A stretch of 40,591 nt of DNA from a virus. Positions 1 to 40,591 of this stretch are shown here, in pieces (within the stretch, counting starts at the first letter, position 1; every line of letters starts with the position of its first letter). The notes below the pieces were generated by a model, which was not told where the DNA came from, did not search any database, and was given only the letters and a program-made list of their open reading frames with translations. The position numbers and the translations under genes are program-made. Location: IMG/VR virus record IMGVR_UViG_3300049003_000077, positions 1 to 40,591 of that record. One strand, 5' to 3'.

Positions 1-126
1 CAGTGACCGGTAGCCCGCAGGACGGACACCTTTCCGCCGCCTCCGCCTGCTCCAGCTCATCGAGAGCCAGCGCGTAGTCGGTGTCCTCCTGCGTGAACAG
101 GGGCTTACCGGCTGCCGGCCACGGCC
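1..126. repeat. Terminal direct repeat, left copy (circular join)
   Basis: Bases 1-126 are identical to bases 40456-40581. A single identity of about this length at the two ends is what a circular assembly gives (overlap close to a k-mer length), so the real unit is about 40,455 bp. It could also reflect a circularly permuted, terminally redundant genome. The repeat lies inside the frameshifted chaperone reading frame, which reads straight through the join. Confidence 0.93.
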
Positions 127-223
127 TGCCCAGCACGATCGTGCGGGGCAGGCCGTGGGCCCGGGCTACTCGGGCTTCTGCTCGAGCGCGTGGAGAGTTG
201 CGGAGGCGGCGAAGGAGAAAGGG
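1..223 (-). CDS. Tail assembly chaperone, -1 frameshift extension (part after the circular join is 40295-40591)
   Basis: From the slippery heptamer at 217-223 the -1 frame stays open past the first chaperone's stop (166-168), through the window start and on into the ORF at 40591-40295. No separate ribosome site is visible for this downstream frame. Siphophages make a long G-T type fusion chaperone this way; the T part recruits the tail tube protein while the G part coats the tape measure protein. The gene order (major tail protein, chaperone, tape measure) fits. The split into two window pieces is only an artefact of where the circle was opened. Confidence 0.75.
119..158. repeat. 40-bp near-perfect palindrome after the chaperone stop
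   Basis: The palindrome is centred between 138 and 139. Nineteen of twenty base pairs match; only 132/145 does not pair. It starts 8 bases beyond the chaperone stop codon on the minus strand and about 58 bases after the slippery site. It is too far away to be the usual frameshift stimulator and has no T-run like a terminator, and it is inside the -1 reading frame. It could affect frameshifting, mRNA stability or simply assembly. Confidence 0.7.
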
Positions 224-690
224 ACAGCTCCGTCCTCCCCGATCGCCTGCAGGCACTCGCCGAACAGGCGGTCGGCCTGACCGGTGCCGGCCTTCTCCAT
301 CAGCCGCCGCGCCTGCTCGACCGTCGCAGTCGGCTCGACGAGGCAGGCCGCGATCAGCGCCGGGGCGCCCGTGATCGGGTTGAACCGCTCCTCGTGTCCC
401 TCGCGCGACGGGTGGGCCTTCAGCCACTCCTCGCGCTCGAAGTAGGAGATGCCGCGCACCCGGAACGTGACGCTGGCGGCCTCCATCGCGGCCTCGACGT
501 CACGGATCCGCGCGGCGATCTCCGCGGACTCGGCGCGGCCGCCCATGGTGCCGATGCTCGCCTTGTTGGCCTCGCCGAGGCGGCGCTCGAGGTCCTGGTG
601 CTCGCCGACCAGCTTGCCCTTGAGGCAGATCCGGACGGTGTGCTCGGGCTGCTCGAGGTCGCCGAGGACGCTCTCGATGTCGACGGTCAT
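166..690 (-). CDS. Tail assembly chaperone (short, unshifted form)
   Basis: This 174-residue protein lies between the major tail protein and the tape measure gene, the standard place for the tail assembly chaperone. It starts with ATG at 690 and overlaps the stop of the major tail gene (ATGA), so translation is coupled. It is mostly helical and charged, with no membrane segment. Near its end codons 158-160 (GTC CCT TTC) carry the heptamer C-CCT-TTC, a valid -1 slippery sequence, and the -1 frame is open. The family is assigned by position and frameshift architecture; sequence similarity alone is weak. Confidence 0.8.
   Translation of the reverse strand: MTVDIESVLGDLEQPEHTVRICLKGKLVGEHQDLERRLGEANKASIGTMGGRAESAEIAARIRDVEAAMEAASVTFRVRGISYFEREEWLKAHPSREGHEERFNPITGAPALIAACLVEPTATVEQARRLMEKAGTGQADRLFGECLQAIGEDGAVPFSFAASATLHALEQKPE
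217..223 (-). other. Programmed -1 frameshift site (C CCT TTC)
   Basis: On the minus strand the heptamer reads C-CCT-TTC, the X-XXY-YYZ pattern in the zero frame of the chaperone (codons CCT at 222-220 and TTC at 219-217). A -1 slip gives CCC-TTT and then an open frame into the second chaperone ORF across the circular join. Direction and placement match the conserved -1 frameshift of siphophage tail chaperones. Confidence 0.72.
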
Positions 691-1187
691 CAGGCGGCGA
701 CGGTGACCGGGTTGTCGACGCCGTGAACCTGGGTGCCGTCGGTCATCTCCATGCCCACGGTCACGGCCTGCAGCGCGTTCGGGGCCGGCTTGTCCGGGTT
801 GGGCCGCTGGCACATCACCGGGTACAGCTCGACCTTGTCGGCCGCGGTCCACGCGACGGACGCCAGCTTGTCGCGGCGCACCGCGAGGAACCCGCTGGCA
901 CCCCGGACGAGGGCGGCCTGGACGGCGGTGGCCGCGACATCGCTGCCGCGGACGTACTTCACGCTCAGCGTGTAGCTGTCGCGGCCGATGATCGCCGAGT
1001 TCGCCGTCGAGTTCAGCTTCGAGTTGTCGATGCTGGCGGTGGCGGCGGCAGTGTCGAGGCCGTCGGGGGTCAGTCGCCCGTCGAGCGCGACGCCGGCGGT
1101 CAGTTCGGCGACGGTGGGGGCGGTGACGACCGCGATGGTCGGCACGAATGCGACCTTGATCATGCCGTCGAAGCCGTAGTCGGCCAT
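690..1187 (-). CDS. Major tail (tube) protein
   Basis: This 165-residue soluble protein follows the head-tail closure genes and immediately precedes the tail assembly chaperone, the position of the tail tube subunit. Length and texture (beta-rich, alternating Thr/Val, a short DGTQVHGV-type stretch near the C-terminus) match tail tube proteins of Streptomyces-type siphophages. The start is the ATG at 1187 behind an AAGGAG ribosome site. Hexamers of this protein would stack on the tape measure to make the tube. The function is inferred from family texture and synteny. Confidence 0.82.
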   Translation of the reverse strand: MADYGFDGMIKVAFVPTIAVVTAPTVAELTAGVALDGRLTPDGLDTAAATASIDNSKLNSTANSAIIGRDSYTLSVKYVRGSDVAATAVQAALVRGASGFLAVRRDKLASVAWTAADKVELYPVMCQRPNPDKPAPNALQAVTVGMEMTDGTQVHGVDNPVTVAA

Positions 1188-1258
1188 GGCTCAGTTCTCC
1201 TTGCTGGTGGGGGTGGGGGAGTGGTGCTCGCGCCGGGGTCGTGGCTGCGTTTGCCGGC

Positions 1259-1525
1259 TCAGTTGCCTTCGTGTCGGCCAGGCGTCTCGGGAGCGGCTCC
1301 GGGCTCGTCGACGAGCTCGTAGCCCTGGTTCGTGAAGAAGGGCACCGCGGCCGCGCCGACGGTGCGCTCGGCGCCGGTCTGCCCATTGCGGACCCGAACG
1401 TCGGCGGTCACCGCCTCGACGGCGGCCGCGAGGTCGGTGCTCTGCTGCCGTGCGTCCTCTGCAGCGGCCCGGAGGGCTTCGATCGGCTGCTGGACCTCGG
1501 CGGGGGTGTTCGTGTCGTCGGGCAT
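1259..1525 (-). CDS. Small tail-region protein of unknown function
   Basis: This acidic protein has 88 residues, with a helical N-terminal half and a C-terminal half carrying VRNGQTG and TNQGYELVDEPG. The latter resembles the short module 'VRN..TG......L...GYE.vdEP' found in small head-tail region proteins of actinophages. It sits between the head-tail closure genes and the major tail gene, and probably travels with the late operon. No enzymatic motif is visible. Confidence 0.6.
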   Translation of the reverse strand: MPDDTNTPAEVQQPIEALRAAAEDARQQSTDLAAAVEAVTADVRVRNGQTGAERTVGAAAVPFFTNQGYELVDEPGAAPETPGRHEGN

Positions 1526-1628
1526 TGGTCGTTCCTCTCGGGCATGGCGGAGGGCCGGCGCATTGGCGGCGCATTCCGCGCCCGGTCGCTGGCCTGCGGC
1601 GATGCGTGTGTCCGGCCGATGGATGGGG

Positions 1629-1669
1629 CGCTCAACCGCTCAGATCTGAGTGGTTGAGCGAACGCTCAA
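1629..1669. repeat. Overlapping alternative inverted repeats
   Basis: Arms 1629-1644 and 1645-1660 form a 32-bp dyad with one mismatch. The end of its right arm (ttgagcg, 1654-1660) can instead pair with cgctcaa at 1663-1669, two bases further on. The two hairpins are mutually exclusive. The right-most arm contains the stop codon of the gene at 1666-1908. No T-run follows on either strand. It may be an attenuator, an mRNA processing element or a protein-binding site. Confidence 0.6.
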
Positions 1670-1908
1670 GGCGCGACGGGAAGGTCTTCGACCGTGGCGG
1701 TGAGGCCGATGCCGGCGAGGGCGTCGACGAGTTCGGTGACCGAGGGTGTGGACCGCTGCAGCCGGGTGGGCACGTAGCCCTGGCGGTCGACGAGCAGCTG
1801 CTCGGCGCGCTCGCCCAGGTGGGCCCGGGCTCCGGCTCGGGTGGCGTGCAAGGAGGCCAGGGGCTCGCCGAGTCCGGGCCCGCACACGAGTACGAGGGTC
1901 ACGAACAC
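1666..1908 (-). CDS. Small hypothetical protein in head-tail closure region
   Basis: The gene starts with GTG at 1908 behind a purine-rich GGGGGAGG-type ribosome site and encodes 80 residues. The N-terminus is hydrophobic (MFVTLVLVCGPGLGE) and is followed by a helical segment. I do not recognise the family. It lies 42 bases after the tail terminator candidate and 140 bases before the next gene, in the same direction as the late genes, so it is most likely a minor structural or assembly factor. Confidence 0.5.
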   Translation of the reverse strand: MFVTLVLVCGPGLGEPLASLHATRAGARAHLGERAEQLLVDRQGYVPTRLQRSTPSVTELVDALAGIGLTATVEDLPVAP

Positions 1909-1950
1909 CGCGCGTGCTCCCCCTCCCCCGCTGCCGAGTCGGACGAGTGG

Positions 1951-2361
1951 TCAGGCGGGGCTGGTGCGGATCCGCCACTCGGCGGGCAGGTCGAACAGGG
2001 CCGGAGAGACGTGGTCGTCGCGGGAGAGCCCTCCCGACGGGGAGATCGCGCCGCTGTGCGCCCAGTCCTGCACCGGCATGCGGTCCACGACCCGGCCGTC
2101 GATGGTCTGCCGGTACAGGCCGATCACCGCCTGGAACAGCGCCTGCTCGGCGATCCTGGCGGCCTCGGGGGTGAGGCCAGCACAGTGGCAGATCAGCACG
2201 GTGGTCTCGGTGCCGAGCGGGTCGTTGAGCTTTGCGGCGGTGCGGACCGGCCCGTCGGGCCAGATCGAGACGAACGGCTTGCTGCCGGTGTCCTTCGGCC
2301 GGCCGCCGATCTCGGCGGCGATGCCGGCGTCGATGATCGCCGCCTTGACCGCGTCGGTCAC
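1951..2361 (-). CDS. Tail terminator (tail completion) protein
   Basis: The protein has 136 residues starting at GTG 2361, whose GTGA overlaps the stop of the preceding gene. It falls between the HK97 gp10-like protein and the tail tube gene, the slot occupied by tail terminators that cap the finished tube and join it to the head. The sequence mixes helices and strands (AVTDAVKAAIIDAGI, then FVSIWPDGP), matching the small alpha/beta fold of that group. A longer ORF continues upstream in this frame, but that part is antisense noise over the neighbouring gene. Confidence 0.66.
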   Translation of the reverse strand: MTDAVKAAIIDAGIAAEIGGRPKDTGSKPFVSIWPDGPVRTAAKLNDPLGTETTVLICHCAGLTPEAARIAEQALFQAVIGLYRQTIDGRVVDRMPVQDWAHSGAISPSGGLSRDDHVSPALFDLPAEWRIRTSPA

Positions 2362-2720
2362 AGCCACTTCGAGCCGATCGCTGCGGCGGCGTCGATGAAG
2401 CGGGGCTCTTCGTCGTCGAGCGCCCGGCCGAGGTCGCGGTGCGGCGCGTTGTTCACCGACCCGTACTCCAGGATCGGGCCGAGGTGTCCCTGGCCACGGC
2501 GTTCCGGGCCGACTTCGCCGCCCAGGAGGTCGGGGTCGGGGTCGTAGGTGATGGTGCCCGGGTAGGCCTTGGCGTGTGTCCCGGACGACGCCTGGGCGTT
2601 GCGGCGGGCGCCGTTCTTGATGTTCAGCAGGCCCTTGGCGACCACAGCCGCGGCCTCTATCGGGGCGGCCGCGGCGGCGGCCGCGAGGGCGGCGGCCAGG
2701 CCGGTCAGGGTGGTCTCCAC
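2358..2720 (-). CDS. HK97 gp10-like head-tail protein
   Basis: This protein of about 120 residues starts with GTG at 2720 behind GAGGAGG. It has an Ala-rich N-terminal helix and then the segments GTITYD and LGPILEYGSVNNAPHRDLGRAL. The 'EyGt...aPrP.l..al' ending is the signature of HK97 gp10-family proteins. These contribute to head-tail joining or tail tube completion. It overlaps the next gene by 4 bases. Confidence 0.74.
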   Translation of the reverse strand: METTLTGLAAALAAAAAAAPIEAAAVVAKGLLNIKNGARRNAQASSGTHAKAYPGTITYDPDPDLLGGEVGPERRGQGHLGPILEYGSVNNAPHRDLGRALDDEEPRFIDAAAAIGSKWL

Positions 2721-2731
2721 GAGTGCCCTCC

Positions 2732-3121
2732 TCAGCTGACCTTGTAGCCGAGCATCCGGCGTGCGGTGAGGTTGTCGCCGATGGACACCTGGCGGATCTG
2801 CAGCTCGGCACCGACGAGCGCCGGGTCGGGCGAGGACTCGATGACGACGTGCTGCTTGACCTGCGGCACGGGCGTCTGGCCGAACGGCACCGCGACCACG
2901 TAGTTGGAGGCGAAGAGCTCCTCGCCGACGACCTCAGTGGGGAAGTCGCGCATCGTGGCCGGCCGCACCCGGCCTTCACAGCGGACGGGGTCGACCTCGG
3001 GATAGGTCACGGTGCCGTCGGCTGCGGTGGTCGGGTCGCCGAGGGTGAAGTAGCGGAGGGTCGAGGTCATCTGCGCCTCGGCCCTCCGCCGGCCCATCGT
3101 GGCGGCGGCGGACGCGCTCAT
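2732..3121 (-). CDS. Head-tail stopper / connector protein
   Basis: The protein has 129 residues and starts with ATG at 3121 inside the previous stop (ATGA). It reads as a compact beta protein with VRPATMRDFPTEVVGEELF and QVKQHVVIESSPDPALVGAELQIRQVS, a pattern shared with DUF6093-type head-tail stoppers of actinophages. It is placed right after the adaptor gene. Its role would be to plug the portal channel after DNA packaging and dock the tail. Confidence 0.7.
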   Translation of the reverse strand: MSASAAATMGRRRAEAQMTSTLRYFTLGDPTTAADGTVTYPEVDPVRCEGRVRPATMRDFPTEVVGEELFASNYVVAVPFGQTPVPQVKQHVVIESSPDPALVGAELQIRQVSIGDNLTARRMLGYKVS

Positions 3122-3717
3122 GACGTCACGAACGCGGTCGAGCCGTAGCGGGCCCGCAGTCGCTCGAGCACCCGCTGGGGGATGGGTAGCTCACCGGCCT
3201 GCTGCTGCGCGGAGAACTGGACCTTGAAGTCGTCGACGCCCAGGGCGGCCGGGGTCGCGCCGATCGGCAGGCCGTCGGCGATCCGGGCGAGGGCGTCGGC
3301 GACGAGGACGCGGGTCCACCGCATCAGCTCCGACGGTGGGCTGTCGTAGCCGACGGTGTAGGTGACCTCGATGATGCTGGCCTCGGGGCGCCGCAGCTGC
3401 CAGTAGGGCTCGAGGCGCCAGATGCCGAAGATCAGGACGTTGTCGACGAGCTCCCAGCGGGCCGGGTCGATGACAACGCCGTCGATGGCCACCTGGGAGA
3501 TGCCCCGGATCGGTGTCCCGGGCAGGTGCACCTCGTGGCCCTGATCGAGGCCGCGGCGGTGGGCGATGGTGATCTCGGCGGCCGGATAGACCTGCCAGCC
3601 GATCTCGTCGCGGAGGAAGTCCGAGGCCTCCTCGCACAGCTCGGCGGCGAGAACGGGGTCGGTGAAGGTGATGCTGCGGGCCGAGAGGTCGGCCACCGTC
3701 GCGAATGGTTCAGCCAC
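3118..3717 (-). CDS. Head-tail adaptor (connector ring) protein
   Basis: This 199-residue protein starts at GTG 3717, well placed behind AAAGGAGGT. The N-terminus 'FATVADLSAR...FTDPVLAAELCEEASDFLRDEIGWQ' is typical of gp6/gp15-like adaptors, in which an N-terminal helical bundle is followed by a beta domain (VHLPGTPIRGISQVAIDGVVI). It follows the coat gene directly. Adaptors form the ring beneath the portal. Confidence 0.8.
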   Translation of the reverse strand: MAEPFATVADLSARSITFTDPVLAAELCEEASDFLRDEIGWQVYPAAEITIAHRRGLDQGHEVHLPGTPIRGISQVAIDGVVIDPARWELVDNVLIFGIWRLEPYWQLRRPEASIIEVTYTVGYDSPPSELMRWTRVLVADALARIADGLPIGATPAALGVDDFKVQFSAQQQAGELPIPQRVLERLRARYGSTAFVTS

Positions 3718-3789
3718 GGTGGCCGACCTCCTTTCAGGTCCTTGCTGGCGCTCTGCTCAGTCGCGTCAGCTCAGTGAGGTGGAGCTGGG

Positions 3790-4845
3790 TCAGGAGACCT
3801 TGACGGAGGCGGTGACGAGCCCCGTCGGGCGCACGACCTTGCCGCCGTACAGGTGCAGGCCCTTGAGGGCGTCGGCGAACCGCTTCTGCGGCCGGAACGC
3901 CTCGACCTTGCTGATCTGCTCGGCGTAGGAGGTGGCGATCGCCGAACCGGAGACGGCCACCTGGCCACCGCCGGACAGGGCGATGTCGGCCACCGTGGCC
4001 GACGCCGAGGAGTTGACCGTCGTGACGGCGGTGCTCCCGTCCGCGGACACGGAGGCGACCTTGTTGGCGGCGCCGACACCGGTGCCGGCGATCGTCAGCC
4101 CGACGTCGCCCTGGTTGAACGTCCCGGCCGCGGCCACGATGTTCTTCGAGCCGGTCGTGGTGGTCGCGGTCAGGCCCGAGCGGTTGGCCTGGGGGGCGTT
4201 GTTCGACAGCAGGATGTTGAAGCCCGCGGCCCGGCCGACGAGGCCGTTGCGCAGTCCGCTGTCGTCGCCCGACTCGTTCACCTTGATGAACCGGCTGTCG
4301 AGGAGCAGCTGGCCGTGCGTGGCCGGGTCGATGACCGTGAACCGGCCGTTGGTGGGCACGTTGGCCTGGTCCAGCTTCACCTTCGACGGCACGAGCAGCC
4401 GGTCGTAGACGTTGCTGGCGGTCGTCGCGTCGACCACGCCGAGGGCGTTGCCCGCGGCTGCGACCATCTTGGCGGCCACGTACTGGTCGGCCTTGTCCCG
4501 CAGACCGAACGCGGCCTGGTTCGCGGCGTCGGTCATCAGCGCGCCGCCGGAGCGGGACTGGCGCATGTCGATGTCGTCGATCTCGAAGGCGAAGGCCTTG
4601 GCCTGGTCGATCAGGAGCAGCTGCTCGCTGTCGTTCAGGGTCTCGACGTTGAGGTCGGTGTCCTTGGCGTAGTCGACGATCGTCGGGGCGCCCACCGAGA
4701 CGATGTGCACGGTGTCGCCGAAGGCGGAGATCTCGCCCTCGTAGTCGCGGTTGACGCACGGCGTGCCCGCGTAGACGAGGTTCTTGTAGAGGACGGAGAG
4801 GACCTGGGCGGCCCAGACCTCGGGGATGAAGTTGGCGATCGACAT
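3790..4845 (-). CDS. Major capsid protein
   Basis: The 351-residue coat protein begins MSIANFIPEVWAAQVL and carries NRDYEGEISAFGDTVHI, DQAKAFAFEIDDIDMRQ, KADQYVA, LRNGLVGRAAGFNILLSNN and a final FADALKGLHLYGGKVVRP. These match the P22-coat-like capsid family widespread in actinophages, with the HK97 fold. An extra Gly/Ser/Thr/Ala-rich beta segment of about 70 residues (about 230-300) interrupts the region between LLSNN and EQISKVEAFRP, where shorter homologues run straight on. It is preceded by the scaffold gene, and the ATG at 4845 has a good ribosome site. Confidence 0.92.
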   Translation of the reverse strand: MSIANFIPEVWAAQVLSVLYKNLVYAGTPCVNRDYEGEISAFGDTVHIVSVGAPTIVDYAKDTDLNVETLNDSEQLLLIDQAKAFAFEIDDIDMRQSRSGGALMTDAANQAAFGLRDKADQYVAAKMVAAAGNALGVVDATTASNVYDRLLVPSKVKLDQANVPTNGRFTVIDPATHGQLLLDSRFIKVNESGDDSGLRNGLVGRAAGFNILLSNNAPQANRSGLTATTTTGSKNIVAAAGTFNQGDVGLTIAGTGVGAANKVASVSADGSTAVTTVNSSASATVADIALSGGGQVAVSGSAIATSYAEQISKVEAFRPQKRFADALKGLHLYGGKVVRPTGLVTASVKVS

Positions 4846-4924
4846 GGTGGCGGTCGTCCTTTCTCAGGGCATGCCGACGAGCCCGGCACGCGGCGCGTGC
4901 GGGCTGGGTCGGGAGGGGGTCAGA

Positions 4925-5671
4925 TCAGGAGATGCCGAGCAGCTTGTTGAGCCGGCCATCGGTGCGGGCCTTCTCGATCTCGGCGTGCTTGCCTTCACGG
5001 GCGAGGCGCTCGACGTCGGCCCGGGCCAGCTGCGGCTTGCCCGCATCGCCCCGGTCGCCCTGGTCGGCGCCGCCCTGGAACTTCTTCTTGGACTCACCTT
5101 GCGTGACCCCGAGGTACGGACGCGCCTCCAGGAGCTCCTTGAGCGCGTCCGTGATCGCCTCGACGTCGACCTTGCCGTCGTCGAGGAAGTCGTCGAGCTT
5201 GTCGGCGAGGAACAGGCGGGCGTCCTCCGGGTTGGAGAACAGCCGCGCGGCCTTCGCCTCGATCTTGTCCATCGCCCGCTCGCGCAGAGCTCCGGCATTG
5301 GCCTCGTCGCGGGCCTGCTTGCGCAGCGCCTCGAGGTCGGGCGCGCCGTCGCCGTCGTCCTTGGGCTTGGTGGCGTCGGCGAGCTTGGTGGCGAGGTCCT
5401 TGGCCTTGTCGCGCTCGGCCCGCCACTTCGCCTTCATGGCGTCGAGGGCCTTCTTGCCGGCGTCGCCGAGGTCACCCTCGCCCTCGCCGGGCTCCCCTTC
5501 CCCGGGCTCCCCTTCCCCGGGCTCCCCTTCCCCGGGCTCCCCTTCCCCGGGCTCCCCTTCGCCGGCGTCCATGCGGAGGTCGAGGCCTCCGGCCCAGGCG
5601 CGGCGGGCGGCGAGGAAGTCGGCGGCGAGCCCTTCGGCGTCGGCCAGGGTGGCGATGATGCGGTGGGACAC
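4925..5671 (-). CDS. Capsid scaffolding protein
   Basis: The protein has 248 residues, starting at GTG 5671 behind AAGGAGA. It is highly charged, contains no Cys or hydrophobic core, and has a long predicted coiled coil (KKALDAMKAKWRAERDKAKDLATKLADATK). It ends with the amphipathic segment NKLLGIS that would bind coat protein. Residues about 36-65 are a repeated EGEPG tract encoded by a 15-base tandem repeat. Its position between the head morphogenesis gene and the coat gene is that of siphophage scaffolds. A longer frame upstream is non-coding. Confidence 0.85.
   Translation of the reverse strand: MSHRIIATLADAEGLAADFLAARRAWAGGLDLRMDAGEGEPGEGEPGEGEPGEGEPGEGEPGEGEGDLGDAGKKALDAMKAKWRAERDKAKDLATKLADATKPKDDGDGAPDLEALRKQARDEANAGALRERAMDKIEAKAARLFSNPEDARLFLADKLDDFLDDGKVDVEAITDALKELLEARPYLGVTQGESKKKFQGGADQGDRGDAGKPQLARADVERLAREGKHAEIEKARTDGRLNKLLGIS
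5489..5563. repeat. 15-bp tandem repeat, five units
   Basis: Five head-to-tail copies of gggctccccttcccc, the last with one change, encode EGEPG repeats in the scaffold. The unit length is a multiple of three, so copy number can change without breaking the frame. This is a likely slippage hotspot. Confidence 0.9.
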
Positions 5672-5721
5672 GGTCTCTCCTTGCGAGAGGTCGTCGCGGG
5701 CCCTGTGCGGGCCGGCGGGGG

Positions 5722-6663
5722 TCAGCGGAGGTAGCCGTAGAGCCGGAGGAGGCGGATGGCGTCCTCGCGGTCGGTGGCCAGCGCGTAGATGGCCTCGGGC
5801 ATCAGCCGGGCGCGGCCGCGCAGCAGCGCACCGGCGAGCCCGGACCGGGTGGTGCCTTCGGTGGTGGCCTTCAGCCCCGCGCCGGCGACGTAGACCCCGC
5901 CGGCGCGGCGGGCGTTGACCACCTGGTTGATGTCGGCGCCGTCCCGGATGGCTTCCGCCCCGGCCCGGGTGAAGGTGCGGTCCTGCGCGGCGCGGGACAT
6001 CGACCGGAACGCGTCGTCGACGTCGGTGACCATGCCCTTGCCTGCGGACTGCCCTACCGGGACGTTCACGCACTGGCAGCGGGGATGCCGCTCGAACCCG
6101 GACGACCAGCGGTACCAGCGGCCGGCCAGTACGAGGCAGCGGGAGCACGCTCCCGGCGCGCACTGGCGGATGTAGCCGCCGACGCGGGGACTGGCCGCGG
6201 TCCGGACCGACGCCGACACCCGGGCGGCGTCAGCGACCTGCGTCATGACGATGCCGTCGAGCAGGCTGCCGCCGGCCGTGAGGCCGTCGATCGGTCCGTA
6301 GTCGGAGGCGACGTGCAGGGCGCGCAGCGGCACGCTGCCCAGAACGGTCGCGAGGTCCATCCCCGACGAGCCGATCGCCAACGCGCTCGGCACCACCGTC
6401 CCGAGCGCTTCCGAGCCGATGCCGAGCTGCTCGAGCATGGCCGGCACGTAGTCGGCGCCGTCGCGCGCGGCCGCGATCTGTACGGCTGCCAGCTGGGCGG
6501 TCAGTTGCGTGGCGATCGCCGCCCAACCGCCGACGATGTTGTTCGGCGGCACGGTCGACCAGGCGTTGCGGGCCGCCAGCAGCATCGCCAACATGCGCCG
6601 GCGCGTGGCCAGCGAGAACTCAGCCGCCGCCGAGGGGATCGGCACTGTGATCCGCTCCCCCAC
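5722..6663 (-). CDS. MuF-like minor head / head morphogenesis protein
   Basis: This protein has 313 residues, with GTG at 6663 inside the end of the portal gene. Residues about 165-205 contain CAPGACSRCLVLAGRWYRWSS followed by FERHPRCQCVNVPV. This is the Cys/His-rich core common to capsid-associated MuF-type proteins of actinophages (C..C.RC...G..Y.W...F.RHP.CDC). Such proteins sit on or in the portal vertex and are needed for head assembly or DNA injection. No separate toxin domain is fused to the C-terminus, which ends soon after the Arg-rich segment. Confidence 0.8.
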   Translation of the reverse strand: MGERITVPIPSAAAEFSLATRRRMLAMLLAARNAWSTVPPNNIVGGWAAIATQLTAQLAAVQIAAARDGADYVPAMLEQLGIGSEALGTVVPSALAIGSSGMDLATVLGSVPLRALHVASDYGPIDGLTAGGSLLDGIVMTQVADAARVSASVRTAASPRVGGYIRQCAPGACSRCLVLAGRWYRWSSGFERHPRCQCVNVPVGQSAGKGMVTDVDDAFRSMSRAAQDRTFTRAGAEAIRDGADINQVVNARRAGGVYVAGAGLKATTEGTTRSGLAGALLRGRARLMPEAIYALATDREDAIRLLRLYGYLR

Positions 6664-8101
6664 CGACGTCGATCGCCGGGACCCGGTTGAGGAGGCCGGC
6701 GCCGGCCGGGTCGTTGGCGATCATGGTCATGAGCCGCGCGACCTGGCTCTGAGAGAGCCCGTACCGCTCCTGGGCGACCCACTCCAGCGGGAAGCCGACC
6801 TGGCGGTCCTTCAGCGCGGCGTCGGAGGTCTGGGCCTCCGATGCCGTCTCGGGGTTGTGCCACTGCAGCACCGCGGTGCGGCAGGCGTCGGCGACCTTGT
6901 TCTCGCCGCGCGCGAGGGCCATGAGCCGGAACAGTCTGCGGGCCGGCGACCCGTAGAACTCGTGGTCCTCGCGGACGTCGTTGGCCAGCGGGATCTCCGT
7001 GGCCTTCAGGGTCTCGCCGTTGACGTTGCCGAGGTCGCCGACGATGTAGTGGATCGGCGTCTTCGTCTGGCTGGCGATGTGCTTGACCGCCACGTTGATC
7101 ACGTTGGTGAACGGGTCGAGGCTCGCCGCGTCCCAGGAGTCGATCTCGGGCTTCGCCCCGGTCAGGTACAGCAGCCGGCCGGCGGCCAGCTTGTCCATGT
7201 CGACCGGCTTCTCACCGATCTTCACGCCCTGGGCGTTGAGGATCGGCATCTTCGGCGCCTCGGAGCCCAGGATGACCCGGGCCGGCATCGACGCGTAGTC
7301 GGCGGCCACCGCCAGGTAGGCCCACATCAGGTTGATGAAGTCCTGCATGGCGACCGTGCCGGAGATCCGCGACAGCGGCTCGCCCTTCAGCGGCGGCTTG
7401 TGTCGGAACTCGAGGACGTTGAGCTCGCCGAGCGGGTTGTCCAACGGCCAGGTGTCGTCGCTCGCCGGCTGGTAGGACGACCAGCCGCCGGTGTCGAGCT
7501 GGACGCTGCCGATCACCACCAGGCCGGAGGAGGTCTGCCCGTTGACGACCTGCGTCGTGGTCAGCCGGCGGAACTTCCAGAGGAAGTCGGGGGTGTACAG
7601 GGTGGCGAACTCGTAGTCGCCGTCGCACCAGCTCTTCAGCGCGTAGCGGGGGAGCCCGGTCCCCGGCTCGTAGTCGACGATGACGTGCGAGGGGTGCTCC
7701 CAGGTGACGACCGGGCTGTCCTCGTCGTCGCCCCAGACGATCGCGGCCGAGCGGCGGGCGATCGAGGCGGTCAGGAAGCCCTGGCTCGACTTGGTGGGCA
7801 GCTCGTTGACCATCCAGTCCCGCCAGAGCGCCTTCTCCGCGGGGTCCTGGACCTGGTCGTCGTCGCCGAGGCGGATCCCGGTGAGCTTGGTGCGCTCTGC
7901 TGACGCCCCGCCGACGATGCCGCACCAGTTGTCGGAGAAGCCTCGGTAGCGGCGGGCGTGATCGGCCTTCCACTCCTCGGATGCGTAGGCCAGCGGGTGC
8001 TCACCGCGGTGGTAGGACTCGAACTTCTCGATCTCGGAGCGGCGGCTGGTCAGCTTGTCGTACAGCCGCTTGACGGTGGAGAGGGCCTGGTCGGCGTTCA
8101 C
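6620..8101 (-). CDS. Portal protein
   Basis: This 493-residue protein begins with an amphipathic N-terminal helix and then YHRGEHPLAYASEEW, YRGFSDNWCGIVGGASAERTKLTGI and later GELNVLEFRHKPPLKGEPLSRISG and VGDLGNVNGETLKATE. These are features of the SPP1 gp6-like portal family. It sits between terminase and head morphogenesis genes. As a dodecamer it forms the DNA channel of the capsid vertex and docks the terminase. The start is GTG at 8101. Confidence 0.93.
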   Translation of the reverse strand: MNADQALSTVKRLYDKLTSRRSEIEKFESYHRGEHPLAYASEEWKADHARRYRGFSDNWCGIVGGASAERTKLTGIRLGDDDQVQDPAEKALWRDWMVNELPTKSSQGFLTASIARRSAAIVWGDDEDSPVVTWEHPSHVIVDYEPGTGLPRYALKSWCDGDYEFATLYTPDFLWKFRRLTTTQVVNGQTSSGLVVIGSVQLDTGGWSSYQPASDDTWPLDNPLGELNVLEFRHKPPLKGEPLSRISGTVAMQDFINLMWAYLAVAADYASMPARVILGSEAPKMPILNAQGVKIGEKPVDMDKLAAGRLLYLTGAKPEIDSWDAASLDPFTNVINVAVKHIASQTKTPIHYIVGDLGNVNGETLKATEIPLANDVREDHEFYGSPARRLFRLMALARGENKVADACRTAVLQWHNPETASEAQTSDAALKDRQVGFPLEWVAQERYGLSQSQVARLMTMIANDPAGAGLLNRVPAIDVGGGADHSADPLGGG

Positions 8102-8114
8102 GGGCCTCCTCAGG

Positions 8115-8726
8115 TCAGCGGAAGTAGACGTATGCGGGTTCCGCGCGGGGGAGCCAGCCGGCGGCGCGCTCGTCCGAGGCGGCCTCGTGGCAGATCACCG
8201 AGGTGACGGCGACGTCGATCTTTTGGTGCTGCGCGGGCTTGCCGAGCGCGTACCGCTCGCCGCGGGCGATCTTGCGGGCGTTGCGGACGTGCGTGGCCGT
8301 GGTCGGGCAGCCGTCGTGCGTGATCAGCGAGCCCAGGTCGGCCTCGAAGCGTCGGATCGCTGGGTACATGCGGGCCAGCTGGTTGGTCGGCCACGGCACG
8401 AACACCTCGTCGCCGAACTTCGTCGCCCAGTCCTCGATCTCGGACTCCCACGACTTCTCGTCGTGGAAGCCGGGGTCGCAGTAGACGCGGCGCAGCTCGT
8501 ATCGGGTCGACAGCTCGTCCCAGGCGGCCCGGACCTCGCCGCGCGGGATCTTCCCGTCCCACTCGGCGGGGTTCCAGATCGTCGGTCGGCGGTCCGGGCC
8601 GTACCGGGGGGTGAACAGGTAGCCGGCCTGGGTTTCCAGCTTGATCGCCGTGTGGTCGTCGTTCTCCGACCCGTCGAAGCCGCCGCAGACGCTGGTCCCG
8701 GCTTCGGGCTCAGGCAGCTGCGACAC
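8115..8726 (-). CDS. Terminase large subunit, nuclease domain (separate ORF)
   Basis: The protein has 203 residues with an RNase H-like nuclease core: D18 in GGFDGSENDD, D84 in VYCDPGF and D171 in HQKIDVAV line up as the catalytic acidic triad. Homologous actinophage terminases carry this segment as the C-terminal half of one protein of about 550 residues. Here it starts at an internal GTG (8726), 7 bases after a GGAGG ribosome site that lies inside the end of the ATPase gene. It is in the +1 frame relative to that gene, overlapping it by 17 bases. This may be a natural split or a single-base frameshift in the assembly. Confidence 0.82.
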   Translation of the reverse strand: MSQLPEPEAGTSVCGGFDGSENDDHTAIKLETQAGYLFTPRYGPDRRPTIWNPAEWDGKIPRGEVRAAWDELSTRYELRRVYCDPGFHDEKSWESEIEDWATKFGDEVFVPWPTNQLARMYPAIRRFEADLGSLITHDGCPTTATHVRNARKIARGERYALGKPAQHQKIDVAVTSVICHEAASDERAAGWLPRAEPAYVYFR

Positions 8727-9780
8727 GGTCGGCCCTCCGGCTGTCCCACAGGCCGTCGGGCAGCCAGGAGCCGCCGCCGGCGACGATCCGGTTGCCGAAG
8801 AACCGCTCGGCCTGCGCAGGGTCGGTCGCTGCGAGCTCGCTGGCCTCGCCCTCGATCGAGTCGAGGTTCACGTGCTCGGAGCCCTCGTAGACGTAGGCGT
8901 GGATCCTGCGTCGCTCGGCCTTGACCGAGTACTTCAGCTTCGGCGGTGGCTGGCGGAAGTACCGGAAGACGTCGGTGGACGCCGTCTCGTAGGTGGTCTG
9001 AGCGACCGACTCCTCAGACGGGTCCCAGGCGTTGGTGGTCTCCAGCGTGCGCCCGCCCATGCCGGCAGCGCCGCGGCGCTGGGTCTCGGCGACCCGGCGC
9101 ATCTTGTTGGCCTTCGTGTAGAGCCCGGTTTCGTCCTGGAACGCCGCGCTGATCGGGTTGCCGAGCCGGCTGTTGGCCGAGGCGGTGACCTTGTCGATGC
9201 GGTCCAGGTCGGGGTCGTCACTGCCGCCGAGCACGCGGATGAAGCCCTCGCGGACGCTGAGCAGCTCGGCCAGGGGGCCCATGCGGATCATCGCCGTCAG
9301 GGGCCGGTAGATGTTGTCGACCTGGTCCTCGGACGTCGCCGTGAGCTGGATCAGCGGGGACGGCTGCCGGATGCCCGTGGGCTCGCCGACCTCGTACTCG
9401 TAGGCCCAGCCGCAGGGGCAGCCGAAGTCCTCGCAGTCGTAGACATCCCCGGCGCGCGCCCAGCCGCCGAAGACCGTCGGGCCGACCGCTTCGGCCGTCA
9501 CGAGGCCAGCGGTCCACGGTCCCTTGCCGGTCTTCTGTGGCGCGACCACCTGCGAGCGCCGGTAGACGAACGCCTGGTTGAGCAGCGGGCGCTCGGGGAT
9601 CCACTTCGCGTCCTCGCGGATCCGGTAGTGGTTCGCGGTGCACCAGAACTGCCAGTCGTACTGGTGGAACGGCTTGCCGCGGTCGAACCCGTCGGGGACC
9701 CGGCAGTGCTGCTCGAGCCAGCCGTCGATCAGGTCGCCGAGCGTGGGGAAGTCGACCTTGCCGACGTGATCGCTGATCAC
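8710..9780 (-). CDS. Terminase large subunit, ATPase domain (separate ORF)
   Basis: This 356-residue protein holds the packaging motor ATPase: a Walker A-like PQKTGKGP at 81-88, a zinc-type insertion CEDFGCPCGW at 116-125, SEDQ at 150-153 and the Walker B segment AAFQDE at 212-217. The ATPase part ends in FFGNRIVAGGGSWLPDGLWDS, where relatives continue directly into the nuclease. Here the frame stops after RVAAA, and the nuclease resumes as a second ORF. It is coupled to the small-subunit gene by a 4-base overlap. Confidence 0.9.
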   Translation of the reverse strand: MISDHVGKVDFPTLGDLIDGWLEQHCRVPDGFDRGKPFHQYDWQFWCTANHYRIREDAKWIPERPLLNQAFVYRRSQVVAPQKTGKGPWTAGLVTAEAVGPTVFGGWARAGDVYDCEDFGCPCGWAYEYEVGEPTGIRQPSPLIQLTATSEDQVDNIYRPLTAMIRMGPLAELLSVREGFIRVLGGSDDPDLDRIDKVTASANSRLGNPISAAFQDETGLYTKANKMRRVAETQRRGAAGMGGRTLETTNAWDPSEESVAQTTYETASTDVFRYFRQPPPKLKYSVKAERRRIHAYVYEGSEHVNLDSIEGEASELAATDPAQAERFFGNRIVAGGGSWLPDGLWDSRRADRVAAA

Positions 9781-10271
9781 CGCAGCCGCCGCGGCCGCCG
9801 CACCTGGGGTTCGGCCGCGGCCTCAGCCTCGGGCGTCTCCGTGGCCGGGCGAGAGGCCCGGCGCGCGCCGATCTCGTCGACCGCGACCTGCCAGCCCATC
9901 TCGGCCAGGCCGGCCGTCGTCATGCCGATCTGGTCGGCGAAGCGGTGCAGCTGCCCGTACAGCGCGGCGCCGGCCTCAGTGCTCTCGCAGCGGACCTTGA
10001 CCCGAACCCACATCGCGACGCTCGGGATCCGCCAGCGCTCGGATGGCAGTGACCACGCGCAGGCCTGCGGGGTGCGCCACGCGGCCGCCCAGACCTGGGT
10101 CTCCCGGATCGAGATCTCGTCGTCGATCGCCGCAGGCAGCGGGAAGTCGGGGATCTCGCCGTCGTAGCCCTCCGCCGGCAGAGCCTTCAGCGAGTAGCCG
10201 CGGGCGTCGGAGCGTCCCGACCTCGGATCCGCCGCCGGACCGGACCGGTTCCGCGCTCCCCCACGCCCCAT
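9777..10271 (-). CDS. Terminase small subunit
   Basis: The protein has 164 residues beginning MGRGGARNRSGPAADPRSGRSDARG and continuing LPAEGYDGEIPDFPLP and TQVWAAAWRTPQACAW. This N-terminus, with a basic tail and the LPAEGY.G..P.FPLP motif, is characteristic of P27-like terminase small subunits in actinophages. It recognises the packaging site and loads DNA on the large subunit, which follows directly. Confidence 0.85.
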   Translation of the reverse strand: MGRGGARNRSGPAADPRSGRSDARGYSLKALPAEGYDGEIPDFPLPAAIDDEISIRETQVWAAAWRTPQACAWSLPSERWRIPSVAMWVRVKVRCESTEAGAALYGQLHRFADQIGMTTAGLAEMGWQVAVDEIGARRASRPATETPEAEAAAEPQVRRPRRLR

Positions 10272-10442
10272 CGCCGGTCACCGCCTCCCCCGCGGCCCCA
10301 GCCGGCGGTCACAGAAGGTGACTGATGATCTTGACCCGCGAATGTTTGAACCCTCCGCGGGTGGGAGAGCCCTCCCCGGCGGTCCAGGCCGCGACGGCGC
10401 GAGGGGGGCACCCCCCATGCCTTGGTCACGGTGGGTGACCGG
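10272..10442. other. Packaging-site (cos/pac) candidate region between HNH and terS
   Basis: This 171-base gap between the HNH nuclease and the terminase small subunit holds no gene. It contains two perfect dyads: six G, CA, six C at 10403-10416, and GGTCAC/GTGACC arms at 10424-10429 and 10435-10440. In HK97-type phages the cos site and the HNH-assisted cleavage site lie next to these genes, so this is the best place for the packaging site. The exact cut cannot be read from sequence alone. Confidence 0.4.
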
Positions 10443-10793
10443 TCAGCGTTCGTTCCAGCCGCCGGGCTGGTTGCTCGAGGTCTCGCGGTCGTGGCAGCGC
10501 TTGCACAGGCCGCGGCCGAAGCGCGGGTCATCGGGGTTGCGGCCGCTCGTGATCAGCTCTCGCCGGGACAGCGGCCAGTGGTCGGCGACGGTGGACGCGG
10601 CGAGCTCGCACAGCACGCAGATCGGGTCGCGGTCGAGCACGTCAGTGCGGAAGTGCCGGTGGCCGGCGCTGTTGTAGCCGCGCTCGGTGGCGGTGCCACG
10701 GTCGCGGTCGGCCTGTCGCTGGCAGTCGGGGCAGCGTCCGCTGTCGGTGAGGCGTGGGCAGCCTGGCCTGGTGCAGACACGTCGCGATGGCAC
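10443..10793 (-). CDS. HNH endonuclease (packaging-associated)
   Basis: This 116-residue protein starts at GTG 10793 behind AGGAGAG. Two Cys pairs (C7/C12 and C21/C24) form an N-terminal zinc knuckle. The HNH core follows: C59-x2-C62, D71-H72-WP, and the final LCKRCHDRET with C97, C100 and H101. HNH proteins encoded beside terminase stimulate site-specific cos cleavage by the terminase complex. A longer frame upstream exists but is antisense-like. Confidence 0.88.
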   Translation of the reverse strand: MPSRRVCTRPGCPRLTDSGRCPDCQRQADRDRGTATERGYNSAGHRHFRTDVLDRDPICVLCELAASTVADHWPLSRRELITSGRNPDDPRFGRGLCKRCHDRETSSNQPGGWNER

Positions 10794-10809
10794 GGCTCTC
10801 CTGCCAGAG

Positions 10810-10941
10810 TCAGCTGTCCAGATCTGGACAGCGCGGGCGCACGAGGCCGCAGCCTGGGCACCACTCGTGCTCGGTACCGAGGGGCTGCCAGTCGTGGGCG
10901 TGCGGCTGGAGGGAGCGCCGGTAGGCCTCGAGGTCAGGCAC
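10810..10941 (-). CDS. Small zinc-ribbon-like protein (43 aa)
   Basis: This short ORF starts with GTG at 10941, seven bases after the stop of the 65-residue gene, and ends at 10810. It encodes a Tyr/Trp/His-containing peptide with HAHDW, EHEWCPGCGLVRPRC, a single Cys-rich knuckle. The Cys spacing and conserved-looking Trp residues argue for a real gene. The ribosome site is weak, so expression probably depends on coupling to the upstream gene. Function is unknown. Confidence 0.5.
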   Translation of the reverse strand: MPDLEAYRRSLQPHAHDWQPLGTEHEWCPGCGLVRPRCPDLDS

Positions 10942-10948
10942 CGATCGG

Positions 10949-11146
10949 CTAGAGCCGGACGGCGCAGTGCGGGCAGCGGTGCACGTGCATCGGCACGTTG
11001 CGCAGCGGCTTGCCGCAGCCGCCTTCGGCCTGGCAGCGGGCGAAGTCGCAGTCGCACAGGGCGAGGTCGACGGCCTTGGTGCCCGGCAGGCTGGTCTGCA
11101 CGTGGCGGACGACCGGTTCGGTCTTGCAGTGCGTGCAGACGGCCAT
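10949..11146 (-). CDS. Small multi-Cys zinc-ribbon protein (65 aa)
   Basis: The 65 residues include three Cys clusters: CTHC near the N-terminus, CDCDFARC-GGCG in the middle, and RCPHC near the C-terminus. This looks like a double zinc ribbon. Start ATG 11146. Such proteins are common in the accessory run of actinophage genomes; their targets are mostly unknown, and nucleic-acid binding is the likely general role. Confidence 0.68.
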   Translation of the reverse strand: MAVCTHCKTEPVVRHVQTSLPGTKAVDLALCDCDFARCQAEGGCGKPLRNVPMHVHRCPHCAVRL

Positions 11147-11159
11147 GGCGTCCTCCGTT

Positions 11160-11408
11160 CTACGCGTCGGGGTCGTGGCTGACGCGGGGGAGGCGAGCAG
11201 CGTTGAAGCCGCGGTAGCGGCCGCCCCAGACGCCGACGTCGCGGCGTTCGTCGGCGAGCTGGCCGCACGGGGTGAGCCGCGGGCAGGTCTGGCAGACGGC
11301 GACCGCGCCGGCGATGCGGGCGCGCTTGGCCTTGCGGCCTTCCCCGCCGCGCACGTCGACGTCCCAGGTCGTTGCCGGGAGTTCGGAGGTGGCGCAGGCC
11401 GCGCTCAC
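11160..11408 (-). CDS. WhiB-like iron-sulfur transcription factor (short)
   Basis: This 82-residue protein has the four WhiB cysteines C5, C39, C42 and C48, followed by the turn motif GVWGGRY (59-65) and a basic tail. WhiB-like proteins hold a [4Fe-4S] cluster and act with the host sigma factor to alter transcription. They occur in actinobacteria and their phages, where they can repress host genes. The GTG start at 11408 overlaps a 27-codon ORF upstream (GTGA). It is one of two WhiB-type genes here. Confidence 0.85.
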   Translation of the reverse strand: MSAACATSELPATTWDVDVRGGEGRKAKRARIAGAVAVCQTCPRLTPCGQLADERRDVGVWGGRYRGFNAARLPRVSHDPDA

Positions 11409-11488
11409 GTCGACCGGTGGGCGGCGCGGCAGGTGTCGCAGGACGCCATCCAGACGTGGTGGCGTAGGCAGCGGAACACGGCGAGCAC
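11405..11488 (-). CDS. 27-codon micro-ORF coupled to the WhiB gene
   Basis: A GTG at 11488 sits 6 bases after GGAGG. The 27-residue product contains FRCLRHHVW and SCDTC. Its stop overlaps the WhiB start as GTGA. The good ribosome site and Cys/His content (C-x3-HH...C-x2-C) suggest a tiny zinc-knuckle protein or a leader that couples WhiB translation. Confidence 0.45.
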   Translation of the reverse strand: MLAVFRCLRHHVWMASCDTCRAAHRST

Positions 11489-11524
11489 GGCGGACCTCCG
11501 GCGGCGTTCAGTGGCGGTCCGCGT

Positions 11525-11561
11525 CGCCCGGCCGGCGGGCTTTCCCTAGGCCGGCCGGGCG
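11525..11561. terminator. GC-rich hairpin upstream of WhiB micro-ORF
   Basis: Arms 11525-11535 and 11551-11561 (cgcccggccgg and its complement) are perfect, and a twelfth pair (36/50) extends them, with a 13-base loop. There is no T-run on either strand, as is common for GC-rich actinobacterial terminators. It may reduce read-through towards WhiB. Confidence 0.5.
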
Positions 11562-11755
11562 GTGTCGCGGTGGTGGGAAGTTGAGCCCCGGAGGCGGGGG
11601 CGCGCGGGCGCGCGAGCTTCGGCAGCAGTCTGTGTGTGCGCTCTGCTCGGTCGCGATCGCCGTGGCGGGTCGTGCCTCCGGGGTGCCTGGGTCGCGCGGC
11701 GTTTCCCCAGGCGGTGCGGCTCCCTGTGAATACAGGTGTGCCAGCGCTCGAAAGG

Positions 11756-11786
11756 GTGCACTGACGGAGCGTGAGCGTCAATGCAC
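11756..11786. terminator. Inverted repeat after the 80-aa HTH gene
   Basis: Arms 11756-11766 and 11776-11786 pair over 11 bases with one mismatch and a 9-base loop. It lies 15 bases downstream of the stop of the gene at 11801-12043 on the minus strand, so it could be a terminator or attenuator. Confidence 0.4.
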
Positions 11787-11800
11787 AGCGAGTGTGGTGG

Positions 11801-12043
11801 TCACTCTGGTCCCAGAGGCACCAGCCGTTCCGGGTGGGCGTGCTGCCGGTCCGCCAGGATCTGCTCGGCCTGGTCGAGGTCGAGCAGGACCGCGCGGGTG
11901 AGCACGTCGCAGGCGACAGGCGGGATCTCGCGGCGGATGTAGTTCACGTGCCGCTGCGCGAGACGGGCGACGATCTGTCGGGTGACGAGCCAGCGGCCAT
12001 CGTCGAGGCGGCGCGGCTCGGGATGCGGCTGGCCGCGGCTCAT
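11801..12043 (-). CDS. Small HTH-like DNA-binding protein
   Basis: The protein has 80 residues, with DGRWLVTRQIVARLAQRHV then IRREI and later LDLDQAEQILADR. This resembles the small MerR/excisionase-type helix-turn-helix with a 'wing' (residues 16-65) seen in phage and plasmid regulators. Start ATG 12043 overlaps the upstream stop. It is the last gene before a 310-base gap, and could regulate the late genes or act as an excisionase. Assignment is tentative. Confidence 0.5.
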   Translation of the reverse strand: MSRGQPHPEPRRLDDGRWLVTRQIVARLAQRHVNYIRREIPPVACDVLTRAVLLDLDQAEQILADRQHAHPERLVPLGPE

Positions 12044-12270
12044 CGGCGGTACCAGTGCAGCTCGTGCCGGGTGCCGTCACAGGAGGCGTCAGGCGGGAGG
12101 ACGGTCGCCCGCAGGTGCTGCCGACCAGCGTGCCGACCTCGCGACTGCACTCGCACCGACTCGATCTCGTACAGCCGGCCGGTGGGCGTGACCAGTTGGT
12201 CCCCTGCGGCCAGCAGGAACGGGGCGTCGTAGTACAGGCCAACCTCTGAGCCGACCTGAGCGACACTCAC
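12040..12270 (-). CDS. Hypothetical beta-rich small protein
   Basis: This 76-residue protein contains AGDQLVTPTGRLYEIESVRV, which reads as a small SH3-like beta barrel, followed by HLRATVLPPDA. Start GTG 12270 and stop overlap its neighbours by 4 bases, so it is translated in a coupled chain. I do not recognise a family with known function. Confidence 0.6.
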   Translation of the reverse strand: MSVAQVGSEVGLYYDAPFLLAAGDQLVTPTGRLYEIESVRVQSRGRHAGRQHLRATVLPPDASCDGTRHELHWYRR

Positions 12271-12797
12271 GACAGCCGGCGCGGCCGCCGTTGCCGGGTG
12301 AGGTCGCGGGACGGCCCGGTGTTCCGCTCTCGGCGCAGCCGCAGCGCCCGGGCTCGCGGATCCTCGTCGACGTCGTCGGCGAGCTGATCACGCAGGGCCG
12401 CCAGCGGTGCCGCAGCCTCCTCGACGGCGTGGAACAGCCGCGCCATCGCCTCGCATGCCTCGCGGAAGGCTGAGCCGAAGATCTCGCTCAGCAAGGCGCC
12501 CTGCCACGTCGCGAGCCCGTCCGGCCCCACCAGGTGGTGCACGACGCCGTTGCCGAACGCGAGCAGCCCACGACCCTCTCGGCGAGGGAGCTGCACCGCT
12601 TCCGACGTCGAGTGGTGGGTTTCGTCGATGACGATCGGCGGCGGGACGCGGCCCCCTCGGAAGCCGACAGGCCGGCGGCGCTCAAGCCCGAACGGGATCT
12701 CTGGCTCGGGCGTCCAGCGCATGGCGTCGGAGCTGACCGACCAGTCGCCGAGGGCGCCGTCGATCGCGTCGATCACGTGCTGCGTCCGGTCCGTCAT
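12267..12797 (-). CDS. Hypothetical phage protein (176 aa)
   Basis: Start ATG 12797 overlaps the preceding gene (ATGA). The protein opens with HVIDAIDGALGDWSVSSDAMRW, a pattern found in accessory proteins of actinophages, has a middle beta segment (GGRVPPPIVIDETHH) and ends in a helical, Arg-rich tail (DPRARALRLRRERN). It has no signal peptide and no catalytic motif. Its role is unknown. It neighbours a DUF6221 protein, a common pairing of accessory genes. Confidence 0.6.
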   Translation of the reverse strand: MTDRTQHVIDAIDGALGDWSVSSDAMRWTPEPEIPFGLERRRPVGFRGGRVPPPIVIDETHHSTSEAVQLPRREGRGLLAFGNGVVHHLVGPDGLATWQGALLSEIFGSAFREACEAMARLFHAVEEAAAPLAALRDQLADDVDEDPRARALRLRRERNTGPSRDLTRQRRPRRLS

Positions 12798-13348
12798 GGG
12801 CGCCACTCCTCGCGGTACCCGGGCCAGTCGGCGTAGGGCAGAGCGAGAGCGCGGAGGATCGGTGTCGTGGGAGGCTCGGCGCCGAACCGCTCGCGGTACT
12901 CCTGCTGCGTGAGCCATGCGATCTGCTGGGTGAGCCGCATGGTCACCGTCGAGGGATCGTCGCCCTGCTCGAACTTGGGGGACTGCTCGACGAGGACGGG
13001 CCACGACTCGTGCAGTCGGATGATCTCGCGCTTGGCTGCGCATTCGGCGAGGACACGGGCCGGGTCCCAGTGGGCGATGTGTGCGGCGTCGGCCATCGAC
13101 TGAGGGTTGTCAGATGGTCCGGTGGCAGCGACCCCGATGGTCGTGGTGTTGTCGCCGTCGTCGGGACCCGCGCCCACGAATTCCTCACCGCCCGTCGTGA
13201 ACTTCCCAGCGCGAGCGCGAGCCAACTTCTCCTGGTCGGTGAACCATTCCTTGCCAGGGTTGTAGCGCCAGGGCCCGGGTGTTGCCGCCCGCGCCACCGC
13301 CTCGTCGGCCTCGATCTGTGCGAGCAGCCACGAAGCCAGGTCGGTCAC
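12794..13348 (-). CDS. DUF6221 family protein
   Basis: This 184-residue protein has the family layout: MTDLASWLLAQIEADEAVARAATPGPWRYNPG at the N-terminus, a Gly-rich middle with DAAHIAHWDPARVLAECAAKREIIRLHE, and a basic C-terminus. These proteins are abundant in actinobacterial phages and mobile elements, and their function is not established. Start ATG/GTG at 13348; the stop overlaps the next start. Confidence 0.85.
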   Translation of the reverse strand: MTDLASWLLAQIEADEAVARAATPGPWRYNPGKEWFTDQEKLARARAGKFTTGGEEFVGAGPDDGDNTTTIGVAATGPSDNPQSMADAAHIAHWDPARVLAECAAKREIIRLHESWPVLVEQSPKFEQGDDPSTVTMRLTQQIAWLTQQEYRERFGAEPPTTPILRALALPYADWPGYREEWRP

Positions 13349-13506
13349 CGGAAGAGCCTGAACAGGGTGCGGGTGACCTGCCGGCGCACGACCCGCTTCG
13401 CCAGGGCGTCGGGGCCGCGCCGGGCGGCCTGCACGTCCCCGATGCCCCGCTGCGTCTTGTACAGCGCTCGACGCAGCTGCGACAGGGCGGAATGGCGGCG
13501 CGTCAC
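13345..13506 (-). CDS. Small basic hypothetical protein (53 aa)
   Basis: GTG at 13506 overlaps the stop of the HTH gene (GTGA), and its own stop overlaps the DUF6221 start. The 53-residue product is strongly basic (ALYKTQRGIGDVQAARRGPDAL, KRVVRRQVTRTLFRLFR) and looks helical. Small basic phage proteins of this type often bind nucleic acids or host enzymes, but nothing specific can be said. Confidence 0.6.
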   Translation of the reverse strand: MTRRHSALSQLRRALYKTQRGIGDVQAARRGPDALAKRVVRRQVTRTLFRLFR

Positions 13507-13970
13507 GGGTAGCTCACGACCTCGATGGCGCCGGTGTCTCGCTGCCCGCGTGCGCGGGCCTCGACGGCGATCTCGGGGATCACCCATGTGTCGCCGACTT
13601 TCACGGCGTCCAGTTGGCCGGCGTTGACCAGCTGCAGGGCGCGCTGCCGGGAGACGCCGAGGGCCTCGGCCGCCTGGGGGACGGACATCAGCGGCGGCAC
13701 CTCGACGGCCTCGATGCGTCGGTGGAACTCCTCGGTCGGCAACACCTCGAGCGCGTAGACCTGGTGGCCGGTGGCGAGGACGACGGACAGTGCGGTGATG
13801 ACGGCCTGCCGGATGGTGTCGGCGGGCACGGTGAAGATGAGCTCGACGCGGCCGCCGTGGACCGCTCGGGCGACGGTGCCGGCGTACTCGCCGACGACGT
13901 CCATGAGGACGTCGACGGCGGCCGCGTCGAAGTCGCGGGAGTCGAGCTCGACGCGTGCGTTGTAGTCCAT
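13503..13970 (-). CDS. Excisionase-type HTH DNA-binding protein
   Basis: The protein has 155 residues. The C-terminal part (about 92-140) contains LMSVPQAAEALGVSRQRALQLVNAGQLDAVKVGDTWVIP, a clear HTH_17/excisionase-type helix-turn-helix with wing. The N-terminal half (DYNARVELDSRDFDAAAVDVLMDVV) is an alpha/beta domain of unknown role. It could be a transcriptional regulator or a recombination directionality factor. Its distance from int makes regulation more likely. Confidence 0.75.
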   Translation of the reverse strand: MDYNARVELDSRDFDAAAVDVLMDVVGEYAGTVARAVHGGRVELIFTVPADTIRQAVITALSVVLATGHQVYALEVLPTEEFHRRIEAVEVPPLMSVPQAAEALGVSRQRALQLVNAGQLDAVKVGDTWVIPEIAVEARARGQRDTGAIEVVSYP

Positions 13971-14037
13971 CGGGGTGCTCCTGGCGTGGTCGTATGACGC
14001 TGGTTCGGAGCTGGGGGAACATGGAGCCGGGGTGGAA

Positions 14038-14062
14038 CCGGGGGCGGTTGGTGCGCCCCCGG
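14038..14062. terminator. Hairpin terminator after the HicA-like gene
   Basis: The perfect 9-bp arms ccgggggcg (14038-14046) and cgccccCgg (14054-14062) have a 7-base loop. The longer sequence also allows an alternative pairing of tggagccgggg upstream with ccccggctcca downstream. It lies between the stop of the HicA-like gene and the start of the excisionase-type gene, without a T-run. Confidence 0.6.
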
Positions 14063-14077
14063 CTCCACTTCATCTGG

Positions 14078-14278
14078 TCAGGTGACTGGCCAGATGAACC
14101 CGGCGCGCCTCAGCGGCGCCAAGCCGTTCGCGAGACCGGTGCCGCCCTTGAAGCGCATCGGGATGGTGCCGACGTACTCGGAGCCCAGGTAGACCCGCAG
14201 GCGGGCGTTCTTGGTCTCCATGACGTCGAATCCCTGCTCTCCGAGGGCTCTGACGATCTCCTTCACGACCTTGTCCAT
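14078..14278 (-). CDS. HicA-fold-like small protein
   Basis: I take ATG 14278 as the start because GGAAGGAGAG precedes it; a longer reading upstream crosses the promoter. The 66 residues run helix (DKVVKEIVRALGEQGF), strands (DVMETKNARLRVYLGSEYVGTIPM) and a C-terminal helix ending LRRAGFIWP. This is the order of the dsRBD-like HicA fold, common in small actinophage proteins. The catalytic His of HicA toxins is not evident, so it need not be an RNase. No HicB antitoxin is adjacent. Confidence 0.55.
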   Translation of the reverse strand: MDKVVKEIVRALGEQGFDVMETKNARLRVYLGSEYVGTIPMRFKGGTGLANGLAPLRRAGFIWPVT

Positions 14279-14297
14279 GTTCACCCCCTCTCCTTCC

Positions 14298-14318
14298 TGT
14301 CCGGGCGTTTCCCGGACA
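14298..14318. promoter_or_regulatory. Leader hairpin next to ribosome site
   Basis: The arms tgtccggg (14298-14305) and cccggaca (14311-14318) are perfect, with a 5-base loop. It lies between the -10 element and the ribosome site of the HicA-like gene. It shares the TTGTC/GACAA half-site of the dyad at 14338-14355, so it may be a second operator or an mRNA leader hairpin. Confidence 0.55.
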
Positions 14319-14324
14319 AGAACA

Positions 14325-14353
14325 ACCATACCGGTGGACTTGTCCGCCGACAA
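14325..14353 (-). promoter_or_regulatory. Sigma70-like promoter for the HicA-like gene
   Basis: On the minus strand TTGTCG (14353-14348) and TATGGT (14330-14325) are separated by exactly 17 bases. Both hexamers match the consensus at four of six positions. The start lies about 47 bases downstream of the -10, leaving a leader with a hairpin. It is one of the few clear promoters in the leftward run. Confidence 0.62.
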
Positions 14354-14355
14354 GT
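14338..14355. promoter_or_regulatory. Operator-like dyad over the -35 element
   Basis: The perfect dyad acttgtc-cgcc-gacaagt overlaps the -35 hexamer of the promoter at 14325-14353. A protein bound here would block RNA polymerase. The half-site TTGTC(C)G is repeated in the hairpin at 14298-14318. Confidence 0.6.
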
Positions 14356-14380
14356 ACCCGGATGGGTGAATCGCGGCGTG

Positions 14381-14842
14381 TCACGCCGTCAGCATCAGGC
14401 GGTCCGGCAGGTACCCGTACGGCATGACGACGACGAAGAACTCGTCGACCGTGCGCAGCCCAGCGCGGCTGGGGTGCGGGTCCCACAGAACGGTTCCGTC
14501 GAGGAGGCCGACGACGACGTGGCCGAAGTCGCCGCGCGGACTCCGGCCTCCGACGAGCACCGGGAGTCGTGGATCGTGGCCCCAGGTCCGGGCGAACGGG
14601 TCGTCAGATAGGTCCGAGGCCTCGAAGTAGGCCAGGTCGAGCCCGCGCTGACGCTGCAGCCAGCGGCGCGTCTCGTCCCACCAGGACAGGTAGAGGCCGA
14701 AGTGCGGGACGGTCTCGGCCGGCTCTCCGAGCAAGCTGGCGATCGCGGCGCGGTAGCAGTCGCCGGGGACGCCGTCCGCGGTGTGCCCGTCCGTGCGGTG
14801 AGCGGCCTGCACGTGGAGCTGGGTGACCTCGTGGAAGCTCAT
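14381..14842 (-). CDS. Papain-fold-like putative Cys peptidase
   Basis: This 153-residue protein has a conserved-looking Cys-His-Asp arrangement: GDCYRAAIASLLG (Cys near 29), then GHVVVGLLDGTVLWDPHPSRAGL with His and Asp/His. This matches a family of small phage proteins related to papain-like Cys peptidases or transglutaminases. The substrate is unknown. A host protein target during takeover is conceivable. Start ATG 14842 overlaps the previous stop. It ends at 14381, just upstream of the promoter of the HicA-like gene. Confidence 0.6.
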   Translation of the reverse strand: MSFHEVTQLHVQAAHRTDGHTADGVPGDCYRAAIASLLGEPAETVPHFGLYLSWWDETRRWLQRQRGLDLAYFEASDLSDDPFARTWGHDPRLPVLVGGRSPRGDFGHVVVGLLDGTVLWDPHPSRAGLRTVDEFFVVVMPYGYLPDRLMLTA

Positions 14843-15120
14843 GCGAGGGAGGCGACCTCGAGCGCGGCCAGGCCGACGGCCATCGCCTCGTCCCACGTCT
14901 CTGCGACACCACTGTCGAGGAGACAGCCGTTGGGCTCGGAGATCATCCACGACCAGGAGCCGGGGTAATCGAAGCCCACCCAGAGCCGCGGGTGCTCCTG
15001 CTCGGCGGCGACCCGGCGCCGTTCGGCGGTCGGAGGCCAGTGGCAGGGCAGGGTGCAGTCGTCCGCCGGCTCACCCCGACGCGCCGCCCACCGACGGGCC
15101 CGAGGGGACAGCAGGCTCAT
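14839..15120 (-). CDS. Hypothetical protein (93 aa)
   Basis: ATG 15120 and the stop both overlap neighbours by 4 bases. The N-terminus is basic (SLLSPRARRWAARRG) and includes CTLPCHWPP. The second half (RLWVGFDYPGSWSWMISEPNGCLLDSGVAETWDEAMAVGLAAL) resembles small single-domain alpha/beta proteins found in phage accessory regions. Function is unknown. Confidence 0.6.
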   Translation of the reverse strand: MSLLSPRARRWAARRGEPADDCTLPCHWPPTAERRRVAAEQEHPRLWVGFDYPGSWSWMISEPNGCLLDSGVAETWDEAMAVGLAALEVASLA

Positions 15121-15896
15121 GCGACCGCGGCGGCGCTGTACCGCCGCAGGACGTCGAAGCCCGACGTGAGGTTGCTGCAGCGATCGCAGCGGACCTGGAG
15201 CTGGCCGACGGCGTGGACGTGACCGGTGCACTGCTCCCCGTCGATCAGCTCCCGGCAGCGCGGGCCCGCAATGACGACGTGCACGACACCGCGGTCGAGG
15301 AGCTCGGCCAGCGCCTCGAGCTCGGCGTGGAACTCGGCAGCCCAGTCCTGGCCGCGCACCCAGTCGAGCTCGTCGACGAGGACCTGGTGCTCGCTGGCCA
15401 GGGTGGGCCGCGGCGTGACCCACATGCGCAGCGTCCACCGCTCGCACCAGGCGTGGTCGCACCACACGCCCTCGCAGATCCCTGGCCCGATCGGGCGGCC
15501 GCCGAGCGGCACCGTGTGCGGGACCTCGTGGACGACGAGGCCGCGGCCGGCGCGCACCTCGGCGGCACGGGCGAAGATCACTTCCTGGACGCCGCGGCCG
15601 CGGTTGCCGTCCGGGTCGTAGGCCGACCGTTCTTTCGACCGGGGGTCGCGGAGCACGATGACGTCGAGCAGGGCAGGGTTCCGCATCGACTTGAGTGAGC
15701 CGCCGCCGCGTCCGTCCCGCGCTGCGCTGGGCGAGGGCAGGTTCGGGTTCGCGTCGAGCTGCTCGTAGAGACCGGGGAGGGCGCGGAGCCAGTCGCCGAG
15801 CTCGAGCCCGTGGGTGGCGCAGATCGTCCACCCTGGGGAGCAGAGACGGTCGCAGCCGGAAATCGGGCACTGCGGCCGGTCGATGTGCTCGCTCAC
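15117..15896 (-). CDS. Large Cys-rich hypothetical protein (259 aa)
   Basis: The start is GTG 15896 (GTGA overlap). The N-terminus CPISGCDRLCSPGWTICATHG is a zinc-finger-like cluster. A middle part contains RNPALLDVIVLRDPRS and CEGVWCDHAWCERW, and a C-terminal zinc ribbon (CRELIDGEQC...VRCDRCSNL) follows, then a long helix ending AAAVA. Proteins with this layout recur in Streptomyces and related phages; no function is established. The paired Cys sites suggest a multi-zinc nucleic-acid or protein-binding scaffold. Confidence 0.68.
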   Translation of the reverse strand: MSEHIDRPQCPISGCDRLCSPGWTICATHGLELGDWLRALPGLYEQLDANPNLPSPSAARDGRGGGSLKSMRNPALLDVIVLRDPRSKERSAYDPDGNRGRGVQEVIFARAAEVRAGRGLVVHEVPHTVPLGGRPIGPGICEGVWCDHAWCERWTLRMWVTPRPTLASEHQVLVDELDWVRGQDWAAEFHAELEALAELLDRGVVHVVIAGPRCRELIDGEQCTGHVHAVGQLQVRCDRCSNLTSGFDVLRRYSAAAVA

Positions 15897-16204
15897 GAGG
15901 CTTTCTCGACCGGATCGTAGCTGGCTTCGAAGATCGATCCCTTGCACGGGTAGAACTCGCCTGCGACACCACGGATGACGAAGTCGCCGGCGCTGGCCGT
16001 CATCGTTCCCTCGAGGGTGTCGACCGTGAGCGTCGGCGGGTGGCCGGGCGTGCCCTCCTGGCCGTCGTCGTAGGGCCACTGGCCTTCGTGGAAACGGATG
16101 GTGCCGCCCTGGCCGAGCGCCCAGTCGATGATCTCGGACGCGCTCTCCGGTGTGCCGGTCCAGCGCATGGCCTCGATCTGGATCGGCTTCTTCCGGTACC
16201 TCAT
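15893..16204 (-). CDS. Conserved phage protein, RYRKKP family
   Basis: The 103 residues start MRYRKKPIQIEAMRWTG and end GDFVIRGVAGEFYPCKGSIFEASYDPV. This is a very common small phage protein in both Gram-positive and Gram-negative phages; its role is still unknown. It overlaps both neighbours by 4 bases and lies next to the Acb2-like gene, as in many other phage genomes. Confidence 0.85.
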   Translation of the reverse strand: MRYRKKPIQIEAMRWTGTPESASEIIDWALGQGGTIRFHEGQWPYDDGQEGTPGHPPTLTVDTLEGTMTASAGDFVIRGVAGEFYPCKGSIFEASYDPVEKAS

Positions 16205-16527
16205 CGCGGCGAAACCGGGGGAATCGGTCGGCCGAGATAGTCGACCATCGGCATGGCCAGCCGCGATGTGAGCGGGTTCGGCGTCCGGCCGGCCGGATCC
16301 GCCAGTGGCGAGAGGTTGCAGGCGACCGCGGCGTTGGCGTACATCACCGCTTCCTGCAGCGCGGTCAGCGCGAGCGCCTTCTCCCGGCCGTCGGGCAGCG
16401 TCTCGTCCCAGTGGGAAGCAAGGGCGATGGCGCGGGCCCGATTGTCCTCGAACAGCGGGATCGTCTGATCGGTGGCCGGGTGGAACCCGAACCGGCGGTT
16501 GATCTCCTCGGCGCCGAGCATCGTCAT
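16201..16527 (-). CDS. acb2: Acb2-type anti-CBASS protein (cyclic-nucleotide sponge)
   Basis: This 108-residue protein reads INRRFGFHPATDQTIPLFEDNRARAIALA then LPDGREKALALTALQEAVMYANAAVACN. The block [PDGREKSLALTKLEEAVMWANAAIA]-like is the signature of the Acb2 family (formerly DUF7681). Acb2 forms hexamers that sequester cyclic di- and trinucleotides from CBASS (and some from Thoeris), stopping effector activation. A proline-rich tail of about 40 residues (NPLTSRLAMPMVDYLGRPIPP) follows the core and is unusual. Start ATG 16527 has AGGAGGAG five bases away. Confidence 0.85.
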   Translation of the reverse strand: MTMLGAEEINRRFGFHPATDQTIPLFEDNRARAIALASHWDETLPDGREKALALTALQEAVMYANAAVACNLSPLADPAGRTPNPLTSRLAMPMVDYLGRPIPPVSPR

Positions 16528-16814
16528 GGGGTCTCCTCCTGCTGCGGTCCGGTGCGGATCTCGACGGTGCAGCCGAGGACGACGTCGGTGACGACGATCT
16601 CGCCGGCGTCGTCCGGCGACGCCGCGTTGATCCGCTCGACGAGGGCGGCGAGCGCCTGCTGCTGGTCGTCGGGCACGCCGAAGTAGCGGGAGACGAGGAC
16701 CTTGTCCGCCCACTTCTTGGCGTCGTCGAGGGTGGTGATCTCCTCGAGGACGCCGTGGCGGTCGTCGGCAGCGTCGACGACGGTGACGGTGTAGATGGTG
16801 GCGGGCGACGTCAT
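16524..16814 (-). CDS. Hypothetical acidic protein upstream of acb2
   Basis: The 96-residue protein has two halves: a strand-rich start (TIYTVTVVDAADDRHGV) with a following helix, and a C-terminal IVVTDVVLGCTVEIRTG. It overlaps acb2 by 4 bases and the membrane protein gene upstream by 4 bases. It may act with acb2 since the genes are coupled, but I see no recognisable domain. Confidence 0.6.
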   Translation of the reverse strand: MTSPATIYTVTVVDAADDRHGVLEEITTLDDAKKWADKVLVSRYFGVPDDQQQALAALVERINAASPDDAGEIVVTDVVLGCTVEIRTGPQQEETP

Positions 16815-17140
16815 CGGGTCTCCTCCTGGAGCGCGTAGGGCCGGGGCCGGGGGTGCTGCAGCGTCGCGGTCTTCCGCTCGTCGCGCCGCAGCATCGAGGC
16901 GTGCCGCTGGTCCGCCTCCTCGGTCAGCCGGCGGAGTACTTCGCCGGCGTCGATGGAGGCGGTGTGTGCGTCGTCGGCGCGGTGCCGTGGCCCGGGAGCC
17001 TGCGGGGCATCGGGTGCCGGCCGGTGGAGGAGCTGCCGAGGCATCGTGTGCGCCCCGGGCAGCCGATGGGTTCGGACCAGCAACGCAACGACGAGCAGCA
17101 CCAGGCAGACCAGGCCGACGACGATGATCACGAGGGGCAC
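16811..17140 (-). CDS. Small membrane protein with N-terminal TM helix
   Basis: GTG 17140 (GGAGG seven bases upstream) opens a 109-residue protein with one strongly hydrophobic segment, PLVIIVVGLVCLVLLVVALLV (residues 2-22). A basic, Pro/His-rich cytoplasmic part and an acidic helix (SIDAGEVLRRLTEEADQ) follow. The charge pattern suggests N-out, C-in. A larger ORF reaching to 17212 is rejected because its start has no ribosome site. It may be a holin-like or signalling/inner-membrane accessory protein. Confidence 0.6.
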   Translation of the reverse strand: MPLVIIVVGLVCLVLLVVALLVRTHRLPGAHTMPRQLLHRPAPDAPQAPGPRHRADDAHTASIDAGEVLRRLTEEADQRHASMLRRDERKTATLQHPRPRPYALQEETR

Positions 17141-17364
17141 GGGGCGGCCTCCGGGGCGAGGTCGGTGCGCAGGTTGAGGCAGGCGCGGGTGCGGCCGTCG
17201 CAGCCGGTGCACTGCAAGACGTGCACCCCGGGCGCGGGGCGGAGTACTCGATAGGCGGTCGGCTCGCGCCGACCGCCGTCGCAGGTGGGGCAGTCTCGGC
17301 AGCTGGCGCAGCTCTCGCCGGTGCCGTGCGCGAGCGGGGACCGTGGCCGCGCCGGCGACGTCAT
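17128..17364 (-). CDS. Zinc-ribbon protein (78 aa)
   Basis: The protein contains CASCRDCPTCDGG and LQCTGCDGRTRAC, two Cys-rich zinc-ribbon clusters in 78 residues. It starts with ATG 17364 at a TGATG junction with a 21-codon ORF and overlaps the membrane protein start by 13 bases. Function is not known. Confidence 0.66.
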   Translation of the reverse strand: MTSPARPRSPLAHGTGESCASCRDCPTCDGGRREPTAYRVLRPAPGVHVLQCTGCDGRTRACLNLRTDLAPEAAPCPS

Positions 17365-17429
17365 CAGTGGCCCTCGCAGGGGCAGGCCGTGTCGGCGAGT
17401 TCGCGGAGCAGGTTGCGCAGCAGCTTCAC
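17364..17429 (-). CDS. 21-codon micro-ORF (CxC peptide)
   Basis: The short frame opens at GTG 17429, which overlaps the stop of the gene upstream, and closes at 17364 in a TGATG junction with the next start. The product VKLLRNLLRELADTACPCEGH has a leucine-rich amphipathic helix and a CPC end. The double coupling suggests it is translated. No ribosome site of its own is visible. Confidence 0.45.
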   Translation of the reverse strand: MKLLRNLLRELADTACPCEGH

Positions 17430-17821
17430 GTCAGCACCCGGAACCGGCGGGTCAGCCGCTCCTTCATGTAGCTGGCGGCTTCGTCGGGGTGCTCGGAGCG
17501 GAAGCGCGTCTGGTCGAAGGTTAGGGAGACGACCGTCTTGTGCTCGGCGAAGGGCTTGCCGGTCTCGGCGACTTGCAGGACCTCAGCGGCGCCCATCTCG
17601 GCGAGGATGTCGGCCTTCGCCGCGTCGAGGGCCTCGCGCGCGGAATCGACACGGCGCTCGGCGCTGCGGTACTTCTTGCGGAGGGCGTCGGCCCTGGTCT
17701 TGGGGATCTCGGCCGAGGCCGGCGGCAGCGGCGTCAGGGTGCCCGGTGTCGTGTCGCCGGCGAGCTTGGCGCTGGCCTGGGCGAGGGCGGCTGACGCCGC
17801 CTGCGCGAGCTTGCCGGGCAT
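17426..17821 (-). CDS. Hypothetical helical protein, possible nuclease-accessory module
   Basis: ATG 17821 with GGAGG five bases ahead starts a 131-residue protein. The N-terminal half is a long charged helix (KTRADALRKKYRSAERRVDSAREALDAAKADILAEMG). The C-terminal half, TVVSLTFDQTRFRSEHPDEAASYMKERLTRRFRV, resembles the 'D...F..EHPE....Y....RRF.v' block at the end of YqaJ-type phage nucleases, but here it stands alone. It may be a recombination accessory factor; this is inference from short motifs. Confidence 0.55.
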   Translation of the reverse strand: MPGKLAQAASAALAQASAKLAGDTTPGTLTPLPPASAEIPKTRADALRKKYRSAERRVDSAREALDAAKADILAEMGAAEVLQVAETGKPFAEHKTVVSLTFDQTRFRSEHPDEAASYMKERLTRRFRVLT

Positions 17822-17850
17822 CGTTTCCTCCGAGAGTTTCGCGAGAGCGT

Positions 17851-17873
17851 CGTTTGTGGATACCCAACAAACG
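17851..17873. promoter_or_regulatory. Operator-like dyad cgtttgt/acaaacg
   Basis: Seven-base arms cgtttgt and acaaacg flank a 9-base spacer (ggataccca), forming a 23-bp dyad in the 179-base gap before the 131-residue gene. The arrangement suggests a regulator site that sets off a promoter for the genes from 17821 down. I cannot identify the -10/-35 with confidence. Confidence 0.5.
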
Positions 17874-17883
17874 CGCCGGTCCG

Positions 17884-17912
17884 ACGAAACCACGCGGGCG
17901 GTTACGAAACCA
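17884..17912. repeat. Two 9-bp direct repeats (acgaaacca), 20 bp apart
   Basis: The motif acgaaacca occurs at 17884-17892 and again at 17904-17912, so the copies are two helical turns apart on the same DNA face. Together with the adjacent dyad at 17851-17873 they look like a composite regulatory site. Confidence 0.5.
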
Positions 17913-18000
17913 GGAAATCCATTACCTTCTCGATGCCCGGCGTTTAGCAGAGCCCTACAACGGACGACCCTTCTGCCCCTGGCGTCACGCTGTCCGGGTG

Positions 18001-18189
18001 TCATCGTCGGCTCCTGGCGGAGGCGAGGTGCCAGCAGCCGCAGTCCGGGCACCGGTAGGCGGTTCCGGGCCGGTGTCGGCGGTGACCGGTGCGGGGCTTG
18101 GTGCGTCGCTGAACCTTGGCGAGGACGCGGAAGGCGGCCTGCGGTGACGGGTAGGGCACTTTGCCGATCGGGCAGCTGGCGGCGGTCAT
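18001..18189 (-). CDS. Small basic zinc-ribbon protein (62 aa)
   Basis: The 62-residue product contains SCPIGKVPYPSPQAAFRVLAKVQRRTK and a final RCPDCGCWHLAS. It fits a family of short phage zinc-ribbon proteins ('K.pyps...A....') abundant in actinophages. Start ATG 18189 has GGAG upstream. It follows the initiator gene, separated by a hairpin. Confidence 0.7.
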   Translation of the reverse strand: MTAASCPIGKVPYPSPQAAFRVLAKVQRRTKPRTGHRRHRPGTAYRCPDCGCWHLASARSRR

Positions 18190-18208
18190 CGTTGGGGTGC
18201 TCCGTCCG

Positions 18209-18230
18209 AGGGTCCGGCGGGCCGGACCCT
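18209..18230. terminator. Hairpin after the initiator gene
   Basis: Perfect 10-bp arms agggtccggc (18209-18218) and gccggaccct (18221-18230), with two loop bases, lie in the 135-base gap below the initiator gene. There is no T-run. An almost identical palindrome (arms 18373-18381 and 18386-18394) is embedded in the 3' end of the initiator gene. Confidence 0.6.
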
Positions 18231-18324
18231 GGAACGGCTCCGGTCGCTGCGTGGCGTGGGTGCGGCGAGAGAGGGTGCCCGGTCCGCGGTCCTCCGGGCT
18301 AGGTGTGCGGCGGGAACATCCAGG

Positions 18325-19158
18325 TCAGAACGGCGGCGCGGTCCGGCCGGCTGTCCGTCTGCGGCTACTGCGAGGGTCCGGTGGGCCGGACCCTGCGGCG
18401 ATCAGCGTCGGAACGGCCGTGCGGGCCAGGCCGACGACGAGGTCGGGGTGGCAGTCGGGGCATTTCGCGACGGCGTCGGTGAGGCGGCCCCGTCGACGGT
18501 CCTCGGGGCTGCAGTCGGGATCGCCGCACCACTGCACGGCGGCTCGGCGCATGTCGAGCTGCGCGGCGGCGACGGCTTCGGCGGCAGCGGCCGCTCGGAG
18601 CGCGGAGCGGGGGCTGGTGCCGCAGGGGCGGCAGCCGGATGTCTTCCCGTGGGCGCATCGGCGCCCCCCAGCTCGGCTGGGGGGTTGGGGGGTAGTCGGA
18701 CGTTCAGGACGTTCGGGTGACACCCAGGTGTCACCCCTGGAACGACAGAGCTGTGTCACCCCGGGTGACAACCTGTCGCCCCCCTCGCCGACCTCCGGAG
18801 GGGGTGACAACTTGTCACCCCCTCCGGGGTTGCCCACAGCTTTTTCCACCGCGGCCGGGCGCTTCCTGGAGGCCTTGTCCGGCTTCTTCGCCGCGTCGTC
18901 CATGTGCACCCGGTAGCGGTGGGTTCCGTTCTGTCCGGCCCCTCGCACGACCGTGAGGCAGCCGATCTCCTCGAGGTGCTGGATGCGCCGCTGAACCGTG
19001 CGTTCGGAGCAGGTGGCCTTGTCGGCGAGTGTCTTGACCGAGGGCCACGCGTGGTCACCGTCGTCGCCGGCGTGATCGGCGATCGCCAGGAGGAGCAGCC
19101 GGTCGTTGCCGGTCGTCTTGGAGTACTTCCACACCCAGGCCGAGCACTCGACGCTCAC
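18325..19158 (-). CDS. Winged-helix replication initiator-like protein
   Basis: This 277-residue protein has an N-terminal winged-helix domain (residues 1-85): WVWKYSKTTGNDRLLLLAIADHA, WPSVKTLADKATCSERTVQRRI and YRVHM. This is the usual head of phage replication initiators. The following Pro/Gly/Ser-rich linker holds GDKLSPP, GDRLSPG and GDTWVSPE, encoded by repeated dyad DNA, and a zinc-like C-terminal part (CAHGKTSGCRPC, CPDCHPD) follows. Lambda O-like proteins also carry their origin iterons within the gene. Start GTG 19158. Confidence 0.75.
   Translation of the reverse strand: MSVECSAWVWKYSKTTGNDRLLLLAIADHAGDDGDHAWPSVKTLADKATCSERTVQRRIQHLEEIGCLTVVRGAGQNGTHRYRVHMDDAAKKPDKASRKRPAAVEKAVGNPGGGDKLSPPPEVGEGGDRLSPGVTQLCRSRGDTWVSPERPERPTTPQPPSRAGGRRCAHGKTSGCRPCGTSPRSALRAAAAAEAVAAAQLDMRRAAVQWCGDPDCSPEDRRRGRLTDAVAKCPDCHPDLVVGLARTAVPTLIAAGSGPPDPRSSRRRTAGRTAPPF
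18715..18850. other. Candidate replication origin (dyad iterons plus DnaA-box-like sites)
   Basis: The interval in the initiator gene holds four dyads built from GGTGACA/TGTCACC: 18715-18736 (perfect, 10-bp arms), 18754-18770 (8-bp arms), 18763-18781 (one mismatch), and 18795-18827 (perfect 33-bp palindrome, 16-bp arms). Next to them lie ttgcccaca (18830-18838), 7 of 9 with the DnaA box, and ttttccacc (18842-18850), 8 of 9. Iterons in the linker of the initiator gene next to DnaA boxes form the standard theta-origin layout. Confidence 0.65.
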
Positions 19159-19742
19159 GAGGCAACGTCCTCGTCGACGTCGACGTCGACCTGCTCGAGC
19201 TCACCGCCGGCGGCTGCGTCGTGCAGCCGGCGACGGTCGGCGAACGTTGTGCCGCCCCAGACTCCCTCGATGGCCATGCCGTCGATGCGGGTGGTCATCG
19301 CGTAGCGACGGCATGGGTTGAGGAACTCGCAGCCGGCGCAGAGCTTCTTGGCCTCGGTCCCGCGGGCGCCGTTCTTCGGGAAGAACAGCTCCGGGTCGAC
19401 CTGCGCACAGATCTGCGAGCCGTCGAAGGACGGCGCGGGCGGGCCGGGAGCCAGCTGGACGAACGGAACACCGGCCGGCTCCGGCGGCGGAGAGTCCTCC
19501 CCCAGTCCGGCGGGCTGCAGGGGCTCACCGATCGGCCGCACGCACAACACCAGCGCGCGCCTGCCGGCCGCGTGGCCGGCGTCCCAGGCCGCGAGCTCGA
19601 CGTCGGTCAGATACCGCAGGTAGTACCGCGGCCTGCCGCCGAGGCGCTGCAGCCAGCCGTCGCGGTAGGCCTCCTCACGCAGCGGTGCGGGATCGCGGGC
19701 CCACTCCCCCGCCGGGAGTGGATGGGTGATGGACAGCGTCAT
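19155..19742 (-). CDS. WhiB-like protein with long N-terminal extension
   Basis: The 195-residue protein has an N-terminal half (about 1-105) with YRDGWLQRLGGRPRYYLRYLTDVELAAWDAGHAAGRR, then the WhiB core: C112, C135, C138, C144 and GVWGG at 160-164. The tail is acidic (EQVDVDVDEDVAS). WhiB-family proteins carry a 4Fe-4S cluster and modulate sigma factor-dependent transcription. The N-terminal domain is not part of ordinary WhiB proteins (usually 80-130 residues); it could add another function or a protein interaction. Confidence 0.85.
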   Translation of the reverse strand: MTLSITHPLPAGEWARDPAPLREEAYRDGWLQRLGGRPRYYLRYLTDVELAAWDAGHAAGRRALVLCVRPIGEPLQPAGLGEDSPPPEPAGVPFVQLAPGPPAPSFDGSQICAQVDPELFFPKNGARGTEAKKLCAGCEFLNPCRRYAMTTRIDGMAIEGVWGGTTFADRRRLHDAAAGGELEQVDVDVDEDVAS

Positions 19743-20110
19743 TGCGGTGTTCCTGTCTGGGTGCGTCGGCGGCGGCGGATAGAGAGTTCGTCGTCAGCCA
19801 GGCGCGGTATGGCCGCTCCGAGGTGACGAGAAGAGGGGTGGGCGGCGCGCGACTTGCGCTCGGCCAGGGCCACCGAGCAGGTGGCGAAGTGCGGCATGCC
19901 GCGGTGCTCGTAGCCCTCCAGTGGCCTGTCGGCGCGCAGGATTCGCACCCGCACCCGGCGCAGGTGGTCGGTGTAGACCGCGGCGTTGGCGCGCTCGTCG
20001 TCCCGGGCGTACTCGGCCGGGTCGAGCGGCATGCGCTTGCCGGCCTCGGTCCACGCCCAGATCACCTCGGCGTGGCAGCGGGAGCACTCGTTCGGCGGTG
20101 ACCAGCTCAT
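19739..20110 (-). CDS. Zinc-ribbon hypothetical protein (123 aa)
   Basis: ATG 20110 opens MSWSPPNECSRCHAEVIWAWTEAGKRMPLDPAEY, and the protein ends in an Arg-rich tail. A family with the pattern C..C...V.W..T..GKRMP.D is common in actinophage and Streptomyces genomes. A second His/Cys site (HRGMPHFATC) may complete zinc binding. Function is unknown; it overlaps both neighbours. Confidence 0.66.
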   Translation of the reverse strand: MSWSPPNECSRCHAEVIWAWTEAGKRMPLDPAEYARDDERANAAVYTDHLRRVRVRILRADRPLEGYEHRGMPHFATCSVALAERKSRAAHPSSRHLGAAIPRLADDELSIRRRRRTQTGTPQ

Positions 20111-20520
20111 CAGGGACCCCACTCGACGTCGAAGAAGACCGCCGGCGTCCCGGTTCTGCCATCGATGCAGCCGACCCACGTCTGTCCGTCCGTGGCCCGG
20201 TCGGGACGCCAACGGCCCCAGTGCAGCTCCGGCGGGTGCAGCACCCACGTGGGCGTCGGGTCGTACTCGAACAGCGCCCGCATCGCGAGGGTTCGGGCCC
20301 GGCCGATGTCGTGGGTGCGCATCACCGTGATGGCCGTGACGTCGTCGTCGCAGCAGCCGAACAGCAGCAGCGCCGCCGGGGCCTTCCGAGGCCGGTAGAA
20401 CCGGCCGTCCGGGCGCCTGACCGGCCTGAGCCGGAAGAGGCTCCCCTCCTCGGGCATCAGGGGCAGCGGCACCTGGCCGGCGACCATCTCGACCGGCTCC
20501 AGCTCGTCGAGCACGCTCAT
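20110..20520 (-). CDS. Hypothetical protein (136 aa)
   Basis: This product reads as a mixed alpha/beta protein with LLLFGCCDDDVTAITVMRTHDIGRARTLAMRALFEYDP and PTPTWVLHPPELHWGRWRP. Start ATG 20520 and stop overlap neighbouring genes. I do not recognise a known domain. Confidence 0.6.
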   Translation of the reverse strand: MSVLDELEPVEMVAGQVPLPLMPEEGSLFRLRPVRRPDGRFYRPRKAPAALLLFGCCDDDVTAITVMRTHDIGRARTLAMRALFEYDPTPTWVLHPPELHWGRWRPDRATDGQTWVGCIDGRTGTPAVFFDVEWGP

Positions 20521-20666
20521 CGGTCACGACCGATCAGGTGCTGGCCGAACTCGAGGTGCGCGCCGACGGTCGTCGTCCACAGACGCGACGTCCAGCTGCA
20601 CGTGCAGGTCGACCAGCAGCCGTGCCGGCCGGTCCGGTACAGGGTCGGGTGGTGCTTCTGCCTCAT
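20517..20666 (-). CDS. Small hypothetical protein (49 aa)
   Basis: ATG 20666 overlaps the stop of the MazG-like gene. The 49 residues include RHGCWSTCTCSWTSRLW. The Cys/Trp-rich segment may bind metal. The longer frame upstream of this start is antisense noise. Confidence 0.5.
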   Translation of the reverse strand: MRQKHHPTLYRTGRHGCWSTCTCSWTSRLWTTTVGAHLEFGQHLIGRDR

Positions 20667-21436
20667 CGGGGCACCGACCCGGTGCCGCCGCATGTTGGGC
20701 AGGTGACCGGCCGGACTAGGCCGAGGACCACTGCGGCGGCCGACTTGACCGGCAGGTTCTCCCAGAACGCCCAAGGCGTGCCGTCGTCGTCGGTGCCGAT
20801 GCGTCCGCAACCGTCGCACTTCGGGCACTTGCGGCCGAGCTGCTCGTCGGAGCCCGGGGCGGTGACGGGGGGCGCGGCCACAGCGTCCGACGCGCCGGGC
20901 CCCCCATCCTCTCCGGAGGTGGGACGAGACGGGCTTACCTGCGGCTGGGCGTCGGGCCCCGCTATCCCGTGACCGGCCGGAGCCGGTGCCGTCTCTGCGG
21001 CGGTGATGAGCGCCGCCCCTGCATCAGTGGGGGACTGTGGCCGCGCATCCCCTTCGAGGGCGCGGCGGTTCCGTTCAGGGATCCCGGCCCGCTGGTGCAC
21101 CCGGCTGACCTTGTCGGCGAGGAGGGCGAGCGCCTGCCCTTCATGGCCGTCCATGTGCTCCACCGCGGCGAGCGCTGCGACGGCGACGTCGAGCAGTTCC
21201 TCAACGACGTCCTGGCCGGTGTGGGTGCATCCCTTCCGGCGGTTGCCGCCGGTCATGCCGATGAGCGCACCGATGACCTCACCGGCCTCCTCGGCGACCT
21301 TCGCGACGCGCTCCCACAGCACGGCTGTCGGGTCGCCGTCGGCGAGGCCCTCGTCGACCCAGCAGGAGATCTCGACCAGCTCTCTGGCTGTGCCGCCGGC
21401 TTCGCCGTCGAACCGCCCCAGCCCTTCCGCCCTCAT
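20663..21436 (-). CDS. MazG-like NTP pyrophosphohydrolase with zinc-ribbon C-terminus
   Basis: The 257-residue protein starts at ATG 21436, fixed by the ATGA overlap with a 48-codon ORF. Residues 40-90 have the MazG-type metal-binding pattern: EEAGE at 49-53 and EELLDVAVA from 79. A Pro-rich linker leads to C-terminal CPKCDGCG and CPTCGGTG zinc pairs. Phage MazG proteins hydrolyse dNTPs or lower (p)ppGpp-like alarmones, supporting replication in slow cells. The fused zinc ribbon is not standard for MazG. Confidence 0.75.
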   Translation of the reverse strand: MRAEGLGRFDGEAGGTARELVEISCWVDEGLADGDPTAVLWERVAKVAEEAGEVIGALIGMTGGNRRKGCTHTGQDVVEELLDVAVAALAAVEHMDGHEGQALALLADKVSRVHQRAGIPERNRRALEGDARPQSPTDAGAALITAAETAPAPAGHGIAGPDAQPQVSPSRPTSGEDGGPGASDAVAAPPVTAPGSDEQLGRKCPKCDGCGRIGTDDDGTPWAFWENLPVKSAAAVVLGLVRPVTCPTCGGTGSVPR

Positions 21437-21579
21437 GGACAGGCCCGGGTGAGGATGGCGAGCCAGCGAAGCAACTCGGCGACGTCGACGAGGACATCGG
21501 CGACCCGGTCGCAGGCGTCGCCGAGGGCTCGCTGTTGCCGATCGACAACAGCCACCGCGGCGTCGAGGAGGCGGCTCAC
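21433..21579 (-). CDS. 48-codon coupled small protein
   Basis: GTG 21579 overlaps the stop of the previous micro-ORF (GTGA), and its stop lies within the MazG-like start (ATGA). The product is one amphipathic helix-rich chain (SRLLDAAVAVVDRQQRAL, CDRVADVLVDVAELLRWL). It is probably a small helical protein acting with, or translated for, the MazG-like gene. Confidence 0.55.
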   Translation of the reverse strand: MSRLLDAAVAVVDRQQRALGDACDRVADVLVDVAELLRWLAILTRACP

Positions 21580-21680
21580 CTGGGTCCCCGCCGCGATCGC
21601 AGGATGAGGTGCGCGGCGATGACGACGAGGCGGAGTTCACGCTCGACGCCGGCGACAAGGCTGTCGTGTCGGCGGCTCAC
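21576..21680 (-). CDS. 34-codon coupled small protein
   Basis: GTG 21680 overlaps the end of the ParB-domain gene (GTGA), and the stop overlaps the next start. The peptide is SRRHDSLVAGVERELRLVVIAAHLILRSRRG with basic ends and a hydrophobic centre. Double coupling argues for real translation. Confidence 0.5.
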   Translation of the reverse strand: MSRRHDSLVAGVERELRLVVIAAHLILRSRRGPR

Positions 21681-23137
21681 TGAGCACCGTCCGCGGGGGC
21701 GAGCATCGTCTGCTCGATGTCGGAGAGCTCGTAGCCCTGGTCGACCAGAAACCTCAGCCACCGAACGACCTCGTCGGCGGTGCCGCGCCAGGAGTCCTTC
21801 GCGATGCGGGTCTCGATCGCACCGGCGATGTGCGCGAGCAGCTGCAGCGGGAGACGCGCGTCCGGAACCCGCTCCCCCGTGGTCAGGGTCGTGCGCTTCT
21901 CCGTGGGGGTCGCCGACCAGGGCAAGACCGGGGTCTGCAGGCCCATCGCGGCGTCGGCGTCGTGGTCGCCGACGGGGGAGGCGCTGCCGGTCCAGCAGTG
22001 CAGGGCGTGCGGGTTGGTGGCGATCTCCTCGACCGCGAACCGCAGGGCCTCCTTCGGCGCCTTGGCCCGCTGCAGGTACTCCCGGATCCAGGCCCGCCGG
22101 GTGGCGTTGGCGGCCGCCAGCGCCTTGTTGTTGTCCAGCACCTGGCGGCGTTCGGCGCGCTGCCGCTCGAGCTCCTCGTCCGACATCGACGCGCCCGGAC
22201 CCCCGCGGGGATCTCTCCCCCACCGCTGGGTGTGACCATTCGCGGCCGGAGCCGTGCACACCTCGTAGACGAGGACGTCCACCCGGGTTCCGTAGTCCTG
22301 GCCCCGGATCGCGACCGCCGAGCCGCGGCAGGACCTGTGTCCATCCGGATCGATGACCTGCCCGGCGTGGAGCAGGTCGGAGATGCGCGCAGCGACCTGG
22401 TGCGCGGGGCTCGACTCCTCGAGCACCGTGCGGCCGGCCGCCACCATCTCGGCGCGCTTCGAAGCGATCGCCTCGGCGAGCGCGCGGTCCTGCTCCGCGC
22501 GGGTGACCGCGTGGGCGAACCGGCCCGGCCCCTCCCCCGCCGCCTGCACCAGCTGGTCGACCGCCGCGGTGTTGTCCTCGAATCGGGCGACGACCGCGGC
22601 CTGGTCCAGGGTGAGCCCGGCGCCGGCGACCGCGGCCGCGGCGGACGGCGTCATGCGGGCGACGCCGGCGGCCTTCATGACCCGCTTGCGGTCCAGGCCG
22701 GTGCGCGCGACGACGGTGTTCACGTCGACGTCGAGGTCGAGCATCGTCTGGATGCCGCGCGCCTCCTCCACCGCGGTGAGCTCGGCGCGCTGCAGGTTCT
22801 CGGCGAGCATCGCGCCCACGTGCTCGGCCTGGACGTGGTCGGTGGCGGCGTCGACCGACAGGTCTAGGCGGATGACGCACGGCACCAGCTCGACGCCGGC
22901 GGCGATCGCGGCCGCGGCGCGCCGATGCCCGGCCACGATCTGGTAGCTGCGGTCGTCGAGCGCGATGACCGTGAGCGGTTCGATGACGCCCTGGGCGGCG
23001 ATGGACGCGGTCAGCCCCTCGAGGTCGCCGAGGTGCTGCCGCACGTTGCGCGGGTGCGGGGCGAGCTTCCGCGGGTCGAGCAGGGCCGTGTCGAGCCGGA
23101 TGCTGTCCCGCCACTCCGATACGGGCAGGGCGGTCAT
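21677..23137 (-). CDS. ParB-domain protein (phage ParB-like CTPase/regulator)
   Basis: The 486 residues begin with the ParB N-terminal domain (about 15-125): LAPHPRNVR, VIEPLTVIAL, the GHRR box at 70-73 and ENLQR at 113-117. A helix-turn-helix region (VNTVVARTGLDRKRVMKAAGVA) follows. The large C-terminal half is specific and contains WGRDPRGG and a helical end. No ParA gene and no clear parS repeat are near, so the role may be transcription or DNA organisation rather than partition. Start ATG 23137. Confidence 0.85.
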   Translation of the reverse strand: MTALPVSEWRDSIRLDTALLDPRKLAPHPRNVRQHLGDLEGLTASIAAQGVIEPLTVIALDDRSYQIVAGHRRAAAAIAAGVELVPCVIRLDLSVDAATDHVQAEHVGAMLAENLQRAELTAVEEARGIQTMLDLDVDVNTVVARTGLDRKRVMKAAGVARMTPSAAAAVAGAGLTLDQAAVVARFEDNTAAVDQLVQAAGEGPGRFAHAVTRAEQDRALAEAIASKRAEMVAAGRTVLEESSPAHQVAARISDLLHAGQVIDPDGHRSCRGSAVAIRGQDYGTRVDVLVYEVCTAPAANGHTQRWGRDPRGGPGASMSDEELERQRAERRQVLDNNKALAAANATRRAWIREYLQRAKAPKEALRFAVEEIATNPHALHCWTGSASPVGDHDADAAMGLQTPVLPWSATPTEKRTTLTTGERVPDARLPLQLLAHIAGAIETRIAKDSWRGTADEVVRWLRFLVDQGYELSDIEQTMLAPADGAQ

Positions 23138-23622
23138 CGACGCTCACCACCCTCGGCGAGCTTGGCGATCGCCGCGGCGTAGTTCACCGGTGGCGCCGGC
23201 GTCCACCACGAGCACTCACCGCACCAGCAGATCGACGGCGGGCAGTAGCGGCCGGTGCCGGTCGGGTTCGGCTCGCCGTTGGCCATCACCGGCCCGACAG
23301 CACGAAGTGTTCGGAGATCTTCGACCTCACCTGAGGCCCTGCCTTCGAGCTGGCGGCCGAACTCCTCGAGGACGGCGTGGTCATGGTCGCTGAGTAGCCG
23401 GCCGTCGAGGTTGCACCGGGCCCGGCCGCCGCGCTGCAGCTGGCGCCGCAGCTCGAGGGCCTCGTCGCGGGTCAACTCCGACGTCGACGTCAGCGAGCGG
23501 CCGGCGAACGCTGACGCGTGCGCGAGCTTGGTGGCCCGGTCATGGACCCCGGCCTTGCCGTAGGCGATCGCCAGGGCGGTCAGCACGCCCCGGTCGGCGC
23601 GCGCCGGCGCGGCGGCGGTCAT
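23134..23622 (-). CDS. Hypothetical protein with C-terminal Cys cluster
   Basis: This 162-residue product has an N-terminal helical module AYGKAGVHDRATKLAHASAFAGRSLTSTSELTRDEALEL, like a short module at the end of phage recombination/replication proteins. A Cys cluster (CPPSICWCGECSWW) follows. It overlaps ParB downstream by 4 bases. It may help replication or recombination; this is tentative. Confidence 0.6.
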   Translation of the reverse strand: MTAAAPARADRGVLTALAIAYGKAGVHDRATKLAHASAFAGRSLTSTSELTRDEALELRRQLQRGGRARCNLDGRLLSDHDHAVLEEFGRQLEGRASGEVEDLRTLRAVGPVMANGEPNPTGTGRYCPPSICWCGECSWWTPAPPVNYAAAIAKLAEGGERR

Positions 23623-23795
23623 CGCCGACCTGCCACGGGGTCGAGAGAGTCCCGGCAGCCGGCGTCGTACGCCCGCTCCTCGGCGTCGGCGATCGCCTGC
23701 GCGACCCGCTCGACGACCGCGCGCTCCTGCGAGGACCCGCCGGTGACGGCGTCCGCGGCCGCGGCCCAGTGGGCGTCGGTGACGAGCGCGCTCAT
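23619..23795 (-). CDS. Small hypothetical protein (58 aa)
   Basis: ATG 23795 overlaps the previous stop, and the stop overlaps the next start. The chain is helical (DAHWAAAADAVTGGSSQERAVVERVAQAIADAEER). No domain is recognised. It is part of the coupled early operon. Confidence 0.6.
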   Translation of the reverse strand: MSALVTDAHWAAAADAVTGGSSQERAVVERVAQAIADAEERAYDAGCRDSLDPVAGRR

Positions 23796-23983
23796 CGGGT
23801 CACCGGCGCGGCGGACGTGGTGCGCGGGCGGGGGAGGCAGGTTCCCTTGTGTTCGGGCGTAAGGACGCAGCCGGCGGTCTGCCGGCAGGTGAGGTGGTCC
23901 GGGACGCTCAGCCGCCGGGGCCGGGTGAAGCTCGCTGTCCGGATGGTCCGGGGGAGCGCGCGGAAGTGCCGGGTGCCGGTCAT
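23792..23983 (-). CDS. Small basic hypothetical protein (63 aa)
   Basis: The product is basic (TGTRHFRALPRTIRTASFTRPRRLSVPDHLTC) with two Cys (CRQTAGC) before KGTCLPRP. It is the second gene of the early leftward operon. Short basic proteins at this place often bind host proteins. Overlaps both neighbours by 4 bases. Confidence 0.55.
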   Translation of the reverse strand: MTGTRHFRALPRTIRTASFTRPRRLSVPDHLTCRQTAGCVLTPEHKGTCLPRPRTTSAAPVTR

Positions 23984-24105
23984 GCCGGCACCGCCGTCCG
24001 CGCCGGGACCGCGCTGGCGATGTAGGCGTCGATGAGGTCCTGGACGGGACGCCCTGCCGGGTTCTCCCCGGCTCGGTGACGTCGGATGGTTTTGGTGCTG
24101 GCCAC
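23980..24105 (-). CDS. Small first gene of the early leftward operon (41 aa)
   Basis: I start at GTG 24105; the longer frame upstream runs over a terminator hairpin and looks non-coding. The 41 residues are STKTIRRHRAGENPAG followed by RPVQDLIDAYIASAVP. It opens a coupled run that continues to the initiator gene. Its ribosome site (AAGGCGAG) is moderate. Function is unknown. Confidence 0.55.
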   Translation of the reverse strand: MASTKTIRRHRAGENPAGRPVQDLIDAYIASAVPARTAVPA

Positions 24106-24277
24106 GATTAGGCTCGCCTTCTGTCGGCGCCGTCCGCTGGTTGTCCCAGGCCTGCGGGGCCTGGTGGCGGGCGGCGTTGTCCTGTTCACGGGGTGTGCTG
24201 CACCCGGACCCGGCGTGGGGGCGCCGGGTCCGGGGCGTCTCAGGGGGAAGAGCGGCCCGGTACCTCCACCGTCGTGC
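24106..24277. other. Intergenic leader between Cro-like gene and early operon
   Basis: The 172-base gap holds a strong hairpin at 24203-24234 and a second perfect 7-bp hairpin around 24147-24166 (ccaggcc/ggcctgg). No gene is seen. A promoter or antitermination site for the early leftward operon must lie here or upstream of the Cro-like gene, but I cannot place it. Confidence 0.45.
24203..24234 (-). terminator. Strong hairpin after the Cro-like gene
   Basis: Perfect 13-bp arms cccggacccggcg (24203-24215) and its complement (24222-24234) enclose a 6-base loop. It lies 44 bases beyond the stop of the Cro-like gene on the minus strand. There is no T-run. It would separate Cro from the early operon, unless antitermination or a second promoter follows. 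Confidence 0.7.
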
Positions 24278-24526
24278 TCACGCCGCACCTGCCGCTGGAA
24301 CGTCGAGGAGGTCCTCGACGGTGACACCCAGAAACCGGGCGACCTGGACGACCTCGTCGACTGAGAACGGCACCAGGCCGCGTGTCCTCTTGCCGATGCG
24401 GTGTTCGTCGACGCCCAGCGCCGCCGCCAGCTCGCGGCGGGTCTTGTTCTGCCGTGCCAGCGCGGCCCTCACGTTGGCTGCCACCTGCGCACTGGTCTCG
24501 GCTGGAGGGCTGCTGTTCCGGGTCAC
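24278..24526 (-). CDS. cro: Cro-like HTH regulator
   Basis: This 82-residue protein has an XRE-type HTH at 14-75 (RELAAALGVDEHRIGKRTRGLVPFSVDEVVQVARFLGV). It is a paralogue of the divergent repressor: both share R-ELA-A-G, GKR..G.VP, the VAR.LGV pattern and a final LL. It starts with GTG at 24526, right after operator-like sequence and without a ribosome site, so the mRNA may be leaderless. Its place opposite the repressor is that of Cro in the BPs-type switch. It should repress the repressor promoter in lytic growth. Confidence 0.72.
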   Translation of the reverse strand: MTRNSSPPAETSAQVAANVRAALARQNKTRRELAAALGVDEHRIGKRTRGLVPFSVDEVVQVARFLGVTVEDLLDVPAAGAA

Positions 24527-24682
24527 GTCTAGCGACGCTAGCTCTAGGAGCAGGCGACCGTCTAGCCGAGCCAGGGTGTCGGCGTGTCACCTCGCTGCGT
24601 GGCTCGGCGTGTTCCCCAGAACACGCCGAAGTCACCCGACAAGGCGATGCTTCGCCCCGCCGTGTGGGCTAGTTTCTGCTCC
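24527..24682. promoter_or_regulatory. Divergent switch region with operators (24530-24542, 24604-24629)
   Basis: The 156 bases between the repressor and Cro contain the perfect dyad ctagcg-a-cgctag at 24530-24542 with a second gtctagc site at 24560-24566. They also contain a strong dyad, arms tcggcgtgttc (24604-24614) and its complement (24619-24629), whose half-site tcggcgtgtc recurs at 24579. A leftward promoter candidate is TAGACG, 18 bases, TAGCGT, ending 8 bases before the Cro GTG. The rightward -10 is at 24670. Confidence 0.6.
24670..24675 (+). promoter_or_regulatory. Repressor promoter -10 element (leaderless start)
   Basis: The hexamer TAGTTT ends 7 bases before the ATG at 24683, so transcription should start at or near the A of the start codon. 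No ribosome site precedes that ATG. The -35 is weak, as expected where an activator or the repressor itself controls the promoter. Confidence 0.5.
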
Positions 24683-25174
24683 ATGGGACTTCTGCAGAGC
24701 CGTAAGGCCATGCCGGCTCGCGATTATCGGTCGTACGCAGCTCAAGCAGCCGACGAGCTCCGGTCGCTGTGTCGGGCGCATGGGATCACCAACCGGGAAC
24801 TAGCGGAGGCCTGCGGCCGGAACGAGTTCTGGGTCGGGAAGCGGATCAACGGCCAGGTGCCCATGGATCTCGACGACCTCGAGCTCGTGGCCCGGGCGCT
24901 GGGTGTCGAGCCGGGGGAGCTGCTGCCGAAGAACTGGGAGGCGCCACCGTCGCCGGATCCCGGCACCGACGGTGACGCTGGGTGGGCCCCGAGGGGATCG
25001 AACCCTCAACCCGCGGATTACAAGTTCGCTAGTTCTCCCCGATTCGGCACGGACAGTGACGACCTCGCTGACGTTCGGCCACTCCTCCCGCGCCGCCGCC
25101 TGACCATCGTCCGGCCGCCGCGCCCCCGCCGCCTGACCGTCGTCCCCGGCGAGCTCGAGTCGGCAGCCGCGTGA
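24683..25174 (+). CDS. rep: Immunity repressor with attP inside its gene
   Basis: This 163-residue repressor has an XRE-type HTH at about 24-83 (TNRELAEACGRNEFWVGKRINGQVP, VARALGVEPGELL) and no dimerisation/RecA-cleavage domain. Residues 101-114 (WAPRGSNPQPADYK) are the translation of the antisense of a tRNA 3' half, an att core. Residues 115-163 are unique to the viral form, are Arg/Pro-rich, and end GELESAAA, like an ssrA-type degradation tag. The start is the leaderless ATG at 24683; GTG/ATG codons upstream have no matching signals. BPs-type repressors (136 aa viral, 103 aa prophage) have the same architecture. Confidence 0.85.
   Translation: MGLLQSRKAMPARDYRSYAAQAADELRSLCRAHGITNRELAEACGRNEFWVGKRINGQVPMDLDDLELVARALGVEPGELLPKNWEAPPSPDPGTDGDAGWAPRGSNPQPADYKFASSPRFGTDSDDLADVRPLLPRRRLTIVRPPRPRRLTVVPGELESAAA
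24981..25024. other. attP: attP core: antisense of tRNA-Thr(UGU) 3' half
   Basis: On the minus strand these bases read as the 3' half of a tRNA: anticodon loop CTTGTAA (25024-25018, anticodon TGT), 3' anticodon strand TCCGC, variable GGGTT, T-arm GAGGG-TTCGATC-CCCTC (25007-24991), acceptor GGGGCCC (24990-24984), discriminator A and CC. The 5' half is missing (the next five bases differ from the required anticodon strand by one), so it is not a functional tRNA gene. A tRNA 3' half in a phage with a tyrosine integrase is a typical attachment core. Confidence 0.85.
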
Positions 25175-25473
25175 TGGCCGACCTCGCCCTGGCCCCCGCC
25201 GCGATCACCCGTCGGCTGCGGGCCGCCGGCATCCACGTCACCGGGTCCACGCACCCGACGCGGCCCGGGCAGTGCGTCCTCGATCGCGAAGTCGTTCGCG
25301 TCTACCCGGTGTGCACCTTCCGCGACGATGAGGAGGAGCGCGCCTCTCGCGCTGTCGTCGAACACCTGACCGTCGCCGGCTACCTGGCCGAGCGAACCGG
25401 CTGGGGCGAGGTTGACGTCCGCCTGCCCGTCTCCGATGTCGCCGCGCGCGCACTGCAGGCCGGCTCCCGATGA
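25174..25473 (+). CDS. Hypothetical protein after repressor (99 aa)
   Basis: The ATG at 25174 shares its A with the repressor stop (TGATG); a GTG three bases earlier is an alternative. The protein contains ITRRLRAAGIHVTGST and CVLDREVVRVYPVCTFRDDEEERASRAVVEHLTVAGYLAE. It is a mixed alpha/beta small protein with no domain I recognise. In the virus it is in one operon with the repressor. After integration it is on the other side of attP and loses the repressor promoter. Confidence 0.6.
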   Translation: MADLALAPAAITRRLRAAGIHVTGSTHPTRPGQCVLDREVVRVYPVCTFRDDEEERASRAVVEHLTVAGYLAERTGWGEVDVRLPVSDVAARALQAGSR

Positions 25474-26252
25474 GCGCCGACTTCGTCCGCGTCGAGGACG
25501 TCGTCGCCGCGGGCCCGCGCGAGCAGCTGCTCGCCGAGGCGATCCGGGTGCTGACCGCGGCCGCGCGGCTGACCCGCCCGGTGCTCGAGCGGGACCGGGC
25601 GGCCAGCGAGGCCGAGGGCACCCCGGTCTGGAAGGACAGCGGCCGCACCGAACCGGAGGACTGGGCCGAGTTCGTCACCCAGGCGCTCGCCGGCGCCGCG
25701 GCCAACGCCGGCGGCGTGGAGAAGGTGCTGGCCGGCCGGCCAGGCTCGTGGGAGGCCGACTTCACCCGCCAGCTGCTCACCGGCACCGTCGGGCACGACA
25801 GCGAATACCTCTGGGAGCACCGCACCGAACCGGTCACCGTCACCCTGTACGTCGACGAGCTGGTCGACGACATCAACGCGCGAAAGCCCTACGACGACGC
25901 CGAGGCGGCGATCGACGCCCGCTACGACGAGGTCCCGGACGGGACGGAGGCCTACGAGGAGCACGTCACCATGCTGCTGGCGCTCGGCGGGCGCCTCGAC
26001 GAGCAGCGAACCGCTGACTGGACGGCCTGGGGCGCAGCGCTGGCCGAGGCGGTCAAGACCACCGCCGCCCGTCGGATGCCCGGCCTGCGAGTCCCGGTCG
26101 ACGTCGTCGTCGACGTCACGACCTGGCGGCCGGACCGCCAGGAGCCGTACTGGCCGGACCTCGAGTGGGAGCTGATCGGTGAGGCGCTGAGCGCGACCCC
26201 GGTTCCGTGGGCCGATGCCTCGCCGCTCGAGCGGCTGGCCGACGCCCGATGA
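25470..26252 (+). CDS. Hypothetical acidic protein (260 aa)
   Basis: This 260-residue acidic protein begins MSADFVRVEDVVAAGPREQLLAEAIRVLTAAARLTRPVLERDRAA and has a middle segment WEADFTRQLLTGTVGHDSEYLWEHRTEPVTVTLYVDELVDDI. The C-terminus (PVDVVVDVTTWRPDRQEPYWPDLEW) looks beta-rich. No catalytic motif is evident. It overlaps the neighbouring genes (ATGA), in the lysogeny operon between repressor and methyltransferase. Confidence 0.62.
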   Translation: MSADFVRVEDVVAAGPREQLLAEAIRVLTAAARLTRPVLERDRAASEAEGTPVWKDSGRTEPEDWAEFVTQALAGAAANAGGVEKVLAGRPGSWEADFTRQLLTGTVGHDSEYLWEHRTEPVTVTLYVDELVDDINARKPYDDAEAAIDARYDEVPDGTEAYEEHVTMLLALGGRLDEQRTADWTAWGAALAEAVKTTAARRMPGLRVPVDVVVDVTTWRPDRQEPYWPDLEWELIGEALSATPVPWADASPLERLADAR

Positions 26253-27019
26253 CGGCTCGATCATGTGCGTGGTGTCGAGGGCCGATCCCCGCCCGGGCGC
26301 GACGCGACGCGTTGACCTGCTCGCAGCCGTGCCGGCAGGCCCGGCATCGAGTCTCCAGATACGCGTCGCGGGGTGCGGCCGCCGAGCGCGACGCGTCGCG
26401 CAGGCCTCGAGCAGAGCCGTCGAGCGGATCCCCGCGACGGCTCGCCTACGCCGACCCGCCATACCCGGGGAAGTCACGGCTCTACTACGGCGATCACCCC
26501 GACTTCGCCGGCGAGGTCGACCACGCTGAACTGCTGTCGCGCGTGGCCACATACGACGGCTGGGCGATGTCGACCTCGGCCGCGGCGCTCCCCCGGGTTC
26601 TGGCGCTAGCCGTCGCGCAGGACCTCCCGGTGCGCGTCGCAGCGTGGATGCGTGGCGCTCGGCCGCACGCGACGGCTCGCTATCCGGTGAGCGCTTGGGA
26701 GCCGGTCGTCTACGTGCCCGTTCCGTCGCGCGTCGCCGGTGAGCCGCGACGGGTCGATGGCCTGGTGCACGGGGTGTCCGCACTGCGCACCCTGCCGAGC
26801 AGGGTGATCGGGGCCAAGCCGGCGGCGTTCTGTCGCTGGATGTTCGACCTGGTGGGCGCGACGGCTGGCGACAGCCTCGACGACCTGTTTCCCGGCTCAG
26901 GCATCGTCGCGACGACATGGGAGCTGTTTCAGGCATCCGTCGCGGCCGACGTCGGAATCCGTCGCCCGGCACCGCGGTGCGGCGCGACGGCTGGCGACAG
27001 CGCTCAGGTACCGGCATGA
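26249..27019 (+). CDS. DNA methyltransferase with N-terminal zinc finger
   Basis: This 256-residue protein starts at ATG 26249 (ATGA overlap). An N-terminal CAWC...CSQPC cluster (C6/C9, C24/C28) is zinc-finger-like. The catalytic motif DPPY is at 69-72 and the SAM-binding motif FPGSG at 214-218, in the order DPPY then FxGxG (beta-type amino methyltransferase). It likely methylates adenine N6 or cytosine N4. No restriction enzyme is adjacent, so it looks like an orphan modifier protecting the phage or prophage. A 21-bp direct repeat encodes the same motif twice (GATAGDS). Confidence 0.75.
   Translation: MTARSCAWCRGPIPARARRDALTCSQPCRQARHRVSRYASRGAAAERDASRRPRAEPSSGSPRRLAYADPPYPGKSRLYYGDHPDFAGEVDHAELLSRVATYDGWAMSTSAAALPRVLALAVAQDLPVRVAAWMRGARPHATARYPVSAWEPVVYVPVPSRVAGEPRRVDGLVHGVSALRTLPSRVIGAKPAAFCRWMFDLVGATAGDSLDDLFPGSGIVATTWELFQASVAADVGIRRPAPRCGATAGDSAQVPA
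26855..27001. repeat. 21-bp direct repeats in the methyltransferase gene
   Basis: The 21-base sequence beginning ggcgcgacggctggcg occurs at 26855-26875 and again at 26981-27001, 126 bases (42 codons) apart. Both copies encode GATAGDS in frame. The copies bracket the SAM-binding motif, so recombination between them would delete the C-terminal segment. Confidence 0.8.
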
Positions 27020-27330
27020 CGGCCCCGGATGACTGGCAGACGGTGGTCGACTCGCTCCAGGAAGCGCTGGCGGAAGAGCGCGAAGCCGCCTACTACGCGC
27101 AGACCGAGTGGAAAGCCGCTGACGCACGACTGGAGGCGCTGCGGACGGAGATTGAGCGGCACATCGCGGCGGCACCCGTCATGCGGTTCGACAACGACTA
27201 CCCGGTCAAGGCCGTCCCCGTCGCCGAGCTGTTCGCCATGCTCGCCCTCGCCGCCGACACCACTGTGGCCGAGCTGACCCAGCGGTCCGGGTCCGGCGCC
27301 ACACAAACCGGCGCTGGCGGCACACCGTGA
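27016..27330 (+). CDS. Coiled-coil hypothetical protein (104 aa)
   Basis: The 104-residue product has a long charged helix (WQTVVDSLQEALAEEREAAYYAQTEWKAADARLEALRTEIERHI), then a small folded segment (VKAVPVAELFAMLALAADTTVAELTQ). ATG 27016 overlaps the methyltransferase stop. It could be a regulator or partner for the neighbouring methyltransferase or integrase; no family known to me. Confidence 0.6.
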   Translation: MTAPDDWQTVVDSLQEALAEEREAAYYAQTEWKAADARLEALRTEIERHIAAAPVMRFDNDYPVKAVPVAELFAMLALAADTTVAELTQRSGSGATQTGAGGTP

Positions 27331-27445
27331 CCCTGTGTGCTGCTGGCGCCCCTGCATCACCCGAACGGCTGTGAGCGCTGCAACGCCGTCACCCGAACAG
27401 GGCGTTCCGGGAGTACTCGGTCTCGCCCAGGATCAAGATCCGCCC
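27331..27445. other. Integrase leader, no gene
   Basis: This 115-base stretch between the coiled-coil gene and the chosen integrase start contains an in-frame extension without a good ribosome site. Nothing like a second att core is evident. It may be an unusually long leader or contain arm-type integrase sites. Confidence 0.4.
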
Positions 27446-28354
27446 ATGGGGGACCCCGGTGAGCTGACGGCCGAGCTGCTCGAGGAGTGGGCGCTGTGGA
27501 TGCGTGCCGCCGGCATGAGCGAGCGCACGGTGCACAACCGCGTGAGCTTGATCGGGTTCTTCGGCCGGTTCGCCGGCGTCGACGCGTGTCTGGCCGACTG
27601 GAAGGCGCTGGCCGCCTTCCTCGGCCGCGAGGTGGCTCCCGGCCAGCGGATCGCCCCCGGCACCCGCTCGGTGAACTACGCCGACCTCGACGCCTGGTTC
27701 TCCTGGCTGCTGGCCATGGACTACCGGACGGATAACCCGGTCGACCGGCTGCACAAGCCGAAGGCGGTGAAGAGGTACCCGCGGCCGGTCCTGACCGAGC
27801 AGCTCGAGCGCGTGCTGGCCCGGTGCAACCGCCGCCGGACGGAGGCGATGCTGTATCTCGGCGCGTACCAGGGCCTGCGGGTGCACGAGATCGCGAAGTT
27901 CCGCGGCGAGCACATCGAGGGCCAGTTCCTCTACGTCGTCGGCAAGGGCAGCAAGCCGGCCCGGCTGCCGCTGCATCCCGACGTCGCCGCGATCGCCCTG
28001 GACTTCCCGCGGTACGGGTACTGGTTCCCCTCCTACACGCTGCCCGGCCAGCCGATTGCCGCCAAGAGCGTGTGCACGGTGATCAGCAAGCTGATGAAGC
28101 GCGCGGAGGTGAGCGCCACCGCGCACCAGCTGCGTCACTGGTACGGCACCGAGGTCCTGCGCGCCGCCGGCGGCAACATGCGGATCGCCCAGGAGCTGCT
28201 CCGCCACGACTCCCCCGCCACCACGGCGCTGTACACGTTCGTCGACGACGCCGAGGCCCGGGCGGCGATCATGGGCCTCCCCCGCGTCGGCGGCCGCCAG
28301 GCGCCAATCGCCAGCGTCGTCGACGTCGTCAGCCGGCTGCGCATCGTCGCCTGA
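27446..28354 (+). CDS. int: Tyrosine integrase
   Basis: This 302-residue tyrosine recombinase carries R145 (GLRVHE), K168/K170 (VGKGSK), H227-x2-R230 (HQLRH), H254 (LLRHDS) and Y263 (ALYTF), the full catalytic set. An N-terminal SAM-like core-binding domain (ELTAELLEEWALWMRAAGMSERTV) is present. I start at ATG 27446; the preceding 111 bases in frame (27335 on) look non-coding. The last residues are RLRIVA. The gene ends the rightward lysogeny operon, with the terminator 13 bases beyond its stop. It should recombine attP with a host tRNA-Thr attB. Confidence 0.93.
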   Translation: MGDPGELTAELLEEWALWMRAAGMSERTVHNRVSLIGFFGRFAGVDACLADWKALAAFLGREVAPGQRIAPGTRSVNYADLDAWFSWLLAMDYRTDNPVDRLHKPKAVKRYPRPVLTEQLERVLARCNRRRTEAMLYLGAYQGLRVHEIAKFRGEHIEGQFLYVVGKGSKPARLPLHPDVAAIALDFPRYGYWFPSYTLPGQPIAAKSVCTVISKLMKRAEVSATAHQLRHWYGTEVLRAAGGNMRIAQELLRHDSPATTALYTFVDDAEARAAIMGLPRVGGRQAPIASVVDVVSRLRIVA

Positions 28355-28366
28355 AACACCAAGAGG

Positions 28367-28398
28367 GCCCCATCCCCGGAGAGCAACGGGGATGGGGC
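28367..28398 (+). terminator. Terminator after integrase
   Basis: Perfect 11-bp arms gccccatcccc (28367-28377) and its complement (28388-28398) with a 10-base loop lie 13 bases after the integrase stop. There is no T-run. It faces the convergent gene at 28471-29142. Confidence 0.7.
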
Positions 28399-28470
28399 GC
28401 TCGGGTGGTGCGTGCCGCCGCCGCCGACGACGGGCACAGCGTAGGACGGGCCTGTGACAGTTTCGGGTCG

Positions 28471-29142
28471 TCACAACGCCCGGACGACGAACTCCGGCGC
28501 CACGTAGACCGCGCAGCCATCCCGGTAGACGGTCGTGCGCACCAGCCGGCCGGCCCGGTCGACCCGCGAGAGGGACGCGGACGCCGCCCCCTGCTTCATC
28601 CGGCCCCGCCTGCAGAGCTCGTGGACGGTCAGCCCTACCGGGCCCGCGGCGCTCACGACCCTGACGGTGTGGTTGTCGCGGCCGATGCCCGCTGCCAGCG
28701 GACGGGCGGGTGTTCCGTCACCCCCGGAAACTGCGGGCTGGGAGGCCCGCGCGGAGCGGGTACGGCCGTCGTCGCCGACGATCTTCTCGGGTGCGTGGTC
28801 GCCGACCCGGTCGAGGATGTTGCGCACCGTGCCGGCCGAGACGCCGAGCCGTCGCTCGATCTTCTTGTAGCTCGCACCGTCGGTCCGCATCGCGTCGACG
28901 ACGGCGTCCCGGTCCTCGGTCGCCAGCTTGAGGTCCTCGAGTACGTCGCCGAAGCGGTCCAGCACGTAGGCGCCGTGGCTGGGGTAGCCGAGCTCGATCC
29001 AGTCGCCCTCCTCACGGGCGGCCCGCAGCTCGGCGGCGGCGCCACCGAGGTTGTCGCGGATCCGCTCGGCCCGGCGCTCGGCGCGGTGCCGGCCGAGGGA
29101 GGTGAGCTGCTCGCCGACGATGGCCGGAACGGGGGCGGTCAT
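28471..29142 (-). CDS. HTH transcriptional regulator-like protein (223 aa)
   Basis: Start ATG 29142 overlaps the upstream stop. The protein has an N-terminal helical part, then YKKIERRLGVSAGTVRNILDRV (a helix-turn-helix), and a C-terminal winged helix GLTVHELCRRGRMKQGAASASLSRVDRAGRLVRTTVYRDG. Two DNA-binding units in one protein suggest a regulator or partition-type factor. It is the last gene of the small leftward block beyond the integrase, convergent with int. Confidence 0.66.
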   Translation of the reverse strand: MTAPVPAIVGEQLTSLGRHRAERRAERIRDNLGGAAAELRAAREEGDWIELGYPSHGAYVLDRFGDVLEDLKLATEDRDAVVDAMRTDGASYKKIERRLGVSAGTVRNILDRVGDHAPEKIVGDDGRTRSARASQPAVSGGDGTPARPLAAGIGRDNHTVRVVSAAGPVGLTVHELCRRGRMKQGAASASLSRVDRAGRLVRTTVYRDGCAVYVAPEFVVRAL

Positions 29143-29441
29143 GCCGCCACCGCCAGCCGGGCCTCGGCGGCCAGCTCGAGCTCGTGCAGCTCCCGGAGGG
29201 AGGCGTTGATCAGGCGGGCGGCGGTCGCGTAGTCGCCGCCGGCCCGGGACAGCCACCAGGTGAGCTGGTGGCTGGTGACGAGGACATCGATGTCGGGGTC
29301 GTCGGCCAGGACGTCGGTGAGCTCGGACAGCGGAGCGACGACGTCGGTGTCGAGGTAACGGACGACCACGCCACGGCGCGAGGCGTCGGCCTTACGCAGC
29401 ATGGCCGCGGTGGTCCGCGGGGCGAGGGTTCGGATGCTCAT
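29139..29441 (-). CDS. Hypothetical protein under operator control (100 aa)
   Basis: ATG 29441 lies within or just after an operator-like dyad. The product has VVVRYLDTDVVAPLSELTDVLADDPDIDVLVTSHQLTWWLSRAGGDYATAARL, compatible with a small alpha/beta fold, followed by a helical C-terminus. The family is not recognised. It forms a pair with the HTH gene downstream (ATGA overlap). Confidence 0.6.
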   Translation of the reverse strand: MSIRTLAPRTTAAMLRKADASRRGVVVRYLDTDVVAPLSELTDVLADDPDIDVLVTSHQLTWWLSRAGGDYATAARLINASLRELHELELAAEARLAVAA

Positions 29442-29491
29442 ACTTCCATTTTCGGCACGACTCCCTCAGAGCTGTACCCGAAAATGGGAGT
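29442..29491. promoter_or_regulatory. Inverted operator pair upstream of 29139-29441
   Basis: The 14-base arms acttccattttcgg (29442-29455) and ccgaaaatgggagt (29478-29491), one mismatch, are 22 bases apart. The first arm touches the start codon of the downstream gene; the second lies just past the stop of the XRE gene. AT-rich relative to the genome, it should bind a dimeric regulator, most simply the XRE protein encoded next door. Confidence 0.7.
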
Positions 29492-29495
29492 AGTC

Positions 29496-29738
29496 TCACC
29501 CCGGCGGGGGAGTGGTCCCGTGTTCGGCGGCTGCCACCAGGCTGGTGACGTCAATGCCCAGTGCCGCAGCGATCGCTTGCACGTCGTCGAAGTCGAAGGC
29601 CGCGGGCCCGTTGAACTTGCGGCTCAGCGACGATTGCGGAATGCCGGTCTGCTTGGAGAGGGCGTAGGCGCTGACACCGCGCTCGGTCATGAGCCGTTGC
29701 ACCTGCGCGGCGATCGCGCGCGACAGCTGCTCGGTCAT
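29496..29738 (-). CDS. XRE-family HTH regulator (second switch)
   Basis: This 80-residue protein has an HTH at about 17-60 (GVSAYALSKQTGIPQSSLSRKFNGPAAF). It starts with ATG 29738 or the GTG three bases earlier; a -10 TATGGT lies 5-8 bases upstream, so the mRNA may be leaderless. It is distinct from the repressor/Cro pair and sits beside an operator dyad. It probably controls the following two genes as a prophage-expressed module. Confidence 0.75.
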   Translation of the reverse strand: MTEQLSRAIAAQVQRLMTERGVSAYALSKQTGIPQSSLSRKFNGPAAFDFDDVQAIAAALGIDVTSLVAAAEHGTTPPPG

Positions 29739-29746
29739 CACCACAG

Positions 29747-29752
29747 ACCATA
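29747..29752 (-). promoter_or_regulatory. -10 element of the XRE gene
   Basis: On the minus strand TATGGT lies 8 bases before ATG 29738 and 5 before GTG 29741. The same hexamer is the -10 of the promoter at 14325-14353. No good -35 is visible. Confidence 0.5.
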
Positions 29753-29800
29753 ACGTCGGCAGACGACGGCCCGGACTCAACTTCTAACCGGACACGATCG

Positions 29801-30217
29801 TCATTGGCCCTCGTGAACGACGGCCTGCCCGACGTAGGTGTTCCCGCCCATCCAGGTGATGTCGCAGTCCCACGTGGAGCGCAGGAGGGCCCCGAAGCTG
29901 TTCTGCGCGTCGACCGTGCCGCTGAACACCATGTGCGATCCGTTGATCGTCGGGTGGGATTCGGCTTTCGAGGAGAACTCCGCTGTCGCGGGCGCCTTCA
30001 GCTGGCGACTCGCCTGCTCGACGCAGTACGAATAGCCCCCGTCGACGTGCCGGGCGGGATCGAGTTCGGCGCTCAGAGACGCGTTCGCAGCGCTCCGTTG
30101 CGTCCGCTCGGCCGCCCATGCGCCGCCGCTCGCCGGCTGCCCAGCTCCTCCGCAGCCGGCCAGCAAGCCGGCCAGAGCAACGGCGGCGCAGACGACTTTC
30201 AGCGAGCGACGCATCAT
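29801..30217 (-). CDS. Putative phage lipoprotein
   Basis: The start is ATG 30217 (or the ATG at 30214) behind GGGAGG. The signal peptide MMRRSLKVVCAAVALAGLLAGC has a lipobox LLAG-C22. The mature part includes CVEQASRQLKAPATAEFSSKAE and VDAQNSFGALLRSTWDCDI, with two Cys that may pair. It is expressed outside the late operon, beyond its terminator. Phage lipoproteins in lysogeny regions can block superinfection, but this one is not assigned; surface location is the firm inference. Confidence 0.75.
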   Translation of the reverse strand: MMRRSLKVVCAAVALAGLLAGCGGAGQPASGGAWAAERTQRSAANASLSAELDPARHVDGGYSYCVEQASRQLKAPATAEFSSKAESHPTINGSHMVFSGTVDAQNSFGALLRSTWDCDITWMGGNTYVGQAVVHEGQ

Positions 30218-30276
30218 GCCTCCCGTATCGGCAGCCCCTGGCCGCGTTGAGACTCCCATTCGTTCCGGAAACGACA

Positions 30277-30316
30277 AAGAGCCCCCGAACCGCACGAATG
30301 CGGCTCGGGGGCTCTT
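30277..30316 (-). terminator. Terminator of the late/lysis region
   Basis: Outer arms aagagcccccga (30277-30288) and its complement (30305-30316) plus an inner ccgca/tgcgg stem form a long hairpin. On the minus strand it is followed by TTTGTCGTTTC, a T-rich tract. This is the clearest terminator in the window and ends leftward transcription from the lysis cassette. Confidence 0.85.
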
Positions 30317-30405
30317 CGATCTCGGGGGACCATTCCCGACCTACTGGCACGCTCACTTCACGGAACCCGATCAGTGTGCAGCACCGGTACGACAGGAACC
30401 GCTTC

Positions 30406-31182
30406 TCAGCCGGTGACGGCCGCCATCGGCGCGGTCGGCGGATCCGCCGGCGCCGGGATGGCGACGGGCGCAGGGGCCGCTACGACCGCGGCCTGAGAGG
30501 CGTCCGCGATCGGGGTCCCGTCGCCGAGCTGGTCGATCATCCGGCGCAGCTCGGCCATCAGCTCGTCCGTCGACTTCGGGGCGGCGGCGACGTCGGCGAT
30601 CAGGGCCGGTGCTGCCGCGGCGACCTCGGCGAGCGCGGGAGCGGCGACCTGGGCCACCTCGGCGCGGCCGTCGGCGATCGCCTCCTGGAGGGAGTCCAGG
30701 ACCTTCGGCGCCTCACCTTCGGCCGCGGCCAGCGGATCCTGACCGGAAACGGCAGCTGTCTCGACGGCATGCACGGCGTCGACGACGGCCGCCTTGACCG
30801 GTCCGACGACCTTGCCGCCGATCTCGCGGACGTAGGACTCCAGTTCGTCGGTCGCCTTGGCGCCGATGGTCTGATCTCCGGCGCGTGTCACCGCAGCGGC
30901 CGCCTTCGACGCCAGCGACCCGAACACGAGATCGACTCGGTCCACCGCGCGGGCGGCATAGCCGGCGGCGAACGTGGCCGCGGCCGTGACCGCCGTCGCC
31001 AGGATGACGTCGAGCTCGTGGGGCAGCCCGGCGATGCCCGGCACGTACCGGTAGAGGTAGTAGAGGGCCAGCGGCGTCAGCAGGGCCGCGAGCGAGGCGG
31101 CCTTGACCTTCGGCTCGGCGCGCTGCAGGAGGTTGCCGGCGGAGCCGTCGTGGACGGGCGGCGGGGTGGGCAGAGCAGTCAC
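30406..31182 (-). CDS. Holin-like membrane protein with long C-terminal helix
   Basis: GTG 31182 behind AAGGAGA starts a 258-residue protein. It has two hydrophobic segments, LAALLTPLALYYLYRYV (about 26-44) and LDVILATAVTAAATFAAGYAA (about 55-76), then a long Ala-rich helical tail (residues 90-250). It is the last gene of the lysis cassette. The two-TM part suits a holin or membrane anchor; the large tail is unusual for one and could be a spanin-like or structural extension. Confidence 0.6.
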   Translation of the reverse strand: MTALPTPPPVHDGSAGNLLQRAEPKVKAASLAALLTPLALYYLYRYVPGIAGLPHELDVILATAVTAAATFAAGYAARAVDRVDLVFGSLASKAAAAVTRAGDQTIGAKATDELESYVREIGGKVVGPVKAAVVDAVHAVETAAVSGQDPLAAAEGEAPKVLDSLQEAIADGRAEVAQVAAPALAEVAAAAPALIADVAAAPKSTDELMAELRRMIDQLGDGTPIADASQAAVVAAPAPVAIPAPADPPTAPMAAVTG

Positions 31183-31196
31183 GAGGATGGGTCTCC

Positions 31197-31478
31197 TTAC
31201 GGGTGGAGGGCGTAGAGCCGCTCGAGGAACGGGGCGGCGAGCGCGATGAGGCCGGCGGCGGAGCAGACCGCGCCCCACAGCTGCCGGGCAGAGACGGTGG
31301 ATTTGGCCTCGACGACCCGGAGCCGGGTCTCGTGGTCGGCGATGTCCGCGTCGTGGATGCTGATCGTGGCGCCGTGCTGGGCGAGGGCCACGTCGACCTT
31401 CCCCTCGAGGCGGGCGATCATCACCGGGACGCTGTCGGTGTCCGGACCGGTGCGGGGCGGGGGCACGACGGTGCTCAC
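31197..31478 (-). CDS. Small coiled-coil membrane protein (holin candidate, DUF2746-like)
   Basis: GTG 31478 overlaps the amidase stop. The 93 residues have a coiled coil (VMIARLEGKVDVALAQHGATISIHDADIADHETRLRVVEA) and a C-terminal TM segment (WGAVCSAAGLIALAAPFL). This arrangement is found in DUF2746-type proteins encoded in actinophage lysis cassettes. It is probably one of the two membrane proteins that permit endolysin release. Confidence 0.66.
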   Translation of the reverse strand: MSTVVPPPRTGPDTDSVPVMIARLEGKVDVALAQHGATISIHDADIADHETRLRVVEAKSTVSARQLWGAVCSAAGLIALAAPFLERLYALHP

Positions 31479-32341
31479 GTCGTCGGGTGCGCGGCCGCGG
31501 CGTCGGCGACGAGCTGGGTGATGGCGTCGCGGACGACGGCGCTCATCTGCGCGGCGGTGAGCCCGCCGGTGGCCGGGCCGAGCTTGGCGACCACGGCGCT
31601 CGCGACCGCGTCCGCGTCGGCGGCGGAGGCGGCGGCCGAGACGGCGGCCTGGCGGGCGTGGACGAAGATGTCCCCGATCACCGCGGAGGTCTGCGTCGGC
31701 CCCTTGACGTACGGGGGCTTGACGGTGCGCAGCTCCCGCAGGGTGTCGCGGATCTCGGTCTGCTCGGCGTCGGTAAGCGCCATGAGGAAGCCTTTCGTGG
31801 GGTTGAGAGAGAGCGCGACGATGGCCGGGACCTGGGCGACCTTCGCGGTGCCGGGGCACGCCTTCCCGTAAGCGGTGGACCACACCTCGCCGCCGGCGAC
31901 TCGGTAGGGGTCGATGCCGAGGCGGTGCGTCCCGATGCCCTTCGATGCGGGCCTGGAGTCGGGCATCACCTGGAGCGGGACATCTTCGGTCTCGTGGGCC
32001 CACCGGCAGATCTCCGCGAGGGTGGCGACCTGCTGCGGCGTCCACGGCTCGGAGTTGACAGTGGCCGGGTCGGCCCCGCCCTCCGTCTCGACCGTGATCA
32101 GCGTGGCGTTGCCGTCGACCATGGCGTAGGAGACGCGGTCGAGGTCCACGTTCTGCTCGACGCTGCCGTCTCGGCGGACGTACAGGTGGCTGTCGTTGCC
32201 GGTGCCCTCGTCGATCTTCTCGATGGACGGGCCGAGGTAGGCCGCCACGTGCAGGCCGACGCCGCGGCCCGTGCGCCGCCGGGGACGGTTCTGCTGCCCG
32301 GGCACCGGCACCCAGAGGGCGCCCGGGAACAGGAGAGTCAT
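31475..32341 (-). CDS. Endolysin, N-acetylmuramoyl-L-alanine amidase
   Basis: The 288-residue protein has an amidase_2/PGRP-type domain. Zinc ligands are H31 (GLHVAAY), H139 (IGTHRLG) and C162 (KACPGT). The segment SHLYVRRDGSVEQNVDLDRVSYAM is characteristic. The C-terminal region (about 190-288) is a flexible Ala-rich linker with possible cell-wall binding. It cleaves the stem-peptide bond of peptidoglycan. ATG 32341 joins at TGATG to the tail gene. Confidence 0.9.
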   Translation of the reverse strand: MTLLFPGALWVPVPGQQNRPRRRTGRGVGLHVAAYLGPSIEKIDEGTGNDSHLYVRRDGSVEQNVDLDRVSYAMVDGNATLITVETEGGADPATVNSEPWTPQQVATLAEICRWAHETEDVPLQVMPDSRPASKGIGTHRLGIDPYRVAGGEVWSTAYGKACPGTAKVAQVPAIVALSLNPTKGFLMALTDAEQTEIRDTLRELRTVKPPYVKGPTQTSAVIGDIFVHARQAAVSAAASAADADAVASAVVAKLGPATGGLTAAQMSAVVRDAITQLVADAAAAHPTT

Positions 32342-33450
32342 CAGCGCGGGCCGAGGTAGGTGATGACGAGCTCGGTGCCCTGCTTCCAGACGGAGGGGGT
32401 GTCCGCGGCGCCCTGGTAGAGGCCGGCGATGGTCAGGTCACCGCCGGTGTGCTGGTAGGTGGCCGACTGGAAGAAGGTGAGCCGTGAGGTGTTGATGGTG
32501 TCCGCGCGGGGGTCCAGCGGCCCGGCGTTCACGGTTGTCCCGTTGGCGGTGATCCGCGTGAAGCCCGCCTGGCTCGTCAGATTGCTGATCACCTGCCGGC
32601 ACTCGATGTGGTAGTCGCCGGCCGAAGCCCCGACGATGGTGCCGCTGACCGTCGACACCATCGTGTTGACCGGGGTCAGAGCGTCCGAGGCGTTCGCGGA
32701 GGTGCGGGAGAACACCCAGGCGCGCTGCCGCTTGTTGTAGCCGGCGCCGGCGCCGTCGAAGAGGGTTTCCCAGACGGTCGGGCCGATGGAGGTGCACAGC
32801 TGCACCTGCCCGGTGTCCAGCCGGTACACCTCGAGGCCGGGAAAGGCAGTCAGCGCGTCACGGGAGGCCTGGGTGCGCACCGGAACGCGGGCGCCGCGGG
32901 CCACCGTGGGCTTGGCGGTGTTCGTGATCGTGACACCGGAGCCGTTGGTCGCGGTCGCCCCGGCCGCCACCTGGACGGTGGCCAGCTCTTCGGCGCCGAC
33001 GATCGTCGTCAGGTCCGGCTTCACCTGAAGGCCCGTGGTGGCGGCCGCGCCGGCGAGCACCCCGTACAAGGGTGCGGTGGTCACGTCAGGGGAGGGGACG
33101 CCGGAGTTGCCGTCCTGCTGCTTGACGTAGACGACGTCGATACGCGACTGCCCGCTCGCCGGCGCCGCGCCGATGTTCACCGTGGTGGCTGCGTCGAGGG
33201 TGGGCCCGACGTAGGGGCCGTTGGCCGTGCCGCGGGAGGTGACCGCGTGGTGCACGCCGATCTGCACGGTCATCGGACCGGTCGCCGAGGTGCCGGTGAC
33301 CAGCGCGGTACTCCCGGGACCCCACATCACGCCGGTGCGGATGTCGAGGTCGGTCGGGCCCTGGACGGCGAGCAGGGCGCCGGTGGCGTGCCGGCCGTCG
33401 CGGGGGGCTGTGACGCCGCCGCCGACGGCGAGGCTCTGCAGGCCGGTCAT
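32341..33450 (-). CDS. Minor tail / tail fibre protein
   Basis: The 369-residue protein is beta-rich, Thr/Gly/Ala-rich and low in charge. It contains GVVYVKQQDGNSGVPSPDV and a 'RGARVPVRTQASRDALTAFPGLEVYRLDTGQVQLC' segment, as in actinophage minor tail proteins placed just before the endolysin. It is likely a fibre or baseplate decoration that contacts the host surface. The ATG at 33450 has AAGGAGACCC upstream. Confidence 0.78.
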   Translation of the reverse strand: MTGLQSLAVGGGVTAPRDGRHATGALLAVQGPTDLDIRTGVMWGPGSTALVTGTSATGPMTVQIGVHHAVTSRGTANGPYVGPTLDAATTVNIGAAPASGQSRIDVVYVKQQDGNSGVPSPDVTTAPLYGVLAGAAATTGLQVKPDLTTIVGAEELATVQVAAGATATNGSGVTITNTAKPTVARGARVPVRTQASRDALTAFPGLEVYRLDTGQVQLCTSIGPTVWETLFDGAGAGYNKRQRAWVFSRTSANASDALTPVNTMVSTVSGTIVGASAGDYHIECRQVISNLTSQAGFTRITANGTTVNAGPLDPRADTINTSRLTFFQSATYQHTGGDLTIAGLYQGAADTPSVWKQGTELVITYLGPR

Positions 33451-33490
33451 GGGTCTCCTTCACGTTTGGGTGACACATGGGCGTGTCGGC

Positions 33491-33519
33491 TTGAGTTCGG
33501 ACCGGCCAGTGCCGATAAA
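33491..33519 (+). promoter_or_regulatory. Promoter of the plus-strand moron
   Basis: TTGAGT (33491-33496), a 17-base spacer and GATAAA (33514-33519) precede ATG 33526 by 6 bases, so the transcript is probably leaderless. Both hexamers match the consensus at four of six bases. It is the best promoter in the window and is opposite to the surrounding late genes. Confidence 0.75.
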
Positions 33520-33525
33520 GAGGGC

Positions 33526-33975
33526 ATGCGCAAGGTGCTGTCTGTGGTGCGGAAGAAGGTCGTGCTCGCCTCGATCGGCGGCGCGCTCCTCGCGACCGGG
33601 GTCGCGGTAGGTGCCGGCATGGCGGTCGGGCAGACGGTCACCACGACGACGTCGGACTCCTCGCCGGTGACGACGTCCGCTCCTGCGTCGACGTCGGATG
33701 CTCCGGTGGCGAGCTCGTCGGAGCAGCCGCCCGCGTCACCGTCGGCCGATACCGTTGCCGCTGTGACTTCCTCCGACCCGGCCCCCGCGCCTGTCCAGCA
33801 GGTGACTACCGACACGACGACTGCCGTGTCGACGACGGCAGCCCCGGCGCCGGCCGCGCCCAGCAGTGACTCGGGCGGCTTCGTCGACTCGAACGGCGTC
33901 ACCTACGCGCCGCTGAAGCCGATCCCGGTGCAGAAGCTGCCCGGTGAGGTCGGCTACGTGCCGCCCGGCGGCTAG
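33526..33975 (+). CDS. Plus-strand moron: Ser/Thr/Pro/Ala-rich membrane-anchored protein
   Basis: The 149-residue protein has a basic N-terminus and one membrane helix (VVLASIGGALLATGVAVGAGMAVG, residues 12-35), a signal anchor or signal peptide. The rest is a low-complexity Thr/Ser/Ala/Pro stretch and a final GGFVDSNGVTYAPLKPIPVQKLPGEVGYVPPGG. It likely spans the cell envelope and is a substrate for glycosylation. Convergent with the minor tail gene at 33972-34727 (stops overlap as CTAG). Prophage expression is suggested by the separate promoter. Confidence 0.78.
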   Translation: MRKVLSVVRKKVVLASIGGALLATGVAVGAGMAVGQTVTTTTSDSSPVTTSAPASTSDAPVASSSEQPPASPSADTVAAVTSSDPAPAPVQQVTTDTTTAVSTTAAPAPAAPSSDSGGFVDSNGVTYAPLKPIPVQKLPGEVGYVPPGG

Positions 33976-34727
33976 GTCTGCGTCCCCTGCACCATCGAGG
34001 CCGCGGCGAGCACGTTGCCCGTGCCCGCGGTCCGCTTGACCTGGATCTCGACGTTGAGGGTGTCGCTGAAGTTGCCGGCGACCGTGGCGGGCCCGAACGT
34101 GAACAGCCCGACGGCGGTGTTGTTCACCGACTGCGCCGTGCCGAGTGCGACGCCGTTGACGAGCACCTGGATCTGCCCGGTGGTGCCTGACGCGTCGGCC
34201 CAGCCCCAGGCTTCGACGTAGAGCTTGGGCTGCTGCTTCTCCACCCGGGCCCGAAGGACCGTCTCGAACGCGGCCGCGGTCGACTTGAGGAAGTCCTGGG
34301 TGCGGGTCGGATAGAAAGCGCTGGCCAGGTGAGGCCGGGCGAGTCCGACGCCGCCGTTGGTGTCGTCGGCCAGGACGACGTTGCCGGCGCGGTCGCGCCA
34401 GTTCAGTGCCTGGTTGAGCGCCCCACCCATGTCGGTGGGGAAGGCGTCGAAGAGCTGCAGCACGATCGTGCCGTCGGCGCGGCGCACGATCCAGCCCTGC
34501 TGCGGGGTGCCATCGGCCTTGTTCGGCGACACAGGGCCGACGTAGAAGAGGGAGACGCCCAGGACCTTGTCGATCAGCTGCAGGAACCCGCCCTTGATGG
34601 TCAGGCCGCCGTCGGAGATCGAGGCGTTCCGCAGGAATCCTGAGCGTGCGAACTTCGCGACCGAGTCGTCGATCTTCTTCTGCACGGTGGCCCAGAAGCT
34701 GGCGGGGACCTTCGCTTCCTGCGCCAC
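33972..34727 (-). CDS. Minor tail protein (251 aa)
   Basis: GTG 34727 shares its G with the stop of the preceding gene (TAGTG). The protein begins AQEAKVPASFWATVQKKIDDSVAKFARSGFLRNASISDGGLTIKGGFL and has beta-rich segments (VLADDTNGGVGLARPHLASAFYP). This pattern occurs in actinophage tail-tip proteins downstream of the hub. It is probably a baseplate or fibre connector component. Confidence 0.75.
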   Translation of the reverse strand: MAQEAKVPASFWATVQKKIDDSVAKFARSGFLRNASISDGGLTIKGGFLQLIDKVLGVSLFYVGPVSPNKADGTPQQGWIVRRADGTIVLQLFDAFPTDMGGALNQALNWRDRAGNVVLADDTNGGVGLARPHLASAFYPTRTQDFLKSTAAAFETVLRARVEKQQPKLYVEAWGWADASGTTGQIQVLVNGVALGTAQSVNNTAVGLFTFGPATVAGNFSDTLNVEIQVKRTAGTGNVLAAASMVQGTQT

Positions 34728-35842
34728 TACGAGACCGCCGGCTGCAGGGGGTACATGTCGAGAACCACCCTGTCCGTGAGGTCGCCGCTCTTCTTCTGCA
34801 CCCTCATCCGGGTCGTGCCGCTGCCCAGCCAGGGATGGTTCTTCGTGACCACCTGGGCGTAGTCGCCGGCCAGCACCTCCCGGGCTGCGGCCGCGGTCAC
34901 GGTCACCTTCCACACCTCGACCGGCCGGGCGGCGCGGCCCACCAGCTGGGCGGCGTAGCCGTCGACGGTGGCCTGCACCTCGACCTCCGAGTGCTGGTTC
35001 TCCTGCTCGAGCAGCGGCCAGCCAGCGTCGACGAGGGTGGAGTCGTAGGCGGTACCGATGATCGTGTCCTCGTCGGTGCCGTTGCCGGTGGTCCAGCCCC
35101 GGGAGCCCATCGCGGTGCCTTCCTCGTCGGTGGCGATGCCGAGCACCGGGCCGCGCGGGGCGGTGGTGTCGAACACCCAGTCGTCGCCGACCTGGGACAG
35201 CTGGGGTGCGGCGCCGGTGCCGGTCTGCATCACCCACTGCATGAACCGACCGTCGGACGGGTTCCGCTGGGGCTGGAAGCGGATGTCCGGAGCGGCGGCC
35301 GCCCGCTGGGTCAGCTGGGTGAGCTGGTCGGAGAGGGTGAGCAGCTGCCACCCCAGGAAGGTCTCGGTGTTCGTGGACCCGGGCCGCGCGGCGGGTAGGA
35401 CGAGGGGCAGGTTCCCGCCGGTCCAGGAGATGGCCTGCGCGACGAGGGCGCGGGCGATCTCGCCGAGGTCGGCGCCGGTCAGGACGGTCTTCACCGACTG
35501 CACCTTCTGCCCGGCCGCCAGCACCGGGATGACCTTGCGGTGGTCGAACAGGCTCCACAGCCCGGCGGCGCCGAGCGTCAGCTGCCCCTGGACCCAGTCG
35601 TAGCTGCGGGACCAGATCGGGCCGGCCTCCTGCACCCAGTCGTCGAGCTCGACGGCCAGGAACGACCGCGCCGCCTGCGCGGTGCGCCGCAGCGCGAGCC
35701 GGGCGATGACGTCGTCGGGGACGACGACCTGGTCGATCGAGCCGGCCGCGTTGAGGGTTTGCGCCCAGCTGCTGCCGGTGACGTCGATCTCGCCGAAGAT
35801 GCGGCCGGTGCGCAGATCGCCGAACAGGACCCTGGTCGTCAC
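34727..35842 (-). CDS. Baseplate hub / minor tail protein
   Basis: This 371-residue protein starts with GTG 35842. It contains LRTGRIFGEIDVTGSSWAQTLNAAGSI, HRKVIPVLAAG and WKVTVTAAAAREVLAGDYAQVVTKNHPWLGSGTTRMRVQ. These fit the hub-type tail proteins found after the distal tail protein. It would link the distal ring to the fibre and tip. Confidence 0.78.
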   Translation of the reverse strand: MTTRVLFGDLRTGRIFGEIDVTGSSWAQTLNAAGSIDQVVVPDDVIARLALRRTAQAARSFLAVELDDWVQEAGPIWSRSYDWVQGQLTLGAAGLWSLFDHRKVIPVLAAGQKVQSVKTVLTGADLGEIARALVAQAISWTGGNLPLVLPAARPGSTNTETFLGWQLLTLSDQLTQLTQRAAAAPDIRFQPQRNPSDGRFMQWVMQTGTGAAPQLSQVGDDWVFDTTAPRGPVLGIATDEEGTAMGSRGWTTGNGTDEDTIIGTAYDSTLVDAGWPLLEQENQHSEVEVQATVDGYAAQLVGRAARPVEVWKVTVTAAAAREVLAGDYAQVVTKNHPWLGSGTTRMRVQKKSGDLTDRVVLDMYPLQPAVS

Positions 35843-36711
35843 TCAGAAGCCGCCTTCCACCGCGGCACCAGCCGACTGCCCGGGTCGTAGGTGCCGCCGA
35901 GCGAGGTGAACTGCAGAGTCAGCTGGCCGGGCAGACCGGTGTCCGGGTCGGCGGCGGGGATCAGCAGCCAGTCGGCGTTGGTGAGTTCGCCGCGCCGGTC
36001 GGCAGTGCCCTCCGCGAACACGGTGCCGGCGGCGGTGTCGACGGTGATGGTCTGCCCCGCGGGCACCGCGGTCGGGTAGGTGATCCGCTGGCCGGCTGCG
36101 GAGACCTCCCAGCCCTGCTGCAGGCCGTAGGTCGTGCCGGCGACGACGTCGAAGGTGAAGCCGACGTCGTCGGTGCCGTCGTTGGTGAGCGTGACCTGGC
36201 CCGGGGTGCCGGCCGCCCCCCAGTCGAGGACCCCGCCGGCGAACAGCGGCCACGCCAGGCCACCGCCGGCGGCCGGCAGCCCGGTCGACGTGGTCTGCTC
36301 CGGGCCGTAGCGCAGCGGGTCCGGGCAGCGGAACTGCAGCGAGAACGGCACCTCGCCGAGCGCGTAGCCCTCACCCACGGGCAGTGCGCGACGCAGCACC
36401 CGCGCCTGCGACGTCAGCGCCTGGCCGAGCGTCTCGATCGTCAGGTCGTAGAGGTCGCTGCGGACCGTGGTCACCCGCTTGAGCGCCTGCGCCAGTTGGT
36501 CCCGGTCGGCCAGATCGGCGATCTTCCCGTTGACGGTGACGATCCGGGCCTGTGAGAACAGGTCCCCGACGTGGTCACCGTCGCCGCGGGTACGCGGCTG
36601 GGAGAGGTCGTTCGTGTCCGGCAGGTCATCCCAGCCGCTGATCGACTGCACGATGTACGGGCTGTCCCCGCCGAGGGTCAGGCCGCGCCAGGTGATCTCG
36701 GTGTCGGCCAT
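35839..36711 (-). CDS. Distal tail protein (Dit)
   Basis: The 290-residue protein begins EITWRGLTLGGDSPYIVQSISGWDDLP and has DLFSQARIVTVNGKIAD, then AGNLTLQF-type segments (PGQLTLQFTSLGGTYDPG). The N-terminal half with 'G......y.v..i.gw....' is characteristic of Dit, the ring between tube and hub. It follows the tape measure gene, as in other siphophages. Confidence 0.8.
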   Translation of the reverse strand: MADTEITWRGLTLGGDSPYIVQSISGWDDLPDTNDLSQPRTRGDGDHVGDLFSQARIVTVNGKIADLADRDQLAQALKRVTTVRSDLYDLTIETLGQALTSQARVLRRALPVGEGYALGEVPFSLQFRCPDPLRYGPEQTTSTGLPAAGGGLAWPLFAGGVLDWGAAGTPGQVTLTNDGTDDVGFTFDVVAGTTYGLQQGWEVSAAGQRITYPTAVPAGQTITVDTAAGTVFAEGTADRRGELTNADWLLIPAADPDTGLPGQLTLQFTSLGGTYDPGSRLVPRWKAASE

Positions 36712-36726
36712 CGCCCCATGCCCCTC

Positions 36727-39700
36727 TCAGCTTCTGGTGCGGGAGATGAAGGCGAGCGCCTCGGCGTTCTCGTACGGCGTCTGACCGGATTCGCTCTTCC
36801 AGGTGCCGACGCTGACGGTTGGCCGGTCGGGGATGGCCGCGGCGACCGCGGCCGCCAGCTGCCGGTAGTCGATCGCCGCCGCTCCCCCACCGCCGCCGGC
36901 GCCGACCAGTTCGCGGGTGCGCACGGGGGCCGCCTGCCCGGCGGTCAGCCCGTAGCCCATCCGGCCGGCCGTTTTGGCGAGGATCTGCTGCGACCGCGGA
37001 GACCCGTTGATGGGGATGAACGCCTCGTCGCCGACGACCCGGTCACCGATCAGCCGGTACGTCTGAGGCGCCACGATGTCTGCGACCCGGCCCGACATCG
37101 GCGTGTACCAGCCGCCGTCTGCGAACGGGTGGATCAGCCCGCCGATCGCCGCCCCGGGCCGTTGCGTCGGCCCGTAGTTGGGGGTCGACACGCTGGCCCG
37201 GATCAGGATCGACTGAGTCCTGGCCGTCTGGATGAGGTCCTGGATCTCCTTCAGCGCCGGATGGGTGTCGGCCGAGACGATCACCTTGCCGTTGGGCAGG
37301 TGGATCGTCATGTAGCCCAGGTCGTGGAGCGCCTTCTCCTGCTTCGCCGTCGGCGCGTCGATCGTGATCAGGTGACCGTCCGGCAGACCGTCGACGGTGA
37401 GGCCGAGGTTGGTCATCGCCTCCTGGGTGAGGTTGGTCGCCGTGGTGGCGTGCTCCAGGATCTTGATCTGGGCGAGGATCGCGTCCCGGCCCGGGCCGAC
37501 CATCTGGTCGGCGACCTTGCGCAGCGAGTCGAGCTGGGCCTTCTGCGCGATCGTGGCGGTGTCGGTGGCCCCGTTCGCGGTTGCCTGATCGGCGGCCGCC
37601 TGGCCGGCGGCTTGCGCGGCGGCGATCGCCGACTGCGCCAGGGACAGCTGCTCCTGGCGCAGCTCAGCGGTGGAGTGCTGACCGTCGTGGGCGTCCTGGT
37701 TGTACTGGGCGATCGCCTGGGACAGCTGGATCTGCGCCTGCTGGGCGGCGAGCTGGGAGTTCGCCGCCGCCAGCGCGGCGTTGGCTTCCTGCTGCATCAC
37801 CTGCAGGTGCGACTTCTCCGCCCCGGTCAGGGTGTCGGTGACCGTGGTGAGGTTCGCCCGGGCGGCCCGGACCTTCGCTGCGGCGTCGGCGACGGCCGTC
37901 GAGTTGCCCGGGTTCTGCTTCATCACCAGCGCGAGGGCGTTCTCCGCGCGGGTGACCCCGATCTGCGCGGTGTCCATCAGGCTGAGACTCGCGTGGTACG
38001 AGCTCATCTGGTCCTTGGCCTTCGCCAGGCCCGCGCGCAGTTCGTCCAGGCTCTGGCCGGCGAAGGTGGTGCCCAGCGCCGACCCGTAGCTCGCCTCGCC
38101 GTAGGAGTGCGTGGCGGCCGTGGCGTCGTTGAGCGCCTTCTGCGCGTCGTCGATCTTCTTCTGGTAGTCGTCGAGCTTTTTCGACGCGTCGACCGCGCTC
38201 TGCCCGCCGAGGTCCTGCTGCTTGTACAGGCCGAACAGGGACGTGGCGTAGCCGTCGATGCGCTGCTGCCCGGCGCCCAGCGCCGACGCGAACTCACCCA
38301 CCGTCAGAGCCGCGCCGGTGAGCGCGATGCCCCACGGGCCACCGAAGAGGCCGACCACGCCGGACCCGGCGGACTTCAGCGCCGACATGCCCTTGACCGC
38401 GGCCGCCGCCTTGACCGACCCGAACGTGCCGAGGCTGCCGCCGGAGCGGGTGGCCGAGGCCGACAGGGACTCCATCTCCTGCGCCAGGGTGCGCACCTGG
38501 GTGCCCGCACCGGCGGCGGAGCGGGCGTTCATCGCGAACAGGGACTGCTGGAGGGCCATCTCCTCGCGCATGCCGGCGAAGGCGGCCTTGACCTTGCCGC
38601 CGCCGGTGGCGAGCCCCTCCAGCCATCCCATGGAGGAGGCTGCCTTCAGCGCGACCAGCCCGACGACGACGTCCTTGATGGGCGCCGGGAGCTCCTGGAA
38701 GACGTGCAGGATGCCGCCGCCCGCGTCGATCAGGGGCTTCGCCGCCACCTCGGCGGCGTGGAAGGCGGCGCCGAGATCGTGCATGGCGGCCGGGCCGTGG
38801 TCCTCGACGTAGCCGAGCACGCCGGTCAGGGCGGGCAAAAGCCGCTGTCCGGCCTCGATCGCCAGCGACTTCGCGCCCGCCTCGACCTGGGCGAGACGCT
38901 GGTTGAAGTTCGACTGAACCTCGTCCCAGCCCTTGATGTTGCCCGCCGTGTCGCCGGCGGCCTTGCCGATGTCCTTGATCGCGGCGTTGGTGGCCGCGGC
39001 GTGCTCCCCGGTCACCTGCAGCGCGACGGTGAGCCCGGCGCTGGTGCCCATGGCCTTCTGCAGGGCGGCGGTGTAGGTCTGCGCCGCCGGGCCGCCGGCC
39101 TTGAGGATGTTCGAGAAGCCCTGGCTGCTCTTGACCAGCGACAGGAACTGCAGGCCCATGGCGCCCTGCTGGCCGCTGAGGCCCTTGGCCGCCTTCTGGT
39201 AGTCGGAGATCGACACCGACCCGTCGAGGAGCCCCTTGGACATCTTCGCCAGGGTCGGCGGCATCGAGCCGAGCATGATCTGCAGGTCCTGCGCCGCCGT
39301 CTTGCTCTTGTTGAGCGCGGGGAGGAGGACCTGCTTCGTCGCCGGGTCGAGGTGCTGCACGATCGCCTGCGCGATCGTCTGGATGGTGCCGGCGAGGCCC
39401 TTCTTGCCGAGCATCGGTCCGAGCTCGGCGGAGTTGATCCCCAGTTGCGCGAGCTCGGCGGTCATCGTCGCCGTCGGGTTCTGCATGTGCCGCAGGGCGT
39501 CGGCCATGTTCTGGGCGGCCTGGTCGGCTGACTCGCCGGAGGCGGTCATCGCCGAGAGGGTGCCGGCGATGTCGGCGAGCGGGACGCCGAGCGCCGCGGC
39601 GAGCGGGGTGACCGAGTGCATGGCCCCGGTGAGCTCGTCGAACGACGTTTTGCCGTGGCTGACGGCGGTGATCAGCTGCGAGGTGACCCGGGCGGCGTCG

Positions 39701-40272
39701 GACGCGGGGAGGTTGTAGTCGTGCAGCGCGGTGGTGACCGCGTCGAGCACCTTGGAGAGGTCGGCGTTCTCCTGCTTCGCGCCCTGCGCGCCGGCCTTCA
39801 GCACGCCGAGGGCGGCGGCGCCGTGGATCCCGGAGGACTCCACGGTGTACATGCCGTGCGCGAGTTCCTGCGCGCCGATGCCGACCTGGCCGGCCATGTC
39901 GAGCATGCCCTGGCCGACGGCGGCGATGTTCTTCTGCGACTCACCAGCCGTCGTCACGAGCCGGGTGAGCGCGGACTGGTAGTCCCCAGCCCACTTCACC
40001 GACAACCCGGCCGCGACGGCGGCGCCGACGCCGGCGAGCCCACCGAGGGTGAACCCCAGCGTGCCGGCCGACTTGTTCAGCTTGCCGAGCGCACCCTCAG
40101 CCTTGCCGGCCCCGGCGGCGGCCTGCTCCATGCTCGTGGCCGCGTGCGGCCCCACCTTGGAGGTGGCCGCGTCCAGCGCGAGCGTGGACCTCTCCGCCCG
40201 GGCCGCGCCGGAGACGTAGGAGGAGGGGTCCATCGCGAGCCGGACCACGACCGAGCGGACGGGGGAGGACAC
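36727..40272 (-). CDS. Tape measure protein
   Basis: The 1181-residue protein is by far the largest here. The N-terminal part (about 1-330) holds a TP901-type tape measure domain (TRLVTTAGESQKNIAAVGQGMLDMAGQVGIGAQELAHGMYTVESSG). A hydrophobic segment GFTLGGLAGVGAAVAAGLSV (about 73-92), coiled coils (MQQEANAALAAANSQLAAQQAQIQLSQAIAQYNQ) and a C-terminal VPINGSPRSQQILAKTAGRMGYG follow. From its length, the tail tube would be about 175 nm. Start GTG 40272, 22 bases after the chaperone stop. Confidence 0.95.
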   Translation of the reverse strand: MSSPVRSVVVRLAMDPSSYVSGAARAERSTLALDAATSKVGPHAATSMEQAAAGAGKAEGALGKLNKSAGTLGFTLGGLAGVGAAVAAGLSVKWAGDYQSALTRLVTTAGESQKNIAAVGQGMLDMAGQVGIGAQELAHGMYTVESSGIHGAAALGVLKAGAQGAKQENADLSKVLDAVTTALHDYNLPASDAARVTSQLITAVSHGKTSFDELTGAMHSVTPLAAALGVPLADIAGTLSAMTASGESADQAAQNMADALRHMQNPTATMTAELAQLGINSAELGPMLGKKGLAGTIQTIAQAIVQHLDPATKQVLLPALNKSKTAAQDLQIMLGSMPPTLAKMSKGLLDGSVSISDYQKAAKGLSGQQGAMGLQFLSLVKSSQGFSNILKAGGPAAQTYTAALQKAMGTSAGLTVALQVTGEHAAATNAAIKDIGKAAGDTAGNIKGWDEVQSNFNQRLAQVEAGAKSLAIEAGQRLLPALTGVLGYVEDHGPAAMHDLGAAFHAAEVAAKPLIDAGGGILHVFQELPAPIKDVVVGLVALKAASSMGWLEGLATGGGKVKAAFAGMREEMALQQSLFAMNARSAAGAGTQVRTLAQEMESLSASATRSGGSLGTFGSVKAAAAVKGMSALKSAGSGVVGLFGGPWGIALTGAALTVGEFASALGAGQQRIDGYATSLFGLYKQQDLGGQSAVDASKKLDDYQKKIDDAQKALNDATAATHSYGEASYGSALGTTFAGQSLDELRAGLAKAKDQMSSYHASLSLMDTAQIGVTRAENALALVMKQNPGNSTAVADAAAKVRAARANLTTVTDTLTGAEKSHLQVMQQEANAALAAANSQLAAQQAQIQLSQAIAQYNQDAHDGQHSTAELRQEQLSLAQSAIAAAQAAGQAAADQATANGATDTATIAQKAQLDSLRKVADQMVGPGRDAILAQIKILEHATTATNLTQEAMTNLGLTVDGLPDGHLITIDAPTAKQEKALHDLGYMTIHLPNGKVIVSADTHPALKEIQDLIQTARTQSILIRASVSTPNYGPTQRPGAAIGGLIHPFADGGWYTPMSGRVADIVAPQTYRLIGDRVVGDEAFIPINGSPRSQQILAKTAGRMGYGLTAGQAAPVRTRELVGAGGGGGAAAIDYRQLAAAVAAAIPDRPTVSVGTWKSESGQTPYENAEALAFISRTRS

Positions 40273-40294
40273 GACGAATCACCCCCCGCTGGTC

Positions 40295-40591
40295 TCAGGT
40301 CTTCGGTGGCGTGAGGCCGGCCGACCAGACGGTGGAGCGGGCCGAGATCTCGTCGGTGTCGCGGTCCTTCGCCTGGGCGGCGGCGATCGCGTAGGTGGCG
40401 TGGCAGCGCCGGCTCTCGGCGCCGAACCGGAACTGGTTGTCCGGGTTGCCGCACTCAGTGACCGGTAGCCCGCAGGACGGACACCTTTCCGCCGCCTCCG
40501 CCTGCTCCAGCTCATCGAGAGCCAGCGCGTAGTCGGTGTCCTCCTGCGTGAACAGGGGCTTACCGGCTGCCGGCCACGGCCAGCCCCGCAC
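40295..40591 (-). CDS. Tail assembly chaperone, second frame (C-terminal part, cut by window edge)
   Basis: The frame enters from the window end (continuing from 1-223) and closes at 40295. The product reads WPWPAAGKPLFTQEDTDYALALDELEQAEAAERCPSCGLPVTECGNPDNQFRFGAESRRCHATYAIAAAQAKD. The zinc-knuckle CPSCG..ITEC and acidic helix match the T-type extension of tail chaperones. It reaches translation only by the -1 slip at 217-223; its apparent GTG at 40591 has no ribosome site. Confidence 0.78.
   Translation of the reverse strand: MRGWPWPAAGKPLFTQEDTDYALALDELEQAEAAERCPSCGLPVTECGNPDNQFRFGAESRRCHATYAIAAAQAKDRDTDEISARSTVWSAGLTPPKT
40456..40581. repeat. Terminal direct repeat, right copy
   Basis: This is the second copy of bases 1-126. 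After position 40581 the last ten bases follow the left end with two mismatches: 40582 is a where 127 is t, and 40587 is c where 132 is a. The divergence begins inside the palindrome at 119-158, which suggests either an assembly error at the palindrome or a real variant. Confidence 0.93.

Follow-up and report, generated by a model that had tools for sequence, protein, structure and literature searches.

A GGTGACA dyad array inside an O-like initiator gene as the probable initiator-binding half of a phage replication origin

The window analyzed here, the whole stretch of 40,591 bases, is a virus record with terminase, portal, head, scaffold, tape measure, tail and endolysin genes among its open reading frames (ORFs). 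Its minus strand carries an O-like replication initiator gene, and an array of dyads lies inside that gene. The features are listed below, with dyads and palindrome given without a strand.

18325-19158, minus strand: O-like replication initiator gene, 277 aa, GTG start
18889-19158, minus strand: N-terminal winged-helix DNA-binding domain, aa 1-90 (alignment A1 and AlphaFold2 model)
18964-19005, minus strand: recognition helix, aa 52-65, including R57 (AlphaFold2 and covariation with the half-site)
18830-18838, plus strand: DnaA-box-like TTGCCCACA, one mismatch from the TTGTCCACA/TTATCCACA type
18803-18819: dyad 4, GGTGACA-ACT-TGTCACC, perfect, nested in the 33-bp palindrome
18795-18827: 33-bp perfect palindrome, enclosing dyad 4
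18764-18780: dyad 3, GGTGACA-ACC-TGTCGCC, one mismatch
18741-18760: dyad 2, AACGACA-GAGCTG-TGTCACC, with a good TGTCACC and a degenerate AACGACA
18716-18735: dyad 1, GGTGACA-CCCAGG-TGTCACC, both half-sites perfect, 6-nt gap
18698-18714, minus strand: direct repeat GAACGTCC-T-GAACGTCC (gene sense), candidate unwinding repeat

The first 100 residues of the initiator match Pfam HTH_36 above the cut-off (E=3.3e-14), and the ORF matches the replication initiation protein families PHROG 1032, 391 and 270 (phrog_1032, 391 and 270) with E-values down to 3e-21. Members of these families are named replication initiators, some of them labelled O-like. The AlphaFold2 model of the winged helix has a pLDDT of 87 and comprises helices at residues 3-12, 17-29, 41-48 and 52-65 together with a beta wing. 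A Foldseek search of the PDB with this model returned the RepA N-domain 4pql as the top match (E=9e-4, TM 0.5) and also matched 4pt7, while VIA-align scored other winged helices above the RepA-type DnaD-like fold for the domain. The linker is of low complexity and rich in Pro, Ser and Gly. The C-terminal half (18325-18660, minus strand) displays conserved Cys/His pairs, CxHGx5CxxCGT, CGxxxC and CPDCHPD, also present in the relatives L017 and L049, and looks like a candidate zinc-binding domain. The gene is flanked on the same strand by a WhiB-like regulator (19155-19742), a ParB-like protein (21677-23137, phrog_6218) and a RecE C-terminal-like ORF (17426-18052). No helicase or loader gene, P-type included, was recognized among the window ORFs scanned with Pfam and PHROG. 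The whole window protein gave no tblastn match to named phages and plasmids; homologues in named phages were sought with other family members as queries.

The initial annotation had described GGTGACA/TGTCACC dyads and a 33-bp palindrome in the linker past the winged helix of this ORF, and both the elements and their placement were confirmed. Six exact half-sites fall within 104 bp, far above the at most two per 110 bp seen in 300 first-order shuffles of the whole window, and the 16-bp arm of the palindrome compares with at most 12 bp in 20 shuffles. The half-sites of dyad 1 are unchanged in the relatives L017, L049 and L355 and altered in one half in L356. GC skew, which had been suggested as a check, has no clear turning point at the array and is uninformative.

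The array recurs in many phages. IMG/VR was searched with the DNA pattern GGTGACANNNTGTCACC followed by GGTGACA at most 30 bases on, ignoring the protein. This pattern was found at no fewer than 120 loci and its reversed control at none, and among the matches listed the array lay within one ORF with a homologous N-terminal winged helix in 107 of 120. One genome per species yielded 56 loci, from Proteobacteria, Actinobacteria, Firmicutes, Planctomycetes, candidate phyla and others, with the array inside a winged-helix ORF at 33. Dereplication of the IMG/VR and genome winged-helix domains at <70% identity left 62. Half-site density reaches 30 per kb at +300-400 of the initiator genes, compared with ~0.2 per kb in the surrounding DNA. 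In many relatives the dyads are short and lack a long stem, and half-sites recur in the same orientation at 21-23 bp steps. An equivalent search pattern with GGGTGCA dyads matched two loci only. Arrays with no detectable winged helix (12 of the 120 viral matches listed and 20 of the 56 genome loci) include truncated contigs, lone dyads and repeats of an unrelated kind.

Several loci depart from the common arrangement. In L056 a dyad lies upstream of the gene start. L012, L023, L081 and L086 carry several intergenic GGTGACA dyads with no winged-helix initiator detected nearby; in L012, L081 and L086 these adjoin a gene starting MPNWCY, and L012 and L023 are phage contigs of 77-85 kb. Near position 5000 of L002, a dyad array of GGGGGTTACTTCATGTAACCC and GGGTGACATCATGT lies upstream of a possible different initiator gene, which suggests half-site drift inside one array. 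L032 has a DnaD-type gene that gives no strong profile match, bears GGTGACA dyads and has a DnaB-like helicase gene after it, so GGTGACA dyads may serve other initiator types too.

Homologous initiators without the dyads had been named by the initial annotation as evidence against an origin. What was found is mostly the opposite: homologues without GGTGACA mostly bear other dyads at the same position, and a minority of distant homologues have none. An unbiased sample was taken by protein alone, as winged-helix homologues from 296 and 142 genomes, with a homologue-finding profile that had been built from dyad-bearing loci. About half showed significant linker iteration, more did so by eye, and a minority had none; the latter are remote homologues, perhaps not initiators of phages at all, which limits the claim. 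Named phages found by protein also have iterated dyads or half-sites at the array position, namely Bordetella phage PHB09, Mesorhizobium phage P1, Microcystis phage yong2, Labrenzia phage V1 and Vibrio phages D65 (weakly) and D77, and in Arthrobacter phage Jamun AACCGTCC repeats cross all frames there. The dyad types differ among these phages.

A second element adjoins the array on its 3' side (gene sense). There, AT content rises by 14% over 40 bp, and the excess coincides with repeats of AACC(A/G)TC; on the 5' side the rise is slight, at 5.5% over the 20 bp closest to the array. At least one copy follows the array at 22/62 loci, compared with 17/3130 background windows, and at least two copies at 14/62, compared with 0/3130. 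IMG/VR was also searched for a triple AACC(A/G)TC repeat, ignoring dyads and protein, which gave at least 120 loci. The raw number of matches is no evidence in itself, since the reversed control, which was slightly shorter, also yields 95. Among the matches listed, 90/120 lay in a winged-helix ORF on the same strand, at a median of 43 aa past the domain, compared with 0/95 control matches near such an ORF. The repeats are spaced by 11 bp (48) or 12 bp (57) and use three frames (111/30/29). Upstream of them the dyads vary and include GGGTGCA, CCGAAC/GTTC, CGGCAC, GGGACA, CCGGAA, ACGACA and more. In the window, the GAACGTCC pair has a 9-bp spacing, is not canonical AACC(A/G)TC and occurs in 5/5 members of the window's clade; it is best read as a divergent version of the AACC(A/G)TC repeats of its relatives. 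The candidate melting tract of the window is short and GC-rich, with an AT content of 0.40 over 20 bp against 0.28 locally. GAGAGAG runs followed by GCGCGC often lie directly 3' of the AACC repeats (for example in L001, L028 and L141), GAGAGAG occurring at 12/62 loci where ~0.06 would be expected. These runs are a possible third element.

Two DnaA-box-like 9-mers had been noted beside the array. The one that stands, TTGCCCACA, lies upstream (5') of the array in gene sense; imperfect here, it is perfect in three close relatives, reading TTGTCCACA in L017 and L049 and TTATCCACA in L355, and it is lost in L356. The other, TTTTTCCAC at 18841-18849, was discarded, having at least two mismatches even after a shift and no conservation in relatives. 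Across the window one-mismatch DnaA boxes are not in excess. Among actinobacterial homologues sampled by protein only, three DnaA boxes were found near the array against 0.09 expected, and over all loci such boxes are rare. Help from DnaA at the origin is therefore plausible in the actinobacterial lineage only.

The protein and its putative site change together. Arg occupies residue 57 of the recognition helix at 62/62 GGTGACA loci, compared with 7/44 loci with other dyads. When loci were ascertained by AACC repeats only, Arg57 was present in 7/8 TGACA loci (p=2e-4). Contrasts were drawn on a tree from which the recognition helix had been left out, and this gave 28 independent pairs differing in dyad class. 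Across them, changes at position 57 were concordant in 19 cases and discordant in none (p=2e-6), the strongest signal among 100 columns. Arg57 is not exclusive to GGTGACA and is also seen with other half-sites; GGGTGCA initiators have Tyr or Asn at this position. The covariation between residue 57 and half-site links the protein to the site and supports binding of the dyads by the initiator. A structural parallel is offered by the CRP/FNR winged helix, which aligns with the initiator domain with an rmsd of 1.8 Å over 63 residues. The start of the initiator helix, SERTVQR, resembles SRETVGR in CRP, where the final Arg makes contact with the G of TGA. Arg57 would thus be the equivalent of the CRP arginine that reads this G. 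The likeness lies in the winged-helix structure; CRP/FNR proteins, in contrast, are transcription factors and do not have their function in common with the initiator.

Conservation of the array lies in the DNA. GGTGACA is barred from the frame that creates a TGA, and the remaining five half-site frame classes are all used, most genes having half-sites in three or more frames. The presence of half-sites in every stop-free frame indicates that the DNA rather than the peptide is conserved. Where the window and L017 encode the same amino acid, they also use the same codon at 29/35 positions within the element compared with 76/135 outside (p=0.004), and synonymous codons are likewise conserved inside the element in the other two pairs (p=0.02 and 0.005).

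The array, its widespread link to a protein class, the DNA-level conservation, the adjacent repeats and the protein–DNA covariation are computed results. On sequence evidence, we read the array as the initiator-binding half of a phage replication origin embedded in the initiator gene, with a probability of roughly 0.85. An origin inside the initiator gene had been proposed by the initial annotation, and the location, the DNA-level conservation, the one-sided AT-rich tract and the covariation of residue 57 lend that proposal support. Apparently, the array represents a widespread, undescribed class of lambda-like initiator-embedded origin. In a literature search that left subscription journals mostly uncovered and is therefore weak, we found neither GGTGACA dyads nor AACC repeats described as a phage origin, nor, with the same incomplete coverage, any account of a residue-57 code.

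Other purposes for the array can be weighed against an origin. The dyads could be an operator, the winged-helix protein being mainly a repressor or autoregulator and the origin lying elsewhere. The R57 covariation would suit this reading as well, supporting the pairing of protein and site only and not its purpose, and the L056 dyad upstream of the gene start points the same way. However, the sites lie nearly always ~300 bp into the gene and not at a promoter, the AT-rich tract with its phased AACC repeats follows them in one direction specifically, and the family is annotated as O-like initiators. We regard the operator as unlikely, although autoregulation could exist alongside origin function. 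That the GC-rich palindromes act as RNA hairpins, for attenuation or termination in the initiator mRNA, is less probable still: the 33-bp perfect palindrome is able to fold, but a long stem is missing from the short dyads of many relatives, half-sites recur there in one orientation at 21-23 bp steps, and the half-site covaries with a DNA-recognition residue.

Two further explanations appear the most improbable. A partition site, or centromere, for the ParB-like protein of 21677-23137 would fit a window that has a ParB-like gene, parS sites being dyads, but from phage to phage the array goes with the winged-helix gene and with its recognition helix. Selection of the repeats as peptide (GD-K/T-LSP and an EPS-EPS linker), with the palindromes as a by-product, would agree with the low-complexity linker rich in Pro, Ser and Gly. 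It is opposed by half-sites in five frames, by AACC repeats in three frames with a spacing of 11 as well as 12 bp, and by the conservation of synonymous codons.

An origin within the initiator gene could work as follows. The linker-coding DNA of the gene would be bound at its GGTGACA/TGTCACC dyads by the N-terminal winged helix of the protein it encodes. Binding would probably be by dimers, and Arg57 of the recognition helix would read the TGAC core. Several such dimers would wrap the 100-bp array, and the tract on its 3' side in gene sense, which in relatives is AT-rich and often has AACC(A/G)TC repeats with helical spacing and here is GAACGTCC twice, would melt. The C-terminal part of the initiator would then recruit the host helicase machinery, and in actinobacterial relatives a DnaA box immediately 5' of the array may assist.

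A broader proposal, to which we give even odds, is that phages of many bacterial phyla share one undescribed design. Lineage-specific dyads in the gene of a winged-helix initiator, read by recognition-helix residues, for example position 57, would be combined with a widely shared module of AACC(A/G)TC repeats spaced at 11-12 bp. The repeats would act, independently of the dyads, as a sequence-specific element for melting and loading, the two modules being swappable separately and both class and sites predictable from sequence. Phage origins have been mapped in few phages, and if the proposal is true, sequence would be enough to locate those of a very large group of phages and prophages across many phyla. 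The code by which residue 57 recognizes the half-site would also become testable. The AACC repeats raise the question of which protein binds one conserved repeat where the initiators read different dyads.

Bacteriophage lambda provides the closest precedent in layout. In lambda O and ori-lambda, an N-terminal DNA-binding domain is combined with dyad iterons mid-gene and an AT-rich tract 3' of them (PMC7466680; L314). The family resembles lambda in having iterons inside the initiator gene with an AT-rich tract after them, a tract that is clear in the family and short in the window. Lambda differs in its ATCCCTCAAAACGAGGGA-type iterons and in having no AACC repeats, and neither lambda O nor P22 gp18 matches the A1 winged-helix profile at E 10. 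The window initiator, in turn, has no match to the lambda-O Pfam family. AACC repeats are likewise absent from P22 and TP901-1, and the TP901-1 rep has no match to the winged-helix profile. The O-like gp56 of Pseudomonas phage MD8 belongs to the same winged-helix class (E=1e-22) and has iterons and AACC repeats in the gene, its iterons differing in being of the GCAG...TGCACCCC type and not GGTGACA. Repeats within the MD8 O gene were mentioned by its authors (PMC8508860).

The RepA_N initiators of plasmids such as pSK41 and pTZ2162 have a DnaD-like winged-helix N-domain that binds sites inside the rep gene, the origin encoding the linker (PMC5703833). A winged-helix N-domain with putative sites inside its own gene is likewise seen here, and 4pql and 4pt7 are among the best Foldseek matches. 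In contrast, RepA_N initiators belong to Firmicutes plasmids and have different sites, AACC repeats are not reported for them (PMC5703833), and the RepA_N Pfam domain has no match in the window initiator. The class described here would work like the lambda origin and the RepA_N plasmid origins, and by sequence it is a member of neither (PMC7466680, PMC5703833).

What the first reader, a model, noticed from the sequence alone, without database searches (positions are those of the whole stretch)
24683..25174. attP core lies inside the immunity repressor gene: a candidate integration-dependent immunity switch
Bases 24981-25024 are the antisense of the 3' half of a tRNA-Thr(UGU), in frame in the repressor. 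Residues 101-114 (WAPRGSNPQPADYK) are the well-known translation of an antisense tRNA. With a tyrosine integrase in the same operon, this is an attP core. In the mycobacteriophages BPs, Brujita and Giles the same layout makes immunity depend on integration: recombination replaces the C-terminus of the repressor, removing a degradation tag, so only the prophage form is stable. Here the viral form would have 163 residues ending in SAAA and the prophage form about 114 plus host-encoded residues. I infer the mechanism; what I see is the attP placement, the tag-like end and the integrase.
Basis: partly seen in the sequence, partly recalled or inferred. Interest (0 to 1): 0.97.

Follow-up and report, generated by a model that had tools for sequence, protein, structure and literature searches.

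The report
Phage repressor switched by host anticodon
This phage keeps its chromosome-insertion site inside its own repressor gene, and sequenced relatives in Blastococcus bacteria show that insertion lets the anticodon of a host lysine tRNA gene supply the stop codon that cuts off a tag-like tail of the repressor; this is a new example of a known type of lysogeny switch.

Summary
The attP core does lie in frame inside the repressor gene. Three Blastococcus genomes with related prophages (Int 65-84% identical) show integration at exactly this point, so the central idea, an integration-dependent immunity architecture, is well supported. Three corrections. (1) The target is tRNA-Lys(UUU), not tRNA-Thr(UGU). 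The phage copy differs from the host tRNA at one base, window 25021 (C; host A), which makes it look like a UGU anticodon. (2) That base is the switch: attP reads GAT TAC AAG (open), attL reads GAT TAA, a stop complementary to tRNA bases A37, U36 and U35. (3) The prophage repressor is therefore exactly 112 residues, with no host-encoded residues. Truncation spares the helix-turn-helix domain and removes a tail ending in SAAA. In 17 of 22 frame-anchored relatives the viral tail ends [AVI]A, against 4% of background ORFs. The same anticodon stop occurs in Dietzia, Gordonia and Mycolicibacterium prophages with other repressors. Protein stability and immunity were not tested, and the window phage itself was not seen integrated. 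It is a new member of a known kind (BPs/Brujita-type integration-dependent immunity) with a neat, recurrent, sequence-verified detail.

The parts
24683..25174 (+). rep: immunity repressor, viral form 163 aa (prophage form 112 aa, codons 1-112 = 24683-25018)
   Evidence: HTH_31/HTH_26, PHROG repressor, start conserved in G010 and G012
24716..24922 (+). predicted folded DNA-binding domain, residues 12-80, kept in the truncated form
   Evidence: single-sequence AlphaFold model: helices only at 12-80; rest without secondary structure and mostly low confidence
24983..25024 (+). attP core: antisense of the 3' half of tRNA-Lys(UUU), one mismatch at 25021
   Evidence: attL/attR of three Blastococcus lysogens; genus survey
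25007..25020 (+). 14-bp interval CAACCCGCGGATTA within which strand exchange must occur
   Evidence: T-stem differs to the left and A/C differs to the right between attL and attR; ends of G010 phage contig overlap by exactly this
25019..25021 (+). switch codon 113: TAC (Tyr) in virus, TAA (stop) at attL; base 25021 corresponds to tRNA position 35, the middle anticodon base
   Evidence: frame
25019..25171 (+). viral-only tail, residues 113-163, ending ELESAAA (ssrA-like)
   Evidence: tails of relatives; host tmRNA tag ADSNQRDFALAA
25172..25176 (+). TGATG overlap: rep stop with the next gene's start, also in G010 and G011; coupling would be lost in the prophage
24278..24526 (-). small divergent HTH gene, Cro-like (82 aa)
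   Evidence: HTH_3 E 1e-7, PHROG repressor family
24579..24629 (.). candidate operator: three TCGGCGTGT copies, two forming a perfect 11-bp inverted repeat; TTCGGCGTGTC also in the cro-rep gap of G010, G011 and G012
25171..27330 (+). four ORFs of unknown function between rep and int
   Evidence: ORF list; no Pfam match
27446..28354 (+). int: tyrosine integrase, 302 aa, ends RLRIVA
   Evidence: PF00589; PHROG integrase; 84/78/65% identical to Blastococcus prophage integrases, 40.5% to Brujita Int

Best explanation
This is the lysogeny switch of a temperate actinobacterial phage whose host is most likely Blastococcus, with integration-dependent immunity. Shown by sequence in relatives: the integrase recombines the core inside rep with the 3' half of the host tRNA-Lys(UUU) gene; the tRNA is rebuilt at attL; there the repressor frame meets a TAA stop made of two bases of the shared core and one host base, the complement of U35, the middle anticodon base. 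In the virus that base is C, so the codon is Tyr and the frame runs on to residue 163 and an ssrA-like end. Inferred: the 163-aa viral repressor is degraded by host proteases (ClpXP-like) and gives little immunity; the 112-aa prophage repressor keeps the DNA-binding domain, is stable, binds the cro-rep intergenic operator and gives immunity. Integration also separates int from the rep promoter; excision restores the long form.
For: Repressor split at this core in three lysogens with PAD-stop at attL, open frame at attR, and an intact tRNA-Lys at attL. Empty site: both host flanks map on either side of tRNA-Lys in relatives. Collinear but circularly permuted at the core. Window core joined to the host half gives a 112-aa frame and a well-formed tRNA-Lys. 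Contig ends and 127-bp overlaps in G010 suggest attP together with attL/attR. Tail ends [AVI]A in 17 of 22 frame-anchored relatives against 4.2% background. Other elements in the same tRNA keep A. Same PAD-stop design in Dietzia, Gordonia and M. palauense. Closest described phage integrases are those of Brujita/Phayonce-type phages.
Against: No prophage of the window phage itself was found; its attL is inferred from relatives with 65-84% identical Int. Tail ends vary: G012 ends AAAS, window Int ends IVA. No protein-stability or immunity data. Rep and int are four ORFs apart.
Confidence: 0.85

Rival explanations
1. attP lies in rep and integration truncates the repressor, but both forms are stable and active; the overlap only packs attP economically and immunity does not depend on integration.
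For: Stability and activity were not measured; the tail sequence is poorly conserved and predicted disordered; G012 tail ends AAAS.
Against: Tails diverge yet keep tag-like ends in 17 of 22 cases; the open viral frame recurs although the host base would close it; published relatives behave as integration-dependent (PMC9262239, PMC9934374).
Confidence: 0.1
2. The true attB is a tRNA-Thr(UGU) gene, and the repressor gains host-encoded residues at attL.
For: The attP bases match a UGU anticodon; some related phages do use tRNA-Thr genes.
Against: All three Blastococcus lysogens rebuild tRNA-Lys(ttt) at attL; no tRNA-Thr with this core in those genomes and none of the ACAAG form outside att sites in 16 related genomes.
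Confidence: 0.03
3. tRNA-dependent lysogeny (Fionnbharth type): the host tRNA-Lys is destroyed and replaced by a phage tRNA.
For: The same tRNA-Lys(TTT) target is used in PMC10865867.
Against: tRNA-Lys is intact at attL; no tRNA gene in the window.
Confidence: 0.01
4. The window is a chimeric assembly or prophage remnant and the 163-aa frame never exists in one molecule.
For: The record is a linear virus contig of unknown completeness.
Against: Head, portal and tape-measure genes are present. Synteny with integrated relatives is circularly permuted exactly at the core. Another viral contig with a different repressor shows the same attP-spanning frame (L185).
Confidence: 0.01

Closest known systems
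Integration-dependent immunity of mycobacteriophage BPs (Broussard et al. 2013; read here through review PMC9262239)
   Same: attP inside rep; tRNA attB rebuilt at attL; one host base next to the core turns a codon's third base into a stop; viral Rep ends in an ssrA-like tag; Cro-like gene opposite rep.
   Different: BPs uses tRNA-Arg and Cys to TGA; here tRNA-Lys and Tyr to TAA, with the switching base in the anticodon; four ORFs lie between rep and int here.
Brujita / cluster P-type phages
   Same: Closest described integrases (40-41% identity); Brujita gp34 also has an antisense-tRNA segment and ends HAA.
   Different: Different repressor and core; integrase directly follows rep; reported or predicted attB is tRNA-Thr for cluster P (PMC9635641).
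M. abscessus prophages MabB/MabK (PMC8092301)
   Same: Truncation at attL; MabK stop made by the first bacterial base; rep and int may be 3-5 genes apart; -AA tails.
   Different: Different tRNA cores: MabK viral tail reads TFWSVV..EADAA; host genus Mycobacterium.
Gordonia phages Guacamole/TillyBobJoe
   Same: Related repressors with in-frame antisense tRNA (LAYK) and -AA ends; predicted integration-dependent immunity for Guacamole (PMC4929511).
   Different: Core of another tRNA (predicted tRNA-Thr); rep and int separated by one gene.
tRNA-dependent lysogeny (Fionnbharth, PMC10865867)
   Same: attB at the tRNA-Lys(TTT) gene of an actinobacterium.
   Different: There the tRNA is destroyed and replaced by a phage tRNA; here the tRNA is rebuilt and the window encodes no tRNA.

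Membership tests
Integration-dependent immunity (BPs type) | attP common core lies inside the repressor reading frame | tested here: met
[quoted passage not shown]
   tRNA-Lys(ttt) at attL in three related lysogens; empty sites; inferred for the window phage
Integration-dependent immunity (BPs type) | Prophage repressor is shorter because of a stop at or near attL | tested here: met
   PAD-stop in three of three lysogens; 112 aa for the window core joined to a host half
Integration-dependent immunity (BPs type) | Viral repressor carries an ssrA-like C-terminal tag | tested here: met
   Window ends SAAA, G010 QTAA, G011 AVA, G012 AAAS; 17 of 22 against 4.2%. Sequence resemblance only
Integration-dependent immunity (BPs type) | Integrase also carries an ssrA-like tag | tested here: inconclusive
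   Window and G010 end IVA, G011 ends IAA, G012 does not
Integration-dependent immunity (BPs type) | rep and int cotranscribed from the rep promoter | not testable with these tools
   Same strand, four ORFs between
Integration-dependent immunity (BPs type) | No arm-type integrase sites needed | tested here: inconclusive
   Int is 302 aa; only the catalytic domain matches Pfam; arm sites were not searched for
Integration-dependent immunity (BPs type) | Divergent Cro-like gene with an operator between it and rep | tested here: met
   operator is a sequence candidate
Integration-dependent immunity (BPs type) | Viral form unstable and non-immune, prophage form stable and immune | not testable with these tools
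   Needs experiment
tRNA-dependent lysogeny (Fionnbharth type) | Host tRNA not reconstructed and phage supplies the tRNA | tested here: not met
   tRNA-Lys intact at attL; no tRNA in window

The most novel reading that the evidence does not exclude
An anticodon-anchored lysogeny switch: the stop codon that converts the viral repressor to the prophage repressor is written by the anticodon of a host tRNA-Lys(UUU) gene, and the phage carries a decoy base there (C or T) to keep its own frame open. It recurs with different repressors in at least four actinobacterial genera. Because the host can hardly change U35 of this tRNA, the signal would be protected from host mutation.
Probability: 0.6. Interest if true: 0.6.

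Novelty: new member of a known kind. Interest (0 to 1): 0.48.

Why it matters
It extends integration-dependent immunity to Blastococcus prophages (a library search found no such report) and fixes attP, attB, attL and attR to the base. It gives a clear rule: the frame in which a repressor crosses the antisense tRNA decides where the host-supplied stop falls, and in one frame the stop is the anticodon itself. It warns against naming attB from attP alone, since one base makes a lysine-tRNA site look like a threonine-tRNA site. The one-base difference makes the model testable: change only base 25021 and ask whether immunity becomes independent of integration.

Tried and rejected
The repressor alone as query against viral contigs found no relatives; the integrase did. 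tRNA-Thr(UGU) as attB was rejected by prophage junctions and pattern searches. tRNA-dependent lysogeny was rejected because the tRNA is restored. BPs and Halo records could not be fetched by accession, and the 2013 Mol Cell and Bacteriophage papers are not held, so the BPs comparison rests on review PMC9262239. An early count of tail endings (19 of 20) used a wrong frame for one case and included cases whose frame was chosen by the ending; it was replaced by the frame-anchored count of 17 of 22. Rhodococcoides G437 was left out because the pairing of its two integrases with the att sites is ambiguous. A C at the switch base is not specific to the PAD frame: two phages in another frame also have C.

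Full report
The window is a whole virus record of 40,591 bases with major head protein, portal and tape-measure genes. The gene at 24683-25174 is a helix-turn-helix repressor, divergent from a small Cro-like gene at 24278-24526. Between them lie three copies of TCGGCGTGT, two of which form a perfect 11-bp inverted repeat; TTCGGCGTGTC is found in the corresponding gap of all three Blastococcus prophages, so this is a candidate operator. A single-sequence structure model shows helices only at residues 12-80; the rest, including the core-encoded segment and the tail, has no predicted secondary structure and mostly low confidence.

ARAGORN finds no tRNA in the window, so this is a half tRNA, as expected of attP.

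To find the real attB I used the integrase. Relatives at 84, 78 and 65% identity are in Blastococcus sp. CT_GayMR16 (G010), CCUG 61487 (G011) and TF02A-26 (G012). In all three the repressor is split: residues 1 to about 112 at one junction and the tail at the other. At the first junction (attL) the sequence continues CAACCCGCGGATTA-AAAGTCCGC and ARAGORN finds an intact tRNA-Lys(ttt); the repressor frame ends QPAD-stop. At the other junction (attR) it reads CAACCCGCGGATTA-CAAG and the frame continues PADYK to a tail. The T-stem left of the shared 14 bp differs between attL and attR, and the base to the right differs (A or C), so exchange occurs within CAACCCGCGGATTA, window 25007-25020.

The A-or-C base is the switch. 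Codon 113 is TAC in the virus and TAA in the prophage. In tRNA numbering the stop is the complement of A37, U36 and U35, and the switching base is the complement of U35, the middle anticodon base. This is why attP looks like tRNA-Thr(UGU): it is a tRNA-Lys(UUU) copy with one change. Among 16 genomes searched around G010, 15 carry the A form, and the C form occurs only at prophage att sites in G010. Second copies of the core in five of those genomes, which look like other integrated elements, keep A, so the change goes with the phages whose repressor reads through in this frame.

Controls. Host flanks of the lysogens map on either side of the tRNA-Lys gene in relatives without this prophage. 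The window and the G010 prophage are collinear but circularly permuted exactly at the core. Joining the window core to the host half in silico gives a 112-aa frame and a well-formed tRNA-Lys. In G010 the phage is a separate 40,378-bp contig whose ends overlap each other by just the 14-bp core and overlap each chromosomal junction contig by 127 bp. I read this as an assembly-graph branch caused by reads of attP as well as attL and attR, that is, excised phage (or a tandem copy) in the culture; this is an inference.

How general is it? I read attL and attR of further prophages with related integrases. In those where both ends were found, a helix-turn-helix-like repressor frame runs into an antisense tRNA at attL: tRNA-Thr(cgt) in Arthrobacter, Agrococcus, Gleimia, Actinomyces, Kocuria and Pseudoclavibacter; tRNA-Thr(tgt) in Leucobacter; tRNA-Lys(ttt) in Tomitella, Mycolicibacter, Mycolicibacterium, Mycobacterium, Dietzia and Gordonia. 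All frames are used. In tRNA-Lys systems one frame gives IKSP-stop, another GLKVRSSTD-stop, and the third gives PAD-stop from the anticodon. The PAD frame occurs in the window, the three Blastococcus phages, Dietzia, Gordonia sp. OPL2 and M. palauense. In these seven the viral base is C six times and T once, always sense. In seven tRNA-Lys phages using the other frames it is A four times, C twice and G once. Part of this contrast is built in, because a PAD-frame virus with A or G would have no tail; the useful fact is that such open viral frames with tag-like ends exist repeatedly.

Tails. The viral tails are otherwise divergent, yet 17 of 22 with a frame fixed by the repressor at attL (or, for the window, at attP) end in [AVI]A, against 4.2% of 817 background ORFs; the cases are related, so the nominal p-value overstates the evidence. 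The Blastococcus tmRNA tag is ADSNQRDFALAA. G011 ends AVA, G012 ends AAAS, and the window Int ends IVA, so strict -LAA is not kept. That the viral form is degraded is an inference from this and from the published BPs system.

Literature. Integration-dependent immunity is established for mycobacteriophages (PMC9262239, PMC9934374), predicted in Gordonia phages (PMC4929511) and found in M. abscessus prophages, where some stops are made by the first bacterial base and rep and int may be 3 to 5 genes apart (PMC8092301). BPs turns a Cys codon into TGA with a host base (PMC9262239). So the principle is known. I found no report of Blastococcus members, nor of the anticodon of tRNA-Lys as the stop, in the library searched; papers outside that library may hold it.

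Noticed in passing
L057 (Gleimia europaea) 9734-10822 and L054 (Actinomyces urinae) 9743-10822: In these prophages the repressor frame at attL, continued across the core at attR, runs without a stop into the integrase (about 350 residues), so the viral genome would encode one repressor-integrase ORF; the linker is conserved at protein level between the two species. Internal start codons exist before int.
   Followed up: partly
L167, L170, L172, L175, L181: Second copies of the tRNA-Lys 3' end without a full tRNA in five Blastococcus-related genomes suggest other elements integrated at the same tRNA that keep the wild-type A base.
   Followed up: partly
L185 (IMGVR_UViG_3300025875_000069), reverse complement 4109-4534: A viral contig with a different repressor N-terminus carries the same core with the C base in frame and ends RTAVA; L186 and L187 carry similar tails ending RTAAA and RTAVA.
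   Followed up: partly
window 25172-25176: The rep stop overlaps the next gene's start (TGATG), also in G010 and G011, suggesting translational coupling that integration would break.
   Followed up: partly
window 21677-23137 (-) and 19155-19742 (-): A ParB-N-domain protein and a WhiB-family protein are encoded in the region leftward of the Cro-like gene.
   Followed up: no
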